Shown here: piece by piece, positions 1 to 64,000 of the stretch
Layout: each line of letters begins with the position of its first letter
Position numbering within the stretch: position 1 is the first letter of the stretch
Source of the DNA: Desulfurispora thermophila DSM 16022
GTDB taxonomy: Bacteria > Bacillota > Desulfotomaculia > Desulfotomaculales > Desulfurisporaceae
Length of the DNA: 64,000 nucleotides
Assembly (NCBI RefSeq): GCF_000376385.1
Contig: NZ_AQWN01000004.1
Coordinates: 1-64,000 of the forward strand
Reading direction: 5' to 3'
Notes under the pieces: generated by a model
Seen by the model: the letters and a program-made list of their open reading frames with translations, nothing else
What the model was told of the DNA's origin: nothing
Database searches by the model: none
Made by a program: the position numbers and the translations under genes

Positions 1-507
1 TGCTGGCCGGCATTGGAGCGGAAAAAATCCACCTGGCCGAAGCCATCGGCGCCCTGGTGCTGGGCCTTTTGCTGGCCGAAACCAGCCACCACAAGCGTAT
101 TGTGCAAATGGTCACGCCCATGCGCGACCTATTTGGCGCGGTTTTCTTTTTCACCTTCGGCATGAGCATTGATTACCGGGTTTTGCCAGCGTATGGAAAC
201 CAGCCCTGCTGTTGGTGGCCGCCACTGTGCTGGGCAACATCATCGCCGGCTTAATCGCCGCCCGTCTGGCCGGATACACCACCCGCCGCTCCTTTCGCGT
301 GGCCTTCACCATCATGGCTCGCGGCGAGTTTTCGGTTATCCTGGCCAGTTTCGCCGCCGCGGCCGGGGCAAGCAGCCACCTGCCCCCGGCCTGGCCGCCC
401 TGTATGTGCTGCTGCTGGCTTTTATCAGCCCGGCCCTGGCCAAAAACTCGCGCCGCTTTTATGAGCTGTATGAGCGCATGAAAAAAGCCCTGGCAGGGCG
501 GATTTAA
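1..507 (+). pseudogene. Cation/proton antiporter (CPA2, KefB-like), 3' part, frameshifted
   Basis: The 5' end lies outside the window. Reading starts in the frame of position 3 (membrane segment ending GALVLGLLLAE, then a PMRDLFGAVFFF stretch typical of CPA2 antiporters). It must move to a second frame near 180-186, where GTTTTGCC looks like a homopolymer that lost one T, and to a third near 375-390. The last frame ends at 507 with a basic tail. Both shifts have the same sign, so each fits a single-base deletion. The family are membrane Na+ or K+/H+ exchangers. The protein would be inactive unless these are sequencing errors. No intact partner gene (for example a TrkA-type subunit) is visible. 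Confidence 0.75.
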
Positions 508-533
508 AGCTGGGGACTGGCCCCTTTTGAGAA

Positions 534-567
534 AGACTGGAAGCCCCCTTTCGGGGGCTTCCAGTCT
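534..567. terminator. Strong hairpin after antiporter remnant
   Basis: Perfect 15-bp stem with a four-base loop (CCCCC-TTTC-GGGGG core). It lies between the end of the antiporter remnant and the 3' end of the convergent regulator gene. It has no clear T-tract, so it may act as a shared, weak or stabilising structure. Confidence 0.55.
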
Positions 568-583
568 CCGGCGGTGTAGAATT

Positions 584-1336
584 TTAAGCAGGTTCATTTT
601 TTAACAAAATCGCTGATCCATCATTGTAGAAAATAACACTTTTATGGTGGTTCATCAAATCAATTAGCTGACCAAAACAATCGTCTGTAAATTCCTCAAA
701 AATGTAGGGACAAATTCCTACAACGGGTAGCTGCTTAAAGATATCATTCAAAGAATTTTCAAACTCTATTAAGTTTGGGAAATGCCCTCCGCAGGATAAC
801 AAGTGAGGAGAACCTGAACCCCACATTATCTTATATCCCAGTTCAATACTTTTTTTGGCCTCATTTACCCATGTTTGAACGGGGCCATTTTTCCCTAAAC
901 GATTATACTGTGATGTTAAATCTACAATAGTTAGTGAATTTTTTGCTTCAAGTTCTTCGATAGGTAACCCTCTTATTGATAGTTCCTGCCTAACGTCATC
1001 AGGATTCTGCCACCAGCATCCTTTAAACAGCCTGTATCCCCTGGATAACCCCTTTTTGAAAAACTCTGCCTCAAGGTTATACAGATTATTTGTGTCACGG
1101 GTAACCGCCATGACATGGTCATGTTGAGGATCAATGCTATCCAGAAAACTCTGCCCTTTGATACCGGTAATATTGGTTTCTTGGAGTTTGGATGACAGGG
1201 TTTCTTTTTTTATGCGCCACTCTTTACCGAGTTTGATACCGGGCAGTTTTCCGGCTCTTAGCCATCTATAGATTGTATTAGGAGTTGTTTTTAGGATTTC
1301 CGCTACCTCTTCTACGGTAAATAGTTCCTCGTTCAT
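584..1336 (-). CDS. Helix-turn-helix regulator with MEDS (DcmR-type) sensory domain
   Basis: 250 residues. Residues about 5-50 form an excisionase/MerR-like helix-turn-helix (VEEVAEIL, then TIYRWLRAGKLPG). The rest matches the MEDS domain (methanogen/methylotroph, DcmR sensory), known from DcmR, which controls dichloromethane dehalogenase, and from regulators of methylotrophic methanogenesis. The open frame reaches back to a GTG at 1354, but that GTG lies inside the likely ribosome binding site GGAGAAGG, which stands 8 bases before the ATG at 1336, so the ATG is preferred. The neighbouring corrinoid methyltransferase operon (2.8-7.3 kb) is a plausible target, which is inference. The upstream region is very AT-rich and repeated. 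Confidence 0.8.
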   Translation of the reverse strand: MNEELFTVEEVAEILKTTPNTIYRWLRAGKLPGIKLGKEWRIKKETLSSKLQETNITGIKGQSFLDSIDPQHDHVMAVTRDTNNLYNLEAEFFKKGLSRGYRLFKGCWWQNPDDVRQELSIRGLPIEELEAKNSLTIVDLTSQYNRLGKNGPVQTWVNEAKKSIELGYKIMWGSGSPHLLSCGGHFPNLIEFENSLNDIFKQLPVVGICPYIFEEFTDDCFGQLIDLMNHHKSVIFYNDGSAILLKNEPA

Positions 1337-1427
1337 ATCAACAGCCTTCTCCACTTTTTTTTATTTACAATGATACCACGGCGCATTGAACATATCAAGT
1401 AAAACACATACCTTCAAAACGTTTATT

Positions 1428-1484
1428 ATACAATGTTATACAATATTAATAATTATAATTTAATTCATAATATTGACATACAAT
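1428..1484. promoter_or_regulatory. Helically phased ATACAAT repeats upstream of MEDS regulator
   Basis: ATACAAT occurs at 1428, 1438 and 1478, that is at offsets of 10 and 40 bases, all on one face of the helix. A related TACAATGATA lies at 1366. The stretch also offers several TATAAT-like -10 elements on both strands. It is a candidate operator/promoter for the regulator at 584-1336. Confidence 0.4.
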
Positions 1485-1641
1485 ATAATACGATTTATAA
1501 TCAGTTATAAATAGTCGTTTCGGTCAACAGCCCCTTGAGCCAGCTGCAGTTGTCTTAAATATTCCTTAGAAAAGTTAAGGGGCCTACCTACCGTTACTCC
1601 TCTTGGCTAACCAGACCAATACCCTCTATCCTGAAAAACGG

Positions 1642-1685
1642 TTTTTCATCCCCTGCTGGTGCCGCTCTGCGGCATGGGGGTCTAT
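1642..1685 (+). repeat. Dispersed short repeat B, copy 1
   Basis: About 44 bp centred on CTGCTGGTGCCGCTCTG, including the small palindrome TGCCGC-TCT-GCGGCA. A second copy in the same orientation lies at 33687-33735, differing by a few substitutions and a short insertion. Both copies lie in intergenic DNA shortly before a plus-strand gene. Confidence 0.6.
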
Positions 1686-1723
1686 CCTTAATTTTTCTAA
1701 CTGAATGATGGAGTTGTTCTTTT

Positions 1724-2257
1724 ATGATAATTCCCAAAAGGGTTTATTGCATTGTCAATAAACCAAAACCAGGTTATTTAATGGCTGTCATCTCGGGAAG
1801 TTTTCTAGGTATTTCTTTAATAACTTATTTGGGTTTCCGATACGAAATGGCATTGATTTTTCCGTCTTTGGCCAGCTCGGCAGTAGTTTTGTTTGCTTTT
1901 CCACAAGTATCGCTGTCCACAGTAAAAAATGTTTTGGGAGGGCAATTAATATCTGCTTTGGTGGGTGTGACTGTATACCGGCTATTGGGATCGTCATGGT
2001 GGAGTATTTCCATTGCAGTAACACTTGCAGTTGTTTTAATGATGCTTACTGATACACTGCATCCTCCCGGTGGTGCAACGGCTTTCGTGGCCGTTTTATC
2101 GAATCAAACTTATGCGTTTGTGGTCAAACCGGTATTCCTTGGAGTGGGCCTTCTAATATTTGTGGCTTTAGTTGTTCAATTTTTTACGCCTTTAATTTAC
2201 GCTTTTAAAAAAAATACCGTGCAACATGATAAAATCAAGTCTCCCGTTAATTCTTAA
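1724..2257 (+). CDS. HPP family integral membrane protein
   Basis: 177 residues with four predicted membrane segments and the signature LHPPGGATAF near residue 112, which defines the HPP family (PF04982). Some relatives, in cyanobacteria and chloroplasts, are linked to nitrite transport. For most bacterial members the substrate is unknown. The ATG is preceded by GGAG at a long spacing. It stands alone between the MEDS regulator and the methyltransferase operon, with a strong hairpin about 220 bases after its stop. Base composition is lower in GC than the later core genes. Confidence 0.75.
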   Translation: MIIPKRVYCIVNKPKPGYLMAVISGSFLGISLITYLGFRYEMALIFPSLASSAVVLFAFPQVSLSTVKNVLGGQLISALVGVTVYRLLGSSWWSISIAVTLAVVLMMLTDTLHPPGGATAFVAVLSNQTYAFVVKPVFLGVGLLIFVALVVQFFTPLIYAFKKNTVQHDKIKSPVNS

Positions 2258-2474
2258 GCTTATGCTGCTGTCAGTGGGGGTGATTTTATTGGCAGAAAGA
2301 CTTGATTATTTTGTGCTGAGTACAAAGAATTGGTTTTCGCCCATATAACACTTTTGATTTTTTACTTCAATTAGGTTCTCTCAAATAAACCCAGCGGTAA
2401 AATGTCAAGCTACAAGATTGAGGGAGCTGGAAAGAATTTTGTTGTTAAAAGGTGAAAAAGGCAATAACAAACCA

Positions 2475-2502
2475 CCCCAGATATTTATGGCAATATCTGG
2501 GG
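2475..2502. terminator. Hairpin terminator-like structure after HPP gene
   Basis: Stem CCCCAGATATT/AATATCTGGGG, 11 bp, six-base loop. It probably ends the HPP transcript. It lacks a long T-tract. Confidence 0.5.
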
Positions 2503-2515
2503 TAATAAGGTAATG

Positions 2516-2622
2516 TGGCAGCAGCCGGTATAATGTGGGTTGGCGAGGAGGAGGATATTTGTCGCCTGCATGCTCCCCATCGCTGTCGCCCCGCCCGCTT
2601 CCTCTTTTACCGGCTGCTGCCA
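2516..2622. repeat. 107-bp element with perfect 15-bp terminal inverted repeats
   Basis: TGGCAGCAGCCGGTA at 2516-2530 and its exact complement at 2608-2622 enclose 77 bases with no convincing gene. It could be a long RNA hairpin, or a small MITE-like element. No transposase and no clear target duplication are seen. Confidence 0.5.
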
Positions 2623-2791
2623 GTTCTTGTCAAGACCGAGCGCAACGAGCCAGGCAAAGCTTGAATTCGTTAGCCTCGGTACCCGCAATTTAAGGGAACC
2701 GGTTCCCGGCCACCGTCCATCCATATAGTTCTTTAATTGGAATTTCGGTTGCCGGGTGGTTCTAAAACCAATATACGAGGAGGAATTGAGG

Positions 2792-3703
2792 TTGGCAGAT
2801 TTTCATGTACTGAAGATTGGTGACAATACGATAGGGGGACCAATGGGTTCAACAACCGGCCTGGTGGTAGGAAGTATTTTCTACGACAAACACTCTATTG
2901 TTTCCGATCCTTTTGCCGGTGAGTTTGATAAATCCCGGGCGGCAGAATTGGTGGACCATGTAAATAAACTCAGTAAGCGATATGGGGTCCAAATGGCCTT
3001 TGACATCATTGCCGCTTCATCTAAAGCTATGGAACGTTTTTTGGAATTTGTTAGTGCGCGTACAAGCCTCCCTTTATTAATAAATGCTACTGAGGCTGAG
3101 GTCCGTATAGCTGGGCTCGAGGCTGCTGCTAAACTTGGCATCCTAAATCGCTCTATTTATGCTTCACTGAATGAGGATACCGAAGACGAAGAATTGGAAG
3201 TACTTGGCCGGCATCGCCCTGCTGCCGTTATGATTCTTGCCAGCGATGTTAGTAACCCTACCCCTGAGGGAACTTGCGAAATGATTGAAAACTATTATCA
3301 CCCTATGTTAAAGGAGATTGGTGTAGTAGCTCCGATTGTTGATGTGGGCACCATGGACCCACCTTCGATAGGCTTAAATATCCGCCAAATTCAGGCTGTG
3401 CGGGAACGTTTCGGTTATCCTGTGGGTTGTGCCTTTTCTAACTGTTTTCCACAATGGACCAGCGTGAAAAAGTTGGGCCGGGAATGGGTAAACCTGTCTT
3501 TAGCAACGGCCCTTGCCGTCTGTCGTGCAGCCGGTGCAGACTATTTGCACTACGGCATTGTTGAGAAGGCTGCAATAGCAGCCCATGTGTCGGGGACTGC
3601 AGAAGTATTTTATGGATTTGCGGCTAAGGAACTGGACGGGCATAAATTGCCGGAAAGTCATCCCCTGTGGAATATGTTCAAGCTATCAGGGGAGATGGAG
3701 TAA
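2792..3703 (+). CDS. MtrH-like methyltransferase (methylcorrinoid:tetrahydrofolate type)
   Basis: 303 residues. The sequence follows the MtrH family throughout: LKIGDNTIGGP near the start, VGSIFYDKH, FDKSRAAELV, the segment VRIAGLEAAAKLG, and a C-terminal alanine-rich part. In methanogens MtrH moves a methyl group between tetrahydromethanopterin and a corrinoid. Bacterial homologues next to corrinoid proteins are thought to transfer the methyl group to tetrahydrofolate. The frame opens at a GTG at 2756, but GGAGG at 2780 places the start at the TTG at 2792 (8-base spacing). The stop overlaps the next ATG by one base, so the genes are coupled. The substrate of the system is unknown. Confidence 0.8.
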   Translation: MADFHVLKIGDNTIGGPMGSTTGLVVGSIFYDKHSIVSDPFAGEFDKSRAAELVDHVNKLSKRYGVQMAFDIIAASSKAMERFLEFVSARTSLPLLINATEAEVRIAGLEAAAKLGILNRSIYASLNEDTEDEELEVLGRHRPAAVMILASDVSNPTPEGTCEMIENYYHPMLKEIGVVAPIVDVGTMDPPSIGLNIRQIQAVRERFGYPVGCAFSNCFPQWTSVKKLGREWVNLSLATALAVCRAAGADYLHYGIVEKAAIAAHVSGTAEVFYGFAAKELDGHKLPESHPLWNMFKLSGEME

Positions 3704-4860
3704 TGTCACTCCGGATAAAGTTAGCAGAATTGCTTTCCGGAAACTGGAACGGTCCACCACTAATTGACATTGGAACAACATCCCTCACCGGCATTCGGGC
3801 CAGTGCACTTCCGCATTTGCGAAAAGATAGTGCGGTGGCACATCCTATTTACGAAACTCTGCCTTTGGCACCAATGGAATGTATCCGTTTGGGGTCTGAT
3901 TTCATCCGTACCGGTCTGTTATTTGACCCCCCGGTGGTAACCGATGAACCTTTTACTGATGCTTTTGGCGTTCAATGGCAGAGAGATGAAGGTTTTTTAT
4001 CACCAATTAGCCATCCTTTGGAAACTGCAGGGCTTAAGGATATTTTACATTACCCTAAACCCCAATGGCGTAACCAAGTACAGCTTGTTGAACCGGGATT
4101 TAGAAACGCTGGCATTTTAATTGCGGATGCTCCTTGCCCAGGCCTCTTAGATCTGAGCTTTATGCTGCGCAACCCCTGGCGGTTTATGGAAGACATTGCT
4201 GAAAAAAACTGGCAGATCGCCACAGCCCTCCTTGATTGGTCATTGGAAACTATTGTTGATGCCTATAACTACATGTTGAGTTCGCTTCCTGAACAACCGG
4301 ATATCATCATTTATAACGATGATCTGGGCTACCAGGACGGTATGTTTTTTTCTCCATCGGATTTCCGTAATCTTGTCCGTCCGTATATGCATTCGTTGCT
4401 GACCCGGCTTAGACAGTTAACCCCGGCAGCGATCTGTTTTCACAGTTGTGGAGCTATTCGACCTATTCTGAAGGATATAGCAGAATTGGGTATCGAGTTA
4501 ATTAACCTGGACACCAATGCTAAAGGGATGAATGTTATGGAAGTGCGGCGAGAACTGCCTGCTTCTATAATATTGCATGGTTTAAACGACCTGTGTGCTT
4601 TGGGCGAAGCCGTAGCGAATAAGGACAAGGCTGGAATAGCCTTATTAGTTACAGAGTTGGCTCAAAGTGCACCTGTCATTGCCGGGCCCCTGGACAATAT
4701 GTCTTCAGCAGAAGAAGTGCTTGCGGCTGTCCGCGGGGCTGCATTTATCCGCAATTTCTCCAACGATGATTTTGAAAAATTGCGTCACATTGGTCCGGTT
4801 CGAAACGTTATTGAAGAGGCAATAGAGAAAACATTTTCAACAGAATTGCCCGTCCTCTAA
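3703..4860 (+). CDS. UroD-family zinc methyltransferase (MtaA/MtbA-like)
   Basis: 385 residues, uroporphyrinogen-decarboxylase fold. The zinc motif H-x-C of the MtaA/MtbA methyltransferases is visible as H247-S-C249 followed by G. True HemE enzymes lack this motif, so a role in methyl transfer to or from a corrinoid is more likely. The ATG at 3703 overlaps the MtrH stop (TAATG) and has GGGGAGATGGAG in front, while the longer open frame starts inside the upstream gene and is rejected. It is the second gene of the operon and may act on a methylated substrate together with, or instead of, the UroD domain of the following fusion protein. Confidence 0.75.
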   Translation: MSLRIKLAELLSGNWNGPPLIDIGTTSLTGIRASALPHLRKDSAVAHPIYETLPLAPMECIRLGSDFIRTGLLFDPPVVTDEPFTDAFGVQWQRDEGFLSPISHPLETAGLKDILHYPKPQWRNQVQLVEPGFRNAGILIADAPCPGLLDLSFMLRNPWRFMEDIAEKNWQIATALLDWSLETIVDAYNYMLSSLPEQPDIIIYNDDLGYQDGMFFSPSDFRNLVRPYMHSLLTRLRQLTPAAICFHSCGAIRPILKDIAELGIELINLDTNAKGMNVMEVRRELPASIILHGLNDLCALGEAVANKDKAGIALLVTELAQSAPVIAGPLDNMSSAEEVLAAVRGAAFIRNFSNDDFEKLRHIGPVRNVIEEAIEKTFSTELPVL

Positions 4861-5002
4861 TATAAAGCGCATTTTTCAAGGTCATAGCCAAACTTGCAAA
4901 GACAATTTATTCTGGAAAAAAGGTGGTGAGGTATATTCGAATAAGTCTAAAGAACTGCTTTTAATTTATGAATAATGCAAAAAGTTTAGGGAGGGTTTAA
5001 GT

Positions 5003-6886
5003 ATGCCCAAGATGACCAGCCGGGAAAGAGTTTTTGCGGCAGTTACTATGAAAGAGCTGCCGGATCAGGTACCCGTAAACCCGTTGTTGATGACACGGGG
5101 CATTCGCGAGGGGGGAGTTAGAGTTGATGAGGTTCTGTTCGATGGTGAGGCCATGGCCAAAGCCAAAATTAAAGCTCATCAAAAATTCGGTGGAGACGTG
5201 GTGGTTGCTGGAACCGACTTGTTTACCCCGGTAGAGAACCTGGGTGCTGTATTAGAATACCTGCCTTATGCACAACCATCGTTAGTTGAACATCCCGCAC
5301 CTACAAAAGAAGCTTTTTACCGTCTAAAAGATAACTACTTAAAGAATGGCTTTAATCCGGAAAAAGGCCGTTTGAGAGCAATTCAAGAAGAAATAAGAAC
5401 CTTTATCAGGGAAGGCTGGAAAGATACCCACGCGCTTGCTACCCCCGTTGGCGGTCCGATTACTACCGCCCAGCTGGTTACCGGTACCGACAATTTTTTC
5501 ACTTATTTGGCTGAAGATCCGGATTTTGCCAAAGAAGTTATCGAATTATGTCTGGATGTTTGTAAAAATGTCTGCCGAATGATGTTTGAAGCTGGTGTTG
5601 ATGTCGTCAATATTCTTGACCCATTCTGCTCCTGTGACATTTTGCCACCGGAAATGTATAGAGAGTTTGGTTTGCCTTACCAGCAGAGGTTATTTGATTA
5701 TATTAAGAAAATTGGCGGTATCGGGTTTACTCATACATGTACCTTTACCCAACCCATTTGGTCCGACATTGCCAATAGCGGTACCTTTAACTTTAACGGC
5801 GATATGTACCCTGGAGCAGACCATGCCAAGCGTGCTATCGGAGACAAAATTTCACTGATGGGTACGCTCAGTCCCTACTCAACATTAGTCCATGGCACCC
5901 CCGAAGATGTTGCCAGGGAGGTCAAGAAACTGGCTGTTGAAGTTGGGTATAACGGCGGGTTTGTCTGCATGCCCGGTTGTGACATTGACTGGACTGTTCC
6001 AGAAGAAAACATGCGCGCGTTGATTGATACCTGTGCATCAATCAAGTACCCGATAGATATCGAGGCCCTTGGTGACTTGAGCAATGTTTATTTGCCCGGC
6101 CACCCCAAACACCCCGGTATGCGCAAAATATCAACGGATAACGACCAAATGGTTAGAATGGGAATTCAAAAGACTCAGGTAAAGAAAACTCCTGAAGAAG
6201 AGGTTTATTTTAACCTGGCCGATGCGATTAAGGAATATGATGGTGACAAGGTTGTAGAGTGGACCAAAAAAGGTTTGGAAATGGGTTTGACCCCCCAGCA
6301 AATCATATTTAACGGTTTATCCCTCGGAATGAAAATGGTTGGCGATTTGTATGAGCGTAACGAACGTTTTGTTACCGACATGCTAAAATCTGCCAAGACT
6401 ATGGAAAAGGCTATGGCTATTCTTGTTCCGCTGCTGGAAGCGTCGGGTTCAGGAGATGGGGAAAAAGAAACGGTCGTAATGGGTCTGGTGCGCGGCAACA
6501 CCCAAGACATTGGTAAAAATCTCGTGGTTCTTATGTTGAAGGCAAATGGCTATAATGTTATCGACCTTGGCAAGAACGTTAAACCTGAAGAGTTTATTGA
6601 AGCAGCAGAAGCTAATAATGCTATAGCCATTGGAATGTCTGTTATGACCAACTCATCTGTTACCTATGCAGAGAAAACTTTGGAGCTACTTAGAGAGAGA
6701 GGTCTAGCCGACAAGTACCTGGTGATGACCGGCGGAGCGGCGATGAATGAGCAAATTGCCGCGCAAATAGGTACCAAATATGGTTCTGATGCCAACGCAG
6801 CTGTTTCATTAGTAAAAGAGTATATTGCAGCAAGACAAAGGTCCAGACAAGTACCTGGTGATGACCGGCGGAGCGGCGACGAATAA
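5003..6886 (+). CDS. UroD methyltransferase fused to corrinoid-binding domain
   Basis: 627 residues. Residues 1 to about 370 are a UroD-type methyltransferase with the zinc motif H244-T-C246. About 395-475 is the four-helix corrinoid cap (B12-binding-2), and about 488-610 the Rossmann-like B12-binding domain. The usual DxHxxG signature reads N499-T-Q501-D-I-G504, so the axial histidine and its partner aspartate are both replaced. AGGGAGGG precedes the ATG by 7 bases. The last 14 residues (after AARQRS) come from a duplicated, out-of-frame stretch of the gene's own 3' end, so the natural C-terminus may have been altered. The family demethylates a small substrate and loads the corrinoid. The substrate cannot be told from sequence. 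Confidence 0.8.
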   Translation: MPKMTSRERVFAAVTMKELPDQVPVNPLLMTRGIREGGVRVDEVLFDGEAMAKAKIKAHQKFGGDVVVAGTDLFTPVENLGAVLEYLPYAQPSLVEHPAPTKEAFYRLKDNYLKNGFNPEKGRLRAIQEEIRTFIREGWKDTHALATPVGGPITTAQLVTGTDNFFTYLAEDPDFAKEVIELCLDVCKNVCRMMFEAGVDVVNILDPFCSCDILPPEMYREFGLPYQQRLFDYIKKIGGIGFTHTCTFTQPIWSDIANSGTFNFNGDMYPGADHAKRAIGDKISLMGTLSPYSTLVHGTPEDVAREVKKLAVEVGYNGGFVCMPGCDIDWTVPEENMRALIDTCASIKYPIDIEALGDLSNVYLPGHPKHPGMRKISTDNDQMVRMGIQKTQVKKTPEEEVYFNLADAIKEYDGDKVVEWTKKGLEMGLTPQQIIFNGLSLGMKMVGDLYERNERFVTDMLKSAKTMEKAMAILVPLLEASGSGDGEKETVVMGLVRGNTQDIGKNLVVLMLKANGYNVIDLGKNVKPEEFIEAAEANNAIAIGMSVMTNSSVTYAEKTLELLRERGLADKYLVMTGGAAMNEQIAAQIGTKYGSDANAAVSLVKEYIAARQRSRQVPGDDRRSGDE

Positions 6887-6913
6887 GCAGATTGCTGCGC
6901 AAATGGGTACCAA
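6846..6913 (+). repeat. 68-bp partial duplication of the B12-domain coding sequence
   Basis: Matches 6710-6777 at 63 of 68 positions, offset by 136 bases and therefore out of frame. In its own frame it reads DKYLVMTGGAATNKQ and then runs to a stop at about 6947. It looks like the tail of a lost tandem paralogue. Confidence 0.8.
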
Positions 6914-6995
6914 CGGTCAAAGGATTACGTTTTTTTCGCAGGGGTGACCACAATGGTACATCCCTGTGCTGTCAACCTAGCAAAGGAGGTTGATT

Positions 6996-7295
6996 ATGCC
7001 CATATACGACTTTGTTTGTAGTGAATGTAATGCAAGTCGTCCGGTGTTAGTGGATTATGAAGCCAAAGAGGGATTGGAACTCATATGTGTCCACTGTGGA
7101 GGAGTGATGAGAGCTGCCCCGGTAGCGATGTTCACTGTCATTAGTTCGACAACAGTAGAACAGCCCGCTGATCAGAAAAAAGTTAAGCCTTGCGGACACA
7201 CTCATCATTGTCGTTGTGCCGCCATAAAACAAAAGGCACCTAATCCTTTTCAAAAACAAATTGATAAAGCTCTGGGGAATATCTTATATAATTAG
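6996..7295 (+). CDS. FmdB-type zinc-ribbon protein
   Basis: 99 residues. MPIYDFVCSEC opens a zinc ribbon with C-x2-C pairs at about 9/12 and 32/35, as in the FmdB putative regulatory family, which is often found beside C1-metabolism genes. The C-terminal half is unusual: it carries a Cys/His cluster (CGHTHHCRC), which could be a second metal site. AAAGGAGG stands six bases before the ATG at 6996. The in-frame TTG at 6990 touches the Shine-Dalgarno sequence and is rejected. It is probably the last gene of the methyltransferase operon, and is a small accessory or regulatory protein by inference. Confidence 0.7.
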   Translation: MPIYDFVCSECNASRPVLVDYEAKEGLELICVHCGGVMRAAPVAMFTVISSTTVEQPADQKKVKPCGHTHHCRCAAIKQKAPNPFQKQIDKALGNILYN

Positions 7296-7622
7296 TTATG
7301 GAACATATGTTTAAACTGGTTGGATGATAAAAAATTTCGCGGTACTCGCTCCACATTGCAAAAATGGCTGTCAAACCCGTGGTGAGCTGTTCTTCTCGCC
7401 GCCGTCCTAAAAGATACAGGATGCATTGGAAAGGGATTTAAAGCGCTTTGCTGATTTAATAGATGATCTCTAAATTAATGCTGGCATGTGGCGGAGTGGG
7501 ATATTGGAGGTCCTGGACATCACCCGCCGGAAAAGCGAAAAACTGCTACCCCGGGCCGAAAGATACGGCACCGCCGCCGGTTAAAATCATCCGGCCTGCT
7601 GGGTGCATGGCTGCGAGAAAGG
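7296..7622. other. Intergenic stretch with possible gene remnant
   Basis: No gene is supported. On the plus strand, a short open stretch at about 7492-7587 reads GILEVLDITRRKSEK and stops soon after, which looks like the end of a decayed gene of unknown family. Confidence 0.3.
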
Positions 7623-7664
7623 GAGCTGGCCCCTGTTTCAGGTGGGGCCAGCTCCTCTTTGTTG
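7623..7664 (+). terminator. Rho-independent terminator
   Basis: Stem GAGCTGGCCCC/GGGGCCAGCTC (11 bp, 10-base loop) followed by CTCTTTGTT. It lies upstream of the Uma2 gene and closes transcription from the methyltransferase region. Confidence 0.65.
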
Positions 7665-7738
7665 AGGTTTGCCACACTCCAGGTGTATAATATGTTCCAA
7701 ACAATAGCAAAGTGCTTGCGCAGGGGAGGGGTGAGGCC

Positions 7739-8293
7739 ATGTCCGGTGGGCCGTACACATATGCCGATTACTGCCTGACTGAAGAGGGCGGCCGCTGTTT
7801 CTTAATGGAAGGGGAACTGGTGATGGTACCGGCACCGCGCACTGTGCACCAGCGCATTAGCAAAATGCTCCAGAAATTTATCGACCGGTTTGTGGAAAGC
7901 CATAGCCTGGGCGAAGTGCTCTACGCTCCGTTGGACGTTTACTTGAGCGAAAAAGATGTGCTGCAGCCCGATATTGTTTTCATTTCCCGCGACCGCCTGC
8001 ACATTATTACTGAGGAAAATATTCAGGGCGCTCCCGATCTGGTGATAGAAATCCTTTCCCCGGCCACAGCCCGCTATGACAAGGTGACCAAGAGCCGCCT
8101 TTATTACCGGTACGGGGTGCAGGAATACTGGCTGGTGGATCCGGACGGGCAGGTGGTGCAGGTGTTCCAGCGGGGCGAGCGGTACTGGAACCTGTACGAC
8201 GCCTTTGCTGTGGACCATACATTGACCTCACCGCTGCTGCCCGGGCTGGAAATCCCCCTGGCCCAGGTTTTTGCGCCCCTGCCGGGAAAATAG
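7739..8293 (+). CDS. Uma2 family (DUF820) PD-(D/E)xK nuclease-like protein
   Basis: 184 residues. The core of a restriction-endonuclease-like fold is visible: LQPDIVFI (Asp), then PDLVIEILSP (Glu-x-Leu) and the following KSRLYYRYGVQEYWLVDP (Lys, then the closing strand). Uma2 proteins are very common in cyanobacteria and some thermophilic Firmicutes and are considered putative endonucleases. Their biological role is unclear. GGGGAGGGG precedes the ATG at 7739 by 7-8 bases, so the GTG at 7712 is not used. It is a single gene with a terminator in front. Nothing around it suggests a partner. Confidence 0.75.
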   Translation: MSGGPYTYADYCLTEEGGRCFLMEGELVMVPAPRTVHQRISKMLQKFIDRFVESHSLGEVLYAPLDVYLSEKDVLQPDIVFISRDRLHIITEENIQGAPDLVIEILSPATARYDKVTKSRLYYRYGVQEYWLVDPDGQVVQVFQRGERYWNLYDAFAVDHTLTSPLLPGLEIPLAQVFAPLPGK

Positions 8294-8550
8294 TTCAGCG
8301 CGAAGTTTTAGCTAACTGAAAGGAGCATGCGTTTTTGTGAACAGAGATAAATTGTCTTCTTTATGTGAGGAAAAACCGGGCAATACAGCAAGAAGATCCA
8401 TCTGCCATTGAGAAAGATCTGACAATGCTGATTAATTCAGCCCGGCGGATGTCGGAGCTCTGCACTTTGCCATGGTGGAAAACTGGCGGGAGGCATTTAA
8501 CAACACCCTGCAAAATGTGCGGGAAGGCAAGGAGTTTCGCCTGCCGGTGG
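8294..8550 (+). other. Intergenic region with decayed reading frame
   Basis: Plus-strand reading shows SAIEKDLTMLINSAR in one frame and, after a shift near 8447, LHFAMVENWREAFNNT and then [15 protein letters not shown] up to the convergent rmuC stop. The two pieces together look like one small protein broken by a frameshift. The family is not recognised. Confidence 0.35.
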
Positions 8551-10074
8551 CTATTCCGCCGGGGGCGCGGGCAGATCATGCCAGATACCCGCCAGGGCGC
8601 GGGGTTTTTTATCCACCCCCTCCAGCAGCGGCAGGTCGGGGGCGCTGGTGGCGCCCAGTTCCTTGAAGCGGCGGGCACTGACCAGCACCCGGCTTTCCAG
8701 TGAGCCCACAGCTTTGTTGTAGGACTCCACGCTTTTCTCCAGGTGTTTGCGCAGGTCGTGGAAGTGCCCGGCCAGAACGCCAATGCGCTCGTAAAGCTCT
8801 TTGCCCAGAGCGCTGATGGCCCGGGCGTTCTGGGCGATTTGCTCCTGGCGCCAGCCGTAGGCCACCGCTTTGAGCAGGGCGATCAGGGTGGTGGGGGTGG
8901 CCAGCAGCACCCGCCGGTCGGCGCCGTATTCTATCAGGGCGGGGTCCTGCTCCAGGGCGGCGCTGAAAAAGGTTTCTCCCGGCAAAAAGAGCACCACAAA
9001 TTCGGGCGCGGCGGCAAACTGGCTCCAGTAGGCCTTGGATTCCAGCACGCCAATGTGGGCGCGGATTTGCCTGGCGTGTTCTTTCAGTTTGAACTGGCGG
9101 GTGCCTTCATCGCTGGCTTCCATCGCCTCCAGATAGGCCTGCAGCGGCGCCTTGGCGTCCACCACAATGGTTTTCTGGTTGGGCAGGTGCACCACCAGAT
9201 CGGGGCGCAGCCGGCCCTGGTCGCTGTCCACCGTTACCTGTTCGGAAAAATCACAGTAGGGGACCATACCGGCCAGTTCCACCACGCGGCGCAGCTGGAT
9301 TTCCCCCCAGCGGCCCCGCACCACGGGCGCTTTCAAGGCTGTGACCAGACGATTGGTTTCGGACTGCAGGCGGGCGCCGGTATCCAGCAGGGCCTTCACC
9401 TGTTCGGTCAGTCCGGCGTAGGCCGCGGCGCGGGCCTTTTCCAGCTCCTGAATTTTGCTGTCCACTTTCTCCAGCGACTGCTGCAGCGGCTCCACCAGCC
9501 GGGCAATGGCCTGCTGCCTTTTTTCCAGATCCCCCCTGGCTCCTTCCTGAAATTTCTCCAGCGTGGCCCGGGCCAGCTCCAGAAAGGACTGGTTGTTGCT
9601 GTGCAGGGCCCGGGTGGCCAGGGCTTGAAAGGCATCGCTCAACTCCTGGCGGGCCTTTGTGAGCAGGGCCAGTTTTTCCTCGCTGGCTCTGCGCTCCTCG
9701 TCCAGCCGTGTTTGCAATTCGGCCAGCCGGGCTCGGGCCTGGGCGTTTTCCGCCTGCAGCCTGTCCAGCGTCTGCTGTAGCTCATCCACCCGGGCGGCCT
9801 TTTCCTGGGTGGCGGCCCGCCGGGCGGTCTCCTCCTCCAGCCTTGAGCGCAGTGTGCTGAGCTCGTTTGCCATCATAGCCAGCTGGTTTTGAGTATCCTG
9901 GTGTAGCTGTTCCCGGGCTTTCAGCTGTGCCGCCAGTTCCGCCCGTTCGGCCCCGCAGTCGGCCCTTCCCTTCTGGTAAGCGGTCCTGATCTGTCCGCGC
10001 AACAAAAGCCAGGCCAGCAGGATGCCCAGGAGTACTCCGGGCAAAAAGAAGTATATCGCGTTCAGACTTTCCAT
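8551..10074 (-). CDS. rmuC: DNA recombination protein RmuC
   Basis: 507 residues. One N-terminal membrane segment (about 8-24) is followed by a long coiled coil rich in Glu, Ala, Arg and Gln (about 30-235) and the RmuC domain, a PD-(D/E)xK-like fold (about 250-460) with the conserved stretches [21 protein letters not shown] and VVDAKAPL. RmuC limits inversions at short inverted repeats in Escherichia coli, and its precise chemistry is unsettled. TAGGAGG stands six bases before the ATG. It lies downstream of the MocR gene on the same strand. About 176 bases of its C-terminal coding region recur, nearly identical, in a pseudogene at 17.8-18.0 kb. Confidence 0.9.
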
Positions 10075-10211
10075 AGCCAGCCTCCTACCGGGTATTTTTT
10101 ATCGCATCGCCCAGAAGATACCCGCCTCTACAGGCGGGAGAGGCTTCACAACGGCGGTGTCCGGGACGGCCATAGGGATCAGCAGCATATGAGTTGTTCC
10201 CTCTTGGCCCC

Positions 10212-11750
10212 TCACACCATCGGCCTGGTACCCCATTCGGCAGTGGTGTCCTGCTCCTGCCCGGTGCGGTGCAGTCCGGCCAGCGCCCGGGCCAGGCGGC
10301 GGGCTCCTTCGGCCAGCTGTTCCGCCGGATGGGTGACGAAGCACAGGCGCATTTCCTGCACGCTTTCCCGCGGTGGCTGGTCGTAAAAGGCTTCTCCCGG
10401 CACGAAAAAAAGCCGCTGGCCAATGGCTTCCCGCAGCAAATTCCTGATGCGGGCGGTGCCGCGCAGGCGGCACCAGAGGTAAAAACCCCCCGCCGGCAGG
10501 TCGAAATCCAGATGGTTGCCGGCATAGCGCTGCAGAGCTTTCACCAGCGCATCGCGGCGCTTTTTGTATTCCCGGCGCAGCATGGCCAGGTGGTCGGGCA
10601 GGAAGTCTTCCAGCAGTAGGCGGGACAAAAGCCACTGCGCCAGGTTGTTGCTGTGCAGGTCCACCAGTTGCTTTTCCAGGGCCATGCGGTTCACCAGGGC
10701 GGGGTGGGCCACCAGGTAACCCAGGCGCAGGCCCGGGCAGAGAATTTTGGAAAAAGTGCCCAGGTAAACCACACCGCCCGCCTGATCCAGCGCTTTCAGC
10801 GGGGGCGGGGGCGGTGCGTCGTAGTAGAGGTCGCCGTAGGGGTCGTCCTCCAGAATGATCAGCCGGTGCCGGGTGGCCAGGCGCAGTAGCTCCCGGCGTT
10901 GTCCTTCCGGCATTAACCGTCCGGTGGGGTTGTGAAAATTGGGTATGGTGTAAAGCAGTTTGGGCCGGTAGCGCACCAGACAGTCCTCCAGCCAGGCCAG
11001 CGGAAAAGAGCTGGTGCGCGGCAGGTTTATGATGCGCGCCCCGCAGGCGCGGAAAACCTGGTGGGCGGCAATATAAGTGGGGGATTCCAGCACGGCATAG
11101 TCTCCGGGCTCCAGGAGCGCTTTTGCGGTCAAGTACAGGCCCTGCTGGGACCCGGCTGTGATTATGATACTTTCGGCTGTGGTGTCAATGCCTTTGCCCG
11201 CCAGCCACCCGGTCAGCAATTGACGCAGGGGCTCGTATCCCGCAGTGGAGATGTGGCCGAAAGCGGCCCTTTCTTTCCGGGCGGTGATGCCGCCAAAGAG
11301 CTTTTGCATCCTTTCCAGCGGGTAAAAGGCCGGGTCGGGCAGACCGGCGGCCAGCGATATGGTGCCGGGCGCCATGTTTACATTCAGCAAATCTCTGATA
11401 ATGCCAGCATATGGTGAAGCGGGAAAGGAGGCCAAAAGCTGCGCCCAGGGGAGGGATTGCGACCAGCCGCTTGCCGGGCCGGTTGTTTCTGTTGGACCGG
11501 TCACATAAGTGCCACTGCCCACCCGGCTGGTTACCAGCCCCTGCTCTTCCAGGTGGCGGTAGGCGCTTTGAGCTGTGGTGCGGCTCACGCCCAGCAGAGC
11601 CGCCAGCTCCCGTTCCGGTGGCAGTTTGCTGCCCGGCGGCAGGGTGTGGTCGGCTATTTTGGCCGCCAGCAGGTCGGCCAGCTGCAAATAGAGCGGTTGT
11701 TTGGCAGTGCGCTCCAGGTGACAGCCAGTCAAAAAATTGGATATATCCAT
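10212..11750 (-). CDS. MocR-type GntR regulator with aminotransferase domain
   Basis: 512 residues from the ATG at 11750. Residues about 17-85 form a GntR winged helix-turn-helix (PPGSKLPPERELAALLG, then SRTTAQSAYRHLEEQGL). The rest is a fold-type I PLP-dependent aminotransferase domain with the PLP-lysine region GTFSKILCPGLRLGY near residue 330. MocR proteins sense PLP or amino compounds and regulate neighbouring genes. The gene is divergent from azlCD, with an inverted repeat between them, so control of branched-chain amino-acid export is a reasonable inference. The start could also be slightly upstream, since an AGGAG lies 15 bases before the ATG. Confidence 0.85.
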   Translation of the reverse strand: MDISNFLTGCHLERTAKQPLYLQLADLLAAKIADHTLPPGSKLPPERELAALLGVSRTTAQSAYRHLEEQGLVTSRVGSGTYVTGPTETTGPASGWSQSLPWAQLLASFPASPYAGIIRDLLNVNMAPGTISLAAGLPDPAFYPLERMQKLFGGITARKERAAFGHISTAGYEPLRQLLTGWLAGKGIDTTAESIIITAGSQQGLYLTAKALLEPGDYAVLESPTYIAAHQVFRACGARIINLPRTSSFPLAWLEDCLVRYRPKLLYTIPNFHNPTGRLMPEGQRRELLRLATRHRLIILEDDPYGDLYYDAPPPPPLKALDQAGGVVYLGTFSKILCPGLRLGYLVAHPALVNRMALEKQLVDLHSNNLAQWLLSRLLLEDFLPDHLAMLRREYKKRRDALVKALQRYAGNHLDFDLPAGGFYLWCRLRGTARIRNLLREAIGQRLFFVPGEAFYDQPPRESVQEMRLCFVTHPAEQLAEGARRLARALAGLHRTGQEQDTTAEWGTRPMV

Positions 11751-11769
11751 AAGGGCCTTTTCAACTCCT

Positions 11770-11809
11770 AATAGCCAATTATCTGGCCAATAACACAAAA
11801 TTGGCTATT
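11770..11809. promoter_or_regulatory. Putative MocR operator
   Basis: Perfect inverted repeat AATAGCCAATT (11770-11780) and AATTGGCTATT (11799-11809), with a third half-site TGGCCAATAA (11785-11794) in direct orientation between them. It sits between the divergent mocR and azlC genes. A direct plus inverted layout of half-sites is typical of MocR operators. Confidence 0.6.
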
Positions 11810-11836
11810 TACTTTGGCTTTCCTGCCGGCTAACAT
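11808..11836 (+). promoter_or_regulatory. Putative sigma-A promoter for azlCD
   Basis: TTTACT, 17 bases, TAACAT (4/6 in each hexamer). The -35 overlaps the right arm of the operator, so binding there would block it. Confidence 0.4.
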
Positions 11837-11872
11837 AGAAAAAATTCTGCATGGAGGCGAGGGAAGGAGAAA

Positions 11873-12607
11873 ATGAGCACGGAGATGATTGTGGAGCGTC
11901 AGTTCCGGCCGGGCGGCCGGCAGGAATTCCTGAGCGGTGTGGGGGAGAGTCTGCCGGTGCTGCTGGGTGTGTTGCCCTTTGGCCTGGCCTGCGGGGTGAT
12001 GGGGCGCACAGTGGGCCTTACGGCGATGGAAACAGTGGCCATGTCGGTGTTTGTTTTTGCCGGTTCGGCGCAGTTTGTTTCACTGACCATGCTGGGTGCC
12101 GGTATTACCGCACCGGGCATTATTATATTAACCACTCTGCTGATTAACCTGCGGCACATTTTAATGGGTGCTTCCCTGGCACCCTACCTGCTGCGGCTGC
12201 CCCTGTGGTGGCAGGCTCTGTTGGCCTTCGGGATGGCTGATGAAACCTATGCTTTAACCATCGGCCGCATCCAGAGAAGCGGCTATCACCACCTGTATCA
12301 GTTGGGCTGTAACCTGGCCTTTTACTGCACCTGGGTGACATCCACCGCGGCCGGGGTGTACCTGGGTGGCTATATACCGGATCCCATGGCTCTGGGGCTG
12401 GATTTTGCCATGCCGGCCATGTTTTTGGCCCTGCTGGTACCTCGCCTGCAGGACCGGGTTGGGGTAGTGGTCTGCATTGTGGCCGCCGTTACGGCCCTGC
12501 TGGGCGCCCTTTATCTGCCGGGCAAGTGGTACATTCTGCTGGCCGGAGTGGTGGCCAGCGGTGTGGGCGGTCTGCTGGAAGGGAGGCGGAAAGCCGGTGC
12601 GTGCTGA
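11873..12607 (+). CDS. azlC: Branched-chain amino acid exporter, large subunit AzlC
   Basis: 244 residues, about seven to eight membrane segments. The AzlC signature regions are visible: LPFGLACGVMG, then VFAGSAQFVSLTM, INLRHILMGASL and FGMADETYAL. AzlC with AzlD exports branched-chain amino acids, giving azaleucine resistance in Bacillus. GGAAGGAG lies just before the ATG. The downstream azlD starts inside the last codons of this gene. It is divergent from the MocR regulator. Which amino acid is exported here is not known. Confidence 0.9.
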   Translation: MSTEMIVERQFRPGGRQEFLSGVGESLPVLLGVLPFGLACGVMGRTVGLTAMETVAMSVFVFAGSAQFVSLTMLGAGITAPGIIILTTLLINLRHILMGASLAPYLLRLPLWWQALLAFGMADETYALTIGRIQRSGYHHLYQLGCNLAFYCTWVTSTAAGVYLGGYIPDPMALGLDFAMPAMFLALLVPRLQDRVGVVVCIVAAVTALLGALYLPGKWYILLAGVVASGVGGLLEGRRKAGAC

Positions 12608-12920
12608 AATTATTCTGCTCATTGCCGGGATGACTGCGGTCACTTTTTTTACCCGCTTCATCAGTTTTCTGGTTTTCCGGCAGACGGGGGTGCCGGCCAG
12701 CCTGGAGAAATGGCTGGGGCATGTTCCCACCGCCATCCTCACCGCGCTGATTGTGCCCTCCCTGCTCCTGCCGGCCGGTGAGCTGGACATAAGTTTATCC
12801 AATCCCTATCTGCTGGCCGGGGTGGTGGCGGCGGTAACGGCTTTTAAGACTCGCAATGTGCTCATGACCATGGGGTTGGGCATGGCGGTGATGCTCACTT
12901 TGCGCCTGGTGGTGCTTTGA
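12597..12920 (+). CDS. azlD: Branched-chain amino acid exporter, small subunit AzlD
   Basis: 107 residues, four membrane segments. It has the AzlD pattern: an early GMTAVTFFTRF segment, then a conserved VPTAILTALIVP and a final membrane helix rich in Met and Leu. The start is a GTG at 12597, overlapping the azlC stop by 11 bases, with GGGAGGCGG in front. Overlap implies translational coupling, as expected for two subunits of one exporter. It ends the operon, and the next gene is convergent. Confidence 0.85.
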   Translation: MRAEIILLIAGMTAVTFFTRFISFLVFRQTGVPASLEKWLGHVPTAILTALIVPSLLLPAGELDISLSNPYLLAGVVAAVTAFKTRNVLMTMGLGMAVMLTLRLVVL

Positions 12921-12986
12921 GCCCAGCGGGAGCGGTTCAGCCACCGGTACCGCTACAGGGATGGTGAGGCGAAGCAGGGGCACGGG

Positions 12987-13661
12987 CTAGCCTCCCAGGG
13001 TGATATCCTGCGTTTCATACCAGTTGAGCGCCTGGTAAAAATGCTCCGGTGCAAAATCGGGCCACAGTTCATCAACCACATAGAAATCGGCATAAATGGA
13101 CTGCACGGGCAAAAAACCGCTCAGCCGCCTCCTCCCACCCCAGCGGATAATCAGGTCGATGCGGGATATTTCGGCGGAAGCTATGGAATCCAGCAGGCCT
13201 CTGGCCGGGGCGTTGGCGCTGGATAGAAAATGTTTTTGGGCATGGCTTAAATCCCACTTCCAGCCGTAATTGACCAGGAAATTTATCCGGATCAGATCTT
13301 TGCCAAAGGTGTGCCTTTTGGTGTACGGGAGCAATTCCCGGGGAAACAGTGGGGAGTGATAATCTCCAATCACCAGCAAGGAAGCATCCCTGTGGGCCAG
13401 CATGTTTACCGCATCGACGCAGGCTTTCTGAAAAGCTTGTCGCTGCACGGAAGGGCGCCTGGTGTTGTCCTGGGTGAAACCGTAAAAAGTCAGCTCCTGT
13501 ATGCCCAGTTCTACGCACATTTCATAGAGCATCAGCCCCGGTTCCAGCCCCTTTTCGTAACCTGCCTCTTTGGGCAGGCCGTTTTTTACTGCCCATCTTC
13601 TGTTACCGTCGGGAATAACCCCTATGTGGCGGGGGATTCTTTTTAGCTTTGGCCTGTTCAT
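12987..13661 (-). CDS. Cis-prenyltransferase (UppS family) homologue
   Basis: 224 residues. It contains the family P-loop-like motif HIGVIPDGNRRWA and the C-terminal RLSGFLPVQSIYADFY followed by ELWPDF. Normal enzymes make undecaprenyl diphosphate for cell-wall lipid carriers. This copy departs at the motif usually written RTxGE, which here reads RWGGR, and is somewhat short, so it may make a shorter product or have another role. It is not in the usual place of uppS (frr-uppS-cdsA), so it is probably a second copy. The ATG at 13661 has GAGG 8 bases upstream, whereas the GTG at 13670 is less likely. Confidence 0.75.
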   Translation of the reverse strand: MNRPKLKRIPRHIGVIPDGNRRWAVKNGLPKEAGYEKGLEPGLMLYEMCVELGIQELTFYGFTQDNTRRPSVQRQAFQKACVDAVNMLAHRDASLLVIGDYHSPLFPRELLPYTKRHTFGKDLIRINFLVNYGWKWDLSHAQKHFLSSANAPARGLLDSIASAEISRIDLIIRWGGRRRLSGFLPVQSIYADFYVVDELWPDFAPEHFYQALNWYETQDITLGG

Positions 13662-13783
13662 GCGGTTCACCTCGCACAGAAAGGTTATCCAGAACAGGAT
13701 AAATTTATACTGCTACCGGGGGTTGGTTGCTGGGCCGGAATGGGGCTTTCTGTTCTAAAAGTTTCAAAGTTAGTTAAAGAGGG

Positions 13784-13812
13784 CAGCGGTTGATCCGCTG
13801 TCCAATTTTTTT
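13784..13812 (+). terminator. Rho-independent terminator
   Basis: CAGCGG-TTGAT-CCGCTG followed by TCCAATTTTTTT. It reads on the plus strand, although no plus-strand gene lies directly upstream. Confidence 0.6.
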
Positions 13813-13854
13813 GGTTTTAAGGGCGGCTATTTTTAACAAAAAATGCAAAATTAC

Positions 13855-13883
13855 GTCACACTTAGAAAATAAAACCATATAAT
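13855..13883 (+). promoter_or_regulatory. Sigma-E-like sporulation promoter
   Basis: GTCACACT, 13 bases, CATATAAT. Compared with the Bacillus sigma-E consensus (GTCATATT, 13-15, CATACAAT) this is 6/8 and 7/8. It lies 150 bases before the Cys-rich protein and fits expression in the mother cell. Confidence 0.45.
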
Positions 13884-14032
13884 GTAACAAAAATGTGATA
13901 TGCAAAAGAAAAGTTCAGGCCATGGTCTGGGGGTCATGACACGGGGGGGATGCTGCGGGAGAAAACAAACGTGTCGGTTAACGGCAATGTTAACGGCAAT
14001 ATTTAAAAAATTTTTTAGGAGGTTGTTTAATT

Positions 14033-15007
14033 ATGGCTATCAGACCTGGTAAGTGCCCTACTCTTCCGGATGGCACTCCCAATTGCCCGCCATTTACTGA
14101 AAAAGACTGCATTGAAGTGCTCAAGGTTTACGACCAGTGCGTGAAAGAGGACGAACTTGTAAGCTTTAACCAGGTTGACGCTGTAATCTGTAATGCTTTG
14201 CTGCTTCCCATTCAACCTACCGACGTCATCACATGCACTGTAACAACTCCTTTGAGCTGCACAGTAACATTCGGGGATTTCACTACACCGTTTTTCCGGA
14301 GAATAAGAGTTTTTCAAAGCATAGGCGTAAATGTGGTTGTAACAAGAGGCGCTCTCCAAGTCTGCAACTTCAATACAACTTTGAGCAGTTTTCAGACAAT
14401 TGTTCTGTGGGCTCCGCCCGGTACATTTGTTGAGTGTGTACCCCTTACTGTTGGGGAATGTACCTGTGAGTTAGTGGAAGTTAATGGACAACAGTTTATT
14501 ACTTGTAGTGTAACAGTTTGTAAAGATATTCAGGTAAAAGCTTTTGTTAAATTGCTTGTGCCCAGCTACGGCTTCTGCGAGCAGGTACCCTGCCAGCCCG
14601 CCCCCGAGGATGGAATAGAGTGCCCGCCTGAGCCCAAGTACCCGACGCAATTGTGTCAGTTCCCGCCGGTGGTAACAATACAAGATAACGGCGTCGGTAT
14701 CCAAGGTGTGGTTGTTAACATCGATAGAAACGCCCAGACGATTACCAAGACAACCGTTGCTCCAAACGGGGACGCCGTCTTTGACACAATTGGCGCAATT
14801 GCCGGCGGTATTGATGTAATTCGGTTCGTTTTGGACAGCAAGCAGGTGGTTTTCGCCGTGCCGGTTGAATTCCTGGGCGCGGACGGCAACCTGCACGACA
14901 GTGCAACCGCATGTACCATCAGGTTTAACAGGATAGCAACAAGTCCGACCCAGCAATTTGAAGTTTTCATTGACAATGTTCAACTCCAGGGTGTAATTGA
15001 TCCCTGA
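14033..15007 (+). CDS. Cys-rich protein, candidate spore coat/exosporium component
   Basis: 324 residues with about 19 cysteines spread along the chain and no signal peptide. The first 190 residues are beta-rich and resemble DUF3794-type sporulation proteins (long runs of alternating Val, Thr, Cys, and a cationic FFRRIRVFQ segment). Residues about 215-290 look like a transthyretin/Ig-like domain (VQGVVVNIDR-type strands). TTTAGGAGG precedes the ATG at normal spacing. The sigma-E-like promoter upstream, the many cysteines and the nearby related gene at 15.2-16.1 kb suggest a spore-surface protein that is cross-linked by disulfides. This is inference, and no characterised homologue is recognised. 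Confidence 0.65.
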   Translation: MAIRPGKCPTLPDGTPNCPPFTEKDCIEVLKVYDQCVKEDELVSFNQVDAVICNALLLPIQPTDVITCTVTTPLSCTVTFGDFTTPFFRRIRVFQSIGVNVVVTRGALQVCNFNTTLSSFQTIVLWAPPGTFVECVPLTVGECTCELVEVNGQQFITCSVTVCKDIQVKAFVKLLVPSYGFCEQVPCQPAPEDGIECPPEPKYPTQLCQFPPVVTIQDNGVGIQGVVVNIDRNAQTITKTTVAPNGDAVFDTIGAIAGGIDVIRFVLDSKQVVFAVPVEFLGADGNLHDSATACTIRFNRIATSPTQQFEVFIDNVQLQGVIDP

Positions 15008-15029
15008 GGTTAACAGTACCGGGAAAGTA

Positions 15030-15063
15030 GCGCCGGTAATTCTACCATAGTAATTACCGGCGC
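15030..15063 (+). terminator. Hairpin after Cys-rich gene
   Basis: Perfect 12-bp stem GCGCCGGTAATT/AATTACCGGCGC with a 10-base loop, 22 bases after the stop codon. It has no T-tract and is probably an RNA-stabilising 3' hairpin that precedes the real terminator. Confidence 0.5.
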
Positions 15064-15078
15064 GCCGGTAGATAAACT

Positions 15079-15116
15079 AAAGGCAGCGGCTTGCTCCGCT
15101 GCCTTTGGTTGTTTTC
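15079..15116 (+). terminator. Rho-independent terminator
   Basis: AAAGGCAGCGG/CCGCTGCCTTT, 11-bp stem, six-base loop, then GGTTGTTTT. Second hairpin in tandem after the Cys-rich gene. Confidence 0.7.
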
Positions 15117-15228
15117 GATTTGCAGGCTTTCGGCAGTAGTGCAAAAATGCTTTTCCGCAGGGAGGGGCCGGGAGGTTTTCACGAAGTACGCTTTCATCCG
15201 TCCAACCGGACGGTTTAAATCTTTACCT

Positions 15229-16149
15229 TCACCCACCCTTGCCCGGGGGCTTCGGGGGCGGGTAATTGGGTAGGATATTTTTTCCCAGGCCGGGGCGGCT
15301 GGGTATTTGCGCCAGAAACTCTGTTGACTTGATTTTCTTGTTTGAGGGCGGCACGTATTGCGCAAGGCTTTGCATGCCTGATTCTTCGGGGGTGTGGAAA
15401 ATGAACGAGGGCGGCAGTTCAATTTTGGTATTTTTTTTCGCTGGCTCCGCTTTTCCTGGTTTTGGGCGCAGGGCTTCCCGGCCGGTATTTTTCTCTTCTT
15501 CCCGCTGGCGGATAATTTTCAGGACAAGGTCGGCCAGCATTTCCGGATGGACATGCACCGGGCTGGCTTGAGTTTCGGCCTTTGTTTGAACCTCTTCGGC
15601 GGGTGGCCGGTCGGCTCTTTTTTCCGTGGCACCGGGGCTTGCCCCTTCATTTTGTCCCCGGTTATCTGTTTTAACCCCTGCAGGCAAAGCCACGACCGGT
15701 TCCGGCCCGGTTTCTTGAACCTGCATTATCTCAGCTGTAATTTCACCTTCGACCTGCACTTCCACCCATGTAGCATTGGATACGAAGTTTCTTACTGAAT
15801 CGAACAGCCCCGAACTGACCGGTTTACCTTCCCTGGTATGCACCTGCAGCGGCCGGCTAAAGTAAACCTGTAATTCAATCTCGCCCGGCAGATTCCCCAA
15901 CTCTGCTATTTCCTGGCAAAAAGTCCTGGTGGTTATTTGGGTGTCATAGGTAGCACTGTTTTCAAATGCTCCTTTAGGATAGCACAGGATAAGGTCATAT
16001 TGGCCGATGGCCAGGATTTTCTTTTCGGAAAACAACTCGCCTGACAAGGTTATGTTGGTAATTTTACAGGTTATGGGGTGTCCGGCCAGGGGCAGGTTAA
16101 AAAAGGACCGGAAATCCTTTTTAAAACTGGCAATTCTGTGTTTGGACAC
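15229..16149 (-). CDS. DUF3794-like sporulation-associated protein
   Basis: 306 residues. The N-terminal half (about 1-150) is a beta-rich domain like that of the Cys-rich neighbour and of SipL-type coat proteins (GHPITCKITNITLSG, YDLILCYPKG, WVEVQVEGEI). The second half is low in complexity, rich in Pro, Glu, Lys and Ala, with no clear fold. The open frame begins with a TTG at 16188, but GAGGGG six bases before a GTG at 16149 makes that the better start. It is the second gene of a minus-strand pair with the acidic protein at 16231-16671. A role on the spore surface is inferred from the domain and context. Confidence 0.55.
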   Translation of the reverse strand: MSKHRIASFKKDFRSFFNLPLAGHPITCKITNITLSGELFSEKKILAIGQYDLILCYPKGAFENSATYDTQITTRTFCQEIAELGNLPGEIELQVYFSRPLQVHTREGKPVSSGLFDSVRNFVSNATWVEVQVEGEITAEIMQVQETGPEPVVALPAGVKTDNRGQNEGASPGATEKRADRPPAEEVQTKAETQASPVHVHPEMLADLVLKIIRQREEEKNTGREALRPKPGKAEPAKKNTKIELPPSFIFHTPEESGMQSLAQYVPPSNKKIKSTEFLAQIPSRPGLGKNILPNYPPPKPPGKGG

Positions 16150-16230
16150 TGCTATCCCCTCTTTTCTCAAAAGTGGAGATGTAGCCAAAAGGGAGGAATT
16201 AATTCCCTCCCTTTTGATATCGGAGGTAGC

Positions 16231-16671
16231 CTACCGGTCCGGTATTCGCTTCCTGCAGCGCAGCGGGCTGGAATTGGCCGGATGGTTGGCGCTTTGCGGA
16301 TAAAAACGCTGCCCGTAATAGTGTTCAATGGTTTGTTCATCCAGGCCGAATGATTTGTAATATTCCAAAATGCTTTGCGGTATCATCCGCCGGGAATGTT
16401 TTTGGGCGGTAGCGTGCGGTTCAGGGTTATTCTTTACGGTCTCGTCTTTGAGCTCTTGTCTCTTTTCTTCTTCTTGATCCAATACCATTTCTGTTCCTGC
16501 TTTTAAGTCAGCCACTTCTGTTTTTGCTTCGGTATCAGAGACTTCTATATCAGCTTTGGGTTCAGCAATTTCTGTATTAACTTCCGGGCTGAAAGCTTTC
16601 TCTTCATCAGCAGCCGTCAACCCTTTATTTTCGGATGTCACGGTTGGCAGCTCCACACCTTCAAATTCCAT
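16231..16671 (-). CDS. Acidic low-complexity protein of unknown function
   Basis: 146 residues. The first 90 residues are strongly acidic with short irregular repeats (EVNTEIAEPKADIEVSD, then TEAKTEVADLKAGTE). A compact conserved-looking C-terminal segment, SILEYYKSFGLDEQTIE followed by HYYGQRFYP, may be an interaction motif. No family is recognised. The ATG is directly preceded by a run of seven T and the Shine-Dalgarno GGGGG, which is buried in one arm of a 15-bp inverted repeat. It is likely co-transcribed with the DUF3794-like gene, 81 bases downstream. Confidence 0.55.
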   Translation of the reverse strand: MEFEGVELPTVTSENKGLTAADEEKAFSPEVNTEIAEPKADIEVSDTEAKTEVADLKAGTEMVLDQEEEKRQELKDETVKNNPEPHATAQKHSRRMIPQSILEYYKSFGLDEQTIEHYYGQRFYPQSANHPANSSPLRCRKRIPDR

Positions 16672-16676
16672 AAAAA

Positions 16677-16779
16677 AACCCCCTTGCTTATTAAGAGTTG
16701 ACCAAAATAAAACCTTTTCTGGTTATTATATGCAACTCTTACCAAATTGCTACAATTCGCATTTATAAGCAAGGGGGTT
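16677..16779 (-). promoter_or_regulatory. Terminator/RBS-sequestering inverted repeat
   Basis: AACCCCCTTGCTTAT (16677-16691) and its exact complement (16765-16779). On the minus strand the distal arm contains the GGGGG ribosome binding site of the next gene and is followed by T7 and its ATG, so the same hairpin can be a terminator of the upstream CAP gene and a block on translation. An inner 8-bp repeat, AAGAGTTG/CAACTCTT, lies between the arms. Confidence 0.6.
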
Positions 16780-16796
16780 GTTTAGTTTTTTTATTT

Positions 16797-17468
16797 TTAA
16801 GGCTTTATGAAAAGCTCGACCACCATCACCCAGTTGCCCTTCGGCACAACGGCCACTCCCACTTTTGTGAAGTCCGGATTCAGCATGATTTCCCGGTGGC
16901 CCGAGGTGCTGTATAAGAGCAATAAATGCGCCTTGTTTACATCCCCGGCCTTGGCCAGGTTTTCACCGTATCTCTGATACCTGATGCCGAAGGTTTTTAA
17001 TAGTTGACTGACAGAGCCGTAAGTGGGTGAAGTATGGCTGAAATAGTTTTTTTCCACCAAATCGCGAGCTTTTGCCCGGGCTGCCTCCACCAGCTTCATA
17101 TCAATTTCCACGGGTCGCACCCCGTTGTCGATGCGGGCGCTGTTCAGCATTTCGAACAGGCGAGCCTCGGAATCAGTCAGTCCGGTGGGTGTTGCAGGAA
17201 GCTGCGGCGCCGGTTGTTTACCCGGCGTTTCCTGGACCGGAGGCGGAGATGGGCTGGTGTCCGGCGGCGTGGAAGGGTTGGTATTCGGCGGCGCAGGATT
17301 ACTTGGCTGATTGTTATAGTATACCGGTGTACGCCTGTATTTCAGCAGCGTATTGTAATAATCTTGCACGGTTTGAGAGGCGAGCGCACGGGAAGCAAAT
17401 AGCCCTGAAAAGAGGAGCAGTAGAGACGCTGCGGCGGTGATGCGCAATAATAATTTTTTCATTTTCAT
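16797..17468 (-). CDS. Secreted CAP/SCP-domain protein
   Basis: 223 residues. Signal peptide with a positively charged start (MKMKKLLLR), hydrophobic core, and likely cleavage after ALA near residue 30. A Pro/Ser/Thr-rich linker (about 53-92) leads to a CAP domain (about 95-220), with LFEMLNSARIDNGV, the FSHTSP segment, RYGENLA, and the final GHREIMLNPDFTKVGV strand. CAP proteins of spore formers are related to YkwD. Some are spore-coat or secreted proteins, and the biochemical role is mostly unknown. GGTGGGA precedes the ATG. A TATAAT at about -50 is a probable promoter element. Confidence 0.85.
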   Translation of the reverse strand: MKMKKLLLRITAAASLLLLFSGLFASRALASQTVQDYYNTLLKYRRTPVYYNNQPSNPAPPNTNPSTPPDTSPSPPPVQETPGKQPAPQLPATPTGLTDSEARLFEMLNSARIDNGVRPVEIDMKLVEAARAKARDLVEKNYFSHTSPTYGSVSQLLKTFGIRYQRYGENLAKAGDVNKAHLLLLYSTSGHREIMLNPDFTKVGVAVVPKGNWVMVVELFIKP

Positions 17469-17649
17469 ACAATCCCACCTTTAATTTACTAAATTACTGG
17501 TTCTTTCTATTATATTTTAGGATTGCCCGGCGCAACAAATCCGCAGCTTGTCCCGGAACTCCGGCTTAGTGTGATCAGGTCTCCGGCTGCCGATTATAGT
17601 ACTTTTTCTATAAAAATGTTGGGATATGGTTTATTATGTCAAAAAACAG

Positions 17650-17680
17650 GCCCCCGGAAAAGGGCTGCTTTTCCGGGGGC
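17650..17680 (-). terminator. Rho-independent terminator of the RmuC-fragment region
   Basis: GCCCCCGGAAAAG/CTTTTCCGGGGGC, 13 bp with a five-base loop. On the minus strand it is followed by CTGTTTTTTG. Confidence 0.65.
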
Positions 17681-17721
17681 TTTCGGATGTAATGCCATTT
17701 ACGGTTTGCACCTGTACGCGG

Positions 17722-18150
17722 CTACTCCACCGGCGGGGCGGGCTGGTCCGGCCAGTGGCCCGTGAGCCGGCGGGGCACCTTTTCCACCGTCTCCAGCGCC
17801 GGGATGTCGGCGGCGCCGGTGGCCCCCGGCTCCTTGAAGCGGCGGGCGCTGACCAGCACCCGGCTTTCCAGCGAGCCCACGGCTTTGTTGTAGGACTCCA
17901 CGCTTTTCTCCAGGTGTTTGCGCAGGTCGTGAAAGTGCCCGGCCAGAACGCCGATGCGCTCGTGCAGCTCCTTGCCCAGGTCGCTGATGGCCCGGGCGGC
18001 CTTTTCCCGGGCTCTATTTTCATCTTCTATTGTGACGCGCTCAATGGGCCAGCACAATCCCTTTAGCCATTGCCTGGCGATCCCGTGTCCCAGCCGATTT
18101 GCCAGCAGGGTGTGGCTTTCCGCCAGGATGAGATTTGTGATTAAGACCAT
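17722..18150 (-). pseudogene. Chimera of a truncated PIN-domain gene and an RmuC C-terminus
   Basis: The open frame begins with the middle of a PIN (VapC-like) toxin domain (VLITNLILAESHTLL, then NRLGHGIARQWLKG). At about residue 48 it switches to the end of RmuC (ARAISDLGKELHERIG onward). The RmuC part at 17820-17997 is nearly identical to 8651-8826 in DNA, while the last 30 residues differ more from the intact rmuC. The PIN part lacks its N-terminal catalytic half, and reading upstream in this frame soon meets a stop. Neither half can be functional. The join lies near a GCCCGGG present in both contexts, which suggests recombination at short homology. Confidence 0.8.
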
Positions 18151-18261
18151 TTTATGCTCGCTGCTTAGCCTCCATAAAGAGCTCCCTCCTGCTTATGATA
18201 AGAAATTCTTACTTTAAGTGTACCATTAACTGCATACCAATAACTAACAATGGGGTGCATT

Positions 18262-18402
18262 CGCTGCTTCAGGAGCGGGGCGTGATCTTTACTTCGGTGA
18301 ACACGCCCGAGGTCAACCTGGAGACCGTGTTTTTGCATCTCACGGGCAAAACCCTGCGCGAGGGATATTTAAATGAAATTCTGCTACATTGCCCGCAATG
18401 AC
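18262..18402 (+). pseudogene. 3' remnant of an ABC-2 transporter ATPase gene
   Basis: Plus-strand frame reads LQERGVIFTSVNTPEVN and then LETVFLHLTGKTLREG, the typical C-terminus of ABC-2 type exporter ATPases (DrrA-like). Nothing of the Walker motifs is present upstream, so only about the last 45 residues survive. Confidence 0.6.
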
Positions 18403-18465
18403 TTGAAGATTCTCAGCCGGGATATTCCCAGCATTATTTATTTGTTCATCACGCCTATAGCGGTA
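18373..18465 (+). pseudogene. 5' remnant of an ABC-2 permease gene
   Basis: ATG at 18373 overlapping the ATPase remnant, as in intact operons. It reads MKFCYIARNDLKILSRD and IPSIIYLFITPIA, the start of an ABC-2 permease, then loses similarity at about 18462. Confidence 0.6.
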
Positions 18466-18517
18466 AATTTAAGGTTTTATGACATAATAATCTTGTCGCG
18501 GAAAAGGGAAGAGCGAG

Positions 18518-19216
18518 GTGGGCGAAATGCTGGGGCGAATGATCCAGCGGTTGGTGGGCAGCCTGGCCGAGCGGGATAGGGTGGAGCGGGTACCGGCAGC
18601 GGGGCCGGGCAAGATGAAAGGATTTGCCACGCATCTGTTTATCAACCAGCAGGCCCGGCTTATTTTGCGCCGGGATGGTTGGGAGCGGGAGGCCCGGCTT
18701 TTGGACGGTTTTGCCGCGGCTCTGGATGAGGGCACGGTTTGGGCCGACCGCTGGCTGAAAAACAACTGTCATTACTATGATCCCACTTGCGGTGCGGGAT
18801 TGTGGCTCTGTGACAATGCAGCCAACAAATGCCAGCAGTTTTTCTTCCGCGCCCTGGCCCTGTGGCGGGGACGGCAGCAGCACAGGGCCATGCGCTTTCT
18901 GGGTGCCGCCGTGCACCTGGTGCAGGACCTCTGCGTACCTCACCACGCCACCCGGCAGATTTTTCACGGTCATGCCGAGTATGAAAAATGGGTGGAGCAA
19001 AATTACCACAGTTATGCGGTGGAGGACAAGGGCATCTATTACCCCGCCCGCCGGCCGGCGGTCTGGGTGGTCAGTAACGCTACCGTATCCTGGGCCTTTT
19101 ATCATTTGGTATGTACTTTCTCTCCGGCGTCTTACCATGCGGCCACCAGTGTACTGCTGCCCCTGGCCCAGCGCAGCACGGCGGGCTTTTTACACAGTTT
19201 TTGCCAGTATATTTAA
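18518..19216 (+). CDS. Zinc-dependent phospholipase C family protein
   Basis: 232 residues. Matches the all-helical Zn-dependent phospholipase C fold (PF00882): GFATHLFINQQA near residue 35, WADRWLKNNCHYYDP near 75-89, and the metal-binding stretch AAVHLVQDLCVPHHA near 130 with a following H-x3-E (HAEYEKW). Secreted relatives such as Clostridium alpha-toxin and Bacillus PLC hydrolyse phosphatidylcholine. Here no signal peptide is visible, so the protein is likely cytoplasmic or the N-terminus differs. The start is GTG 18518, with ATG 18527 as an alternative. The DNA upstream is debris of an ABC transporter, and the promoter is not clear. Confidence 0.75.
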   Translation: MGEMLGRMIQRLVGSLAERDRVERVPAAGPGKMKGFATHLFINQQARLILRRDGWEREARLLDGFAAALDEGTVWADRWLKNNCHYYDPTCGAGLWLCDNAANKCQQFFFRALALWRGRQQHRAMRFLGAAVHLVQDLCVPHHATRQIFHGHAEYEKWVEQNYHSYAVEDKGIYYPARRPAVWVVSNATVSWAFYHLVCTFSPASYHAATSVLLPLAQRSTAGFLHSFCQYI

Positions 19217-19270
19217 CCTGAAAACAAAGCCTTGTTTGGGTAAAAATCCTCCCTTTACTCTCTCCCCTTT

Positions 19271-19294
19271 CCGTCTATTAAGACGGGTTTTTTC
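19271..19294 (+). terminator. Rho-independent terminator
   Basis: CCGTCT-ATTA-AGACGG followed by GTTTTTT, 55 bases after the phospholipase gene. Confidence 0.65.
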
Positions 19295-19352
19295 TTGGGC
19301 TCCTGGATTAAACTTCACGCAAGTGAGCTGGCCGCTTAGCTACTGGACAGCG

Positions 19353-19823
19353 CTACTGCCAATCCCGGCAAACATCCACCCACTTCTGGTTTTGGGAATA
19401 CTCATCCAGCTCGGCACAGGTCAGCTCGATGGCTGAATTGCTGCTGCCGCAGGCGGGAAAGATCGTGGTGAACCTCCGCAAGGACACATCCAGGTATACC
19501 GGGATATTATTTTTCAATCCGAAGGGACAAACGCCGCCCACGGCGTGGCCCGTAAGCTGCAGCGTTTCTTCCGGCGTGAGCATTTTGGGCTTAAAGCCGA
19601 ACTCGGCCTTGAATTTCTTATTGTCCACCCGGGCGTCTCCTGCCGCAACTACCAGCAGGGCGCTCTCGCCGTTTTTAATAGCCAGCGTTTTGGCAATACG
19701 GGCCGGCTCCACGCCCAAAGCCCTGGCGGCCAATTCCACTGTAGCGCTGGATACATCAAATTCTAAAATGTCATTCTCCCGGTGCCATTTTTTTAAGTGG
19801 GCGCGTACTTGATCGATTGACAT
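19353..19823 (-). CDS. YbaK/EbsC family aminoacyl-tRNA deacylase-like protein
   Basis: 156 residues from the ATG at 19823 (AAAGGA upstream). It shows the YbaK/ProX editing-domain pattern: ARIAKTLAIKNG with the catalytic-type lysine, then GDARVDNKKFK, LTGHAVGGVCPFG and an ending strand with IPVYLDVSL. Relatives hydrolyse mischarged Cys-tRNA(Pro) or Ala-tRNA(Pro). Free-standing copies are common in Firmicutes and their exact specificity varies. The open frame continues far upstream without a start of good quality, and that extension overlaps the divergent gene and is rejected. Confidence 0.85.
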   Translation of the reverse strand: MSIDQVRAHLKKWHRENDILEFDVSSATVELAARALGVEPARIAKTLAIKNGESALLVVAAGDARVDNKKFKAEFGFKPKMLTPEETLQLTGHAVGGVCPFGLKNNIPVYLDVSLRRFTTIFPACGSSNSAIELTCAELDEYSQNQKWVDVCRDWQ

Positions 19824-20046
19824 GGCGACATGTTCCTTTCGGGAAACTATTCTTTTTAAAAAGTGTATGTAACCAGTTATTGCCGATTTTGATATTTCGT
19901 CATACTCCGGCATTTTCCTGCTTTTGTTAACAACCATTATGCTGCCTGTTGTCCGTTGGATATGTAGTTGTGGTATCTCCTGGTAAAGTGTGTTGTTATA
20001 TCGCTCCTGCTCCTGGAGCATAATCTCCTCGAAAGGGTGGGGGCTG

Positions 20047-20448
20047 ATGCGCTTATGGACTAGTATCCAGGTTGCGCTGCTGGCAGCAATGCTGGTTTGG
20101 TTAATCAACACTCGTCTGGGGCCGCGCTTTGCCTGCCGCAGCAGGATTACCTTGCTGGGACCGGCGGTGGAGGAGGCGGCTAAAACGCTTTTGGCCTTGT
20201 CTCTGGGGGCCTGGCTGCCCGGTGTGCATTTGGGTTTCGGGCTGATCGAAGGAGTGTGGGAGTGGCTTTCCGGCCGGGGAGGCCGGCGGGCGGCGCTGGT
20301 CGCTGTGCTCACCCACGGTGCACTGGGTGGGTTGACCTGGTATGTGCTGGGCAGAACAGGCAGTGTCTGGCCGGCTGTTTGTGCTGCATGGCTTGTGCAC
20401 GCAGCCTGGAATGCGCTGGTTTTGCGGCTGGCCCGTCCCGCTGACTGA
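20047..20448 (+). CDS. Small PrsW-like membrane protein
   Basis: 133 residues with about four membrane segments. It has GPAVEEAAKTLLAL (the EExxK motif of PrsW-type membrane metalloproteases), then a THGALGGLTWYVL helix and a final HAAWNALVL helix, so the order Glu-Glu, His, His/Asn of the PrsW/CAAX-protease group is kept. In Bacillus, PrsW starts RsiW cleavage, and the target here is unknown. The protein is shorter than PrsW itself. The start is ATG 20047 with GGGTGGGGG in front, rather than the upstream ATG at 19990, which has no ribosome binding site. Confidence 0.5.
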   Translation: MRLWTSIQVALLAAMLVWLINTRLGPRFACRSRITLLGPAVEEAAKTLLALSLGAWLPGVHLGFGLIEGVWEWLSGRGGRRAALVAVLTHGALGGLTWYVLGRTGSVWPAVCAAWLVHAAWNALVLRLARPAD

Positions 20449-20542
20449 TGGCCGGCTTATACTACCCAGCCGTTTGGCAAGCAAAAGATATGGAAAAGAC
20501 GGCTGCTGTGAGCAAAGAAGTGCTTTTGCCACGCGGCCGTTC

Positions 20543-20571
20543 TTGACCGTTCCTGTGGCCGGGGTTATAAT
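20543..20571 (+). promoter_or_regulatory. Strong sigma-A promoter upstream of mfd leader
   Basis: TTGACC, 17 bases, TATAAT. The predicted transcript starts near 20578, about 320 bases before mfd, and meets a terminator at 20648. Confidence 0.7.
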
Positions 20572-20577
20572 AAAGTG

Positions 20578-20676
20578 GGCTAGCAGACCTGCGGGTGAGT
20601 TTGTTGTATATCACCCGGCGGTTATACTATGACATAAGCAGGCAGGAGAGCTTTAGCCTCGGCTAAAGCTCTTTTC
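20578..20676 (+). ncRNA. Possible small RNA or attenuator leader
   Basis: Bounded by a near-consensus promoter (20543-20571) and a Rho-independent terminator (20648-20676), giving a transcript of about 95-100 bases with no good open reading frame. It could be a free small RNA or a leader that attenuates mfd. No RNA family is recognised. Confidence 0.35.
20648..20676 (+). terminator. Rho-independent terminator
   Basis: GAGCTTTAGCC/GGCTAAAGCTC, 11-bp stem with a two-base gap (four-base loop in practice), then TTTTCGTG. It lies 220 bases before mfd. Confidence 0.7.
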
Positions 20677-20896
20677 GTGTTGCCCTTTTTTCCCACTGCG
20701 GCACGGGCTGCAGCGGGCTCTTGTTGTTTTATTTTGTAACCAGACAAAATCCTGGTGCTACTCTTAAGCGTTACCGGCCGTGGTATCGCCCAAATGCCTG
20801 CAGCAATTTGGATGCCGGGTGGTGCTCATTTTGTGGCGGATATTGTCCACGCCGATTCCGGAGTAAGAATGTCAAGAAAAACTGCGCGGTGATGTT

Positions 20897-23800
20897 ATGT
20901 CCGGCTTGCTCACACCTTTACAAGCTACTGCCGAATTCAAAACAGCCAGCCTCAATCTGGACAAGGGCCGCTCCCAGGTGCTGATCGGCCTTTCCGGCGC
21001 TCCCAAGGCCTGCTTTGTGGCCGCCCTGGTGCAGGAGCGGGATATACCCGCCCTGGTGGTCACCACCTCCGAGCAGGACGCCCGCCAGTTGGCCGATGAC
21101 CTGGGCAACCTGCTGCCCGGTCGAGTGGAACTTTTTCCCGCCTCGCCCGTCCCGCTGTACCAGGTCATGGCGCACGGCCGCGAGGCCATGGCCGGGCGGC
21201 TGAACGTACTTACCCGCAACCTGCAGGAGCCCGGTGTGCTGGTGGCTTCCCTGGAGGCCTTCCTGCGCCGCCTGCCTGCTCCCGAACTTTTGCGCGCTGC
21301 TCACCTCGACCTGCAGGTGGGGGAATCCTATCCGCTGCCCCGGTTGCTGAAAAAACTCCTGGACCTGGGCTACGAGCGGGTGGACAAAGTGGAAGCGCCC
21401 GGCCAGTTTGCCCTGCGGGGCGGCATTCTGGACATCTATCCGCTGACGCGCCAGCACCCGGTGCGGGTGGAGTTCTTTGATGAAGAAGTGGATTCGCTGC
21501 GCACCTTCAGCGCGGCCACCCAGCGCTCGCTGGAGCAACACCGCCGGGTGGGAATCGGTCCGGCGGCCGAACTGGTGCTCAGCCAGCCGGTGCGGGACGC
21601 CGCCCTGGAAAGAATCCTGGCCGATTACCAGGCGCAGCGCAAAAAGATCACCCGCAGTGCCGGTAGCGAGGCGCGGCAGCAATTGGAAGAACTGTATGGC
21701 CGCCTGCGGGCCGCTATTGAAAGCGGTGTTTACGAGCCGCTCCTGGAGCAATACAGCTATTATTTTTATCCGCAGCCGGTGAGCTTGATTGATTACCTGC
21801 CGCCCGGGGCTCTGCTGGTGTTTGACGAGCCGGTCCGCCTTATGGAGGCGGCCCAGGCCCTGCACAAAGAGCGGGCCGAGGTGTGCACGCACCTGCTGAG
21901 CAAGGGCAAAGCGCTGCCCGCGGTTTACCGCAGTTACCTGGACTGGGAGGAAGTGCAGGAAGCTTTGGCAGAAAAATCTGTCGTTTACTGCAGCGCCCTG
22001 CCCCGGCAGAGCGGCGCGCCGGCCCGTTATGTGGTCAACGTGTCGGCTAAAAGTGTCCCCTCTTTTATGGGGCGCCTGGATATCCTGGTGGACGAGATCA
22101 AGCAGTGGAAGCGCCGCCACTACAGCGTGGTGCTGCTGGCCGGCGGTGAGGAGCGGGCCCGGGCCTTGCTGGAAGAGCTGCAGCAGGCCAAAATAGACGC
22201 CTACCGGGTGGGTAAGCTAACCGTACCCCCGGCACCGGGCCACGTAGTGATCGCGCCGGGTGCCCTTTCCGCCGGCTTTGAGCTGGTGAGCGCCCGTCTG
22301 GTGGTGATTACCGAAAACGAACTTTCCGGTCACCGCCGCCGCGCCAGGCGCGCGGCCCGGCAGCAGCAGGTCAGCCGCCTGGAGCCCTTCACCGACCTGA
22401 AGAAAGGCGACTATGTGGTACATGTGAATCACGGCATCGGCCGCTACGAGGGCATCGTTTCCATGGAAGTGGCCGGGCTGCGCAAGGACTATTTGCAGAT
22501 CAAGTACGCCGGGGAAGATAAACTTTACGTGCCTGTGGACCAGGTGGACCTGGTACAAAAGTACCTGGGTGCCGATGCCGAGGCGCCCCGGCTTTCCCGT
22601 CTGGGCGGGGCGGAGTGGCACAAGGTGAAGAACCGGGTAAAAGAGGCCGTGCGCCAGATGGCCGACGAGCTGTTAAAGCTCTACGCCGCCCGGGAGACCA
22701 TCCGCGGCCACGCCTTTTCGCCCGACAAGCCCTGGCAGAAAGAGTTTGAAGATGCCTTTCCCTACGAGGAAACGCCCGACCAACTGCGCGCGATAGAAGA
22801 AGTGAAGCGGGACATGGAAAGGCCGCGCCCCATGGACCGCCTGCTCTGCGGTGATGTGGGTTACGGCAAAACCGAGGTGGCGCTGCGGGCCGCCTTCAAG
22901 GCCGTCATGGACGGTAAACAGGTGGCCGTGCTGGTGCCCACCACCATCCTGGCCCAGCAGCACTACCACACTTTCAAGGAGCGTTTTGCTCCCTATCCGG
23001 TGAACATAGAGCTATTGAGCCGGTTTCGTACCCCGCGCGAGCAAAAGCAGGTACTGTCCGGCCTGAAGAGCGGTGCGGTAGACATTGTTATCGGTACCCA
23101 CCGCCTGGTGCAGGGTGATGTGCAGTTTAAAGATCTGGGCCTTTTAGTGGTGGACGAGGAGCAACGTTTCGGGGTGGCCCACAAGGAGCGGCTCAAGCTG
23201 CTCAAACAAAACGTGGATGTGCTCACGCTCACGGCCACGCCCATCCCCCGCACCCTGCACATGTCCCTGGTGGGAGTGCGCGACACCAGTCTTTTGGAAA
23301 CGCCACCCGAAAACCGCTTCCCGGTGCAGACCTACGTGGTGGAAGAGGACCCGGTGATGATCCGCGAGGCCATCAGCCGCGAAATGGGGCGGGGTGGTCA
23401 GGTCTTCTTTGTGCACAACCGGGTGATGGAGCTGGACCGGGTGGCGGCCTGGCTGCAGGAACTGGTGCCCGAGGCGCGTATCGCCGTGGCCCACGGCCAG
23501 ATGCGCGAGGACAGCCTGGAAGAGATTATCATGGATTTTCTGGCCGGGGAGTACGACGTGCTGCTGTGCACCACCATCATAGAAAGCGGCCTGGATATGC
23601 CCAATGTGAACACGCTGATTGTCAAGGACGCCGACAAAATGGGGCTGGCCCAGCTCTACCAGCTGCGAGGCCGGGTGGGGCGCTCTAGCCGCCTGGCTTA
23701 CGCCTACTTCACCTACCGGCGGGAGAAGGTCTTAAGCGAGCAGGCTGAAAAGCGCCTGGCGGCCATCCGCGAATTCACCGAATTTGGCAGCGGCTTTAAA

Positions 23801-24421
23801 ATTGCCATGCGCGACCTGGAAATCCGCGGCGCCGGCAATATCCTGGGTGCCGAGCAGCACGGCCATATCGCCGCCGTGGGGTTCGACTTGTACTGCCGCC
23901 TGCTGGAGGAGGCCGTGCGGGAAGCCCGGGGCCAGACCGGCCCGGTCCCGGTGGAGACCAGCATCGAACTGCCGGTGGAAGGGTACATCCCGGACGACTA
24001 CATCCCGGACGCCAACCAGAAAATCGAGATCTACCGCCGTCTGGCCGCCGCCGCGGCGCCGGACGAGGTGGACGACATCCGGGACGAACTTTTGGATCGC
24101 TTTGGCGATCCACCTGCTCCCGTGCTCAGCCTGCTGCGCGTGGCCCGGCTGAAAACCCTGGCCATGCAGCTGCGCGTGCGCCAGGTGGCCCTGCAGGCGG
24201 GCCACTACACCCTGCACTTTGCCGCCGGGCACAATCTGAGCGGCGAACTATTGGTGCGCCTGGGGCAGGAATACGGCGGGCGGATCAAGTTCAACAACCT
24301 GGGGGAAGAGTTTCAGATCAAGCTGCGCGCCCCCCTGCCCGGCAGCTCGCCCGGGCACATCATGGATATGCTGGAAGATTTCTTGCTCCGCCTGCAGCGG
24401 GAAGCGGGCAGCGCCGCCTAG
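20897..24421 (+). CDS. mfd: Transcription-repair coupling factor Mfd
   Basis: 1174 residues, the usual length. UvrB-like N-terminal module (about 1-350), RNA-polymerase interaction domain near residue 500 (KKGDYVVHVNHGIGRYEG), and a RecG-like translocase with Walker A GDVGYGKTEVA near 650, VVDEEQRFG near 750 and the QLRGRVGRS motif. A TRCF C-terminal domain follows (SIELPVEGYIPDDYI). Mfd removes RNA polymerase stalled at lesions and recruits UvrA. The ribosome binding site before the ATG is weak. It is the first gene of the conserved block leading to prsA and spoVT. Confidence 0.97.
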   Translation: MSGLLTPLQATAEFKTASLNLDKGRSQVLIGLSGAPKACFVAALVQERDIPALVVTTSEQDARQLADDLGNLLPGRVELFPASPVPLYQVMAHGREAMAGRLNVLTRNLQEPGVLVASLEAFLRRLPAPELLRAAHLDLQVGESYPLPRLLKKLLDLGYERVDKVEAPGQFALRGGILDIYPLTRQHPVRVEFFDEEVDSLRTFSAATQRSLEQHRRVGIGPAAELVLSQPVRDAALERILADYQAQRKKITRSAGSEARQQLEELYGRLRAAIESGVYEPLLEQYSYYFYPQPVSLIDYLPPGALLVFDEPVRLMEAAQALHKERAEVCTHLLSKGKALPAVYRSYLDWEEVQEALAEKSVVYCSALPRQSGAPARYVVNVSAKSVPSFMGRLDILVDEIKQWKRRHYSVVLLAGGEERARALLEELQQAKIDAYRVGKLTVPPAPGHVVIAPGALSAGFELVSARLVVITENELSGHRRRARRAARQQQVSRLEPFTDLKKGDYVVHVNHGIGRYEGIVSMEVAGLRKDYLQIKYAGEDKLYVPVDQVDLVQKYLGADAEAPRLSRLGGAEWHKVKNRVKEAVRQMADELLKLYAARETIRGHAFSPDKPWQKEFEDAFPYEETPDQLRAIEEVKRDMERPRPMDRLLCGDVGYGKTEVALRAAFKAVMDGKQVAVLVPTTILAQQHYHTFKERFAPYPVNIELLSRFRTPREQKQVLSGLKSGAVDIVIGTHRLVQGDVQFKDLGLLVVDEEQRFGVAHKERLKLLKQNVDVLTLTATPIPRTLHMSLVGVRDTSLLETPPENRFPVQTYVVEEDPVMIREAISREMGRGGQVFFVHNRVMELDRVAAWLQELVPEARIAVAHGQMREDSLEEIIMDFLAGEYDVLLCTTIIESGLDMPNVNTLIVKDADKMGLAQLYQLRGRVGRSSRLAYAYFTYRREKVLSEQAEKRLAAIREFTEFGSGFKIAMRDLEIRGAGNILGAEQHGHIAAVGFDLYCRLLEEAVREARGQTGPVPVETSIELPVEGYIPDDYIPDANQKIEIYRRLAAAAAPDEVDDIRDELLDRFGDPPAPVLSLLRVARLKTLAMQLRVRQVALQAGHYTLHFAAGHNLSGELLVRLGQEYGGRIKFNNLGEEFQIKLRAPLPGSSPGHIMDMLEDFLLRLQREAGSAA

Positions 24422-24435
24422 CATAATTTGTCCGC

Positions 24436-24464
24436 TTGTCCCCGGGGCGGCAGGGGGATATAAT
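24436..24464 (+). promoter_or_regulatory. Sigma-A promoter for prsA
   Basis: TTGTCC, 17 bases, TATAAT, just after the mfd stop and about 290 bases before the prsA start. Confidence 0.6.
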
Positions 24465-24618
24465 CAATTAGTAAAACTTAATACTATGGCGTAATTTATA
24501 AACCGCTAATTGCGGGTGTGCATCCTTCGCTCGCCCGAATTGGACCGGGCAGCACCGGCGGCTCGGTCGCGGGCGGGCCGGGCCGCCCCTGATTCTACAT
24601 CCTGTCTCAACAGGGGCT

Positions 24619-24641
24619 GGCGCGGACATCCTGTCCGCGCC
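24619..24641 (+). repeat. GC-rich hairpin in the prsA leader
   Basis: GGCGCGGAC-ATCCT-GTCCGCGCC, a perfect 9-bp stem in the very GC-rich leader (24520-24690), where no gene is seen. No T-tract. Confidence 0.45.
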
Positions 24642-24693
24642 TCCCGGCCCGCTGCCGCGCCCTCGCCGGGTGCTGCAACCGGTACTCCAGACG

Positions 24694-24734
24694 GGCTCGC
24701 TCAGGAAGAACACACCCGCCGCATTACGCTGTAG
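24694..24734 (+). repeat. Dispersed short repeat A, copy 1
   Basis: Begins GGCTCGCTCAGGAA, then ACACACCCGC and ends TTACGCTGTAG. Related copies lie at 28861-28917 (inverted) and 33639-33682 (direct). Confidence 0.65.
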
Positions 24735-24756
24735 TAAAAAACAGGGAGTGATTATT

Positions 24757-25785
24757 TTGCCGAAAAAATACCCGCGTCTCTTAGCCGCGTTGCTGGGCCT
24801 GGCCCTGCTGGTGCTGGCCGGTTGCAGCAACAATACCGTGGCCACCGTCAACGGCACGCCCATCACGGCCACTCAGCTGGACGAAAAAGTGGAACAAATG
24901 AAAAAGCAGTACGCCCAGATGGGCCTTTCCTTTGACGGCGAGCAGGCCAAGCCCCTGCTGGACATGTTGCGCCGCCAGACCCTGCAACAGCTTATCGACC
25001 GGGAACTGCTGCTGCAAAAGGCCAAAGAGTGGAAGATAAGCCCCACCGATAAAGAAGTGGACGAGGCACTGAAAAAATTCCGCCAGCAGTTCAAGGACGA
25101 TGCCGAGTTTAAGAAATACCTGGCCGCCAACGGCTTTTCCGAGCCCAAACTGCGCGATGCCGTGCGGGAAAGCTTGGTTATGGACAAGATGCAGCAAAAG
25201 GTGCTGGCCGATTTGAAACAGCCCAGCGAGGCCGAGGCGCAGAGCTACTACAACGCGCACAAGGAGCAGTACCAGGTGCCGGCCCAGTACCAGGTGCGGC
25301 ACATCCTGATCACGGCCGGCGGATCTGACGGCGGCACCGCCCAGGACCGGGCCAAGGCCAAAGCCACCGCCCTGCAGCTGATTGCCCAGCTGAAAAACGG
25401 GGCAGATTTTGCCGAACTGGCCAAAAAATATTCCCAGGATCCGGGCAGTGCTTCCAATGGCGGCCTGTACACGTTTAAAAAAGGTGATGCCGTGCCCGAA
25501 TTTGAAAAGGCGGCGCTGGCTTTAAAACCCGGTGAAATAACCACCCAGCCCGTGCAGACCGAGTACGGTTATCACATCATTAAAAAGGAAAAAGACATCG
25601 CCGGCAAACAGATGACCTTTGCCGAGGTGAAGGATGAAATCATCCAGCAATTGCACAGCGAAGCGGCCCAGAAGAAGCTGGATGAATTTATGCAGGAACT
25701 GCGCAAAGCGGCCAAAATAGAGAATAAACTGCCTGAGGCTGGCGAGCAACAACAGTCCGGCGGATCCGAGCAGAAGAAAAAATAG
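24757..25785 (+). CDS. prsA: PrsA-type peptidyl-prolyl isomerase lipoprotein
   Basis: 342 residues starting at a TTG (GGGAGTG eight bases before). Lipoprotein signal with lipobox LAGC (Cys near residue 20). SurA-like N-terminal chaperone part (about 25-165), then a parvulin rotamase domain (about 175-275: QVRHILITAGG, FAELAKKYSQD, GYHIIKKE), and a charged C-terminal tail ending in several Lys. PrsA folds exported proteins outside the membrane. It follows mfd and precedes spoVT, as in many Clostridia. The leader is about 290 bases long and contains a hairpin and repeat A. Confidence 0.92.
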   Translation: MPKKYPRLLAALLGLALLVLAGCSNNTVATVNGTPITATQLDEKVEQMKKQYAQMGLSFDGEQAKPLLDMLRRQTLQQLIDRELLLQKAKEWKISPTDKEVDEALKKFRQQFKDDAEFKKYLAANGFSEPKLRDAVRESLVMDKMQQKVLADLKQPSEAEAQSYYNAHKEQYQVPAQYQVRHILITAGGSDGGTAQDRAKAKATALQLIAQLKNGADFAELAKKYSQDPGSASNGGLYTFKKGDAVPEFEKAALALKPGEITTQPVQTEYGYHIIKKEKDIAGKQMTFAEVKDEIIQQLHSEAAQKKLDEFMQELRKAAKIENKLPEAGEQQQSGGSEQKKK

Positions 25786-25849
25786 GCCCACGGCGGTCGG
25801 CAAGTAAATGTCGAAAACTGAAATTTAGCCTGTCCTGGTTGGTAAAAAA

Positions 25850-25880
25850 TGAATAAGTGCTTCCCTCCAGTTATATACTA
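25850..25880 (+). promoter_or_regulatory. Sigma-G-type promoter for spoVT
   Basis: TGAATA, 18 bases, TATACTA. The Bacillus sigma-G consensus is TGAATA, 17-18, CATACTA, so only one base differs. It lies 57 bases before the spoVT ATG, and spoVT is sigma-G controlled in Bacillus. Confidence 0.7.
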
Positions 25881-25936
25881 TCTGTGAAAGTATTTTAAGC
25901 AATCGCGATGAGCAGAAAAGGAGGGAAGGGTGACCA

Positions 25937-26497
25937 ATGAAGGCAACGGGTATCGTCCGCCGCATAGACGATCTGGGCAGAGTGGTGATACCGAAAGAAA
26001 TCAGGAGGACATTACGGATTCGGGAAGGCGACCCGCTGGAGATCTTTGTTGACCGGGAAGGTGAAGTGATCTTAAAGAAATACTCGCCGATTGGCGAATT
26101 GGGTGACTTTGCCAAAGAGTATGCCGATTCCCTCTATGAAGCACTGGGCCATATTGCCTGCATTGCCGACCGGGATACCATCATTGCGGTGGCTGGAGCA
26201 CCGAAGAAGGAATATATCAACAAGCCCATAGGTTCCGTAATTGAAAAGGTGATGGAAGAGAGAAAGGCTGTGATCATCAACAACCCCGGCGAGGATCCCC
26301 ACTGCAAGGATTGCAACATCGTGGAGGACGGTGACTGCAAGTATTCCAGTGAGGTGATAGCCCCCATCATTGCCGAGGGTGATCCCATCGGTGCCGTGAT
26401 CCTGGCTTCCCGCGACCCCAATGTCAAGATGGGCGAAATGGAATTGAAACTGGCCGAAACCGCGGCCGGCTTTCTAGCCAAACAAATGGAGCAGTGA
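25937..26497 (+). CDS. spoVT: Stage V sporulation regulator SpoVT
   Basis: 186 residues. N-terminal AbrB-type swapped-hairpin DNA-binding domain (TGIVRRIDDLGRVVIP, then KEIRRTLRIREGDPLE) and C-terminal GAF-like domain (about 58-185) with a cluster of cysteines (PHCKDC, then DGDCKYSSE). SpoVT adjusts sigma-G dependent genes in the forespore. AAAGGAGGGAAGG precedes the ATG. It has its own sigma-G-type promoter upstream and a perfect terminator immediately after the stop, so it is probably monocistronic. Confidence 0.95.
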   Translation: MKATGIVRRIDDLGRVVIPKEIRRTLRIREGDPLEIFVDREGEVILKKYSPIGELGDFAKEYADSLYEALGHIACIADRDTIIAVAGAPKKEYINKPIGSVIEKVMEERKAVIINNPGEDPHCKDCNIVEDGDCKYSSEVIAPIIAEGDPIGAVILASRDPNVKMGEMELKLAETAAGFLAKQMEQ

Positions 26498-26530
26498 ACA
26501 AAAAGTGGCCTTCGCAAGGCCACTTTTTGT
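26498..26530 (+). terminator. Rho-independent terminator of spoVT
   Basis: 15-bp perfect stem ACAAAAAGTGGCCTT/AAGGCCACTTTTTGT with a three-base loop, directly after the stop codon. Confidence 0.85.
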
Positions 26531-26666
26531 GTTATTCTTCGATGGGTATAGTTTCGTTCGCATTTTGAAATAATATTGTGTTTCAATATAGCCGCCACTG
26601 TGCAGTAGATATGGTATTATTTTATTGTGTCAATATTTATTTTTACCGCAGAAAGGTAGATGTCCC

Positions 26667-28169
26667 TTGGGTGTAGCATTTTCAAACTCAAACAGCAAGC
26701 TGATCATCGCCGGCCTGGGGCCGGGCAGCCTGGATCTTCTGCCGCCCCGCGTGCTGGCACTGTTACAGGAGAGTCGCTACGTCTACCTGCGCACGGCGGT
26801 GCACCCCGTGGTGGCCGACCTGGAGCGGATGGGCGTCAAATTTCAGACCTTTGATCACCTCTACCAGCAGGCGGCCAGTTTTGAGGAGATATATCAGGAA
26901 ATAGCGCAAACACTGCTGCAGCGGCTGGCGGCAGGGCAATCCCCGCTGGTTTACGCCGTGCCGGGCCATCCCCTGGTGGCCGAGCGCAGTGTGCAGATTT
27001 TATTGGGGCAGCTGGACCGGCCGGAAGTGGAAGTTGTGCCGGCTATGAGCTTTCTGGATGCTCTTTATGCCACGCTCAAGCTGGATCCGGTGCAGGGCCT
27101 TTGTGTGCTGGACGGTTTGCGCCTTAATGAGCAGAGCCTGGATCCGGCGCAGGGCGTGGTGATCACCCAGGTCTACAGCCGGTTGGTGGCTGGTGATATC
27201 AAGCTTTTTCTATTGGAGCACTATCCGCCCGAGCACCGGGTGACGCTGGTCCAGGCGGCCGGTGTGCCGGGCCGGGAGCGGGTGGTGGAAGTACCTCTGG
27301 CCGAGCTGGACCACCAGGATTGGCTGGATCATCTCACCAGCCTGTATGTGCCGCCCCTGCCCGGGCAAAAGCCGCGCCGCTATCCCCTGGATCCGCTGGT
27401 GCAGGTGATGGCCGACCTGCGCTCTCCCCGCGGTTGCCCCTGGGACAGGGAGCAGGATCACGCCTCCTTACGCCGCTACCTGCTGGAGGAGGCCTACGAA
27501 GTGCTGGCGGCCATCGACAGCGGCGATATGTATAATTTATGTGAAGAATTGGGAGACTTGTTACTACAAATTGTTTTCCACGCCCGCATCGCGCAGGAAA
27601 ACGGTCATTTCGACATCAACGACGTGGTGCGGGGCATAACCGAAAAAATGGTGCGCCGCCACCCGCACGTTTTCGGCGATGTGCAGGTGGACTCCAGCCG
27701 CCAGGTGCTGGCCAACTGGGAAAAGATCAAGGCCCGGGAGAAAGGCGTCCGGGAGCAGGAGCTTTCCGTGCTGGGCGATATACCCTGGCACCTGCCGGCT
27801 CTGCTTTTGTCCCAGAAGATGCAGCACAAAGCGGCTAAAGTGGGCTTCGACTGGCCCGACTGGCGGGGGGCGCGGGACAAGCTGCGGGAGGAGATGGGCG
27901 AGCTGGCACAGGCGCTGGAACAGGGGCAGGACCGGCGGGTGGTGGAAGAGGAAGCCGGCGATGTGCTTTTTGCTGCCGTCAACCTGGTGCGGTTGGCCGG
28001 GGTGAGCGCCGAGGTAGCCTTGCTGGCCAGTACCCGCAAATTTGTGCAGCGTTTTCAGGCCGTGGAGCAAATGGCCCGCTCCGCCGGCCAAAATATGGCC
28101 GATTGTTCGCTGGAGCAGCTGGATCAGTGGTGGGAAGCTGTAAAACAAACGCAAAAAAACGAAAAATAA
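26667..28169 (+). CDS. mazG: MazG nucleotide pyrophosphohydrolase with tetrapyrrole-methylase-like domain
   Basis: 500 residues from the TTG at 26667. The N-terminal half (about 8-225) is a YabN-type tetrapyrrole methylase-like domain ([14 protein letters not shown], then [12 protein letters not shown]). The C-terminal half holds the MazG fold with [22 protein letters not shown], the [14 protein letters not shown] metal-binding helix, and a second, less conserved MazG repeat ([12 protein letters not shown], then [13 protein letters not shown]). MazG removes abnormal NTPs. This is the standard two-domain form of Firmicutes. The in-frame GTG at 26625 lacks a ribosome binding site. Confidence 0.92.
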
Positions 28170-28257
28170 AAGGAATTATTTGCATGGCGGGAGGAAATTT
28201 GCCAGCTGCAGCGAATACATTTGCTGTGAAGCGATTAAACCACTAAGGGGGGTAAAT

Positions 28258-28533
28258 ATGAACAAGGCAGACCTGATCTCGCAGGTGGCCGAAAAGGCGG
28301 AAATGACCAAAAAGGACGCCGAGAAAGCGGTTTCCGCCGTGCTGGCCAGCATTGAAGAGGCTTTGGTGCGCGGCGAGAAAGTGCAACTGGTGGGCTTTGG
28401 CACTTTTGAAATCCGCGAGAGAGCACCGCGCAAGGGCCGCAACCCGCAAACCGGCGAAGAGATTGACATCGCCGCCGCTCGGGTGCCCGTTTTCAAGCCC
28501 GGCAAAGTCCTGCGGGATGCTGTTTCTTCCTGA
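28258..28533 (+). CDS. hup: DNA-binding protein HU
   Basis: 91 residues from the ATG at 28258 (AAGGGGGG five bases upstream). Classic HU sequence: [29 protein letters not shown], then the DNA-binding arm [12 protein letters not shown] and the ending [13 protein letters not shown] bends and compacts DNA. In most Clostridia the S4-domain gene rqcP and then yabP follow, but here a repeat-bearing spacer and spoIID come next. Terminator about 55 bases after the stop. Confidence 0.95.
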
Positions 28534-28586
28534 AAAGGAGGTACATATATACCCGGCTGCATCGCAGCGAGAAGGGGTGGAGAAAG

Positions 28587-28621
28587 AAAAAGGCCTTGTT
28601 CGGCAGGGCCTTTTTGTTTTT
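28587..28621 (+). terminator. Rho-independent terminator of hup
   Basis: AAAAAGGCC/GGCCTTTTT (9 bp, 11-base loop) and GTTTTTTTGC. Confidence 0.75.
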
Positions 28622-28860
28622 TTGCTAAATATCCATCCGGTATGGGCGGATTTGACTGTGTCTGTAAAGACTTAGATGAAAGTAAAAATAAGACAATTAA
28701 AGAAATAATATATAAACAGGAGCGGGCCGGATATAAACCGGCCCGTTTACCCTTTATGGCATATAATGGAAATATACACTCCTTGCCAAAATATGGTAAT
28801 ATATACAGCAAAAGTGGAGGGATTTACCGCTTGTTGAGGGAAATGTCCTTCCGGCTGATA

Positions 28861-28917
28861 CTGCAGCGTAAATCTAGCGGGTGTGCCTTTCCTGAGCGAG
28901 TAAATCTTACGCTGTAG
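28861..28917 (-). repeat. Dispersed short repeat A, copy 2
   Basis: Inverse orientation to the other copies: CTGCAGCGTAAAT, then GGGTGTGCC, TTTCCTGAGCGAG, and ending TTACGCTGTAG. In this copy the ends form an imperfect inverted repeat (CTGCAGCGTAA and TTACGCTGTAG), so the complete unit may be about 57 bp. Confidence 0.65.
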
Positions 28918-28946
28918 TACCAAACTCAGGGTAAGGGGTGATGGCA

Positions 28947-29141
28947 ATGCTGTACGGCAGCAGTTTGTCTACTGCGGAAGAGGCGAGAAAATGGGGTCGC
29001 TGGCCGGTGGGGGAAAATGGAGCGAGGTGCGGGGTGGCGGTGGACAGGCCCGGGGCGGTGGTTGTGCGGGCAGATTGCGTCCAGGGTGGAACAAGGCAGG
29101 AGGAGCGCCTCAGGCTTTGCCAGTGGGTGCGGGGGCCTTAA
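28947..29141 (+). CDS. Doubtful small protein, 64 residues
   Basis: ATG at 28947 preceded by AAGGGG with 8-base spacing, which is why it is listed. The product (MLYGSSLSTAEEARKWG at the start) matches no family I know, and is rich in Arg, Gly and Val, as random frames in GC-rich DNA are. It lies in the hup-spoIID spacer. It may be no more than chance. Confidence 0.2.
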   Translation: MLYGSSLSTAEEARKWGRWPVGENGARCGVAVDRPGAVVVRADCVQGGTRQEERLRLCQWVRGP

Positions 29142-29435
29142 ATAGAGGTAGATTTTGTGAAAAATATTTTCCGGCTTTCCGGTGCCCGAAAAAAATGCTC
29201 ACGGCGCAGAGCCGCAAAACCGGACAGTAAAAATTAAGATGATGAGTGATGCCGGTTGTTATGGGGCTTAAACCGGAAGGCGGATGGCAGGGAGGTGGCG
29301 GACAAAAAAGCTGCGGCTTCTGGTGTTGACTTGCTCGCCGGCCGGACGGGGCGCAAAATGCGTCGCCGGGGAGCATAAATCCTGCCCCGCGGGCAAAAAT
29401 AAAATTGCCTTGAAAATAGCGGGGAGGTGCTTTGT

Positions 29436-30383
29436 TTGTCCAGGTTAAGATTTGGCTTGATTGTTTTGTTGGTCGCAGCGATTTTGGCCAGTGCTGTTTC
29501 CTGTCGGCCCGGCGCGCAGAAGAAACCTGCGCCCACCCGTTTTGCCAAAGAGCCGGAAATCTCGCTTTATGTCAATGAGACCGGTGAGAAGAAAAAAATT
29601 AAACTGGAGGATTATGTGGCCGGTGTGGTGGCGGCGGAAATGGAACCCACCTGGCCGGTGAACGCCCTGGCGGCACAGGCGATTCTGGCGCGGACATTTA
29701 CCATGGAAAACATTCAAGCGGGTCGCGTGAAAAAGTTGCACGGTACCGATGCCTCCACCAGTGTGGAAGAATTCCAGGCCTATGATCCGTCCAGAATTAC
29801 CGATAATGTGCGCAAAGCGGTGCAGGTGACCCGGGGCGAGGTAGTCACTTACAATGGCAAATATATTAAGGCCTGGTTTTCGGCCTGTGACGGTGGTATA
29901 TCCAGCTCGGCCAAAGAGGGGCTGGCCTATACCAAAACCCCCACGCCTTATGTAAAAGCCAATGTGCGGGATAACTGCCTTTCCATCACTACGCCCGAGA
30001 ATAAACAGTGGACGGTCCGTGTGCCACTGGCCAAAGTGCGGGCGGCGGTGCAGAAAATAACGGGTAAGGACCCCGGTAACATCAGCCAGGCCGCCATTGC
30101 CCGCAAGGGTCCCAGTGGACGGGCGGAGACCATCAAGCTGGGCAACGTGACGGTGGGTGGCCCGGCGCTGCGCCTGGCCCTGGGCAGTGAAGTGATGCGT
30201 TCCACCCTGCTGGAAAACATAGCCGTGCAGGGCGACCAGCTGGTGATGACGGGACGCGGTTTTGGTCACGGTGTGGGCATGTGCCAGTGGGGGGCGCACC
30301 TGATGGCCAGGCAGGGCAAATCGCCCGAGGAAATAGTCAAGTTTTATTATCAGAATGTCAGCATTGACAAACTATACCCCTAG
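29436..30383 (+). CDS. spoIID: Stage II sporulation protein D (SpoIID), peptidoglycan lytic transglycosylase
   Basis: 315 residues from the TTG at 29436 (GGGGAGG nine bases before). N-terminal hydrophobic segment ending in AVSC, a possible lipobox. SpoIID/LytB domain with KLEDYVAGVVAAEMEP, the glutamate typical of the catalytic region, NALAAQAILARTF, and the C-terminal GRGFGHGVGMCQWGA. In Bacillus SpoIID works with SpoIIM and SpoIIP in engulfment. Related LytB proteins share the fold, so this could be a SpoIID-like paralogue, because spoIIM and spoIIP are not nearby. Ends in a terminator. Confidence 0.85.
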   Translation: MSRLRFGLIVLLVAAILASAVSCRPGAQKKPAPTRFAKEPEISLYVNETGEKKKIKLEDYVAGVVAAEMEPTWPVNALAAQAILARTFTMENIQAGRVKKLHGTDASTSVEEFQAYDPSRITDNVRKAVQVTRGEVVTYNGKYIKAWFSACDGGISSSAKEGLAYTKTPTPYVKANVRDNCLSITTPENKQWTVRVPLAKVRAAVQKITGKDPGNISQAAIARKGPSGRAETIKLGNVTVGGPALRLALGSEVMRSTLLENIAVQGDQLVMTGRGFGHGVGMCQWGAHLMARQGKSPEEIVKFYYQNVSIDKLYP

Positions 30384-30392
30384 AAGAAGTCA

Positions 30393-30421
30393 CTCCGCGC
30401 CTTTAAAAGCGCGGAGCTTTT
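30393..30421 (+). terminator. Rho-independent terminator of spoIID
   Basis: CTCCGCGC/GCGCGGAG, eight-base loop, then CTTTTTG. Confidence 0.75.
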
Positions 30422-30510
30422 TGCTGCAAAGAATAGCTTATACGGAATAATTTGAGGGAGTTTGTTCATTGTGATATATTAATAGCAGACAGGCAGAAGG
30501 AGAAAATGTA

Positions 30511-31533
30511 ATGAATAGAGTCAAAGGATATGACCTGGTAAGAACGTTTGCTATTATTGTTGTTTTTATTGCCCATATTGTCCTTGCTCAATGCGATAAT
30601 AGATATATAGTTGTAGCTTTTAATAGTATATCGCCTGGACTTACAATGTCTTTACTGGCATTTATTAGTGCCAGCTTGTTGGCAGACAATAAATTGATAA
30701 GAAAGAACTTTTCTGTGTTTCTATTTAGAAGATTGACTAGAATTTATATTCCAGTCATGTTATGTCTTACTTTTGCAGTAATACTTTATAAATATTATGG
30801 TTTGACAATACAGATAGATCATCTGATATATAATTATCTTGGTGTAGGGCTCTTTTTCGATTGGTTAAAGGTACCTAATAAAGCACTGGTAGGTGGGGGA
30901 CTGTGGTTCGTAACGGCAATACTTATAATGTATATTTTACTGCCAGTGTTAAGGCTTATTTTTGAGCACAAAAATGGCTTTTGGCATTTTATTATACTTT
31001 GTCTGTTTTGTGTAATAGTAAATATTGTTACCAAACCACCGCAAACTTCGTTTTGGAATGTTGCCATATCGTTCAGTCTTGGGGTATATCTTTCTGTTAA
31101 CGGCCTGCTTTCCAAAGTCTTGAATATTAAGTTAAAATGGTCAATTCCTTTGGCATTCCTTGTGCTGGTGGCTTGTGCATCATCTTCTTTGGGCATTATT
31201 CCTTTTGATATGAGGAAAATAATGTTTCCTTTATATCCTGTAGCGTTTATGTCGATATTTTTTAAATTGGCCAGTTGTTTGCCAGTATTTATGGAAAGTT
31301 GGATAAAAAAGTTTAGTGAAATTAGTTTTGAGTTTTATTTGTTGCAATTTTATTTTATAAATGGATCGTTCAGGATGATATTTGGAAATGGTTATGGTCT
31401 GTTATCCCAAATTATTATCGGTTTTGGGGTGGATTTGCTTGTAGCAGTTTTTTTGGCTGAGATAGGAAAAAAATTGCGGAAAGCGATAGATTCCTACTTT
31501 TTAGACAAAACATCATCAATTATGGTGAGGTGA
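30511..31533 (+). CDS. Acyltransferase-3 family membrane protein (OafA-like)
   Basis: 340 residues, about ten membrane segments. Opens with MNRVKGYDLVRTFAII and VVFIAHI, the arrangement of acyltransferase-3 proteins (R-x10-H). Contains LFRRLTRIYIP and GGGLWFVTAILIMY as in O-acetyltransferases that modify surface polysaccharides or peptidoglycan. Marked difference from the neighbours: AT-rich throughout, with many ATA and TTA codons, which suggests transfer from elsewhere. AGAAGGAGA precedes the ATG. It lies alone between two terminators, in the middle of the hup-yabP block. The substrate is unknown. Confidence 0.8.
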   Translation: MNRVKGYDLVRTFAIIVVFIAHIVLAQCDNRYIVVAFNSISPGLTMSLLAFISASLLADNKLIRKNFSVFLFRRLTRIYIPVMLCLTFAVILYKYYGLTIQIDHLIYNYLGVGLFFDWLKVPNKALVGGGLWFVTAILIMYILLPVLRLIFEHKNGFWHFIILCLFCVIVNIVTKPPQTSFWNVAISFSLGVYLSVNGLLSKVLNIKLKWSIPLAFLVLVACASSSLGIIPFDMRKIMFPLYPVAFMSIFFKLASCLPVFMESWIKKFSEISFEFYLLQFYFINGSFRMIFGNGYGLLSQIIIGFGVDLLVAVFLAEIGKKLRKAIDSYFLDKTSSIMVR

Positions 31534-31573
31534 AAGCCGGCTCTGACCGGCCACAAGGTTTTAGAGAGTGACC

Positions 31574-31603
31574 AACCGGGTATGCGCCCGGTTTTTTATT
31601 TTT
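31574..31603 (+). terminator. Rho-independent terminator of acyltransferase gene
   Basis: AACCGGG-TATGCG-CCCGGTT followed by TTTTATTTTTTC. Confidence 0.75.
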
Positions 31604-31746
31604 TCGCTATTTTCATATGCTTGTCGGCTCACTCATAAAATTTAACAATAAAATATCCCCCGGCATATTAATGTATGTTTGTGCCTGACAGACATGGATG
31701 GTGCATACTTTTTAAATCGGTTTTTATTGAGTAAGGAGGGTGGCAT

Positions 31747-32034
31747 ATGGAAGGCCTTGCGGGCGGGCAGCACAGCCAGCAACTGGTGCTGGAAAATCGC
31801 AAAAAGCTGAAAGTGACCGGTGTGCGTCATGTGGGCAGCTTCAACGAAAGCGAAATCGTCCTGGATACAGTGCTGGGCGTTTTGCTTTTGCAGGGGGAAA
31901 ATATGTACATTACCCACTTGAATTTGGAAGAAGGTATTCTGGAAGTGGAAGGTCTTTTGCATTCGCTGGTTTACCGGGAGGCGGCAGCAGCTTCCCGCCG
32001 GGGGAAAAACATTCTGGGGCGGATATTCAAGTAG
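31747..32034 (+). CDS. yabP: Sporulation protein YabP
   Basis: 95 residues, full length for YabP. QQLVLENRKKLKVTGV, then VGSFNESEIVLDTVLG and LNLEEGILEVEG are characteristic. YabP, with YabQ, is expressed in the mother cell under sigma-E and is needed for a normal spore cortex in Bacillus. AAGGAGGGTGGC precedes the ATG. yabQ follows after 65 bases on the same strand. Confidence 0.93.
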   Translation: MEGLAGGQHSQQLVLENRKKLKVTGVRHVGSFNESEIVLDTVLGVLLLQGENMYITHLNLEEGILEVEGLLHSLVYREAAAASRRGKNILGRIFK

Positions 32035-32099
32035 GGGCCGGGTGGCTTTATCGGGGTAATGTTGGCAGGTGGGAGATTGGTTATCGGGAGGGGTGGCTA

Positions 32100-32579
32100 T
32101 TGCCCCTGGATAAACAACTGTTTGTGCTTGTGTCTGCGGTGGCGCTGGGCTGGGCGGCAGCAGCCCTCTATCACTTTTGGCGTGAACTGACCCGTTCCGG
32201 GCGGCGCAGCCGGCTGTGGACGGCTTTAAGCGATCTGCTGGTCTGGTTGCTGCTTTTACCACCGGTTTTTGCCGGCCTGGTGCTGATAAACGATGGCCAA
32301 CTGCGCCTGTATGTGTTGCTGCTCCTGCTGCTGGGCGCGGTCCTCTACTATCGCTTTTTCGCCTGTTTTCTGGGGCGCTTTTGGCGGAGGTGCCTGGTCG
32401 GCCTGGCCAGGGTTGTTTTATTTGCGGGCCGTTTGATCGGGCGGGCGGTCGGTCTGATCCTGTGGCCGGTGCAGCTGGTAGCCGGCGTGCTGAGCTGGCC
32501 GCTGCGGTTGATAACCCATGGGGCGGGCAGATTGAAAGAGACAGTGGTGCAGAAATGGATTAGAAAATGGAAAAGGTAG
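32100..32579 (+). CDS. yabQ: Sporulation membrane protein YabQ
   Basis: 159 residues from a TTG at 32100, since GGGAGGGG lies 8 bases before it. Four to five membrane segments (QLFVLVSAVALGW, DLLVWLLLLPPVFA, LYVLLLLLLGAVLYY and a final amphipathic region), followed by a basic end. YabQ is required for the spore cortex in Bacillus and is usually encoded between yabP and divIC, as here. The open frame extends far upstream through yabP in another frame, which is not real. Confidence 0.88.
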   Translation: MPLDKQLFVLVSAVALGWAAAALYHFWRELTRSGRRSRLWTALSDLLVWLLLLPPVFAGLVLINDGQLRLYVLLLLLLGAVLYYRFFACFLGRFWRRCLVGLARVVLFAGRLIGRAVGLILWPVQLVAGVLSWPLRLITHGAGRLKETVVQKWIRKWKR

Positions 32580-32757
32580 TATGTCTACCGAAGCCTGTCG
32601 TGAATTGACCTGTTGGAAAAATAATCGCTCGCCAGACGAGAAAAATTGCTTCTAAACAGCAGGGAAGAAGCCGGAAGCAGCGAAGTAATCCTGATACCCG
32701 GAAAATAAACTGCCTGCCAGGGGCGGACGGGGGAGAAAAGCTGAAAAGGTGATGGGT

Positions 32758-33045
32758 ATGGGAAGAGTGTTTCGCCCCGGACTGAAAACCCTGTTGGGAA
32801 TAGTTTTTGTATTAATGGTCTTTCTTGCCCTCAATTTTTGTTTGCAATTTGGGCACCTGGCGACCATGCAGCAGGATGTGCGGCAAATTGAGGCCCAGGT
32901 GCGCGAGCTGAAACAAAAGAACGAGGAGTTGCGCCGGCAGCTCAAGCAGGTGCAAAGCGACTCATATATCGAGCAAATGGCCCGCGAAAAGCTGGGTCTG
33001 GTCAAGCCGGGGGAAACCCGGATCATCACCCGCAGCGGGCAGTAA
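32758..33045 (+). CDS. divIC: Septum formation initiator DivIC (FtsB-like)
   Basis: 95 residues. Single membrane segment (about 10-32) followed by a coiled coil (QQDVRQIEAQVRELKQK) and the C-terminal YIEQMAREKLGLVKPGE typical of DivIC/FtsB. It acts in the divisome together with FtsL and DivIB. AAAAGG stands 8 bases before the ATG at 32758. The upstream ATG and GTG in frame are too close to the ribosome binding site. Gene order (yabQ-divIC-S1 protein) is conserved. Confidence 0.92.
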   Translation: MGRVFRPGLKTLLGIVFVLMVFLALNFCLQFGHLATMQQDVRQIEAQVRELKQKNEELRRQLKQVQSDSYIEQMAREKLGLVKPGETRIITRSGQ

Positions 33046-33063
33046 AGAATAGCAGCAAGGCGC

Positions 33064-33093
33064 TTGACACTTGTTCCGCCCCGTGCATATAAT
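33064..33093 (+). promoter_or_regulatory. Consensus sigma-A promoter
   Basis: TTGACA, 18 bases, TATAAT, about 50 bases before the S1-domain gene. Confidence 0.85.
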
Positions 33094-33141
33094 TGACTAA
33101 GATGAAAGGCTTTTAATACTTAAGGAGGAAAATTTTATCAC

Positions 33142-33564
33142 ATGCCGGTGGAATTGGGCAGCATACTAGAGGGTACCGTTACCGGTATTACCAGTTTTGG
33201 CGCTTTTGTGCTCCTGCCGGATGGGGTGACCGGTCTGGTGCACATTTCGGAAGTGGCGGAAGTCTATGTGCGTGACATCAATGATTTTCTCAAGATTAAC
33301 GACCGGGTGAAAGTGAAGGTAATCTCGGTTCAGGATAACGGCAAGGTGGGTCTTTCCATCAAGCAGGCCAGTATGACTGCCCGTCCATCCGGCGCGCCCC
33401 AGGTGGGGAGGGGCTATCACTCCCGGCCACGCGGCCAGCAAACCCAGGCGTCTTTTGAGGATAAGCTGGCCCGCTTTTTAAAAGAGAGTGAAGAAAGGCA
33501 GCAGGGCTTGAAACTGCACAGTGATTCCCGCCGTGGTGGTCGCGGGGGACGGCGTGCTTATTAG
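33142..33564 (+). CDS. yabR: S1 RNA-binding domain protein (YabR-like)
   Basis: 140 residues. One S1 domain (residues 1-75: GSILEGTVTGITSFGAFV, GLVHISEVAE, KVKVISVQDNGKVGLSIKQ), then a Gly/Arg/Gln-rich tail. Homologues (YabR, general stress protein 13) bind RNA or ribosomes. The precise role is unsettled. AAGGAGG lies 13 bases before the ATG, a wide spacing, but the start residues MPVELGSILEG match the family. It has its own consensus promoter and a terminator after the gene, so it is a single-gene unit inside the conserved block. Confidence 0.9.
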   Translation: MPVELGSILEGTVTGITSFGAFVLLPDGVTGLVHISEVAEVYVRDINDFLKINDRVKVKVISVQDNGKVGLSIKQASMTARPSGAPQVGRGYHSRPRGQQTQASFEDKLARFLKESEERQQGLKLHSDSRRGGRGGRRAY

Positions 33565-33579
33565 GGGTTGGAAAAAACG

Positions 33580-33612
33580 GCATTCTCCGGCAGGGGAATG
33601 CTTTGTGTTTTT
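33580..33612 (+). terminator. Rho-independent terminator of S1 gene
   Basis: GCATTCTCC-GGCA-GGGGAATGC followed by TTTGTGTTTTTT. Confidence 0.75.
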
Positions 33613-33638
33613 TGCCCGGCTTGTAGGTATTCCAGGTG

Positions 33639-33682
33639 GGCTCGCTCAGGAAAGAAAGGCACACCTGCATGATTTACGCTAT
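33639..33682 (+). repeat. Dispersed short repeat A, copy 3
   Basis: GGCTCGCTCAGGAAAG, then GGCACACCTGC and ending TTTACGCTATA. Direct orientation like copy 1. Immediately followed by repeat B. Confidence 0.6.
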
Positions 33683-33686
33683 ACCG

Positions 33687-33735
33687 GTTTCTTTTCATCC
33701 TCCTGCTGGTGCCGCTCTGTAGCATGGGGATCTAT
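33687..33735 (+). repeat. Dispersed short repeat B, copy 2
   Basis: Same core as at 1642-1685 (CTGCTGGTGCCGCTCTG, then GCATGGGG and TCTAT). Here the small palindrome is degraded by two substitutions. Confidence 0.6.
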
Positions 33736-33757
33736 TATGACTTGATAAAAAGAGGAT

Positions 33758-34669
33758 GTGACTGTCTTGTCCAATAGTGCTGAAACCGCAGAGCGTGTGG
33801 CGGTAATTGATGTGGGCAGCAATTCCCTGCGCCTGCTCATTGCTGACATTTTCGGGCCGCGCAGCTTAAAGCGCGTGCACTTCGCGCTTCAAACCACCCG
33901 TTTGGGGCAGGGCATCGGTGGGGGCTATTTGCTGCCTGAGGCTGTGCAGCGCACCCTGGCAGCCCTGCAGGAGTTTCAGGTGCAGGTAGACGCCCGGGGC
34001 TGCCGGAAAGTGGTCGTGGTGGCCACCAGCGCGGTGCGTGATGCGGCCAACCGGGAAGAATTCTGCGCCCTGGTGCACCGGACCACAGGCTGGCCGGTGC
34101 GCGTGCTGCGGGGCGAGGAGGAAGCATTCTACAGCTACAGCGGCGTGCTGCTGGCCGGAGGCTTTGCTCCGGGCATTGTGGTGGCCGATGTGGGGGGAGG
34201 CAGCAGCGAGTTGACCACTTTTCGCGCCGGGCAGCTGATTACCCGCAGTGTGCCCGTGGGGGCGGTGCGCATGACCGAGGGCGGGCACAGCGCGGCGGAG
34301 ATCCGCCGGTTGCTGAGTCCCCTGGTGCAATCGCTGTCCGGGGAGCCTATTGATTTTCTGGTGGGGGTGGGTGGTACGGCCACCACACTGGCGGCCCTGG
34401 ACCAGGAGATGGTTGTTTACCAACCGGAAAAAGTGCAGGGGTATAGCTTAAGCCGCGCCCGGGTGGAGGAAATCCACCGCCGTTTGGCCGGTCTTACCCT
34501 GGAGGAAAGGTGCCGCCTGCCCGGCCTGCAGCCCGCCCGGGCCGACATAATTGTGGCCGGGGTGCAAATTGTGCTATTGCTCATGGAACTGCTGGGCGCC
34601 CGGCGTCTGGTGGTCAGTGAGGCTGATTTGCTGGACGGTTTGGCGGTGGAAGTGGCCGCTATGGCTTGA
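33758..34669 (+). CDS. ppx: Exopolyphosphatase / pppGpp phosphohydrolase family protein
   Basis: 303 residues, single ASKHA-fold Ppx/GppA domain without the C-terminal HD domain. Motifs: VAVIDVGSNSLRLLI (phosphate 1), VVVATSAVRDAANREEF, VLRGEEEAFYSYSGV, and VADVGGGSSELTTF (phosphate 2). It acts on polyphosphate or pppGpp, and short forms like this are common in Clostridia. GAGGAT precedes GTG 33758 closely, so TTG 33767 could be the real start. It lies between repeats A/B and spoIIE. Confidence 0.88.
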   Translation: MTVLSNSAETAERVAVIDVGSNSLRLLIADIFGPRSLKRVHFALQTTRLGQGIGGGYLLPEAVQRTLAALQEFQVQVDARGCRKVVVVATSAVRDAANREEFCALVHRTTGWPVRVLRGEEEAFYSYSGVLLAGGFAPGIVVADVGGGSSELTTFRAGQLITRSVPVGAVRMTEGGHSAAEIRRLLSPLVQSLSGEPIDFLVGVGGTATTLAALDQEMVVYQPEKVQGYSLSRARVEEIHRRLAGLTLEERCRLPGLQPARADIIVAGVQIVLLLMELLGARRLVVSEADLLDGLAVEVAAMA

Positions 34670-34713
34670 AATGGCAAAATACGCCAAAAACTAACTGTAA
34701 TGAAATACCAATT

Positions 34714-34746
34714 ATTACAAACTATACCCACCGACTGTATTATAAT
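34714..34746 (+). promoter_or_regulatory. spoIIE promoter with 21-base spacing
   Basis: ATTACA, 21 bases, TATAAT. Bacillus spoIIE and spoIIG promoters also have widely spaced hexamers and need phosphorylated Spo0A. The analogy is inference, and no clear Spo0A box was identified. Confidence 0.35.
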
Positions 34747-34775
34747 TAGATCATCCAGGCAGGAGGTGGGTGTGT

Positions 34776-37157
34776 TTGTTATCCAAAACCGATGTATACC
34801 CTTTCCGGAGGGAAATGCGGGCCGGTACGGCCGCCGGGCGACGGGAAAACCCACTCGGGCTGGGCGGGGTGGATGGAAAAAGATGGTTGTTGCTTTCTGC
34901 CGTGGGATTCCTGCTGGGCCGGGCGGCCGTGCTGGGTGAACTGACGCCCTTTGCCGCCGCTTTTACAGTGGTTGTAGCGACTGGCGGCTCCTGGCGCACC
35001 TGGCCCTGGGCGGCCTGTGCCGTGCTGGGCATGGCCACGGTCTTGCCGTTAAACCTGTTCTGGCTTAATGCCGCTGTGCTGGGCGGGCTTTTTTGGCTGG
35101 GCATATTTTTGCCACCCGCGGCCAGGCAGCAAAAATATTTCTTACCCCTGTGCAGTGCTGCTCTATTGCTGGTTTTGAAGGCAGCCTACCTGGCAATGAG
35201 TGGCGGCAGCAGTTACGCTTACTATGGTGTGCTTTTTGAAGCCATCCTGCTGGCCTTGCTGGTGCCCGTGGTGCGCTTGTTTTACAACACGGCGCGGGAA
35301 TTCAGCGGCGTACGCGCCTTGAGTTTTGAGGAAAGTGTCAGTTTGTTCGTGCTGCTGGCGGGGGTGATTGCCGGCAGCAGCGAGGTGCACTATGGTCCGG
35401 TCAGCCTGAAAGGCTTGCTCTCCCGTTTGGTGGTGCTGCTGGCGGCCGGCCTGGGTGGCGGTGGAGCGGGGGCGGCCGCGGGGGCCCTGGTGGGCATTGT
35501 GCCCGGAGCACTGCTCAGTGCTGTTCCCTATATGGTGGGCACTTACGCCTTTGCCGGACTGCTGGCCGGTTTGGGTCGCCTGGCCGGTCGCCCCGGCGTG
35601 ATCACCGGCTTTTTGCTGGGCAATATTATTCTGACCGTGTATGTGAACGATATGGGCGGCCTGGTTACCTACCTGACCGAGTCCTTGCTTGCCGCACTGT
35701 TATTTTTACTGCTGCCCTGGCCCAGGTGGCAGGCGGTGCTGGAGGGGCTGAAAACGGGCGGGCAAAATGTTGCCGGGGAGTATGAAAACCGCCTGCGAAG
35801 TGAAATCAAACATTGCCTGCAGAACTTTCAATTGATTATTCAGGAACTGGCCCAGGTCATGACGGGGAACAGGCGGGAGGTTCCGCCGGTCGAACAGGAT
35901 GGTTATAATAAGTTGGTGCAGGAAGTGGGGCAGAGGGTCTGCCGGCGCTGCGGCATGTACCGCAATTGCTGGGAAAGGGACTTTTATCGCACCAGCCAGT
36001 TAATCACCGATGCTTTTGCTCTGCTGGAGCGCAGCGGTTCCCTTTCCGCCGATGACCTGCCCGCTCCCCTGCAGTCCCGCTGCCGGCGGCTGAATGAAAT
36101 GGCCCTGGCCGTCGGTTGTCTTTACGAAACCTATCGTTTGAACAATTACTGGGAGAGCCGGCTGGCCGAAGGGCAGGAAGTGCTCCTGCAGCAGCTGAAA
36201 GGGGCGGCGCAGATGGTAGCCGCCCTGGCCGAGGACATGCGCTGGCTGGACGGGGAGGGGCTGCCGCCCCAGACGCTGAAAAACAAGCTCAAACAGATGG
36301 GCTTTCCCGTCTACGAGCTGAAAATATATGAAAGCGGTCCGGCGCGCAAAGAGATCCTGCTCACCCGCCGGCGCTGTGCGGACGGGGCGGATTGTCGCTA
36401 CCGCCTGGCTCCGGTGCTTTCGGAGCTTTTGGCCGGCCATTACACTACAGCGGGTTGTAATGCCGGCGGGAAAACCGAACCCAGCTGCCGGGTGCGCTTT
36501 TATCAGGATGCGGTGCTGCAGGTGGAAACCGGAGTGGCAGCGGCCTGCCGGGCGGGCGAGCAGACCTGTGGCGACAGTTTTGACTTTGTGCAGTTGCCTG
36601 AGGGCTGCTTTGCAGCGCTGCTCAGCGACGGTACGGGGAGCGGTGAGGTGGCCGCCCGCCAGAGCAGGGGGCTGATCAATTTAATGGTGCACATGCTGCA
36701 GGCCGGGTTGCCCCTGGATACAGCCCTGCAGACGGTCAACGGCCTGATGTTAATGGGCCAGCAGGACCGCTTTGCCACCCTGGACATTATGCTGCTGGAT
36801 CTGTACCGGGGTACGGCGCGTTTCTATAAACTGGCGGCACCGCCCGCCCTGCTGGTGCGCGGTCGCCGGGTGTTCCCCATCGGATTGCCCGGTGTGCCGC
36901 CCGGAGTGGTGGGCAACCTGGAAGTGGTGGGGCAGCACAAGCAGTTGCAGGAAGGTGACCTGGTGGTCATGGTGACCGATGGGGTCTGGGAGACCGGTGG
37001 AGGAATGGAGTGGCTGGAGGAGACCCTGCCCGAGATCGCCCATTTGAAACCCGAAGAGGTGGCCGAGTTGCTATTGAATCTGGCTCGCGGGCGGGTCAGC
37101 GGGTTGGGGCACGGCGATGACATGACCGTGCTGGTGTTGCGGGTGAGTGCGAAATGA
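34776..37157 (+). CDS. spoIIE: Stage II sporulation protein E (SpoIIE) phosphatase
   Basis: 793 residues from the TTG at 34776 (AGGAGG nine bases before). About ten membrane segments in residues 30-330, a central FtsZ-interacting region (about 330-560, with CRRCGMYRNCWERDFY), and a PP2C-type phosphatase domain (about 580-790) with FAALLSDGTGSGEVAA and VMVTDGVWETGGG holding the metal-binding aspartates. SpoIIE dephosphorylates SpoIIAA and so activates sigma-F in the forespore. Order spoIIE-tilS-ftsH as in other Firmicutes. Rho-independent terminator directly after the gene. Confidence 0.95.
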   Translation: MLSKTDVYPFRREMRAGTAAGRRENPLGLGGVDGKRWLLLSAVGFLLGRAAVLGELTPFAAAFTVVVATGGSWRTWPWAACAVLGMATVLPLNLFWLNAAVLGGLFWLGIFLPPAARQQKYFLPLCSAALLLVLKAAYLAMSGGSSYAYYGVLFEAILLALLVPVVRLFYNTAREFSGVRALSFEESVSLFVLLAGVIAGSSEVHYGPVSLKGLLSRLVVLLAAGLGGGGAGAAAGALVGIVPGALLSAVPYMVGTYAFAGLLAGLGRLAGRPGVITGFLLGNIILTVYVNDMGGLVTYLTESLLAALLFLLLPWPRWQAVLEGLKTGGQNVAGEYENRLRSEIKHCLQNFQLIIQELAQVMTGNRREVPPVEQDGYNKLVQEVGQRVCRRCGMYRNCWERDFYRTSQLITDAFALLERSGSLSADDLPAPLQSRCRRLNEMALAVGCLYETYRLNNYWESRLAEGQEVLLQQLKGAAQMVAALAEDMRWLDGEGLPPQTLKNKLKQMGFPVYELKIYESGPARKEILLTRRRCADGADCRYRLAPVLSELLAGHYTTAGCNAGGKTEPSCRVRFYQDAVLQVETGVAAACRAGEQTCGDSFDFVQLPEGCFAALLSDGTGSGEVAARQSRGLINLMVHMLQAGLPLDTALQTVNGLMLMGQQDRFATLDIMLLDLYRGTARFYKLAAPPALLVRGRRVFPIGLPGVPPGVVGNLEVVGQHKQLQEGDLVVMVTDGVWETGGGMEWLEETLPEIAHLKPEEVAELLLNLARGRVSGLGHGDDMTVLVLRVSAK

Positions 37158-37160
37158 GCC

Positions 37161-37201
37161 CAGGCCCCGTCTGAAACAGCGGGGCCTGCTTGCTTTGTTT
37201 T
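37161..37201 (+). terminator. Rho-independent terminator of spoIIE
   Basis: CAGGCCCCG/CGGGGCCTG (9 bp, 10-base loop) followed by CTTGCTTTGTTTTTTTT. Confidence 0.75.
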
Positions 37202-37287
37202 TTTTGCGGAAAAAGGACCGGTCAGGCAGGAAAATCATGTATCATTGTGGAATTTTTGAAGAAAAAATGGCAGGGAGAGTGAAAATC

Positions 37288-38766
37288 TTGGACTTGCTGC
37301 CGCAGTTTGCTTCTGCGGTGGAGGAGGAAAACCTTGTAAATAAAGGAGACAGGGTGCTGGTGGCGGTCTCCGGCGGGCCGGATTCCGTGGCGTTGCTGCA
37401 TCTTTTCTGCCGTCTGGCTGCCCGCTGGCAGCTTTCCGTGCACTGTGCCCATGTCAACCACATGCTGCGGCCGGAAGCCGGGGCCGAAGCCGGGTTGGTG
37501 GCCGAATTGGCCCGCCGGTTGGGGGTGCAGGCCCACATTGGCCGGCTGGACGTGCCGGCCTACAGGAAACAGCACCGCCTGAGCACCCAGGTTGCCGCCC
37601 GGCAGATGCGCTACACTTACCTTGTACAGACGGCCGGGCAAATTGGCGCTCACCGCATTGCTCTGGCCCACCATGCCGATGACCAGGCCGAGACGCTGCT
37701 GCTGCACCTGCTGTGGGGGGCGGGAGCGGGCGGTCTGGCGGCCATGCTGCCGGTCAGGCAGGAGCTGTACATTCGTCCCCTGCTGGGGATGCGCAAGCAG
37801 CAGCTGGTTGATTATTGTCATTTTTTTGAGCTGCCTTACGCGGTGGACAGCTCCAATTTCAAGACTGTTTACCAGCGCAACAAAATTCGCCTGGAACTCA
37901 TACCGCTGCTGCAAAAGCAGTATAATAGCAGTATTGTGGAAGTGCTGGCCCGCACGGCAGCCATTCTGGCGGCCGAAGACCAGTATTTGCAGGATACGGC
38001 TCAAAAAGCCCTGCGGGAAATCACCTGCCGGCAGCCGGCCGGAGAAGACCGGTTGTGCCTGGAACTGGCCGGTTTTGCACACCTGCCGCTGGCTTTGCAG
38101 CGGCGCGTGTTGCGCCTGGCCTGGCGACAAATGGTGTCCGGGCAGGAGCTGGCTTTTGTCCAGGTGGAAAAAGCACGCCGCCTGGCTCTGGCCAAAACGC
38201 CCGGCGGGCGGTTGGACTGGCCGGCCGGCGTGGTTCTGACTAAAAGGTATGGCCGGCTGGAAATATTTAAAGACAGAGAGAAAGTATCCGCTGGCGCCTC
38301 CCGCCGCGGGGATGCTGTGAGCGAGCAAACGCCCGGGCATTCGTCTGATGGCGGAAAAGACCCGGCTGAGCCGTTCGGCAGGGAATTCCTTTTGCCGGTA
38401 CCGGGAGAGGTTAATCTGCCCGGGCCGGCTGGTGTGATCACGGCCCGCCTGCTTCCGGCCCGGGAAGTCGTCACTCCGGACGCTTACAGCGGGAACCAGG
38501 CTGTGCTGGATGCCGGCACCATATGTGGTGGCCTGCGGGTGCGCTGGCGCCGTCCGGGTGACCTGTTCTCACCCCTGGGGCTGGCGGGTACCATGAAGTT
38601 GAAAAAGTTTTTCATCGACCGGCGGGTGCCGCGGGAAGAGCGGGATAACATCCCCCTGGTGGTGGACGAAAAGGGCATTGTCTGGGTGGCCGGATATGTA
38701 CCGGCCCACCGCTGCCGGGTTACCGAACAAAGCGAAATGGTTGTCCATTTGCGTTATCTGAAATAG
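37288..38766 (+). CDS. tilS: tRNA(Ile)-lysidine synthetase TilS
   Basis: 492 residues from the TTG at 37288 (GGGAGAG upstream). N-type ATP pyrophosphatase domain with [16 protein letters not shown] near 30, [15 protein letters not shown], and the tRNA-binding [19 protein letters not shown]. Middle and C-terminal domains (about 215-490) end in [16 protein letters not shown] and [17 protein letters not shown], as in two-C-domain TilS proteins. Converts C34 of the CAU-anticodon tRNA(Ile) to lysidine. The usual next gene hprT is missing, and ftsH follows after 34 bases. Confidence 0.93.
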
Positions 38767-38800
38767 CATTTTTTTTATGCGCACAAGGGGAGTGGCATTA

Positions 38801-40627
<1,827 letters not shown>

Positions 40628-40648
40628 ATTTGATTTTCTTGCCCAACC

Positions 40649-40677
40649 CCTGCCCCCGTTAGCGGCGGGCAGGTTTT
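40649..40677 (+). terminator. Rho-independent terminator of ftsH
   Basis: CCTGCCC/GGGCAGG with extra inner pairs, followed by TTTTC. Confidence 0.6.
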
Positions 40678-40729
40678 CACACTGGAAATTATACAGAAAC
40701 TTTCCGTTTGAGAGGAGAGGCTAGCAGCA

Positions 40730-41179
40730 ATGGAGAGAACCTATGTGATGATCAAGCCCGACGGTGTGCAGCGCGGGCTGGTGGGGGAAATCCTGGCCGT
40801 TTTTGAAAAAAAGGGCCTGAAGATTGTGGGCCTGAAAATGCTGCGCATCACCCCCGAGCTGGCCGAGCGCCACTACGGTGAGCACAAGGGCAAGCCTTTT
40901 TACGCCCCCCTGGTGGAGTACATTACCTCGGGTCCGGTGGTGGCCATGGTGCTGGAGGGTAAGGACGCCGTGCGCACCGTGCGCGAAATGATGGGGGCCA
41001 CCAACCCGCTGCAGGCGGCACCGGGCACCATCCGGGCCACTTATGGCATGGACATTGGACGCAACGTCATTCACGGCTCCGACTCGCCTGCCAGCGCGGA
41101 ACGGGAGATCGGCATCTTCTTCCGGCCCGAAGAACTGGTGGATTACGGCCGGGCGCTGGACTGTTGGATTTATGAGTAA
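40730..41179 (+). CDS. ndk: Nucleoside diphosphate kinase
   Basis: 149 residues, full length. [19 protein letters not shown] at the start and the active-site histidine H115 in RNVIHGSDS. Transfers the gamma phosphate between nucleoside triphosphates and diphosphates through a phosphohistidine. AGAGGAGAGG precedes the ATG. It stands between ftsH and the thioesterase with a terminator on each side, so is probably transcribed alone. Confidence 0.97.
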
Positions 41180-41186
41180 ACAACCG

Positions 41187-41212
41187 GGCACCCTGTGTGG
41201 GGGTGCCTTTTG
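41187..41212 (+). terminator. Rho-independent terminator of ndk
   Basis: GGCACCC/GGGTGCC followed by TTTTG. Confidence 0.7.
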
Positions 41213-41421
41213 CCTTCTACGGGCTTTTCCAGACGTTTGCAGCCCGGATTGGCTCGCTCATTTTGGACAACTGCCGCGCTTCTACTTAACATTTATAAAG
41301 TGATAATTTAATAAACAAAACTTATAGTGACAATATTGAATTAAACAAAAAATATTATTACTAGCAGGAATTCTCTGATGATTGCCGAAGTTAATTTAAT
41401 ATTTAGAAAGGGTGGTCAATA

Positions 41422-41814
41422 ATGGCTGACCTTCAGCCGGGCATCAAAGGAAGCGCCAGTACATACTGCACTGATCAAAACACCGCCATTGCTTACGGCA
41501 GCGGCAGCATTCGGGTTTTGGCCACACCGGCCATGATCGGCCTGATGGAGGAGGCGGCCTTGAAGTCGGTGCAACCCTATCTGCCGACCGGCCAGACCAC
41601 TGTGGGCATCAAAGTGGATGTGCAGCACCTGGCCGCCACACCGCCGGGCATGCAGGTTACCGCCACCGCGGAGCTGGTGGAGGTGGACGGGCGGCGCCTG
41701 GTCTTCAAGGTGGAGGCACGGGACGAGAAGGACCTGGTGGGCCGGGGGGTGCACGAGCGCTTCATCGTGCAGGAGGAAAAGTTTTTAAGCCGGGCTGCGG
41801 CCAAGCTGGGTTAG
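41422..41814 (+). CDS. Hotdog-fold thioesterase (FlK-like)
   Basis: 130 residues, single hotdog domain. GSIRVLATPAMIGLMEEAA, then TTVGIKVDVQHLAATPPG and ELVEVDGRRLVFKVEA match the fluoroacetyl-CoA-thioesterase-like family, with a Thr, a Glu and a His in the places of the FlK catalytic triad. Most members are general acyl-CoA thioesterases of unknown substrate. GAAAGGGTGG precedes the ATG. It lies 60 bases before fhs, on the same strand, and may be co-transcribed with it. Confidence 0.85.
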   Translation: MADLQPGIKGSASTYCTDQNTAIAYGSGSIRVLATPAMIGLMEEAALKSVQPYLPTGQTTVGIKVDVQHLAATPPGMQVTATAELVEVDGRRLVFKVEARDEKDLVGRGVHERFIVQEEKFLSRAAAKLG

Positions 41815-41874
41815 GGCCGCGGCCGGGCCGGAATAATCCATATCACCATTATTGAAGGGAGAGGGAAAAAGAGT

Positions 41875-43635
41875 ATGCCCTACGATGCAACCAAGCTCAA
41901 GGACTATGAGATTGCCGAACTGGCGGAGAAGAACATGCCCACCCCCATGCAGTGGGCGGAAAAGCTGGGCCTGGACAAGGACGAGATCATCCCCTACGGC
42001 CGCATCTGCAAGCTGGACTTCATGAAGATCATCAAGCGGCTGGAAGGCCGCCCGGACGGCAAATACATCAACGTCACCGCCATTACCCCCACCCCGCTGG
42101 GCGAAGGTAAAACCACCACCACCATGGGCCTGACCGAGGGTCTGGGCAAGCGGGGCATGAACGTGGGCGCGGCCATTCGCCAGCCTTCCGGCGGTCCCAC
42201 CTTCAACATCAAGGGCACTGCGGCCGGTGGTGGCAACGCGCTGGCCATCCCCATGACCGAGTTCTCCCTGGGCCTGACCGGCGACCTGAACGACATTGTC
42301 AACGCCCACAACCTGTGCATGGTGGCTCTGACCGCCCGCATGCAGCACGAGCGCAACTATGACGATGCCGAGCTGGCCAAGCGTAACCTGCGCCGCCTGG
42401 ACATCGACCCCACCAACGTGCAGATGGGCTGGGTCATTGACTTCTGCGCCCAGGCTCTGCGCAACATCATCATTGGTATCGGCGGCAAGATGGACGGCTA
42501 CATGATGCAGTCCAAATTTGGCATTGCCGTGAGCTCCGAGCTGATGGCCATCCTGGCCGTGGCCACCGACCTGAAGGATCTGCGCCAGCGCATTGGCAGG
42601 ATCATCGTGGCCTACGACAAGAAGGGCCGTCCGGTGACCGCCGAGGACCTGGAAGTGGCCGGTGCCATGACCGCCTTCATGCGCAACGCCATCAACCCCA
42701 CCCTGATCAGCACGGCCGAATACCAGCCCGTCCTGGTGCACGCCGGTCCGTTCGCCAACATTGCCATCGGTCAGTCCTCCATCATCGCCGACCGCATCGG
42801 TCTGAAGATGTTCGACTACCACATCACCGAGAGCGGCTTCGCTGCCGACATCGGCTTTGAGAAGTTCTGGAACGTCAAGTGCCGCATGAGCGGGCTCACC
42901 CCCAACGTGTCCGTGGTCACCACCACCATCCGCGCCCTCAAGATGCACGGCGGTGGTCCCAAAGTGGTGCCCGGCCGTCCGCTGCCCGAAGAGTACACCA
43001 GGGAAAACCTGGAACTGCTGGAAAAGGGTATTCCCAATCTGCTGCACCACATCGGCATTGTGCGCAAGGCGGGCATCAACCCGGTGGTCTGCATCAACGC
43101 CTTCCACACCGACACCAAGGAAGAGATCGCCATGGTGCGTCGCTATGCCGAGCAGGCCGGCGCCCGTTGCGCCCTGTCCGAGCACTGGCTCAAGGGCGGC
43201 GAAGGTGCGCTGGAGCTGGCCGACGCCGTGATCGATGCCTGCAATGAAAAAGTGGACTTCAAGTTCCTCTATCCGCTGGAAATGCCGCTGCGCCAGCGTG
43301 TGGAAGTCATTGCCAGGGAAGTCTACGGTGCCGACGGTGTGACCTGGACTCCGGAAGCCGAAGCCAAAGCCAAGATGTTCGAGGAAAATCCCGAATACAG
43401 AGACTTCGCCACCATGATGGTCAAGACCCACCTCTCCTTAAGTGCCGACCCCAACCTCAAGGGCGTGCCCAAGGGCTGGGTGCTGCCGGTGCGCGACGTG
43501 CTCATCTTCGCCGGCGCCAAGTTCCTCTGCCCCATGACCGGTACCATCAGCCTGATGCCCGGTACCAGCTCCGACCCGGCCTTCCGCCGCATCGATGTGG
43601 ATGTGGAGACCGGTGCGGTGAAGGGCCTGTTCTAA
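41875..43635 (+). CDS. fhs: Formate-tetrahydrofolate ligase
   Basis: 586 residues, some 25-30 more than usual, mainly at the N-terminus. P-loop near residue 75 ([20 protein letters not shown]), then [20 protein letters not shown], and [16 protein letters not shown]. Makes 10-formyl-tetrahydrofolate from formate, THF and ATP, the entry of the methyl branch of the Wood-Ljungdahl pathway. This fits the methylcorrinoid:THF chemistry suggested for the 2.8-6.9 kb operon. GGGAGAGGG precedes the ATG. Codon use is strongly biased to C-ending codons, as in highly expressed genes. Long open frames on the opposite strand are shadows of this bias. Confidence 0.97.
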
Positions 43636-43687
43636 TAGCACCCGGTGCTCTGGTTGCTTCTAAAACATTATATTTTAGAGATCATAC

Positions 43688-43716
43688 AAGCCTCCGGTTG
43701 GACCGGGGGCTTTTGT
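43688..43716 (+). terminator. Rho-independent terminator of fhs
   Basis: AAGCCTCCGG/CCGGGGGCTT with one mismatch, then TTGTTATTG. Confidence 0.6.
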
Positions 43717-43993
43717 TATTGCGCTACCGCTGTCGCAAATGCTCTGTAGGGTATTAGATTTGCCGGCTATTGGGGGTTGAGGGGATGAAGGGGGTTTTGC
43801 TTTAACAAGAATGGTTTTACTCGGTGAAATGCATGGGCGGTTATATTAAACAGCAGGCGGCGGCAATAACGCATAAGCGGAATCATGAGCAAAATATTTC
43901 GTGTTAACTATTATTTACATTGCAAATTGAGTGGATTTGCCCGGGAAAAAGCATTCAGCGGGCAAAAATTTTGTCCGGTGGCAAGTATAATTA
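43717..43993. other. Intergenic DNA without a visible gene
   Basis: AT-rich spacer of nearly 280 bases between the fhs terminator and the consensus promoter of the DUF134 gene. Only short random frames are seen. Confidence 0.6.
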
Positions 43994-44022
43994 TTGACAT
44001 GCGTAGACAGGCCATCTATAAT
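43994..44022 (+). promoter_or_regulatory. Perfect consensus sigma-A promoter for DUF134 gene
   Basis: TTGACA, 17 bases, TATAAT, both hexamers perfect. A partly palindromic stretch (TTTATG, ending CATAAG) covers 44030-44055 and may be an operator. Confidence 0.85.
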
Positions 44023-44166
44023 GTAGATGTTTATGTGCATAGATAAAAACATAAGCAAAACAAAGTTATGGCAGATTTCATAATAGCCAGCCAGGTTGGG
44101 TTACCTTGATGCATATTTTGAGGATGCTACATTTAGCTAAAATTGTTTGCAGGAGGAGAAAAGCTC

Positions 44167-44640
44167 ATGTCCAGACCGCCCAAATGTCGCCGCGTGGAAT
44201 ACATCCCCGAGCTGACCTTTTTCAAACCGGCCGGGGTGCCGCTCAGCGCTCTGAATGAGGTTACCGTAACCATTGAAGAAGTGGAAGCCATCCGCTTGAA
44301 AGACCTGCTGGGCCTGGAACAGGAGGAGTGTGCGGAAAAAATGGGCGTGTCCCGCCCCACCTACCACCGCATCCTGACCGCCGCCCGCAACAAAATTGCC
44401 GACGCCCTGGTCAACGGCAAGGCCATCCGCATGGAGGGCGGCCATTTCCAGCTGGTGATGAAGCGCTTCAAGTGCAGCCATTGCCAGCACGAGTGGGAGA
44501 TCCCCTGTGGCCAGGGCCAGCGCTTTTCCGAGATGAAATGCCCGCAGTGTGCCGACCGGGACATCTACCGCATCAACCCGGACGGCACGCCCTTCAACTG
44601 CCACCGCTGGCAGGACGGGCGGGAAAAGGGGCTGGAGTAA
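44167..44640 (+). CDS. DUF134 family DNA-binding protein with zinc-binding C-terminus
   Basis: 157 residues. MSRPPKCRRVEYIPELTFF and the helix-turn-helix ECAEKMGVSRPTYHRIL (sigma-70 region-4-like) define DUF134. The C-terminal third adds a zinc ribbon (CSHCQHEW, then MKCPQCADRDIYRI). Members are predicted transcription regulators, often next to molybdenum, corrinoid or iron-protein genes. AGGAGGAG precedes the ATG at 44167. The ATG-like start at 44143 lacks a site. It sits just before a cobalamin-riboswitch operon and has a perfect sigma-A promoter. The target genes are unknown. Confidence 0.85.
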   Translation: MSRPPKCRRVEYIPELTFFKPAGVPLSALNEVTVTIEEVEAIRLKDLLGLEQEECAEKMGVSRPTYHRILTAARNKIADALVNGKAIRMEGGHFQLVMKRFKCSHCQHEWEIPCGQGQRFSEMKCPQCADRDIYRINPDGTPFNCHRWQDGREKGLE

Positions 44641-44650
44641 TAAAAACCCC

Positions 44651-44679
44651 TGGACAAGCTGCCAAATTAATGATATTAT
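44651..44679 (+). promoter_or_regulatory. Promoter of the cobalamin-riboswitch operon
   Basis: TGGACA, 17 bases, TATTAT (5/6 in each). Predicted start near 44686, about 60 bases before the riboswitch. Confidence 0.65.
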
Positions 44680-44748
44680 GCTGGCAGAAAGCTCCGGCCG
44701 GAATGTTTCCGGTTGAGAGGGTTTGGTTATCTGATAATTGAATATCCT

Positions 44749-44969
44749 CCGCGCAGGTGCCCCGGCTTATAACCGGGGTGAAAAGGGAACCGGGTGCAAA
44801 TCCCGGACGGTCCGGCCACTGTGAGTGGGGAGCCCTTTTAGCGCCGTCTACCGCCCGGCAGGGCGGCAGTCACTGGGCAATTGAAGTCCGGCCAGCAATG
44901 GCGGACGGCCTGGGAAGGCTGGAGCTAAAAGCGGTGTGGAGCCACAAGTCAGGAGACCTGCCTGTGCGG
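44749..44969 (+). promoter_or_regulatory. Cobalamin (AdoCbl-type) riboswitch
   Basis: P1 closes between CCGCGCAGG (44749-44757) and CCTGTGCGG (44961-44969). Inside are the conserved blocks of the Btu/Cbl class: GAAAAGGGAACC, GGTGCAAATCC, GGCCACTGTGAGTGG, AGTCACTGG, a GGGAAGG segment, and the B12 box CAGGAGACCTGCC. It is followed, 85 bases later, by a terminator. High cobalamin should reduce expression of the downstream uptake operon. Confidence 0.95.
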
Positions 44970-45053
44970 CCTGTAAGTATCGCCTTCCGAGGAAAGGCAG
45001 GTGCTTGGCCAGGTTGCCCCGCTCTATTGGTGTGGTAATCTATCTACGCTCAC

Positions 45054-45095
45054 AAAGCCCCGCTTTTCGTACCGGAAAGCGGGGCTTTAAATTTT
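45054..45095 (+). terminator. Riboswitch-linked terminator
   Basis: 13-bp perfect stem AAAGCCCCGCTTT/AAAGCGGGGCTTT followed by AAATTTT, between the riboswitch and the first gene. Likely the expression platform. Confidence 0.75.
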
Positions 45096-45241
45096 AACCC
45101 CATCCTATCATTCATCTCCTACCCTTATAATTTTCCTTGATTTAATCCGGCGGGGCACAGGCCCTGCCGGGACACTCCTTTTGCATCAGCATTGCTCGAG
45201 CAGCTTAAAAATAAAAAATATTCACACAGGGGGTATGTTTT

Positions 45242-48200
45242 GTGCTGCAGGCGGAGGGTGAAAAGGGTCGGTTTGCAAATGCTGGGAGGAAACTGTGTCG
45301 ATTATGGCAGGTTTTGCCAGCATTCCTGGTCCTTCTGAGCCTATTGAGTATGGTATGGCCGGGCCGGGCGCTGGCGGCTGCCCAGTCCAGCGATCAGGAA
45401 TTGAAAAGCAAGGCGGTGGAGTTTATCCACAGCCGCTTTGTGGCCGGGGAGGAAATTGACGGTTACACAATCCACGTTTTGCACCTGGCCGGGGAGGGTC
45501 TGAGCAGCAGCAAATGGACGGCGGCACCCCGCCGCACGGCAGGCGATGCCAGTTTGCAAAATCGCCTGGTGGTGCTGTCCGCCCTTTTAGGTGACGCTGT
45601 TTCACCTGTCAGCTATATAATTGGCACCCAAAACCCGGACGGCAGCTTTGGTCCCTATGCCAATATTTACGGCACCAGGGCGGCCCTGCAGGCGCTGGCG
45701 GAAGCCAAAAAGAAAGGCTGGCTGCCGGAAGGAGGAACAGAGGCACTGGATGGGGCCATAGCCCGGGCGGTGGGCTACCTGCACAGTGAGTATCAGAAAA
45801 ACAGCGGCCAGTACGCTGCCGCCGGGCAGTTTGACTACCGCTGTGTGCAGGCGCTGGTGGCTGCCGGGGAGAATCTGGCCGCCGAGGAATGGAAAGTGGG
45901 AGAAAACACATTATACCAGCAGGTGCTGACTGTGGCCCAGGCTGCCTATAGCAATGCCAGTGCGGTTTCGGCCGGCGAACTGGCCAAAAACCTGCTGGCA
46001 CTGGCGGCGGTGGCACCGGGTAACCAACTGGTCAACCAGCTGGCCGGCGCCATTTTGGCCAAACAGCAGACGGTAAACGGGCAGGTCTATTTTGGCGACA
46101 GCATTTATGAAGATGTGCTGGTGCTGACCGCACTGGGTCAGGCCGGCAAACTGGCAATTGACCAGAACGCCGCTCTGGCCTACCTGCGGAGCTTTAAGTA
46201 CGCCCACAGCAATGCCTGGGGGCAGCCGGCCGGCGCGGCCTGGGGCAGCTTTGAGCCGGAGGAGGCCGATTTGACCGGCCAGGTGTTGGCCGCTTTGAGC
46301 TTTTTCAGCGCCGCCGGCACGGCGGGCAGTGCAGTGGCCCAGGACATAGAGGAAGGTTTTACCTATCTGAAAGACATCCAGGATCGTGATACCGGGGCCA
46401 TCCGGGTGCAGTACGACAGCACTTTTGCCAGTGCTGAAGTGCTGCTGGCCGCGCTTTGGAACGGGCGGGCGCCCGGCGAGTTGACGGTGAAATCACGCAG
46501 CAAGACCGTGGCCGGGTGTCTGCTGGCTTTAAACGACTGGCCGGAGCAGAGCGATTTAAAGGACCGTCTGGCGACGCTTTTAGCCGGACGGCAGATCAAA
46601 GAGGGAACTGGCGCCGGTTCCTTTGAGAACAGTGTTTACAGTGATTTTTGGGCCCTGCTGGCCCTGGGCGAAGCCCAAAAGCTGGCACTGATTGATACGA
46701 ACACCGCCCGCAGTTACGTTTTAAGCAAGCAGGCGGCGGACGGTTCCTGGGGGGAAACCTTCGATCAGTACTATCCCGACTTTCTTTCCACCGCCCAGGC
46801 CCTGCGCACCCTGAGCTACCTGCCCGAATTCCAGGGGACGGTTGTTCAGCAGGCGGTGCAAAAGGGGCTGGCTTACTTAAAAGGGCTGCAGCAGGCCGAT
46901 GGCGGTGTGTATGCCACGCCTTTTGACGACCCGGCGGTGGACAACGCCGAATTGCTGCTCACTTTGAAACGCCTGGGGCAAAAAGCAAGCGGTTGGAAAA
47001 ACAGCGCCGGGCTGACCCCGCTGGACTACCTGAGGAAAAACAGCTACAACGGCGACGGAACATTTGGCGCCTCCCGCAACACCATGGATGCCACCTGGGT
47101 GCTGGCCGCCCTGCTGGCCTGGCCGGATAGCGCGAGCAGTGGCGGAAACAGCGGCGGCAGTGGGGGGAGCAGTGTGCCCGCCAGCCGCGCTGTGCAGGTA
47201 TACATTGCTGTGCAGGGCCGGGACGGAGAACTGCTTTTCAGTCCCGGTCTGGTGGAGGTGGAACCGGCAGGACGCTGGGGTTTGACCGCCCTGGGGGCGC
47301 TGGAGGCCACCGGTCTGGAATATGTCCACCGCGACGGCTTTGTCACCTCCATTGCCGGGCAGGCCAACAGCGGCATGCAGGGCTGGATGTACAGTGTGAA
47401 CGGTGATGTGCCGGCGGTTTTGGCCAGCGAGAAAAGTGTGCAGGCCAGGGATAAGGTGATCTGGTGGTACAGTAAGGATATAAACGCTCCCGTGCCCACC
47501 TGGAGTAACTTGCAGAAAAAAGCTGGTACGGGGGGCGGCGGTGTTTCCGGCAGCCAGGTTAGTGCTACTGCCGGGCAGGGTGAACTGAAACTGCCGGCCG
47601 GGGAAAAGGCCTGTCAGGAACTGGGCAGTCTTGCTGGCAGCGCCACAGCTCTGGACCAGTCCGGCAAGACCACTCGCCTGATTGCCGCAGCGGTAAAGCC
47701 GGCCTACCGGGATTTGCGCAAATGGCAAAAAGAGCTGGCCGGCAATCAAGTGGCGCTGGAAAAAGAACTGAAAAAAGGAGAAAGCGCCCTGCTGCAGGAT
47801 AAAACCGGTGAGGCCGCCCTGCTGGTGCCGGAAGGTGCGCTGGCTGCAGCTGGCCGGGTGACCCTGCGCGAGGTGAGCGGTGGGTTGCCTGCTGCAGCGC
47901 GCAACGCCCTGCCGGCCGGCTGGCGCGCGTTATCGGCCTGCTATAACCTGGAACTGCCGGCGGTGACGGCCGGACAATCTCTGCAGTTGATGCTGAAAAC
48001 GGCCTGGCCGGCTTATATAAAAGGAGAGAATTTGTTGCTGGGCCTGTGGACGACCGGGCAAAAATGGCTGGCCCTGCCCGCCGTGCTGGATGAAGCCGGG
48101 CGCCAGGTGCTGGCCCGGGTGGAACAGAGCGGCCAGCTGGTGCTTTTATACCGGAATAAAAGTATTTCCTTCCATGATTTACAGGGTGAGCAATGGAACT

Positions 48201-48715
48201 GGGCCCGCCCGGCCGTGGAGGAGCTGGCCGCCCTGGAAGTGGTGAACGGGGTGGGCCAGGACAGCTTTGCTCCGCAGCGCCAGCTCAGCCGGGCCGAACT
48301 GGCAGCCCTGCTGGCGCGCGCTCTGGGGCTGCCCGCTGCTGAGGCAGGCAATGGTGCGCCCTTCAGTGATGTGCGGGCGAGCGACTGGTTCGCGCCGGCT
48401 GTGGCGGCGGTACGGCAGGCCGGACTGATGCAAGGCGATGCCGGCGGCACTTTTGGTCCGCAGCGCCCGGTCAGCCGGCAGGAGTTGATGGTGGTGCTGG
48501 CCCGGGCCTGGGAACTGGAGCCGGGGGATAATCCCCTCTCCTTCGGGGACGCAGCCAGGGTGGCGGACTGGGCCCGGGAGGGTGTGCAGGCGGCAGTGCG
48601 GGCCGGCTTGGTGCGGGGTGATGAGCGGGGGCGGCTGAACCCCACCGCTCCCTTGAACCGGGCCGAGTGTGCCGTGCTGCTGCAGCGGGCCCTGGAGCTG
48701 GACAGAGCGCAATAG
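45242..48715 (+). CDS. S-layer-anchored transcobalamin-like protein (toroid + DUF4430 + SLH)
   Basis: 1157 residues. Signal peptide with cleavage near ALA-AAQ (about residue 46). Residues about 50-630 are repeats of a terpene-cyclase/prenyltransferase-like alpha-alpha toroid (NPDGSFGPYANIYGTRAAL, then DGSWGETFDQYYPDF). A Gly/Ser linker leads to a DUF4430 domain (about 652-748: GWMYSVNGDVP, VIWWYSKD), the fold of the transcobalamin C-terminal domain. A region of unknown fold (about 755-975) and three SLH repeats (from 977, 1041 and 1101) follow. Toroid plus DUF4430 is the layout of animal transcobalamin and intrinsic factor, so corrinoid binding at the cell surface is likely. GTG start with GGGGG 8 bases upstream. 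First gene after the riboswitch. Confidence 0.85.
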   Translation: MLQAEGEKGRFANAGRKLCRLWQVLPAFLVLLSLLSMVWPGRALAAAQSSDQELKSKAVEFIHSRFVAGEEIDGYTIHVLHLAGEGLSSSKWTAAPRRTAGDASLQNRLVVLSALLGDAVSPVSYIIGTQNPDGSFGPYANIYGTRAALQALAEAKKKGWLPEGGTEALDGAIARAVGYLHSEYQKNSGQYAAAGQFDYRCVQALVAAGENLAAEEWKVGENTLYQQVLTVAQAAYSNASAVSAGELAKNLLALAAVAPGNQLVNQLAGAILAKQQTVNGQVYFGDSIYEDVLVLTALGQAGKLAIDQNAALAYLRSFKYAHSNAWGQPAGAAWGSFEPEEADLTGQVLAALSFFSAAGTAGSAVAQDIEEGFTYLKDIQDRDTGAIRVQYDSTFASAEVLLAALWNGRAPGELTVKSRSKTVAGCLLALNDWPEQSDLKDRLATLLAGRQIKEGTGAGSFENSVYSDFWALLALGEAQKLALIDTNTARSYVLSKQAADGSWGETFDQYYPDFLSTAQALRTLSYLPEFQGTVVQQAVQKGLAYLKGLQQADGGVYATPFDDPAVDNAELLLTLKRLGQKASGWKNSAGLTPLDYLRKNSYNGDGTFGASRNTMDATWVLAALLAWPDSASSGGNSGGSGGSSVPASRAVQVYIAVQGRDGELLFSPGLVEVEPAGRWGLTALGALEATGLEYVHRDGFVTSIAGQANSGMQGWMYSVNGDVPAVLASEKSVQARDKVIWWYSKDINAPVPTWSNLQKKAGTGGGGVSGSQVSATAGQGELKLPAGEKACQELGSLAGSATALDQSGKTTRLIAAAVKPAYRDLRKWQKELAGNQVALEKELKKGESALLQDKTGEAALLVPEGALAAAGRVTLREVSGGLPAAARNALPAGWRALSACYNLELPAVTAGQSLQLMLKTAWPAYIKGENLLLGLWTTGQKWLALPAVLDEAGRQVLARVEQSGQLVLLYRNKSISFHDLQGEQWNWARPAVEELAALEVVNGVGQDSFAPQRQLSRAELAALLARALGLPAAEAGNGAPFSDVRASDWFAPAVAAVRQAGLMQGDAGGTFGPQRPVSRQELMVVLARAWELEPGDNPLSFGDAARVADWAREGVQAAVRAGLVRGDERGRLNPTAPLNRAECAVLLQRALELDRAQ

Positions 48716-48824
48716 ACCGGGAGAATTGGCCGAGGAACGGACGGTAATGTTGAACAAGAATATCTGTCTGCCGGCCTGAAAGTGGTACAAAATCGCTCAG
48801 GGGCTGGCTGTAGGGGTGCGTTTA

Positions 48825-49634
48825 ATGAGTTTGTGGCGCAAAGCACTGACCTATCTGCTGCCCCTGTTTCTGCTGCTGGCTGCCCTGCTGGGGCCTCTTC
48901 TGTACAACCAGTGGAGCGGTGTGGAGCAAACAGCGGGACAGGGGGTAGCGCAACAGCAACAACAGGAGGCAGGCGGCCAGGGTGGCCGGGTATCTGCCGG
49001 GTCTGGACTACCGGCTTATACAGACTCTGATGTCGGCCAATCTCCGGCTGGCAGCTGTGCCCCGGTGCCGGCCACTCCGGCCAGCGCTTCTGGCCGTACG
49101 CCGACCGGCGGTGTGTCTCAGGCCGCTCCCCAAAAAAAGGCAGCTGCATCTTTCGAGGTTAATAATACAGCAGGATCTGTGCCCGGCAGCAGGGTGGGTG
49201 CAGCAGTGGGCGGCAGCGCTCAGAACACAGGGGCGGACAAGTCTCCACCGGCACCTGCTGCCGCTGCCGGCAGCGAGGTAGGGCAAGATGGAGGAACAGC
49301 CGGTACGGTGGGCCTGGCGGTGGTGGGCCGCCGGGGCGAGCTGATTTACGGTCCGGCACTTTTGCCCTTGCCGCCCGGGCGGCAGCCCAGCGCTCTGGAA
49401 TTGCTGGATCTGGCCGGCCTGCCCTACCAGCTATCGCCCCGCTTTCCCGGTTTTGTGACCGCCATTGCCGGGCAGGAAAACAAAGGCCAGTCGGGCTGGA
49501 TGTACAAGGTGAACCAGGAGATACCCGCCTGCACGGCCGATCGCAAAGTGCTGCAGCCCGGAGACAGGGTAATCTGGTGGTACAGTAACAAAATGGGCGA
49601 CCCCGTGCCCCGCTGGGAGGATTTGAAAAAATAG
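48825..49634 (+). CDS. Membrane-anchored DUF4430 (transcobalamin C-terminal-like) protein
   Basis: 269 residues from the ATG at 48825. N-terminal signal/anchor segment (LTYLLPLFLLLAALLGPLL), then about 130 residues of low-complexity Ala, Gly, Ser, Pro and Gln sequence, a spacer that would cross the wall, and one DUF4430 domain (about 163-269: ELIYGPALLPLPPG, GWMYKVNQEIPA, VIWWYSNK). It probably hands corrinoid from the surface protein to the ECF transporter. This is inferred from domain and operon. It lacks the toroid domain. AGGGG lies 8 bases before the start. Confidence 0.8.
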   Translation: MSLWRKALTYLLPLFLLLAALLGPLLYNQWSGVEQTAGQGVAQQQQQEAGGQGGRVSAGSGLPAYTDSDVGQSPAGSCAPVPATPASASGRTPTGGVSQAAPQKKAAASFEVNNTAGSVPGSRVGAAVGGSAQNTGADKSPPAPAAAAGSEVGQDGGTAGTVGLAVVGRRGELIYGPALLPLPPGRQPSALELLDLAGLPYQLSPRFPGFVTAIAGQENKGQSGWMYKVNQEIPACTADRKVLQPGDRVIWWYSNKMGDPVPRWEDLKK

Positions 49635-49676
49635 AAGATGTGGCAAAAGCTTTTTTATCAGGACAGAGGGGTGTTT

Positions 49677-50558
49677 ATGCAGAGCTGGCACCCGCTGGCG
49701 GCGCTGGTCTACCTGGGGGCGCTGCTGGTGCTGAGCCTGGTCCTGGATCATCCTTTCTATCTGCTGGCTGCCCTGGGCCTGGCGGCAGGTGGCGTTGTGG
49801 CGGCGGGCGCACTACAGGCCGGAGAGCTTTTCCTGCGCCCCGGTCTGTACATGGCAGCCCTGGCCGCTTTGCTCAATCCGCTGCTCATTCGCTCGGGCCA
49901 GACCGTGCTTTTTTACCTGCCCCTGCCGGGGCGACCGCCCTTCACCATGGAAGCGCTCTGTTACGGCGCGGCCAGCGGGGTGCGCCTGCTGGCCGTGCTG
50001 GGCATTTTCTGCTTGTTCAACCAGATCATTCATCCCGACCGCCTGCTGGGCCTGCTGGCCCGGCCGGCCCGGCGCTTTTCTCTTTTGCTGGCGCTGAGCA
50101 CCCGCCTGGTGCCCCGCATGGCTCTGGCCCTGCACAATATTGTGGAAGTGCAGACCCTGCGCGGGGTGGATTTCCGCCGGGGGAGCCTGAAGGAGCGGGC
50201 GGGTAAATATCTGACGGTTTTCAATATTTTGCTGCTCACGGCCCTGGAGAACGCTTTTCAGACCGCGGAAGCCATGCAGGCGCGCGCCCTGGGCAGCGGC
50301 CCGGCCAGCCGTTACAGCCGGGAGAAATGGCGGCGGCGGGACACTCTGGTGACCGGCAGCAGCCTGCTGGCCCTGGGGCTGACGGCCTGGGCGGCCATAA
50401 GCGGCGCGGTTGCCTTTCACTACTACCCGCGCCTTTCCCGCCCGCTGGCCGGGAAGGAAAGCGGGGCCGTCCTGCTGGCCCTGCTCCTGCTGCTGGGCTG
50501 GCCGGCTCTGGCGGGATGGGGGGAAAAACATTGGCGTTACTGGAAGTCAAAGACCTGA
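49677..50558 (+). CDS. ecfT: ECF transporter transmembrane subunit T
   Basis: 293 residues, about six membrane segments. CbiQ/EcfT family: PLAALVYLGALLVLSLVL early, GIFCLFNQIIHPDRLLGLL, and the two coupling motifs with the A-R-G pattern, LRGVDFRRGSLKERAG and AMQARALGSGP. The T subunit couples the ATPases to the substrate-binding S subunit. AGAGGGG stands before the ATG at 49677, and the earlier ATG at 49638 has no ribosome binding site. Its end overlaps the ATPase gene by 28 bases. Confidence 0.88.
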   Translation: MQSWHPLAALVYLGALLVLSLVLDHPFYLLAALGLAAGGVVAAGALQAGELFLRPGLYMAALAALLNPLLIRSGQTVLFYLPLPGRPPFTMEALCYGAASGVRLLAVLGIFCLFNQIIHPDRLLGLLARPARRFSLLLALSTRLVPRMALALHNIVEVQTLRGVDFRRGSLKERAGKYLTVFNILLLTALENAFQTAEAMQARALGSGPASRYSREKWRRRDTLVTGSSLLALGLTAWAAISGAVAFHYYPRLSRPLAGKESGAVLLALLLLLGWPALAGWGEKHWRYWKSKT

Positions 50559-52207
50559 CATATTACTACCCGGCTGCGGAGCGCCCGGCCCTGCAGGGAA
50601 TAAATTTAAGTATCCAGCCGGGTGAATTTGTGCTTTTGCTGGGGGGTTCGGGCAGCGGCAAGTCCACCCTGGCCCGGGCCCTGGCCGGTCTGGTGCCCGA
50701 GTTTTACGGCGGGCGGATGGGGGGCGAGGTGTTTTTCCAGGGCTGCCCCTTAAGCCGGATGGATCAAAGGCAGCTGGCCCGCCGGGTGGGCATTGTTTTT
50801 CAGGAGCCGGAAAACCAGCTGGTCATGCTCAGCGCCGAGGCCGAGCTGGCTTTCGGGCTGGAAAACCTGGGGCTTAAGTCGGGCGAGATGCGCCAGCGGG
50901 TGGCCGAAGTGCTGGGTTTTCTGGGCCTGCAGGATGCGGCCCGGCGCTTTTCCGCCACCCTGTCGGGCGGTGAAAAGCAAAAGCTGGCCATTGGTGCCGT
51001 GCTGGCCATGCAACCCCGGGTGCTGATACTGGATGAGCCCACTTCCCAGCTGGATCCGCCGGCGGCGGAGGAGATTCTGCAACTGCTCAGGCGCCTGCAC
51101 GAGGATTTTGCTTTGACCATTGTGCTGGTGGAACAGCGCCTGGAGCGTTGTTATCACCTGGCCGACCGGGTGGTGCTGCTGGAAGAAGGGCGCCTGGTCT
51201 ACCAGGGGCCACCGGCCGCCGCAGCCGCCTGGCAGGCGCGGCAGGGCTGGCCATTTGTGCCTTCCCTGGCCGCGTTGTTTGCCCGCGCCGGGGTGGCAGA
51301 GCCGCCCTTAACCGTGGGGCAGGCCCGGCGCCTGCTGGGGCAAATGGGCGAGGAACAGCGGCAGGCCGTGTGGCGGGCGGCGGCGGAGGCCGGGTTTTTT
51401 TCTTACCGGCGGCACAAAACTGCCCGGCAGCCATCCCTTTTAGAGGCGCGGGGGGTGTGGTTCGCCTATCCGGAAAAGGGCGATGTGCTGCGCGGGGTGG
51501 ACCTGCAGCTGGCGCCCGGCAATATTCTGGCCCTGCTCGGCCCCAACGGAGCGGGTAAGACCACTCTTTTAAAGGTGCTCACCGGCCTGCTCCAACCGGC
51601 CGCCGGCCGGGTGCTGGTGCAGGGGAAGGATTTGGCCGCCATTCCCCGCAGCTCGGTCGGTCGCCTGGTGGGCTATCTTTCCCAGCAGCCAGGCGACTAC
51701 CTTTACCACAACACACTGGAGGAAGAGATCCAGTTTACCCGGCGCAACCTGGGGCTGGAGATCAGCGAGCAGCACACGCGGCAGTTACTGGCCGCACTGA
51801 AACTGGAGGAGTACAGGCAGTGCCACCCCCGGGATTTAAGCAGCGGCCAGCGCCAGCGGGCCGCCCTGGCTGCCGTGCTGGCCGCCGACCCGCCCCTGCT
51901 GCTGCTGGACGAACCTACCCGCGGTCTGGATGCCCGCTTGAAAAAGGGGCTGGGTGAATTGCTGAAAAGGCTGGCCGGTGAGGGGCGGGGCATTATACTG
52001 GTCACCCATGATGTGGAGTTTGCCGCTAGTTACGCTCAGCAGGTGGCTCTGCTGTTTGCCGGTGAAATTGTGGCGCAGGGGGAGGCGGCGCCGGTGCTGG
52101 GTCGTTCGTTGTTTTATGCTCCCCAGGTCAGCCGTCTTTGGCGCTTTGAGCGGGAGAATGAAGGCACGCCCGAACGGGAAGCAATTACTACAGATCGATG
52201 CTTTTAG
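50531..52207 (+). CDS. ecfA: ECF transporter ATPase, fused A-A' subunits
   Basis: 558 residues from the TTG at 50531 (GGGATGGGGGG upstream). Two complete ABC domains in one chain: LLGGSGSGKSTLARALAG, LSGGEKQKLAIGAVLA, VLILDEPTSQLDP in the first (1-230), and LLGPNGAGKTTLLK, LSSGQRQRAALAAVLA, LLLLDEPTRGLDA in the second (about 300-545). ECF transporters normally have two separate ATPases, EcfA and EcfA', and fusions are known. It energises uptake through EcfT and the S subunit encoded on either side. Confidence 0.92.
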   Translation: MALLEVKDLTYYYPAAERPALQGINLSIQPGEFVLLLGGSGSGKSTLARALAGLVPEFYGGRMGGEVFFQGCPLSRMDQRQLARRVGIVFQEPENQLVMLSAEAELAFGLENLGLKSGEMRQRVAEVLGFLGLQDAARRFSATLSGGEKQKLAIGAVLAMQPRVLILDEPTSQLDPPAAEEILQLLRRLHEDFALTIVLVEQRLERCYHLADRVVLLEEGRLVYQGPPAAAAAWQARQGWPFVPSLAALFARAGVAEPPLTVGQARRLLGQMGEEQRQAVWRAAAEAGFFSYRRHKTARQPSLLEARGVWFAYPEKGDVLRGVDLQLAPGNILALLGPNGAGKTTLLKVLTGLLQPAAGRVLVQGKDLAAIPRSSVGRLVGYLSQQPGDYLYHNTLEEEIQFTRRNLGLEISEQHTRQLLAALKLEEYRQCHPRDLSSGQRQRAALAAVLAADPPLLLLDEPTRGLDARLKKGLGELLKRLAGEGRGIILVTHDVEFAASYAQQVALLFAGEIVAQGEAAPVLGRSLFYAPQVSRLWRFERENEGTPEREAITTDRCF

Positions 52208-52251
52208 CTTGTGAATGGCCTGGGGAGGGTGCTCTCAGGAGGTGGCCGCAG

Positions 52252-53007
52252 GTGAATTGGTTGGCCTTGGGAATAAAATTGGCTCGCTGGCGGGGCTTGC
52301 TCTGCTGCGGCGCCGTGCTGGCGCTCATCGCCTGCAGCATGGTGCCCGGTGCGCCCCTGGCCGGCCAGCCCTGGGAGTGGCTGCTGGCCGAGGTGATGGC
52401 ACTGCTCATTCTCTATGCTATCTGGGATCTGGAGGGCAGCCGCCTTTCCGCCCGTGAGCTGGCCGTGCCCGCCGTGCTGGGCGCCGTGGCCGCGGCCGGG
52501 CGGGTGGCGCTGGCGGCCGTGCCCGGCGTGCAGCCGGTGACCTTTCTGGTTATCGCCAGCGGCTATGTGCTGGGGGCGCGGGCGGGCTGGCTGGTGGGTG
52601 GCTGTGCCGTGCTGGCCTCCAACTTTTTTCTGGGACACGGCCCCTGGACACCCTACCAGATGGTGAGCTGGGGCCTGGCCGGAGCCAGCGCCGCGCTGCT
52701 GGCCCGCCTGCGGCCCGCGGTAAGCCCGTGGCTGCTGGCCGGTTTTTGCTTTATCTGGGGCTATTTGTACGGCTGGATCATGAACCTGTGGTTCTGGCTC
52801 AACTTTGTGGCCGTGCACAACTGGCCGTCCTTTCTGGGCGCTTACGCCGCCAGCTTCTGGCTGGATACTCTGCACGCCCTGGGCAACGCCTTTTTCTGCC
52901 TCACCTGCGGGCGGGCTACTCTGGGCATTTTGCAGCGGGCCCGCCGCCGGCTGACTGTGCAGCGGTTGGAGGAGGTGGGGCAGCACTCTCCGCCGCAGCG
53001 CCAGTGA
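52252..53007 (+). CDS. ECF transporter substrate-binding S component (probable corrinoid)
   Basis: 251 residues from the GTG at 52252, since AGGAGG is 8 bases before. Six or so membrane segments with ECF-type S features (an Ala-rich loop GRVALAAVPGVQPVTFLVI, then GYVLGARAGWLVGGCAV and LGHGPWTPYQMVSWGLAG). S components of this group are found in vitamin and corrinoid ECF systems. The riboswitch, the DUF4430 proteins and CbiZ make cobalamin or its precursor the likely substrate. The direct evidence is context only. It completes the T-A-S transporter set. Confidence 0.8.
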   Translation: MNWLALGIKLARWRGLLCCGAVLALIACSMVPGAPLAGQPWEWLLAEVMALLILYAIWDLEGSRLSARELAVPAVLGAVAAAGRVALAAVPGVQPVTFLVIASGYVLGARAGWLVGGCAVLASNFFLGHGPWTPYQMVSWGLAGASAALLARLRPAVSPWLLAGFCFIWGYLYGWIMNLWFWLNFVAVHNWPSFLGAYAASFWLDTLHALGNAFFCLTCGRATLGILQRARRRLTVQRLEEVGQHSPPQRQ

Positions 53008-53033
53008 AGGCCCGGCCCGCAAGGAAAATGTTG

Positions 53034-53930
53034 ATGTCGGGCAATAACAATGTGCTCAAAAGGTGCCCCCACATGTTTACAAAGGTGGGAAATGCCGTGT
53101 TTGTCGAATACCCCTGCTGGATGCCGGTGCACTGTCTTTCCGATATCTACTGCTTTATTTTCCAGGGTCACACCTTTTTGATCGCCGCCGTGCGGCCGCT
53201 CAAGGTGTTGAGTTCGGCCGTGCTGGGCGGGGAAAAGCAAACCGTCCGTTATATTTTTAACCATACGGTGGACAGGGATTACGCTTCGCCCCATCCGGAA
53301 CGCGATCTGGCCGCCCTGGCCGGCCGCATGGGGCTGGGCGAGCAGGCTGTGGGGTTGATGACCGCGGTGGATGTGCGGCACACGGTGAGCCAGGTGGAGC
53401 AGCACGGTGAACTGGTGGTGGCTGTTTTCGCCACGGCCGGCGTGGCCAACCTGTGCTCGGCCGGTGTGGCCGCACCCTGGCCGCCCGGGGAGCGGGGAGG
53501 ATGCGCTGCGCCTGCCCACGCCGGGCGGGGTGATTGTGGTGTACAAGCCCCTCCGGTACAGACGGGCTTCTCTGGAGCAGACCGGGAGGAGGGCGGGGCA
53601 AGCGGTCGGTTCGGGCAACAATATCGGCCAGGTACTATAAACATCATTGTACTGGTGGACGGCCATCTTAGCCGCTCTGCCATGGTCAATGCAGTGATCA
53701 CGGCCACCGAAGCCAAGGCGCTGGCCGTGCAGCAGGCCGGATTATGCCTGCCCGATGGTCGTCCGGCCACCGGCACCACCACCGACGCGCTGGTCATCGC
53801 CTGCACCGGCCGGGGGCCGCTTTTGCCTTATGCCGGTGCGGCCACTGTCCTGGGCAGTATGATCGGTGGGGCGGTTTACCGGGCGGTGGAGCAGGGCATT
53901 GACCGCTACCGGGCAGCCAAGGGTGGCTGA
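53034..53930 (+). CDS. cbiZ: Adenosylcobinamide amidohydrolase CbiZ
   Basis: 298 residues. CbiZ family signature: GLMTAVDVRHTVSQVEQ, VFATAGVANLCSAG, then INIIVLVDGHLSRSAMVN, ITATEAKALAVQQAG, and GTTTDALVIACTGRGP near the end. CbiZ removes the aminopropanol arm of adenosylcobinamide or of pseudocobalamin so that salvaged corrinoids can be rebuilt. Start ATG 53034 (AAGGA, 8 bases), not 53028. Between the TAGV and INII motifs is an insert of about 45 residues of odd composition (Gly, Arg, Ala-rich). Two compensating frameshifts cannot be excluded. Last gene of the operon, followed by a terminator. Confidence 0.85.
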   Translation: MSGNNNVLKRCPHMFTKVGNAVFVEYPCWMPVHCLSDIYCFIFQGHTFLIAAVRPLKVLSSAVLGGEKQTVRYIFNHTVDRDYASPHPERDLAALAGRMGLGEQAVGLMTAVDVRHTVSQVEQHGELVVAVFATAGVANLCSAGVAAPWPPGERGGCAAPAHAGRGDCGVQAPPVQTGFSGADREEGGASGRFGQQYRPGTINIIVLVDGHLSRSAMVNAVITATEAKALAVQQAGLCLPDGRPATGTTTDALVIACTGRGPLLPYAGAATVLGSMIGGAVYRAVEQGIDRYRAAKGG

Positions 53931-54008
53931 GTAAAAAGTAATAGCTGTTCGGTACATTCATTTCCGCCCTGAAGCCCCGGGAAAAAAAGGAGGAAAATAA
54001 CCCACTGT

Positions 54009-54035
54009 CCGCCGAGATGTTCGGCGGGCTTTTTC
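54009..54035 (+). terminator. Terminator of the cobalamin operon
   Basis: CCGCCGA-GATGT-TCGGCGG followed by GCTTTTTC. Confidence 0.75.
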
Positions 54036-54149
54036 ATTTGGCATGCCAGCACAAATATTCAGAATTGAAGGAATTGGGATGTGGAAAGCGAAATCTTTTA
54101 CAGGGCAGTATGCTGGATATATTTCGTCAGAAATGGGGGCCTGATCAAA

Positions 54150-55319
54150 ATGCGCCTGGGCTATTTTTGCAGCTACACTCCCGAGGAAATACTGCTGGCC
54201 GCCGGTTGCCAGCCGGTACGGCTTTTCCCCACCTGTGCGCCTGGGGACAAGGCTGAGCGGCACTTGCAAAATTTTGCCTGCGGCTATGCCCGCAGCGCGC
54301 TGGAATATGTGCTGGGCGGAACCATGGAGGGGTTGGACGGCGTGATTATCCCGGCCGCCTGTGACTCCATGCGGGCGGTGGCGGAGATTTTGCGCCTGAA
54401 CTTTCCCGCCCGCTTTGTGTTTTTTCTCAACCTGCCCCTGCGCCTGGACAGCCCGGGGGCCGGACAGTTCTATGTCAGTGAGCTGACCGCGCTTAAGCGG
54501 GCCCTGGAGAAACATACCGGGCGTACGGTGACGGCACGGCGGCTGGCGGATGCCATGGCACTCACCGCCCGCTTTCAGGCGGGGCTGTGGCAACTGTGGT
54601 ACGGGGTAAAACAAACAATTGCCGCAGATGTCGTGCCGGGAATAGTACCTCCGGCGGCGGAAGGGGCAGCATCTGAGCAGTGCGGGGAATCTGCTGGAGG
54701 GGACGATATTGATGCTGGCTGGCCTGCGGTGCGCCGCTTTGCTCTCCTGCAGCGCTGGCTAAGCCAGGACCGGCAGGCAGCGCTGGCCGAGCTGCAGCAG
54801 CTGCTGAGCGAGTTGCCCGCTGGTGCGGGGGAAGGGGCGACAGGTGGCCGTGTGCTGGCCGTTGGCGCCAGTCTGGCCGATGTGGCCTGGTTGGAGATAC
54901 TGGAGAAGGGTGGCCTGCAGGTGGTGGGTGACGACCTGTGCAGCGGTAGCCGTTATTTTATGAGCGTTCTTCAAACCGTTCCTGCCAGGCCGGGGCCGGA
55001 TGAGGATCTGAACGCTTTGCTTGAACAGCTGGCCGAGCGCTATGTCCACCGTGTACCCTGCCCCACCAAATACCCTTCAGCAAAACGCCAGGCTTTCTGG
55101 CAGTGGCTCTACCGGCACTGCCGGCCCCGGGGCGTGGTCTATTTCCAGAACATCTACTGTGAGCCGCACGGCTTTGATTTACCCCACTTGAAAGCCTGGT
55201 GGGCGGAAAAGGGCCTGCCGCTGCTGCGCCTGGATGTGGAACCGGGCCGGCCGCCCGGCGAGGCCGAACTGACGCGGGTGCAGGCTTTTGCCGAAATGCT
55301 GGGGGGTGCGGGGGCATGA
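54150..55319 (+). CDS. 2-hydroxyacyl-CoA dehydratase D-component-like subunit (HgdB family)
   Basis: 389 residues from the ATG at 54150. YFCSYTPEEILLAAGCQPV, then DGVIIPAACDSMRAVAEIL and GVVYFQNIYCEPHGF are typical of HgdA/HgdB and BcrB/C subunits, with cysteines that bind a [4Fe-4S] cluster. Such proteins reduce or dehydrate CoA thioesters after activation by an ATP-dependent activator (HgdC type), and the double-cubane protein relatives do other reductions. No activator gene lies nearby, so the partner is elsewhere or the protein belongs to another subgroup. It overlaps the next gene by four bases (ATGA), as coupled subunits do. Confidence 0.8.
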   Translation: MRLGYFCSYTPEEILLAAGCQPVRLFPTCAPGDKAERHLQNFACGYARSALEYVLGGTMEGLDGVIIPAACDSMRAVAEILRLNFPARFVFFLNLPLRLDSPGAGQFYVSELTALKRALEKHTGRTVTARRLADAMALTARFQAGLWQLWYGVKQTIAADVVPGIVPPAAEGAASEQCGESAGGDDIDAGWPAVRRFALLQRWLSQDRQAALAELQQLLSELPAGAGEGATGGRVLAVGASLADVAWLEILEKGGLQVVGDDLCSGSRYFMSVLQTVPARPGPDEDLNALLEQLAERYVHRVPCPTKYPSAKRQAFWQWLYRHCRPRGVVYFQNIYCEPHGFDLPHLKAWWAEKGLPLLRLDVEPGRPPGEAELTRVQAFAEMLGGAGA

Positions 55320-56515
55320 AAAGCAAAAAACTCAAGTGTGCGGGGCAGCTGAAAAACCTGGGCATGGGCTATTACATGGGGGCCATGGCGGCCAAGAGCG
55401 CCGGTCAGCCCGTGGCCTGGATCACCAGCGGTGCGCCGGTGGAAATGCTTTACGCCCACGGTGTCTTCCCCTTTTATCCGGAGAACTACGGCACACTGTG
55501 CGGCAGTCGCCGCCAGTCCCAGGAGCTGTGTCAGGCCGCCGAGGCCCACGGTTATAACCAGGATCTCTGCTCATATGCCCGTTGCACCCTGGGCTCAGTG
55601 CTGGAGGGCAAAGGGCCGCTGGGGCCGTTGCCGCCCCCCGACTTACTGGTGACGGCCAAGAACATCTGCCACACCGTGATCAAATGGTGGGAAGTGCTGG
55701 CCCGTCACTATAATTGCCCGCTCTTTGTGCTGGACACGCCCTTTGTGCGGGGCGAGGTCACGCCGCAGCAGCTGGATTATGTGGCCGGGCAACTGCGCGA
55801 ACTGGCCGACTTTCTGGAGCGGGTTACCGGACGCCCCTTCGATCTGGATAAATTCCGGGCCACCCTGGAGTTGGCCGACCGGGGGGCCGCCCTGTGGCAG
55901 CAGGTGCTGGACAGCCGCCGCCACCGTCCCTGCCCGCTCACCTCGCTGGACATGTTCACGGGCATGTTCCCCATTGTCACCCTGCGGGGCACCGAGTACT
56001 GCCCGCAGTTTTACAGTGTCCTGCTGTCCGAAGTGCAGGAAAGAATAGCCGCCGGTGAGGGAGCGGTGGAGGGGGAAAAGCACCGCCTGCTCTGGGACAA
56101 CATCGCCATCTGGTATAACTTCGGCCTGATGGAGCATTTCCACGCCCGGGGCGCCGTCTTTGTGGCCGAAACCTACACCGCGGCCTGGGGGCATTACCGC
56201 TTCGCGGTAGATGAGGGCGACATATGGCAGACCTACGCCCGGCCCTATACCGAAACGCTGTTGAATATCGACCTGGACCTGCGCTATGCCCAGATGGCCA
56301 GGGCCATCCGCGACTTTGTTATTGACGGTGTGGTGTTGCACTCCAACCGCAGCTGCAAGACCTACTCCCTGGGCCAGCTGGATCTGGCCCGCCGCCTGCA
56401 GAGCGAGCTGGGTATACCCGTGCTGCTGCTGGAGGCCGACATGACCGATCCCCGCGCCTTTGCCGAAGGCCCGGCCCTCACCCGGATAGAGGCTTTTCTG
56501 GAGATGCTGGGGTAG
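55316..56515 (+). CDS. 2-hydroxyacyl-CoA dehydratase D-component-like subunit (second)
   Basis: 399 residues. ITSGAPVEMLYAHGVFPFY, LCSYARCTLGSVLEG with two cysteines, HSNRSCKTYSLGQLDL and the ending VLLLEADMTDPRAFAEG match the other large-subunit type of the family. Both subunits together would carry the iron-sulfur clusters of one heterodimer. The substrate is unknown. Context gives no CoA transferase. Expression appears independent of the cobalamin operon, because a terminator separates them. The start overlaps the preceding stop. Confidence 0.82.
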   Translation: MKSKKLKCAGQLKNLGMGYYMGAMAAKSAGQPVAWITSGAPVEMLYAHGVFPFYPENYGTLCGSRRQSQELCQAAEAHGYNQDLCSYARCTLGSVLEGKGPLGPLPPPDLLVTAKNICHTVIKWWEVLARHYNCPLFVLDTPFVRGEVTPQQLDYVAGQLRELADFLERVTGRPFDLDKFRATLELADRGAALWQQVLDSRRHRPCPLTSLDMFTGMFPIVTLRGTEYCPQFYSVLLSEVQERIAAGEGAVEGEKHRLLWDNIAIWYNFGLMEHFHARGAVFVAETYTAAWGHYRFAVDEGDIWQTYARPYTETLLNIDLDLRYAQMARAIRDFVIDGVVLHSNRSCKTYSLGQLDLARRLQSELGIPVLLLEADMTDPRAFAEGPALTRIEAFLEMLG

Positions 56516-56544
56516 GAAACCGAGGAATGTCAGGTGAAGAATAC

Positions 56545-56949
56545 ATGTCCAGACTCCATTTTACCCGTCGGGAGTTAACCAGAGCGTATAAAACGCATTA
56601 CGAAACCTATTTGTCATTGCAGGAGGAAAAGGGAGGAAGCACTGCTCTGTTGCTTTTTTATGCTGTAGAATGCGGCCTAAAGGCCGTTTGGATGAAGCGA
56701 AAAAATTGCGAAGAAACCCAAAAATGTCCGAATGTGATCGATTTCAGCCATGACTTGAATAGGATTTTAAGAGAGCTAAAGGTGAGACCGGAGCTTTTAT
56801 TGCCCAGGGGTAGAGTTGCCAAGAAACAAAGAACAGTGGATGTAAAATATCTTAATCAGGCTTTTAGATATGGTTATAATATAGAAAACCAACATAACAT
56901 TATACAGGGTTTGCTCCGGATAGTTGATTGGATGAAAGGGGAGATTTAA
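56545..56949 (+). CDS. HEPN-like domain protein
   Basis: 134 residues from the ATG at 56545 (AGGTG eight bases before); ATG 56527 in frame is also possible. All-helical, with the pattern LLLFYAVECGLKAVWMKR, then SHDLNRILRELKV, as in HEPN families (a helix with Glu/Cys-Gly-Leu-Lys followed by a His-Asp-Leu turn). The RNase motif R-x4-6-H is not clear, so nuclease activity is uncertain. Base composition is lower in GC than upstream genes. It is translationally close to the large ATPase gene downstream and is likely its partner. The function in defence or toxin activity is inference. Confidence 0.6.
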   Translation: MSRLHFTRRELTRAYKTHYETYLSLQEEKGGSTALLLFYAVECGLKAVWMKRKNCEETQKCPNVIDFSHDLNRILRELKVRPELLLPRGRVAKKQRTVDVKYLNQAFRYGYNIENQHNIIQGLLRIVDWMKGEI

Positions 56950-56954
56950 TGTAA
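56949..56954 (+). other. Start-stop element ATG-TAA before ATPase gene
   Basis: ATGTAA directly precedes, in frame, the ATG at 56955. GGGGAG lies five bases before the first ATG and 11 before the second, so ribosomes are expected to start on the ATG-TAA first. Confidence 0.5.
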
Positions 56955-59723
56955 ATGAAATTTCTTACCTGGCTGGATGTGGATATGTTTGTTCAGCAAA
57001 AGAGATATACACAAGAAAATTGGCCGGAATTCATTAATGATATGCGGGTTTATGTAGATGCACTGGAGGTTTACATTCCAGATGAGAAATATCTGGAACC
57101 AGCACGCAAGGTGCTGATAGAATGGTTTAAAGATTGGTATGATTCAGAAAAAAACCTGATTTATTTAGCCAGTGTTGAGCAGGGCGGTTTGGAGGTTTAT
57201 TTTGAAATTAGTGAAACAAAATCGGTAACTGACAGGGTAAAGCCGTTCAAGCCCTTTTTTAGCCAGGTAAAATTGTTTCCGGAAAATATACATGAATTAT
57301 CAGGTAATCGGGCGCTTTTCACCGAGGAAGTATTTCCGGTTCCGTTAACTTCTCATGCCAAATTATTTGCTTTTTATTCTTTTAAAGGTGGGGTAGGAAG
57401 AACCCTCCATTTGGTGGCAACGGTTAAATCTTTATTGGAGAAAATGGCTCCTCGGGAAAAAGAGGGGCAAATTTTAATAGTCGATGCTGATCTGGAGGCT
57501 CCGGGATTGACCTGGTGGGCCAGGGATACTGGAAATGTAGCCGATTTTTCGTTGTTGGATCTGCTAGCCATGGTCCATTATGATCCTTCGCCCGACTATC
57601 AAGGAACTATAAACTTTGCTCAAAAAGTGTTGAGTGGAGCAAGCTGGGATTTTGGATATAGCAAGTGTTATTTTTTGCCTGCCTTCAGGGATCACGATCA
57701 ACTGCTCAGATATCCGCTGCGACCCGAAAATTTGCTCAATGACCCGCAAAGGAGCTGGATTATAGGGGACCTGCTTTTTCGGTTGGGCGAAGCGCTGGGC
57801 GTAAAATATATATTTGTGGATCTGCGGGCTGGTTTGTCAGAGCTAGCTTCTCCATTGCTATTTGATCCCCGGGTAATTAGAGTAATTGTTACCAGTTTTT
57901 CTAAACAATCTCTGGATGGTACCGAGTTGGTGATAAAACAGTTATCCAAAGTAGTTCCTCCTTTTGAGCGGGTCAATGCAGGAGAATATTATGATCCCGC
58001 GGTGGTATTTTCCATGGTACCCAAAGAGTTGTCCGAAACCCAAATTTTTAATGACTGCATTGAGAGAATTATTTCTCTTTATCCAGACCGGGAACAGGTG
58101 GATCTGGGAACACCAACCAGAATCAGCGCTATTTCTACTTTTTTTGCTCAGGAGTTATTATATCTGGATAGTTTGGACTCGGCGTTGAATAAATTGAATG
58201 GCACGTCTGTCTTAAAGAAAATGAATGATTATATTACGGCTTTTTATGAAGGAGGGGAAAAACCGGCATCGGCTCCTTACGACGATAGGCAGATCAAACG
58301 CAAATTGGGTGAACTGAAGAAGGTGAGTGAAAAACTGGAATATGCCGAATCGGGCGGTGGTAGAGGCTTTTTGCCAACCCAGCCGATATATGAGCTGGGA
58401 AAGAAGTTTGTTCAACAGTTGCCATTGGCAGTAATGATTGGCTCAAAGGGTTCCGGAAAAACATATTTGTTTGTACAATTGTTGAACGCAGTCAGCTGGG
58501 GAGGCTTTTGCCGGGCATTATCCGAGAATGGCATAGCTAACGTAAACAGGTGGGCCTGTGATTTGAATGAGGAGCAAGCATTATTTTTTCCTTTGCTCGA
58601 GCCGGGCAATTTACAGGAAGTACCTGCAAAAATGGCCCAGGAGGCCCGGATGAAAGTGTTGAATAGGCTGGGTAAGAACAGCCTTTTCAGACGATTTAAT
58701 ATTATTGACATGTTGCGTGAAGCATTAAATTTACAAACTAACTGGCATATTTCGGAATGGCGGAATTTTTGGGTGCATCTGATTGGTAAGGCCCTGGATT
58801 TGCCGGAAAAAGGGGGCAGTGACTGGTTTACCCTTGATGAAATCCAAAGTACGCTAAAAAAGAACCACTTGAGAATAATTGTCATTATTGATGGTTTGGA
58901 AGAGATATTTCAGGAGATAAAAAGTAGCTACCGGCAGCAAATAGCCTTGTATGGTTTGCTGGAATTGCCCAGGGTTTTAAGTGATTTCAGGGAAAACAGT
59001 TTGGGCTTGATTTGCTTTGTGCGGCGCGATTTGGTAAAAGCCTCCATTAAACAAAATACCGAGCAGTTTGAAAATTATTATAAAAATTTTGTCCTTTCCT
59101 GGAATGCGGAAGATGCTTTGCGGCTGGTGCTCTGGTTATGTAATCAAGCCAGGGTTGTTGATATTCCTGTGGAACAGCTGCTGCAAATGGATCTTGACGA
59201 CCTGGTAAAAGGGCTATATCCGGTTTGGGGCCGCAAGCTGGGAAAAGATAACTCCAAAGAAGCCAGTACGGCAAACTGGGTGCTGGCTGTACTCTCCGAT
59301 TTTAATGGTCAGCTGCAGGCCCGGGATTTGGTGCGGTTTATGAAATATGCTGCCGAGGGAAGCAGGAAAGTAATCAATTATAAAGATCGTCTGTTGCAGC
59401 CGGCGGGTATCAGGGAGGCTATCGGTCCGTGCAGTGAGAAGAAGATCGAAGAATATGAGCAGGAATTTGCTAATTTAAAAAAAGTATTTGATAAATTGAG
59501 ATCTATTGACAAAACGTTTAAAAAAGTGCCTTTTAGTGTAGATCGTCTGAAACTATCCCTCCAGGAAATTGATTTGCTGGAAGCAGCGGGTGTGATCCAG
59601 GAAGTAGGGGATCGCTATTATATTCATGAGATTTTCCGCCGCGGCCTGGGTTTTGAACTGGAACGGGGGGCCCGCCCGAAAGTTTTGGCATTGAAAAAGA
59701 AGCACCTTCCCGCTACCTCATGA
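56955..59723 (+). CDS. KGGVGR-motif and second P-loop ATPase, candidate defence protein
   Basis: 922 residues. N-terminal part (about 1-135) of unknown fold. ParA-like SIMIBI domain with the deviant Walker A K144-G-G-V-G-R-T150 and ILIVDADLEAPGLTWW near 175, VKYIFVDLRAGLSE near 280, matching proteins called KGGVGR-motif variant AAA ATPases. After a linker comes a second P-loop domain, IGSKGSGKTYLF near 496-507, with a Walker-B-like RIIVIIDGLEEIF near 640. The C-terminal part is helical. Several such ATPases are encoded next to effector domains in bacterial conflict systems. It is AT-rich relative to the neighbours and follows the HEPN-like gene directly, suggesting a transferred two-gene unit. 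Its end overlaps the convergent feoB open frame. Confidence 0.7.
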   Translation: MKFLTWLDVDMFVQQKRYTQENWPEFINDMRVYVDALEVYIPDEKYLEPARKVLIEWFKDWYDSEKNLIYLASVEQGGLEVYFEISETKSVTDRVKPFKPFFSQVKLFPENIHELSGNRALFTEEVFPVPLTSHAKLFAFYSFKGGVGRTLHLVATVKSLLEKMAPREKEGQILIVDADLEAPGLTWWARDTGNVADFSLLDLLAMVHYDPSPDYQGTINFAQKVLSGASWDFGYSKCYFLPAFRDHDQLLRYPLRPENLLNDPQRSWIIGDLLFRLGEALGVKYIFVDLRAGLSELASPLLFDPRVIRVIVTSFSKQSLDGTELVIKQLSKVVPPFERVNAGEYYDPAVVFSMVPKELSETQIFNDCIERIISLYPDREQVDLGTPTRISAISTFFAQELLYLDSLDSALNKLNGTSVLKKMNDYITAFYEGGEKPASAPYDDRQIKRKLGELKKVSEKLEYAESGGGRGFLPTQPIYELGKKFVQQLPLAVMIGSKGSGKTYLFVQLLNAVSWGGFCRALSENGIANVNRWACDLNEEQALFFPLLEPGNLQEVPAKMAQEARMKVLNRLGKNSLFRRFNIIDMLREALNLQTNWHISEWRNFWVHLIGKALDLPEKGGSDWFTLDEIQSTLKKNHLRIIVIIDGLEEIFQEIKSSYRQQIALYGLLELPRVLSDFRENSLGLICFVRRDLVKASIKQNTEQFENYYKNFVLSWNAEDALRLVLWLCNQARVVDIPVEQLLQMDLDDLVKGLYPVWGRKLGKDNSKEASTANWVLAVLSDFNGQLQARDLVRFMKYAAEGSRKVINYKDRLLQPAGIREAIGPCSEKKIEEYEQEFANLKKVFDKLRSIDKTFKKVPFSVDRLKLSLQEIDLLEAAGVIQEVGDRYYIHEIFRRGLGFELERGARPKVLALKKKHLPATS

Positions 59724-61952
59724 AGCGGCTATTGGGGGGAGCTTCAGGACACAGCCATTTAATATCATTAACTGGTTGCATTCGCCAGTATCCGATGCAA
59801 ATGGCCGATCAGCAGCAGAAAGAGCAGTCTGCCGGTCGGCCATTTTGCTTAACCCGGTTATCCGAGATCTACCCGGCGCGGATTTTCGCCGGACTGGTGG
59901 GCTGGCGGTGTGAGTGAGGAGAAAGTGCAGCGGCAGGTAGGGGGGCAGGAGCCGCACTGGCAACTGCCGCGTCGTTTCAGCCAGCTGCGCATGCCCAGGA
60001 AACTGGCTGCCAGGATCAGGGTGAAGATCAACCAGCTTGTCATTGTCAACCCGGTTCACCCCCCCCAGACCGATGAGGCGGCCGACCTGGAAGATCAGCA
60101 GGGAGACCAGCCAGGCCAGGGAGAAAGTGTAAACCGCGCTCAAAAGCGCCCATCGCCATCCCAGCTCTTTTTTGATCGTGGCCAGCGCAGCGGCGCAAGG
60201 CGTGTAGAGCAGCACAAAAACCAGGAAGCTGTAAGCGCTCAGGGTGGTGAAAGAAGCACCCAGGGCGGTTTTGAGCTGGGCAGCCAGGGCGGCTTCTTCG
60301 GCCAGATCCCCGGCGCCGTAAATCACACCCAGGGTGGAAATCACGGCTTCCTTGGCCAGAATGCCGGTTAGCACGGCTACGCCGTTTTGCCAGGTGTCCA
60401 GGCCATGCCAGGCGAAGATGGGGGCAATCATCTGGCCCAGTTGCTTTAACAGGCTTTGCTCGGGTTCTGTCGGTCCCGAAAAATTGTAATTGCTCAAAAC
60501 CCAGATCAGCACGGACATGCTGAAAATAATGGTACCGGCCTTGACCAGGAAGCTGCGCCCCTTTTCCCAGGTTTGGAGGGCCAGGGTGCGCCAGTCGGGG
60601 CGGCGGTAGGGCGGGAGCTCCATCAAGAATACGGGCTGGGGTCCTCTAAAGAGCCATCTTTTGAACAGCAAGGCCGTGGCGACGGATATGAGGATGCCCA
60701 GCAGGTACAGGCTGAGGAGCAGCGGAGTCTCCCGGCCCGGGAAAAAGGCAGCAGCAAAGACGGCGTAAACCGGCAGGCGGGCGCTGCAAGATATGAAGGG
60801 AGCCGCAAGCACAGTAATCCGGCGATCTACTTCCGTATCCAGCACCCGGGCGCCCATGATGGCCGGCACATTGCAACCAAACCCCATCATTAAAGGTAAA
60901 AAGGCTTTGCCCGAAAGACCTATCCGGCGCATCAAACGATCCATCAGAAAAGCTACCCGGGCCATGTAGCCACTGGCGTCCAGCAAGCTGAGCAGAGCAA
61001 AAAAGACAAAAATTAAAGGGGCAAATACCAGAACACTGCCCACACCTCCGATGATCCCTTCCTGTACCAGTCCGACCAGCCAGGAGGGAGCAGAGGCCTG
61101 GTCCAGCAACCTTCCCGCTCCCTGGCTGAGTGGACCGCTGATCAATGTGTCCAGGAGATCGGCCAGGGGCTGCCCCACCCAGCGGAAAGTAATTTCAAAC
61201 ACCAAAAACAGGATGGCGGCAAACACGGGCAGCCCCACTACGGGGTGGGTGAGCAGATCATCCAGCTTATCTCCCAGCTTCGGGGCGGCCTGTGCCGTAC
61301 TGCGGGTAAGGCACTGGGCCAGCAGTTGTTCGATAAACTGGTAGCGGGACAGGATGAGCGCTTCCTCCAGGGCTTCCGGGTCATGATGTTGTTGTTTGAC
61401 CTGTTCAATCTGCTGCAGATAATTTTGCAGTGCAGGAGGGGTGGGCCGGGGCAAAGTACCGGGTATGTAGCGGGTCAGATAGCCAATCAGGTTGTTCAGC
61501 CCTTCTGCCCGTGTGGCTATGCTGGTAACTACCGGTACTCCCAGTAACTCCTGCAGGCGGGTGCCATCTATCCGGTAGCCCTTCTGGTCGGCTTCGTCCA
61601 TCATGTTGAGAGTGATCACAAGGGGCAGCCTTTTTTCCAGCAATTGCACTGTCAGATACAGGTTGCGCTCCAGGTGGGCAGCATCCACAATATTCACCAG
61701 CAACTGGGGCGGAGTGTCGGTCAGGTAGTCTTGTACAATCTTTTCCTCCAGCGAGGTGGCCTGCAGGCTGTAAATACCCGGCAGGTCGATGATGGCGATT
61801 TGTTTTTCCGGACGGGTAAGGAAGCCGCTTCTTTTTTCCACGGTTACGCCCGGCCAGTTGCCCACTTGCTGACGGGCTCCGGTCAGGCGATTGAATATAG
61901 TCGATTTACCAGTATTGGGGTTGCCCACCAGGGCCACAGATAAAGTAGACAA
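59718..61952 (-). CDS. feoB: Ferrous iron transport protein B (FeoB), 3' end affected by a G-tract
   Basis: The open frame gives 744 residues. GTP-binding domain with LVGNPNTGKSTIFNRLTG, the G2/G3 region VEKRSGFLTRPE and DLPGIYSL, and the NMMDEA motif. About eight membrane segments follow, with gating motifs such as PLMMGFGCNVPAIMGARV and AAPFISCSARLPVYA. FeoB takes up Fe2+. The normal ending GRLIGLGG lies at a run of eight G (60059-60066 on the other strand). One G fewer would give a TGA at once (631 residues), whereas this sequence reads on for 110 unrelated residues across the Cys-rich gene. TTG start, AAGGGGG upstream. Confidence 0.9.
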   Translation of the reverse strand: MSTLSVALVGNPNTGKSTIFNRLTGARQQVGNWPGVTVEKRSGFLTRPEKQIAIIDLPGIYSLQATSLEEKIVQDYLTDTPPQLLVNIVDAAHLERNLYLTVQLLEKRLPLVITLNMMDEADQKGYRIDGTRLQELLGVPVVTSIATRAEGLNNLIGYLTRYIPGTLPRPTPPALQNYLQQIEQVKQQHHDPEALEEALILSRYQFIEQLLAQCLTRSTAQAAPKLGDKLDDLLTHPVVGLPVFAAILFLVFEITFRWVGQPLADLLDTLISGPLSQGAGRLLDQASAPSWLVGLVQEGIIGGVGSVLVFAPLIFVFFALLSLLDASGYMARVAFLMDRLMRRIGLSGKAFLPLMMGFGCNVPAIMGARVLDTEVDRRITVLAAPFISCSARLPVYAVFAAAFFPGRETPLLLSLYLLGILISVATALLFKRWLFRGPQPVFLMELPPYRRPDWRTLALQTWEKGRSFLVKAGTIIFSMSVLIWVLSNYNFSGPTEPEQSLLKQLGQMIAPIFAWHGLDTWQNGVAVLTGILAKEAVISTLGVIYGAGDLAEEAALAAQLKTALGASFTTLSAYSFLVFVLLYTPCAAALATIKKELGWRWALLSAVYTFSLAWLVSLLIFQVGRLIGLGGVNRVDNDKLVDLHPDPGSQFPGHAQLAETTRQLPVRLLPPYLPLHFLLTHTASPPVRRKSAPGRSRITGLSKMADRQTALSAADRPFASDTGECNQLMILNGCVLKLPPIAAS
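59801..59848 (+). terminator. Possible terminator after the ATPase gene
   Basis: ATGGCCGA and TCGGCCAT as arms, with a 27-base loop, then TTTGCTT. Weak because of the long loop. Confidence 0.4.
59858..60049 (-). CDS. FeoB-associated Cys-rich membrane protein
   Basis: 63 residues. One membrane segment (LIFTLILAASFLGM) followed by CQCGSCPPTCRC, the pattern of the small FeoB-associated family found after feoB in Firmicutes. Role unclear, but it probably helps ferrous iron transport at the membrane. The start may be TTG 60049 (nine bases after the G-tract) or ATG 60043. It overlaps the feoB open frame in a different frame only because feoB has no stop where it is expected, just upstream. Confidence 0.8.
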   Translation of the reverse strand: MTMTSWLIFTLILAASFLGMRSWLKRRGSCQCGSCPPTCRCTFSSLTPPAHQSGENPRRVDLG

Positions 61953-61953
61953 A

Positions 61954-62199
61954 CTATTTCCCCCTTTCTCGGGTGTGCGGGATAACCATGATTTGTGCGG
62001 CCTCTGCCCGGCGCAGGGATAACCGGTAGGACTTCACTTCCACTTCCATGGGATCGCCCAGGGGGGCCAGGCGGATCACCTTTACCAGGGCTCCCTTGAT
62101 TAATCCCATGGCCATAAACCGTCCCCTTTCCTGGCCGCTGACCAGCAACTGCTGTACCGTACCGCTTTCGCCCGGCCGCAAATCTTTCAGGGTAATCAT
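61954..62199 (-). CDS. feoA: FeoA family protein (first of two)
   Basis: 81 residues from the ATG at 62199 (AGGAGG six bases upstream). SH3-like FeoA: ITLKDLRPGESGTVQQL, then GRFMAMGLIKGALVKV and an ending strand IMVIPH. FeoA assists FeoB by binding at the membrane. It lies directly before feoB, with only one base between. The longer open frame starting at 62217 overlaps the other feoA. Confidence 0.92.
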   Translation of the reverse strand: MITLKDLRPGESGTVQQLLVSGQERGRFMAMGLIKGALVKVIRLAPLGDPMEVEVKSYRLSLRRAEAAQIMVIPHTRERGK

Positions 62200-62200
62200 G

Positions 62201-62440
62201 TCACCCCTCCTGCTCACTGGACCAGACTCTCACCGAGCGGGCGGTATCCTGGCCCAACATCAAGATACTATCGCGCACTTTGATCATGACCGTACCGCCG
62301 CAATTGCGCAGCAGCAGCAGCAGCGGAGTGCCGGGCAAGAGCCCCATTTCTTCCAGTTGTCTTTTCCTTTTCTGGTCGGCCCGGATACCCAAAATGCAGG
62401 CTCTTTGCCGGCATCTCAGCCCCACCAGGTTTTTTTCCAT
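62201..62440 (-). CDS. FeoA family protein (second)
   Basis: 79 residues. Shares the FeoA fold (CILGIRADQKRKRQLEEM, then GLLPGTPLLLLLRN and DSILMLGQDTARSVRVW) but differs in sequence from the first one. Two FeoA-like proteins ahead of FeoB are common in clostridial operons. GGAAAGGTG lies about 11 bases before the ATG. It is the second gene after the MCP-like gene, and the third is the other feoA. Confidence 0.9.
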   Translation of the reverse strand: MEKNLVGLRCRQRACILGIRADQKRKRQLEEMGLLPGTPLLLLLRNCGGTVMIKVRDSILMLGQDTARSVRVWSSEQEG

Positions 62441-62446
62441 GGGATA

Positions 62447-63355
62447 TCACACCTTTCCTAAAACAGCATTATTGGGTAGCGGTGGAGCAAATTCAGTTGA
62501 CTGACCGGCCCATTTTTCAATCAGTTCGGCTACTTCGCCGCACAGGGCGCGCACGCCGTCAGTACCCAGATCCAGCGCCTGCACACTGTGCCGGGCTTGT
62601 TGCAGAGAATCTCTGCTGCTTCTGAGCTGCCGGCAAATATGCTGGTAGGTTTGGGAAGCCAGGCTGGTAATCCGGTAGAGGCGGTCGATTTCCTCATTTT
62701 CCGTGCTCAGGAAATCTACTACCCGGCCGGCGCTCTGATGGGAGCGGTTCATGGCCCGGGCTACTTCGTGGGCGGTACGGCGACTTTTTTCCGCCAGCTT
62801 ATCAATCTCCCCTGCCACTACGGCAAAACCGCGTCCACTGTCTCCAGCCCGGGCAGCTTCAATGGCAGCGTTCAGAGCCAGCAAGCGGGTTTGCCCGGCG
62901 ATATTGTTGATGGCCTCCAGCAATTGTTCCATTACTTTTATTTCGTCCTGCAGAGTTCTCATCAGTTGACTGTTCTGTCCCAGCCGCTGTTGCAGATGTG
63001 CAAGCTGGCGGTTGGTCTGTTCCATCTCCTCGCCCATTTGGGTGGCTGTTTGATCCAGCAGGTCCATCTGCTGTTGGGCTATGTCCAGTTCGTTTAGGGC
63101 GTTTTGGACATGGCCGGCCAGTTCATTGGCCATTCCCAGGCTGCACTCGGCCGATTCCCGGGCCTGTTGCTGCAGCTCGGACAGGTTGCAGCCCACCGGG
63201 ACGTTGTCAGATGATGAAAAGTGTCCTGCCAGCGGCTGGATTTGTTGCAGCGCAGTATCGTCTGCAGCAGGTTGCCCGGCGGCCGTGTTCGGGGGAGCTA
63301 GACCGGGTGATCTGGGAGAAGGCAAAGGAAGGAAGTTGCGCCAAATAGAGAACAA
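62447..63355 (-). CDS. Soluble MCP-type signalling protein in the feo operon
   Basis: 302 residues, no membrane segments or sensor domain found. Residues about 50-290 form the cytoplasmic methyl-accepting signalling domain: the hairpin tip [18 protein letters not shown] and [19 protein letters not shown] are typical. Binding of CheA/CheW at the tip is expected. N-terminal 50 residues of low complexity. TTG start, AGGGG nine bases before. First gene downstream of the Fur box, so it is likely expressed under iron starvation. It may direct movement towards iron, or serve another signalling role. Confidence 0.82.
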
Positions 63356-63376
63356 GAGAGGTCACCCCTAATAAAA

Positions 63377-63391
63377 TGAAAATCATAATCA
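63377..63391 (-). promoter_or_regulatory. Fur box
   Basis: TGAAAATCATAATCA matches the 7-1-7 Fur consensus TGATAAT-N-ATTATCA at 12 or 13 positions, just downstream of the -10 box of the feo promoter. Confidence 0.8.
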
Positions 63392-63402
63392 TTATTAATA
63401 AT

Positions 63403-63431
63403 CTTATAGCATTATTTTCAATAGCTGTCAA
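63403..63431 (-). promoter_or_regulatory. Sigma-A promoter of the feo operon
   Basis: Minus strand: TTGACA (63431-63426), 17 bases, TATAAG (63408-63403). The Fur box begins 11 bases downstream, covering the start site. Confidence 0.8.
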
Positions 63432-63473
63432 TATACTTTGTGAACTAGTGCCTATGTACTGGCAGGTGCAAGA

Positions 63474-63514
63474 AAAAGAGCGACCGGAATCAACATTATA
63501 CCGGTCGCTCTTTT
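63474..63514 (-). terminator. Rho-independent terminator of the phosphodiesterase gene
   Basis: 14-bp perfect stem AAAAGAGCGACCGG/CCGGTCGCTCTTTT with a 13-base loop. It can act in both directions; the gene upstream on the minus strand ends at 63551. Confidence 0.8.
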
Positions 63515-63550
63515 ATATAATGGGTGAGCAGGCAGGTTAGACAAGCTGGG

Positions 63551-64000
63551 TTATGGTTGTTTGTGGGCCGCTTTTACTGCTAGATCGGGAAAATCACAGA
63601 ATACGCCGTCCACATTTTCTTGGTACAGGAAGCGGTTCAGCATTTCGTCAATGGTTTGTACATATGCCGGCAGGCTGTCCTTGCGGAAAGTATACGGGTG
63701 TACAACCAGGTTGCGTTTATGGGCATCCGCTACCAGATGGGGGTTGACCACAGGATATTCTTTTTTATTGCCTTTGGCGTCAATGATTTGTTGATGCCAT
63801 GGGCCGATGCCGTTGGCGTACTGGGCAACCTTGTCCAGACCTTCCGGCGTCATCATCTGGTCATAGTTGGCACCGGGACAGTCGGCTTCTTCACCAATTA
63901 ACTGCACCAGGGGCATTTTGGCGCCCATTTGTTCCCGGAATTTGCGCAGATAATCCGGGTCGAAACACTGGACGTAGATTTTGGCATCAGGTTTGTTATA
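63551..64000 (-). CDS. Glycerophosphodiester phosphodiesterase, C-terminal part
   Basis: 149 residues; the gene begins outside the window. YVQCFDPDYLRKFREQMG, LVADAHKRNLVVHPYTFRKDS, LYQENVDGVFCDFPD match the end of GlpQ-type periplasmic GDPD enzymes: the catalytic TIM barrel closes with a GVFCDFPD strand. These cleave glycerophosphodiesters to glycerol 3-phosphate. The long insert-like region between IGEE and the NPHLVADAH motif fits the GlpQ (larger) subfamily. Signal peptide and active-site HRG motif are not in view. Confidence 0.85.
   Translation of the reverse strand, partial: YNKPDAKIYVQCFDPDYLRKFREQMGAKMPLVQLIGEEADCPGANYDQMMTPEGLDKVAQYANGIGPWHQQIIDAKGNKKEYPVVNPHLVADAHKRNLVVHPYTFRKDSLPAYVQTIDEMLNRFLYQENVDGVFCDFPDLAVKAAHKQP

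What the first reader, a model, noticed from the sequence alone, without database searches (positions are those of the whole stretch)
6485..6520. Corrinoid domain lacking the axial histidine
In the UroD-corrinoid fusion the B12 motif normally written DxHxxG is N499-T-Q501-D-I-G504. Both Asp and His of the cobalt-ligand pair are changed, while the surrounding GLVRG and DIGKN are kept. The cofactor may bind base-off without a protein ligand, as in the corrinoid iron-sulfur protein, or have Gln or water at the cobalt. This would raise the Co(II/I) potential and alter activation needs.
Basis: partly seen in the sequence, partly recalled or inferred. Interest (0 to 1): 0.75.

Follow-up and report, generated by a model that had tools for sequence, protein, structure and literature searches.

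The report
CmuA chloromethane enzyme without cobalt histidine
The gene encodes CmuA, the known vitamin-B12 enzyme that strips the methyl group from chloromethane; the missing cobalt-binding histidine is real but is shared by every CmuA sampled, including the biochemically studied one, so it is a trait of the whole enzyme family and not an oddity of this genome.

Summary
In detail: residues 494-506 read GLVRGNTQDIGKN, with N499 and Q501 where methyltransferase corrinoid proteins carry Asp and His. The protein is CmuA, the chloromethane:corrinoid methyltransferase, in a cmuB-cmuC-cmuA-fmdB cluster. The genome matches Desulfurispora thermophila DSM 16022, whose cmuBCA genes were published in 2014. 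NxQxxG is present in 21 of 21 CmuA proteins retrieved without reference to the motif, including CmuA of Methylorubrum extorquens CM4, which the literature describes as corrinoid-dependent and active. DxH is present in 68 of 69 sampled non-CmuA relatives. The change apparently happened once, at the root of CmuA. A second change goes with it: the Leu of the SxL motif, which in MetH packs against the ligand His, is Met in 29 of 29 CmuA. The lower cobalt face is thus rebuilt as a set, most likely as base-off cobalamin without a protein ligand; water or Gln ligation is not excluded. Five of 19 CmuA genomes lack the ATP-dependent corrinoid activator (RACE); these five also lack any short stand-alone corrinoid protein, so CmuA apparently does not need RACE. 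Ligation, redox potential and activation are untested. Mostly known biology, with one testable mechanistic point.

The parts
5003..6886 (+). cmuA: UroD-type methyltransferase domain (res. 6-345) fused to B12-binding_2 (404-474) and B12-binding (490-599) domains
   Evidence: TIGR01463 mtaA_cmuA 428.9 bits, cut-off 235.4; Pfam PF01208, PF02607, PF02310; 67.4% identity over 97% to CmuA of M. extorquens CM4
6482..6520 (+). GLVRGNTQDIGKN; N499 (6497-6499) and Q501 (6503-6505) replace Asp and the axial His
6638..6658 (+). S546-V-M548-T-N-S-S552, equivalent of the SxL loop under the corrin; Leu to Met at 548
   Evidence: Leu at 548 in 26/26 DxH relatives, Met in 29/29 CmuA; role of the Leu from PMC13331322
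5732..5740 (+). H244-T-C246, putative zinc ligands of the UroD domain (with C326, 5978-5980)
   Evidence: H244 and C246 invariant in 30/30 CmuA rows; zinc role by analogy to MtaA, from general knowledge
2756..3703 (+). cmuB: MtrH-type methylcobalamin:tetrahydrofolate methyltransferase
   Evidence: PF02007 and PRK00979; 70% identity to CmuB of pJM105
3667..4860 (+). cmuC: UroD-type protein of unknown role, essential for growth on chloromethane in strain CM4
   Evidence: PF01208; 53% identity to CmuC of pJM105; PMC4197683
6996..7295 (+). fmdB-type zinc-ribbon protein, usual partner downstream of cmuA
   Evidence: 42% identity to CM4 FmdB, 43% to pJM105 FmdB; TIGR02605 below cut-off
584..1354 (-). 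HTH_17 + MEDS-domain regulator, probable C1/halomethane-responsive transcription factor divergent from cmuBCA
   Evidence: PF12728, PF14417; 56-79% homologues upstream of cmu in all 7 other Bacillota loci L009-L014 and L025, none in the aerobes

Best explanation
Shown here: the gene is CmuA by sequence, the two-domain chloromethane:corrinoid methyltransferase of the cmu pathway. Its Asp-x-His to Asn-x-Gln change is a fixed character of the whole CmuA clade, most simply acquired once, and is accompanied by rebuilding of the second loop under the cobalt (SxL to SxM). Inferred: the UroD domain presents chloromethane to Co(I) bound in the C-terminal domain, Co(I) displaces chloride, and CmuB passes the methyl group to tetrahydrofolate. 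Inferred: cobalamin is bound base-off, with its tail in the preserved GG/S pocket and no strong protein ligand, Q501 and M548 filling the lower face. That should favour four-coordinate Co(I), raise the Co(II/I) potential and weaken stabilisation of the methyl-Co(III) state compared with His-on relatives. Inferred from gene presence: Co(I) is restored in at least some CmuA hosts without the ATP-dependent RACE activator, for example by a ferredoxin-reductase-like PaaE protein in aerobes.
For: Family score and architecture. Full-length identity to CM4 CmuA, with the identical GLVRGNTQDIGKN motif in CM4 (L028). Literature describes CM4 CmuA as a methyltransferase/corrinoid-binding protein that works with CmuB in chloromethane dehalogenation (PMC4197683; PMC5585157), with 1.6 umol/min/mg quoted (PMC13222342). 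cmuBCA-fmdB order conserved. Single origin: CmuA_Q is one side of a branch, support 100/100, all 200 bootstrap trees. 19 CmuA-diagnostic sites in the B12 domain, including N499, Q501, M548 and N550. In a phylum scan the NxQ pattern occurred in 8 of 398 genomes, all within CmuA, against the DxH pattern in 286 of 398. Ligand-free or blocked lower faces that favour Co(I) are known in QueG and TsrM (PMC13331322), and loss of the alpha-ligand tunes the potential in CFeSP (PMC4934906). Five of 19 CmuA genomes have no RACE domain, and exactly those five have no stand-alone corrinoid protein under 350 aa (Fisher p = 8.6e-5). No listed RACE gene lies within 20 kb of cmuA (against 63). By contrast the separate corrinoid protein CdmC of the Cdm chloromethane system needed activator, ATP and Ti(III) (PMC13222342).
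Against: No structure of CmuA is in the PDB copy (best B12-domain chains are other proteins). The AlphaFold model is poor exactly at 498-501 (pLDDT under 50, mean 66), so the geometry is not established. CFeSP lacks an alpha-ligand yet still uses RACo, so the RACE correlation need not follow from the His loss. The RACE-negative genomes are two actinobacteria and three Hyphomicrobiales-type alphaproteobacteria, some drafts or MAGs, so kinship and incompleteness weaken the test. The window's own genome has three RACE genes, the nearest about 207 kb away.
Confidence: 0.68

Rival explanations
1. Q501 (directly or through an ordered water) or M548 supplies a weak axial ligand, so the site is base-off with Gln/water/thioether ligation and not ligand-free.
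For: Q501 and M548 are invariant in CmuA, which suggests a function and not mere loss; OxsB coordinates cobalt through an Asn-held water network from the position equivalent to M548 (PMC13331322).
Against: Amide and thioether are poor ligands for Co(II)/Co(III) corrins compared with imidazole (general knowledge); no structural or spectroscopic data were available here.
Confidence: 0.22
2. The cofactor stays base-on: with His gone, the cobalamin's own dimethylbenzimidazole ligates cobalt.
For: The Asp-His pair that replaces the base is absent.
Against: The tail-binding features of the base-off fold (G504, S546, G577-G578 and their spacing) are conserved, and the domain aligns end to end with base-off proteins 1Y80, 2I2X and 1BMT.
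Confidence: 0.07
3. Sequencing error, pseudogene or degenerate domain that no longer binds a corrinoid.
For: The C-terminal tail is altered by a 68-nt duplication.
Against: Identical motif in independent genomes of Bacillota, Pseudomonadota and Actinomycetota and in the active CM4 enzyme; open frame, conservation of other functional sites.
Confidence: 0.01

Closest known systems
CmuA of Methylorubrum (Methylobacterium) extorquens CM4, chloromethane dehalogenase component
   Same: Same two-domain architecture, 67% identity over 97% of the length, identical GLVRGNTQDIGKN motif, cmuB/cmuC/fmdB partners
   Different: Anaerobic Bacillota host, contiguous cmuBCA-fmdB, MEDS regulator upstream, no paaE/hutI/metF/purU/folD beside the genes
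CmuA of anaerobes reported by Nadalig et al. 2014 (Desulfotomaculum alcoholivorax, Desulfurispora thermophila AQWNv1_40006, Thermincola potens, Thermosediminibacter oceani)
   Different: The paper does not discuss the corrinoid motif in the passages read, and lists FmdB as not detected for this strain, although it is present at 6996-7295
Methylotrophic corrinoid proteins with DXHXXG (MtaC, MtbC, MttC, MtgC) and MetH
   Same: Same B12-binding_2 + B12-binding fold, 30-40% identity
   Different: They carry Asp-x-His and SxL; CmuA carries Asn-x-Gln and SxM
CdmB/CdmC of Acetobacterium dehalogenans (2026)
   Same: Also a UroD-type MT1 plus corrinoid protein acting on chloromethane
   Different: Separate corrinoid protein, reduced by an ATP-dependent activator, no zinc; CmuA diverged early from it in the UroD tree
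Corrinoid iron-sulfur protein, QueG, TsrM, OxsB (no His ligand)
   Same: Cobalt without a His ligand (PMC13331322, PMC4934906)
   Different: Other folds or other domain families; not homologous solutions at this position

Membership tests
CmuA (chloromethane:corrinoid methyltransferase) | Score above the curated MtaA/CmuA cut-off (TIGR01463) | tested here: met
   428.9 bits against 235.4
CmuA (chloromethane:corrinoid methyltransferase) | UroD domain fused to a corrinoid-binding domain in one chain | tested here: met
   PF01208 6-345, PF02607 404-474, PF02310 490-599
CmuA (chloromethane:corrinoid methyltransferase) | High full-length identity to characterised CmuA and cmuB/cmuC neighbours | tested here: met
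   67.4% to CM4 CmuA over 97%; cmuB and cmuC 70% and 53% to the pJM105 proteins
CmuA (chloromethane:corrinoid methyltransferase) | One clade with CmuA in a tree of the B12 domain | tested here: met
   100/100 support
CmuA (chloromethane:corrinoid methyltransferase) | Transfer of the methyl group of chloromethane to the bound corrinoid; zinc and cobalt content | not testable with these tools
   Needs the protein; H244, C246 and C326 are invariant
His-on (DXHXXG) corrinoid methyltransferase class | Axial His and its Asp partner | tested here: not met
   N499 and Q501
His-on (DXHXXG) corrinoid methyltransferase class | Same fold family and remaining consensus G-x41-S...GG | tested here: met
Corrinoid iron-sulfur protein | CFeSP domains and Fe-S cluster | tested here: not met
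   Pfam finds only URO-D and B12-binding domains

The most novel reading that the evidence does not exclude
CmuA is a naturally His-less member of the MtaC/MetH corrinoid fold whose lower face was rebuilt as a unit (D to N, H to Q, L to M). This would set the Co(II/I) potential high enough for reactivation by ordinary reductants, freeing the enzyme from the ATP-dependent RACE activator and letting the pathway work in aerobes.
Probability: 0.3. Interest if true: 0.65.

Novelty: already known. Interest (0 to 1): 0.36.

Why it matters
CmuA is the marker enzyme of the characterised bacterial sink for chloromethane, an ozone-depleting gas. How its cobalt is ligated and kept reduced has no structural answer in the PDB copy searched. 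A family-wide NxQ/SxM lower face, with CmuA present in genomes that have no RACE activator, turns this into a simple set of point mutants and redox titrations. It would also show how far the MtaC/MetH fold can work without its best-known residue.

Tried and rejected
Error or pseudogene: rejected by 21 of 21 homologues. Local peculiarity of this genome: rejected, family-wide. His loss as a by-product of fusion to UroD: not settled; the 607-630 aa DxH proteins L063, L067 and L072 looked like UroD-B12 fusions by length, but L063 reads as B12-binding followed by PocR- and histidine-kinase-like sequence (read from the translation, no domain scan). Papers by Vannelli 1999, Studer 2001, Studer 2002 and Coulter 1999, which may already comment on the motif, ligand or activation, are not held. 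From memory, unverified: Coulter's corrinoid enzyme was activated by dithiothreitol plus chloromethane, which would fit a high potential. Pattern search for the second His-less motif (ECxQEIG) across the phylum gave chance hits only.

Full report
What is there. The ORF 5003-6886 (+) encodes 627 aa, and residues 494-506 are GLVRGNTQDIGKN, with N499-T-Q501-D-I-G504 at 6497-6514. Ungapped alignment to solved corrinoid proteins places Q501 on the ligand His: MtaC 2I2X_B position 136, and the His of the corresponding motifs in 1Y80, 7XCN and 3EZX.

What it is. NCBIfam gives TIGR01463 MtaA/CmuA at 428.9 bits (cut-off 235.4). Pfam gives URO-D, B12-binding_2 and B12-binding. In plasmid records the best matches are CmuA of pCMU01 of M. 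extorquens CM4 (67.4% over 97%) and a cloned CmuA on pJM105 (71.2%). The neighbours are cmuB (MtrH type), cmuC and fmdB in the order cmuB-cmuC-cmuA-fmdB. The genome holds 2,821,579 bases in 19 contigs. Nadalig et al. 2014 give 2.82 Mb and 19 contigs for Desulfurispora thermophila DSM 16022 and list its CmuA, CmuB and CmuC as AQWNv1_40006, 40005 and 40004 (PMC4197683). The window is therefore almost certainly that genome (inference) and the gene is already in the literature.

Is the missing His special to this gene? No. Nineteen loci were fetched by peptides outside the motif, and with the two plasmid CmuAs all 21 carry Asn and Gln (one has NAQ in place of NTQ). In 30 aligned rows N499, Q501 and G504 are invariant, and so are H244, C246 and C326 of the UroD domain, the putative zinc site (some of these rows were found by the motif, so the 21 of 21 is the unbiased count). 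The CmuAs come from Bacillota, Pseudomonadota and Actinomycetota.

How unusual is it in the wider fold? The nearest non-CmuA relatives in the phylum have DxH in 26 of 26 rows, as do 23 of 24 further corrinoid domains in CmuA-bearing genomes and 19 of 19 in a third sample: 68 of 69 altogether. The three other full-length corrinoid domains of the window's own genome have DxH. Exact DNA patterns over 398 genomes found GNxQDIGKN in 8 genomes, always within CmuA, and GDxHDIGKN in 286. A tree of the domain puts all CmuA on one side of one branch (100/100, all 200 bootstraps), on a long stem of 1.8 changes per column.

A second change. A review of cobalamin domains describes the ligand His on the loop after strand 1 and a Leu on the loop after strand 3 that stacks on it; the exceptions OxsB, TsrM and TokK put Asn-water, Arg or Trp on that second loop (PMC13331322). 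In CmuA that Leu (548) is Met in 29 of 29 rows, and T549, N550 and S552 are also CmuA-specific. The tail pocket (S546, G577, G578) and the spacing DXHXXG-41/42-SXL-26/28-GG (consensus quoted in PMC4915002) are kept. So the change looks like a coordinated rebuilding of the lower face with base-off binding probably retained. This is sequence inference: the AlphaFold model has pLDDT under 50 at 498-501 and cannot show the geometry.

Function. CM4 CmuA has the identical motif, and the literature describes it as the corrinoid-binding methyltransferase that takes the methyl group from chloromethane, with CmuB passing it to tetrahydrofolate (PMC4197683, PMC5585157), at 1.6 umol/min/mg (quoted in PMC13222342). 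The NxQ site therefore works. [quoted passage not shown] The same direction is expected for CmuA but has not been measured in anything read here.

Activation. The RACE C-terminal domain (PF14574) is present in 14 of 19 CmuA-bearing genomes and absent from 5: Pseudonocardia, Actinomycetospora, Notoacmeibacter, a Rhizobiales MAG and Ancylobacter. Those five are exactly the genomes without a stand-alone corrinoid protein under 350 aa; they hold CmuA and a MetH-like long frame, and the two actinobacteria also a ~400 aa match (Fisher p 8.6e-5, not corrected for kinship). In one genome (G409) four RACE genes sit each within 5 kb of four stand-alone corrinoid genes, while none of the listed RACE genes is within 20 kb of cmuA. 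The simplest reading is that RACE serves the His-type proteins and CmuA can do without it. The PaaE-like oxidoreductase proposed as a possible reactivator in CM4 (PMC3621897) lies beside the cmu genes in 9 of 10 alphaproteobacterial loci checked, and in none of the Bacillota or actinobacterial ones. In contrast, CdmC of the separate Cdm chloromethane system needed activator, ATP and Ti(III) (PMC13222342). Against a simple link, ligand-free CFeSP still uses RACo.

Verdict. Observation confirmed; interpretation partly supported. The object is known (CmuA), and probably this exact gene is published. What remains of interest is a mechanistic hypothesis with cheap tests. Whether the original CmuA papers already remarked on the Gln could not be checked because they are not held; searches of the open library found no statement on it.

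Noticed in passing
window 6710-6777 and 6846-6913: A 68-nt direct repeat (93%) copies CmuA codons ~570-592 just behind the gene; it replaces the usual C-terminus (window ends ...QVPGDDRRSGDE, relatives end near residue 614) and opens a gap before fmdB that is absent in Thermosediminibacter.
   Followed up: partly
window 6996-7295: An FmdB homologue (42-43% to CM4/pJM105 FmdB) is present, although Nadalig et al. 2014 Table 2 lists FmdB as not detected for D. thermophila.
   Followed up: yes
window 584-1354 (-): The gene beside cmuBCA has an excisionase-like HTH plus a MEDS (DcmR-type sensory) domain; homologues sit upstream of cmu in all 8 Bacillota loci. The 'excisionase' that the 2014 paper took as a sign of horizontal transfer is probably this, i.e. 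a regulator.
   Followed up: partly
L119:7308-7964 (-), Desulfocucumis palustris: A second His-less corrinoid protein outside CmuA: 218 aa stand-alone, ECSQEIG in place of GDxHDIG and GSPML in place of LSALL, clustered with a UroD-type MT1, an MtrH-type MT2 and SSS symporters; nearest relative in its order 39%. Probably an independent His to Gln change; substrate unknown.
   Followed up: partly
L063, L067, L072: 607-630 aa proteins: DxH-type B12-binding domain followed (read in L063) by what looks like a PocR-like sensor and a histidine kinase, a possible corrinoid- or C1-sensing kinase (domains read by eye, not scanned).
   Followed up: no
window 41875-43635: Formate-tetrahydrofolate ligase-like ORF (read from its translation) in the same window, fitting a tetrahydrofolate route for the methyl group.
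   Followed up: no
PMC4197683 Table 1: The 2014 paper files Desulfurispora and Desulfotomaculum under Deltaproteobacteria; NCBI taxonomy places Desulfurispora in Bacillota.
   Followed up: yes

What the first reader, a model, noticed from the sequence alone, without database searches (positions are those of the whole stretch)
44651..53930. Cobalamin-riboswitch operon for capture of corrinoids by a transcobalamin-like surface protein
In one unit the sequence shows a riboswitch with terminator, a 1157-residue exported protein with alpha-alpha toroid, DUF4430 and three SLH repeats, an anchored DUF4430 protein, an ECF T subunit, a fused A-A' ATPase, an S component, and CbiZ. Toroid plus DUF4430 is the layout of animal transcobalamin and intrinsic factor. 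The inference is a Gram-positive counterpart of a binding protein at the outer wall, feeding a corrinoid to an ECF importer and remodelling it with CbiZ. Together it seems a full capture-import-remodel pathway.
Basis: partly seen in the sequence, partly recalled or inferred. Interest (0 to 1): 0.85.

Follow-up and report, generated by a model that had tools for sequence, protein, structure and literature searches.

The report
Bacterial surface vitamin-B12 capture operon
This is an operon, switched by a vitamin B12-sensing RNA, that very probably lets an anaerobic bacterium catch vitamin B12-like molecules at its surface with relatives of our own B12 carrier proteins, import them and strip them for re-use; such bacterial B12 catchers were already predicted in 2007, so it is a well-supported new example rather than a new kind of system.

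Summary
The unit at 44651-54037 has a promoter-like site, a strong cobalamin riboswitch (97 bits), a leader terminator hairpin, six co-directional genes and a closing terminator. The S component, too weak for Pfam alone, belongs by profile to the family of CbrT (E 9e-22), the biochemically proven cobalamin/cobinamide S component. The toroid-DUF4430 part folds with high confidence (pLDDT 91) into two toroids, not one, plus DUF4430; for toroid 2 plus DUF4430 the 14 best PDB matches are all haptocorrin, transcobalamin or intrinsic factor. The closed cobalamin cleft is not reproduced (rmsd about 20 A), so binding is inferred. Related operons occur across the order, 34 of 36 with a cobalamin riboswitch upstream; S component and DUF4430 co-occur in 57 of 113 genomes. 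CbiZ is here but in only about a sixth of the operons examined. The genome also encodes much of de novo corrinoid synthesis, so this looks like salvage and remodelling in a likely prototroph. Burroughs et al. (2007) predicted B12-scavenging toroid-SLBB surface proteins with CbiO/CbiQ genes, naming Desulfotomaculum. New here: riboswitch link, S-component identity, CbiZ, double toroid, probable prototrophy.

The parts
44651..44679 (+). sigma-70-like promoter TGGACA-17-TATTAT, TG before the second hexamer
   Evidence: consensus scan, (1 found, 0.4 expected)
44738..44979 (+). cobalamin riboswitch aptamer
   Evidence: RF00174 97.4 bits
45054..45095 (+). leader terminator-like hairpin with short T tract; expression platform
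   Evidence: 16-bp stem, -27 kcal/mol, then AAATTTT; competing upstream pairings exist
45242..48715 (+). exported protein, 1157 aa: signal sequence, two alpha/alpha toroids (residues ~51-330 and ~340-630), DUF4430/SLBB (~682-745), three SLH (~980-1150)
48816..49634 (+). 272-aa protein: N-terminal membrane anchor, long linker, DUF4430/SLBB
49638..50558 (+). ECF T component (CbiQ family)
   Evidence: PF02361 27.4 bits
50516..52207 (+). fused ECF ATPases A-A'
   Evidence: ABC_tran twice, both with intact motifs
52198..53007 (+). S component of the CbrT family
   Evidence: profile A2 vs 6fnp_A E 9.2e-22
53073..53930 (+). CbiZ, adenosylcobinamide amidohydrolase (start codon uncertain, 53028 or 53073)
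   Evidence: PF01955 190 bits
54007..54037 (+). rho-independent terminator closing the operon
   Evidence: 10-bp stem then TTTTTCATTT

Best explanation
A corrinoid-repressible salvage operon. When intracellular corrinoid is low, the riboswitch lets transcription run past the leader terminator. The SLH-anchored protein sits on the cell wall and traps corrinoid between an alpha/alpha toroid and its DUF4430 (SLBB) domain, as transcobalamin does. The membrane-anchored DUF4430 protein helps pass it to the CbrT-type S component, which works with the T and A-A' subunits to import it using ATP. Inside, CbiZ removes the lower-ligand arm from foreign corrinoids, giving cobyric acid that the cell's own CbiB and lower-ligand genes rebuild into its preferred cobamide. 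Shown by tools: operon layout, riboswitch, family of every part, predicted folds, conservation, presence of CbiB, CobT and BzaB-type genes. Inferred: direction of the switch, corrinoid binding by the surface protein, the relay by the second DUF4430 protein, and remodelling.
For: Riboswitch here and upstream of 34 of 36 related operons, 30 of them within 1.3 kb on the same strand. S component in the CbrT family; CbrT imports cobalamin and cobinamide (PMC5997447). Fold search with toroid 2 + DUF4430: ranks 1-14 all haptocorrin, transcobalamin or intrinsic factor, E 7.6e-9 to 8.1e-6. Predicted beta-hairpin after the beta-grasp helix, the mark of the transcobalamin clade (PMC1796856). No catalytic DxDD motif in the toroids. 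S component and DUF4430 co-occur in 57 of 113 genomes, 4 and 5 with only one, 47 with neither. CbiZ in the operon. Other riboswitches of the genome precede cobT, BzaB/ThiC-like genes and cbiM; CbiD, E, F, G, a cobalt-precorrin-6A reductase and CbiB are present. Only a weak, partial FecCD-type permease (30.8 bits) is found, so there is no clear BtuC.
Against: No binding data for any bacterial DUF4430-toroid protein were found in the papers searched. The models do not superpose on transcobalamin as a whole. No sequence-level match to transcobalamin in the PDB; PF01122 is reached by only 2 of 29 relatives even at E 0.05. In 16 of 29 relatives an Ig-like domain separates toroid and DUF4430. The host seems able to make corrinoids itself. 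CbiZ is absent from most related operons.
Confidence: 0.82

Rival explanations
1. The surface proteins are mainly structural or wall-adhesion proteins with a toroid fold (or bind something else, such as a polysaccharide), and only the ECF importer and CbiZ handle corrinoids.
For: SLH anchoring is common in structural S-layer proteins; an Ig-like domain is inserted between toroid and DUF4430 in many relatives; the closed cleft is not reproduced in the models.
Against: Behind a B12 riboswitch and beside a CbrT-type importer in tens of genomes; nearest folds are the vertebrate B12 carriers; this genome has DUF4430 nowhere else.
Confidence: 0.1
2. The operon imports a corrinoid precursor or fragment (cobinamide or an incomplete corrinoid) rather than complete cobamides, for assimilation by CbiZ.
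For: CbiZ acts on adenosylcobinamide (family name); CbrT also takes cobinamide.
Against: CbiZ is missing from most sibling operons; CbrT binds cobalamin slightly better than cobinamide. It differs from the main explanation only in ligand range.
Confidence: 0.25
3. A cobalt/nickel ECF importer (CbiQ-CbiO-like) annotated by analogy.
For: T component matches PF02361 'cobalt transport protein'; the ATPases match CbiO models.
Against: The S component is CbrT-like, not CbiM-like; a separate CbiM-type cobalt importer lies behind another riboswitch in the same genome.
Confidence: 0.02
4. The toroids are terpene-cyclase or prenyltransferase-like enzymes.
For: Profile matches to squalene-hopene cyclase models; drimenyl diphosphate synthase leads the fold hits of the full model.
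Against: No DxDD motif in the window protein or nearly all relatives; exported and wall-bound; fold hits of the toroid-DUF4430 unit are led by B12 carriers.
Confidence: 0.01

Closest known systems
Bacterial toroid-SLBB (transcobalamin-like clade) surface proteins predicted by Burroughs, Balaji, Iyer and Aravind 2007 (PMC1796856)
   Same: Toroid N-terminal to the SLBB (= DUF4430) domain, secreted or wall-bound, second paralogous extracellular SLBB protein in the operon, CbiO/CbiQ genes alongside, B12 scavenging proposed; Desulfotomaculum named as an example.
   Different: In the passages read, that paper does not give the riboswitch, the CbrT-type S component, CbiZ or a double toroid; it says such bacteria usually lack key B12 synthesis enzymes, whereas this genome has many of them.
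Animal transcobalamin, intrinsic factor, haptocorrin
   Same: Alpha/alpha toroid plus C-terminal DUF4430-type beta-grasp domain; best fold matches.
   Different: Two toroids, SLH anchoring, predicted domain orientation not superposable, little sequence similarity in the toroid (14.4 vs 25 bits for PF01122).
ECF-CbrT of Lactobacillus delbrueckii (PDB 6fnp, PMC5997447)
   Same: S component of the same family (E 9.2e-22) driven by an ECF module.
   Different: Here the S component has its own T and fused A-A' genes beside it; L. delbrueckii CbrT shares one ECF module with other S components. No surface binding protein is described in the passages read.
Operon-2 of Dehalobacter restrictus (PMC4285132)
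   Same: Cobalamin-riboswitch operon joining corrinoid import with CbiZ; up 346-fold in transcript on corrinoid starvation.
   Different: Uses Fep/Btu-type ABC transporters, not ECF; no toroid-DUF4430 protein is mentioned in the passages read.
BtuG surface lipoproteins of Bacteroides (PMC6143338, PMC10404256)
   Same: Surface capture of B12 ahead of an importer (abstracts).
   Different: Gram-negative lipoprotein working with TonB-dependent BtuB; a different protein family (own knowledge).

Membership tests
Cobalamin riboswitch (RF00174) | covariance-model score above gathering | tested here: met
   97.4 vs 31.5 bits, full length
Cobalamin riboswitch (RF00174) | ligand-dependent switch of expression | not testable with these tools
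   terminator-like hairpin and competing pairings exist; no expression data
SLBB superfamily, transcobalamin clade (DUF4430) | DUF4430 profile match above cut-off | tested here: met
   49.7 and 48.8 vs 23.8 bits; all 29 relatives match
SLBB superfamily, transcobalamin clade (DUF4430) | beta-hairpin insert after the beta-grasp helix | tested here: met
   strands 370-373 and 376-380 after helix 359-365 in the predicted model; prediction only
Animal transcobalamin/intrinsic factor family (PF01122) | PF01122 toroid profile above cut-off | tested here: not met
   14.4 vs 25 bits; 2 of 29 relatives reach E 0.05
Animal transcobalamin/intrinsic factor family (PF01122) | toroid and beta domain enclosing one cobalamin | tested here: inconclusive
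   both domains aligned over 405-468 columns, but rmsd 19-23 A
CbrT family S component | sequence-profile match to CbrT | tested here: met
   6fnp_A, E 9.2e-22, profile positions 56-226 of 235
CbrT family S component | high-affinity binding of cobalamin/cobinamide | not testable with these tools
   needs purified protein
ECF transporter with its own S, T, A and A' genes | T component and two intact ATPase domains beside the S gene | tested here: met
   PF02361; two Walker A, signature and Walker B sets
CbiZ | PF01955 above cut-off | tested here: met
   190.2 vs 27 bits
Class II terpene cyclase | catalytic DxDD motif | tested here: not met
   absent in the window protein

The most novel reading that the evidence does not exclude
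A two-step surface relay feeding an ECF importer: a wall-bound double-toroid trap and a separate membrane-tethered DUF4430 protein hand corrinoid to the CbrT-type S component, giving an ECF transporter dedicated extracellular binding proteins, in a cell that also makes its own corrinoid and so uses the system for recapture and remodelling.
Probability: 0.35. Interest if true: 0.65.

Novelty: new member of a known kind. Interest (0 to 1): 0.42.

Why it matters
It turns a 2007 prediction into a directly testable system: a compact operon with a riboswitch, a B12-carrier-like surface protein, an importer of known specificity class and a remodelling enzyme. Confirming binding would show that wall-bound relatives of the proteins animals use to carry vitamin B12 work in bacteria, would bear on the proposal that animals acquired them from Gram-positive bacteria, and would show how an importer usually thought to rely on its S component alone could use extracellular capture proteins.

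Tried and rejected
Direct sequence searches of the DUF4430 part and of the toroid-DUF4430 profiles against PDB sequences found no transcobalamin; only fold comparison did. The 743-residue model gave mixed fold hits led by drimenyl diphosphate synthases, so toroid 2 + DUF4430 was modelled alone; rigid superposition stayed poor, possibly because one toroid cut from the pair is less well defined (pTM 0.59, lower pLDDT at its first helices). Terpene cyclase activity was considered and rejected (no DxDD). Extension of the operon into the downstream HGD-D genes was rejected (terminator at 54007-54037; no match to the first of them in the related loci). The founding ECF paper (Rodionov 2009) is not held, so whether it already discusses DUF4430 neighbours of CbrT could not be checked; supplementary files could not be read.

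Full report
Observation. The unit runs from a promoter-like site at 44651 through a cobalamin riboswitch (44738-44979, 97.4 bits) and a stable hairpin followed by AAATTTT (45054-45088) into six genes read in one direction, ending at a clear rho-independent terminator (54007-54037). Pfam and NCBIfam confirm DUF4430 in two proteins, three SLH repeats, a CbiQ-type T subunit, two fused ECF ATPases and CbiZ. Correction: the 1157-residue protein contains two alpha/alpha toroids. Its model (residues 31-773, 29 sequences, pLDDT 91.0) shows 26 helices of four or more residues before the DUF4430 domain.

Identity of the importer. Pfam alone leaves the S component below its cut-off (22.4 vs 30.7 bits). 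A profile of 27 operon relatives finds CbrT of Lactobacillus delbrueckii (6fnp_A) at E 9.2e-22; the next chain is at E 3.4. CbrT has been shown to bind cobalamin and cobinamide and, with its ECF module, to import them (PMC5997447). Besides the riboswitch this is the strongest evidence on substrate.

Surface proteins. The toroid-2/DUF4430 model has, as its fourteen best PDB matches, only haptocorrin, transcobalamin and intrinsic factor (E 7.6e-9 to 8.1e-6). The domains match but the whole does not superpose (TM mostly 0.33-0.38, rmsd about 20 A), so the ligand cleft is not demonstrated. The beta-hairpin after the beta-grasp helix, the mark of the transcobalamin clade, is present in the prediction. 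The catalytic DxDD motif of class II terpene cyclases is missing, in line with a binding role. Residues conserved through all 29 relatives include a DD...D stretch in toroid 2 (D532, D533, D537 of the modelled part) and the G..GWM segment of DUF4430; whether they line a ligand site was not tested.

Conservation. A protein search of the order found matches in 57 of 113 genomes; the full-length relatives are 43-53% identical. Similar genes occur in Moorella, Thermosediminibacter, Thermovorax, Syntrophomonas and Geosporobacter. Of 36 operons whose upstream side is present, 30 have a cobalamin riboswitch within 1.3 kb on the same strand and 34 within 3.1 kb. The S component and DUF4430 co-occur in 57 genomes, with 4 and 5 genomes having only one and 47 neither (Fisher P 3e-21; genomes are related, so this overstates independence). 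CbiZ is in the neighbourhood in 7 of 41 operons counting this one.

Host physiology. The genome has five cobalamin riboswitches: before cobT, before two BzaB/ThiC-like lower-ligand genes, before cbiM, before this operon, and near a CobN-like gene. It encodes CbiD, CbiE, CbiF, CbiG, a cobalt-precorrin-6A reductase and CbiB, so it is probably a corrinoid producer (the pathway was sampled, not completed). It has one CbiZ and only a weak partial FecCD-type permease match, so this ECF system may be its main corrinoid importer. The most sensible role is recapture and salvage: foreign corrinoids are taken up, cut by CbiZ to the cobyric acid level and rebuilt with the cell's own lower ligand. The remodelling step rests on known CbiZ biochemistry, not on a test here.

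Mechanism. Low corrinoid permits read-through of the leader terminator; the wall-bound protein concentrates corrinoid; the membrane-tethered DUF4430 protein may pass it to the S component; the ECF module imports it; CbiZ prepares it for rebuilding. A comparable riboswitch operon joining import and CbiZ, but with Fep/Btu-type ABC transporters, rises 346-fold on corrinoid starvation in Dehalobacter restrictus (PMC4285132).

Novelty. Burroughs et al. (2007, PMC1796856) already described bacterial toroid-SLBB fusions, naming Desulfotomaculum, predicted that both domains bind B12, noted a second extracellular SLBB protein and CbiO/CbiQ genes in the operons, and proposed transfer to animals. What is added here is the systematic riboswitch link, the CbrT identity of the S component, CbiZ in the operon, the double toroid and evidence for corrinoid synthesis in the host. 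No experimental test of a bacterial member was found in the papers searched; that library lacks most subscription journals. I therefore file it as a new member of a known, still untested, kind.

Noticed in passing
L046:6101-7738 (+), L033:6292-7725 (-), L038:13024-14556 (+), L066:8762-10210 (+): Related operons contain an additional toroid-only surface protein, with SLH domains or (L033) a copper-amine-oxidase N-terminal domain; the window lacks it.
   Followed up: partly
L035, L036, L038, L044, L046, L049, L065: Two cobalamin riboswitches in tandem precede the operon in several relatives.
   Followed up: no
L152:13739-15400 (-) and riboswitch G000:C12:111450-111656 (-): A cobalamin riboswitch near a 554-aa CobN/magnesium-chelatase-H-like ORF in the same genome; the ORF matches only the C-terminal part of CobN.
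   Followed up: partly
16 of 29 relatives in alignment A1: A bacterial Ig-like (Big_2) domain lies between toroid and DUF4430 in the shorter relatives, so the two domains are not always adjacent.
   Followed up: partly
G034:C1:2093150-2144773: A second, larger DUF4430 cluster with its own CbrT-type S component and very long DUF4430 open frames (2037 and 2412 aa).
   Followed up: no
window 54156-56515 (+): Two 2-hydroxyglutaryl-CoA dehydratase D-component-like genes (213 and 275 bits) directly downstream but behind a terminator.
   Followed up: no
window 24580-24644 (-): TwoAYGGAY RNA motif just above its gathering score (44.9 vs 43 bits); another in L055:9815-9879, upstream of the DUF4430 gene on the same strand.
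   Followed up: no
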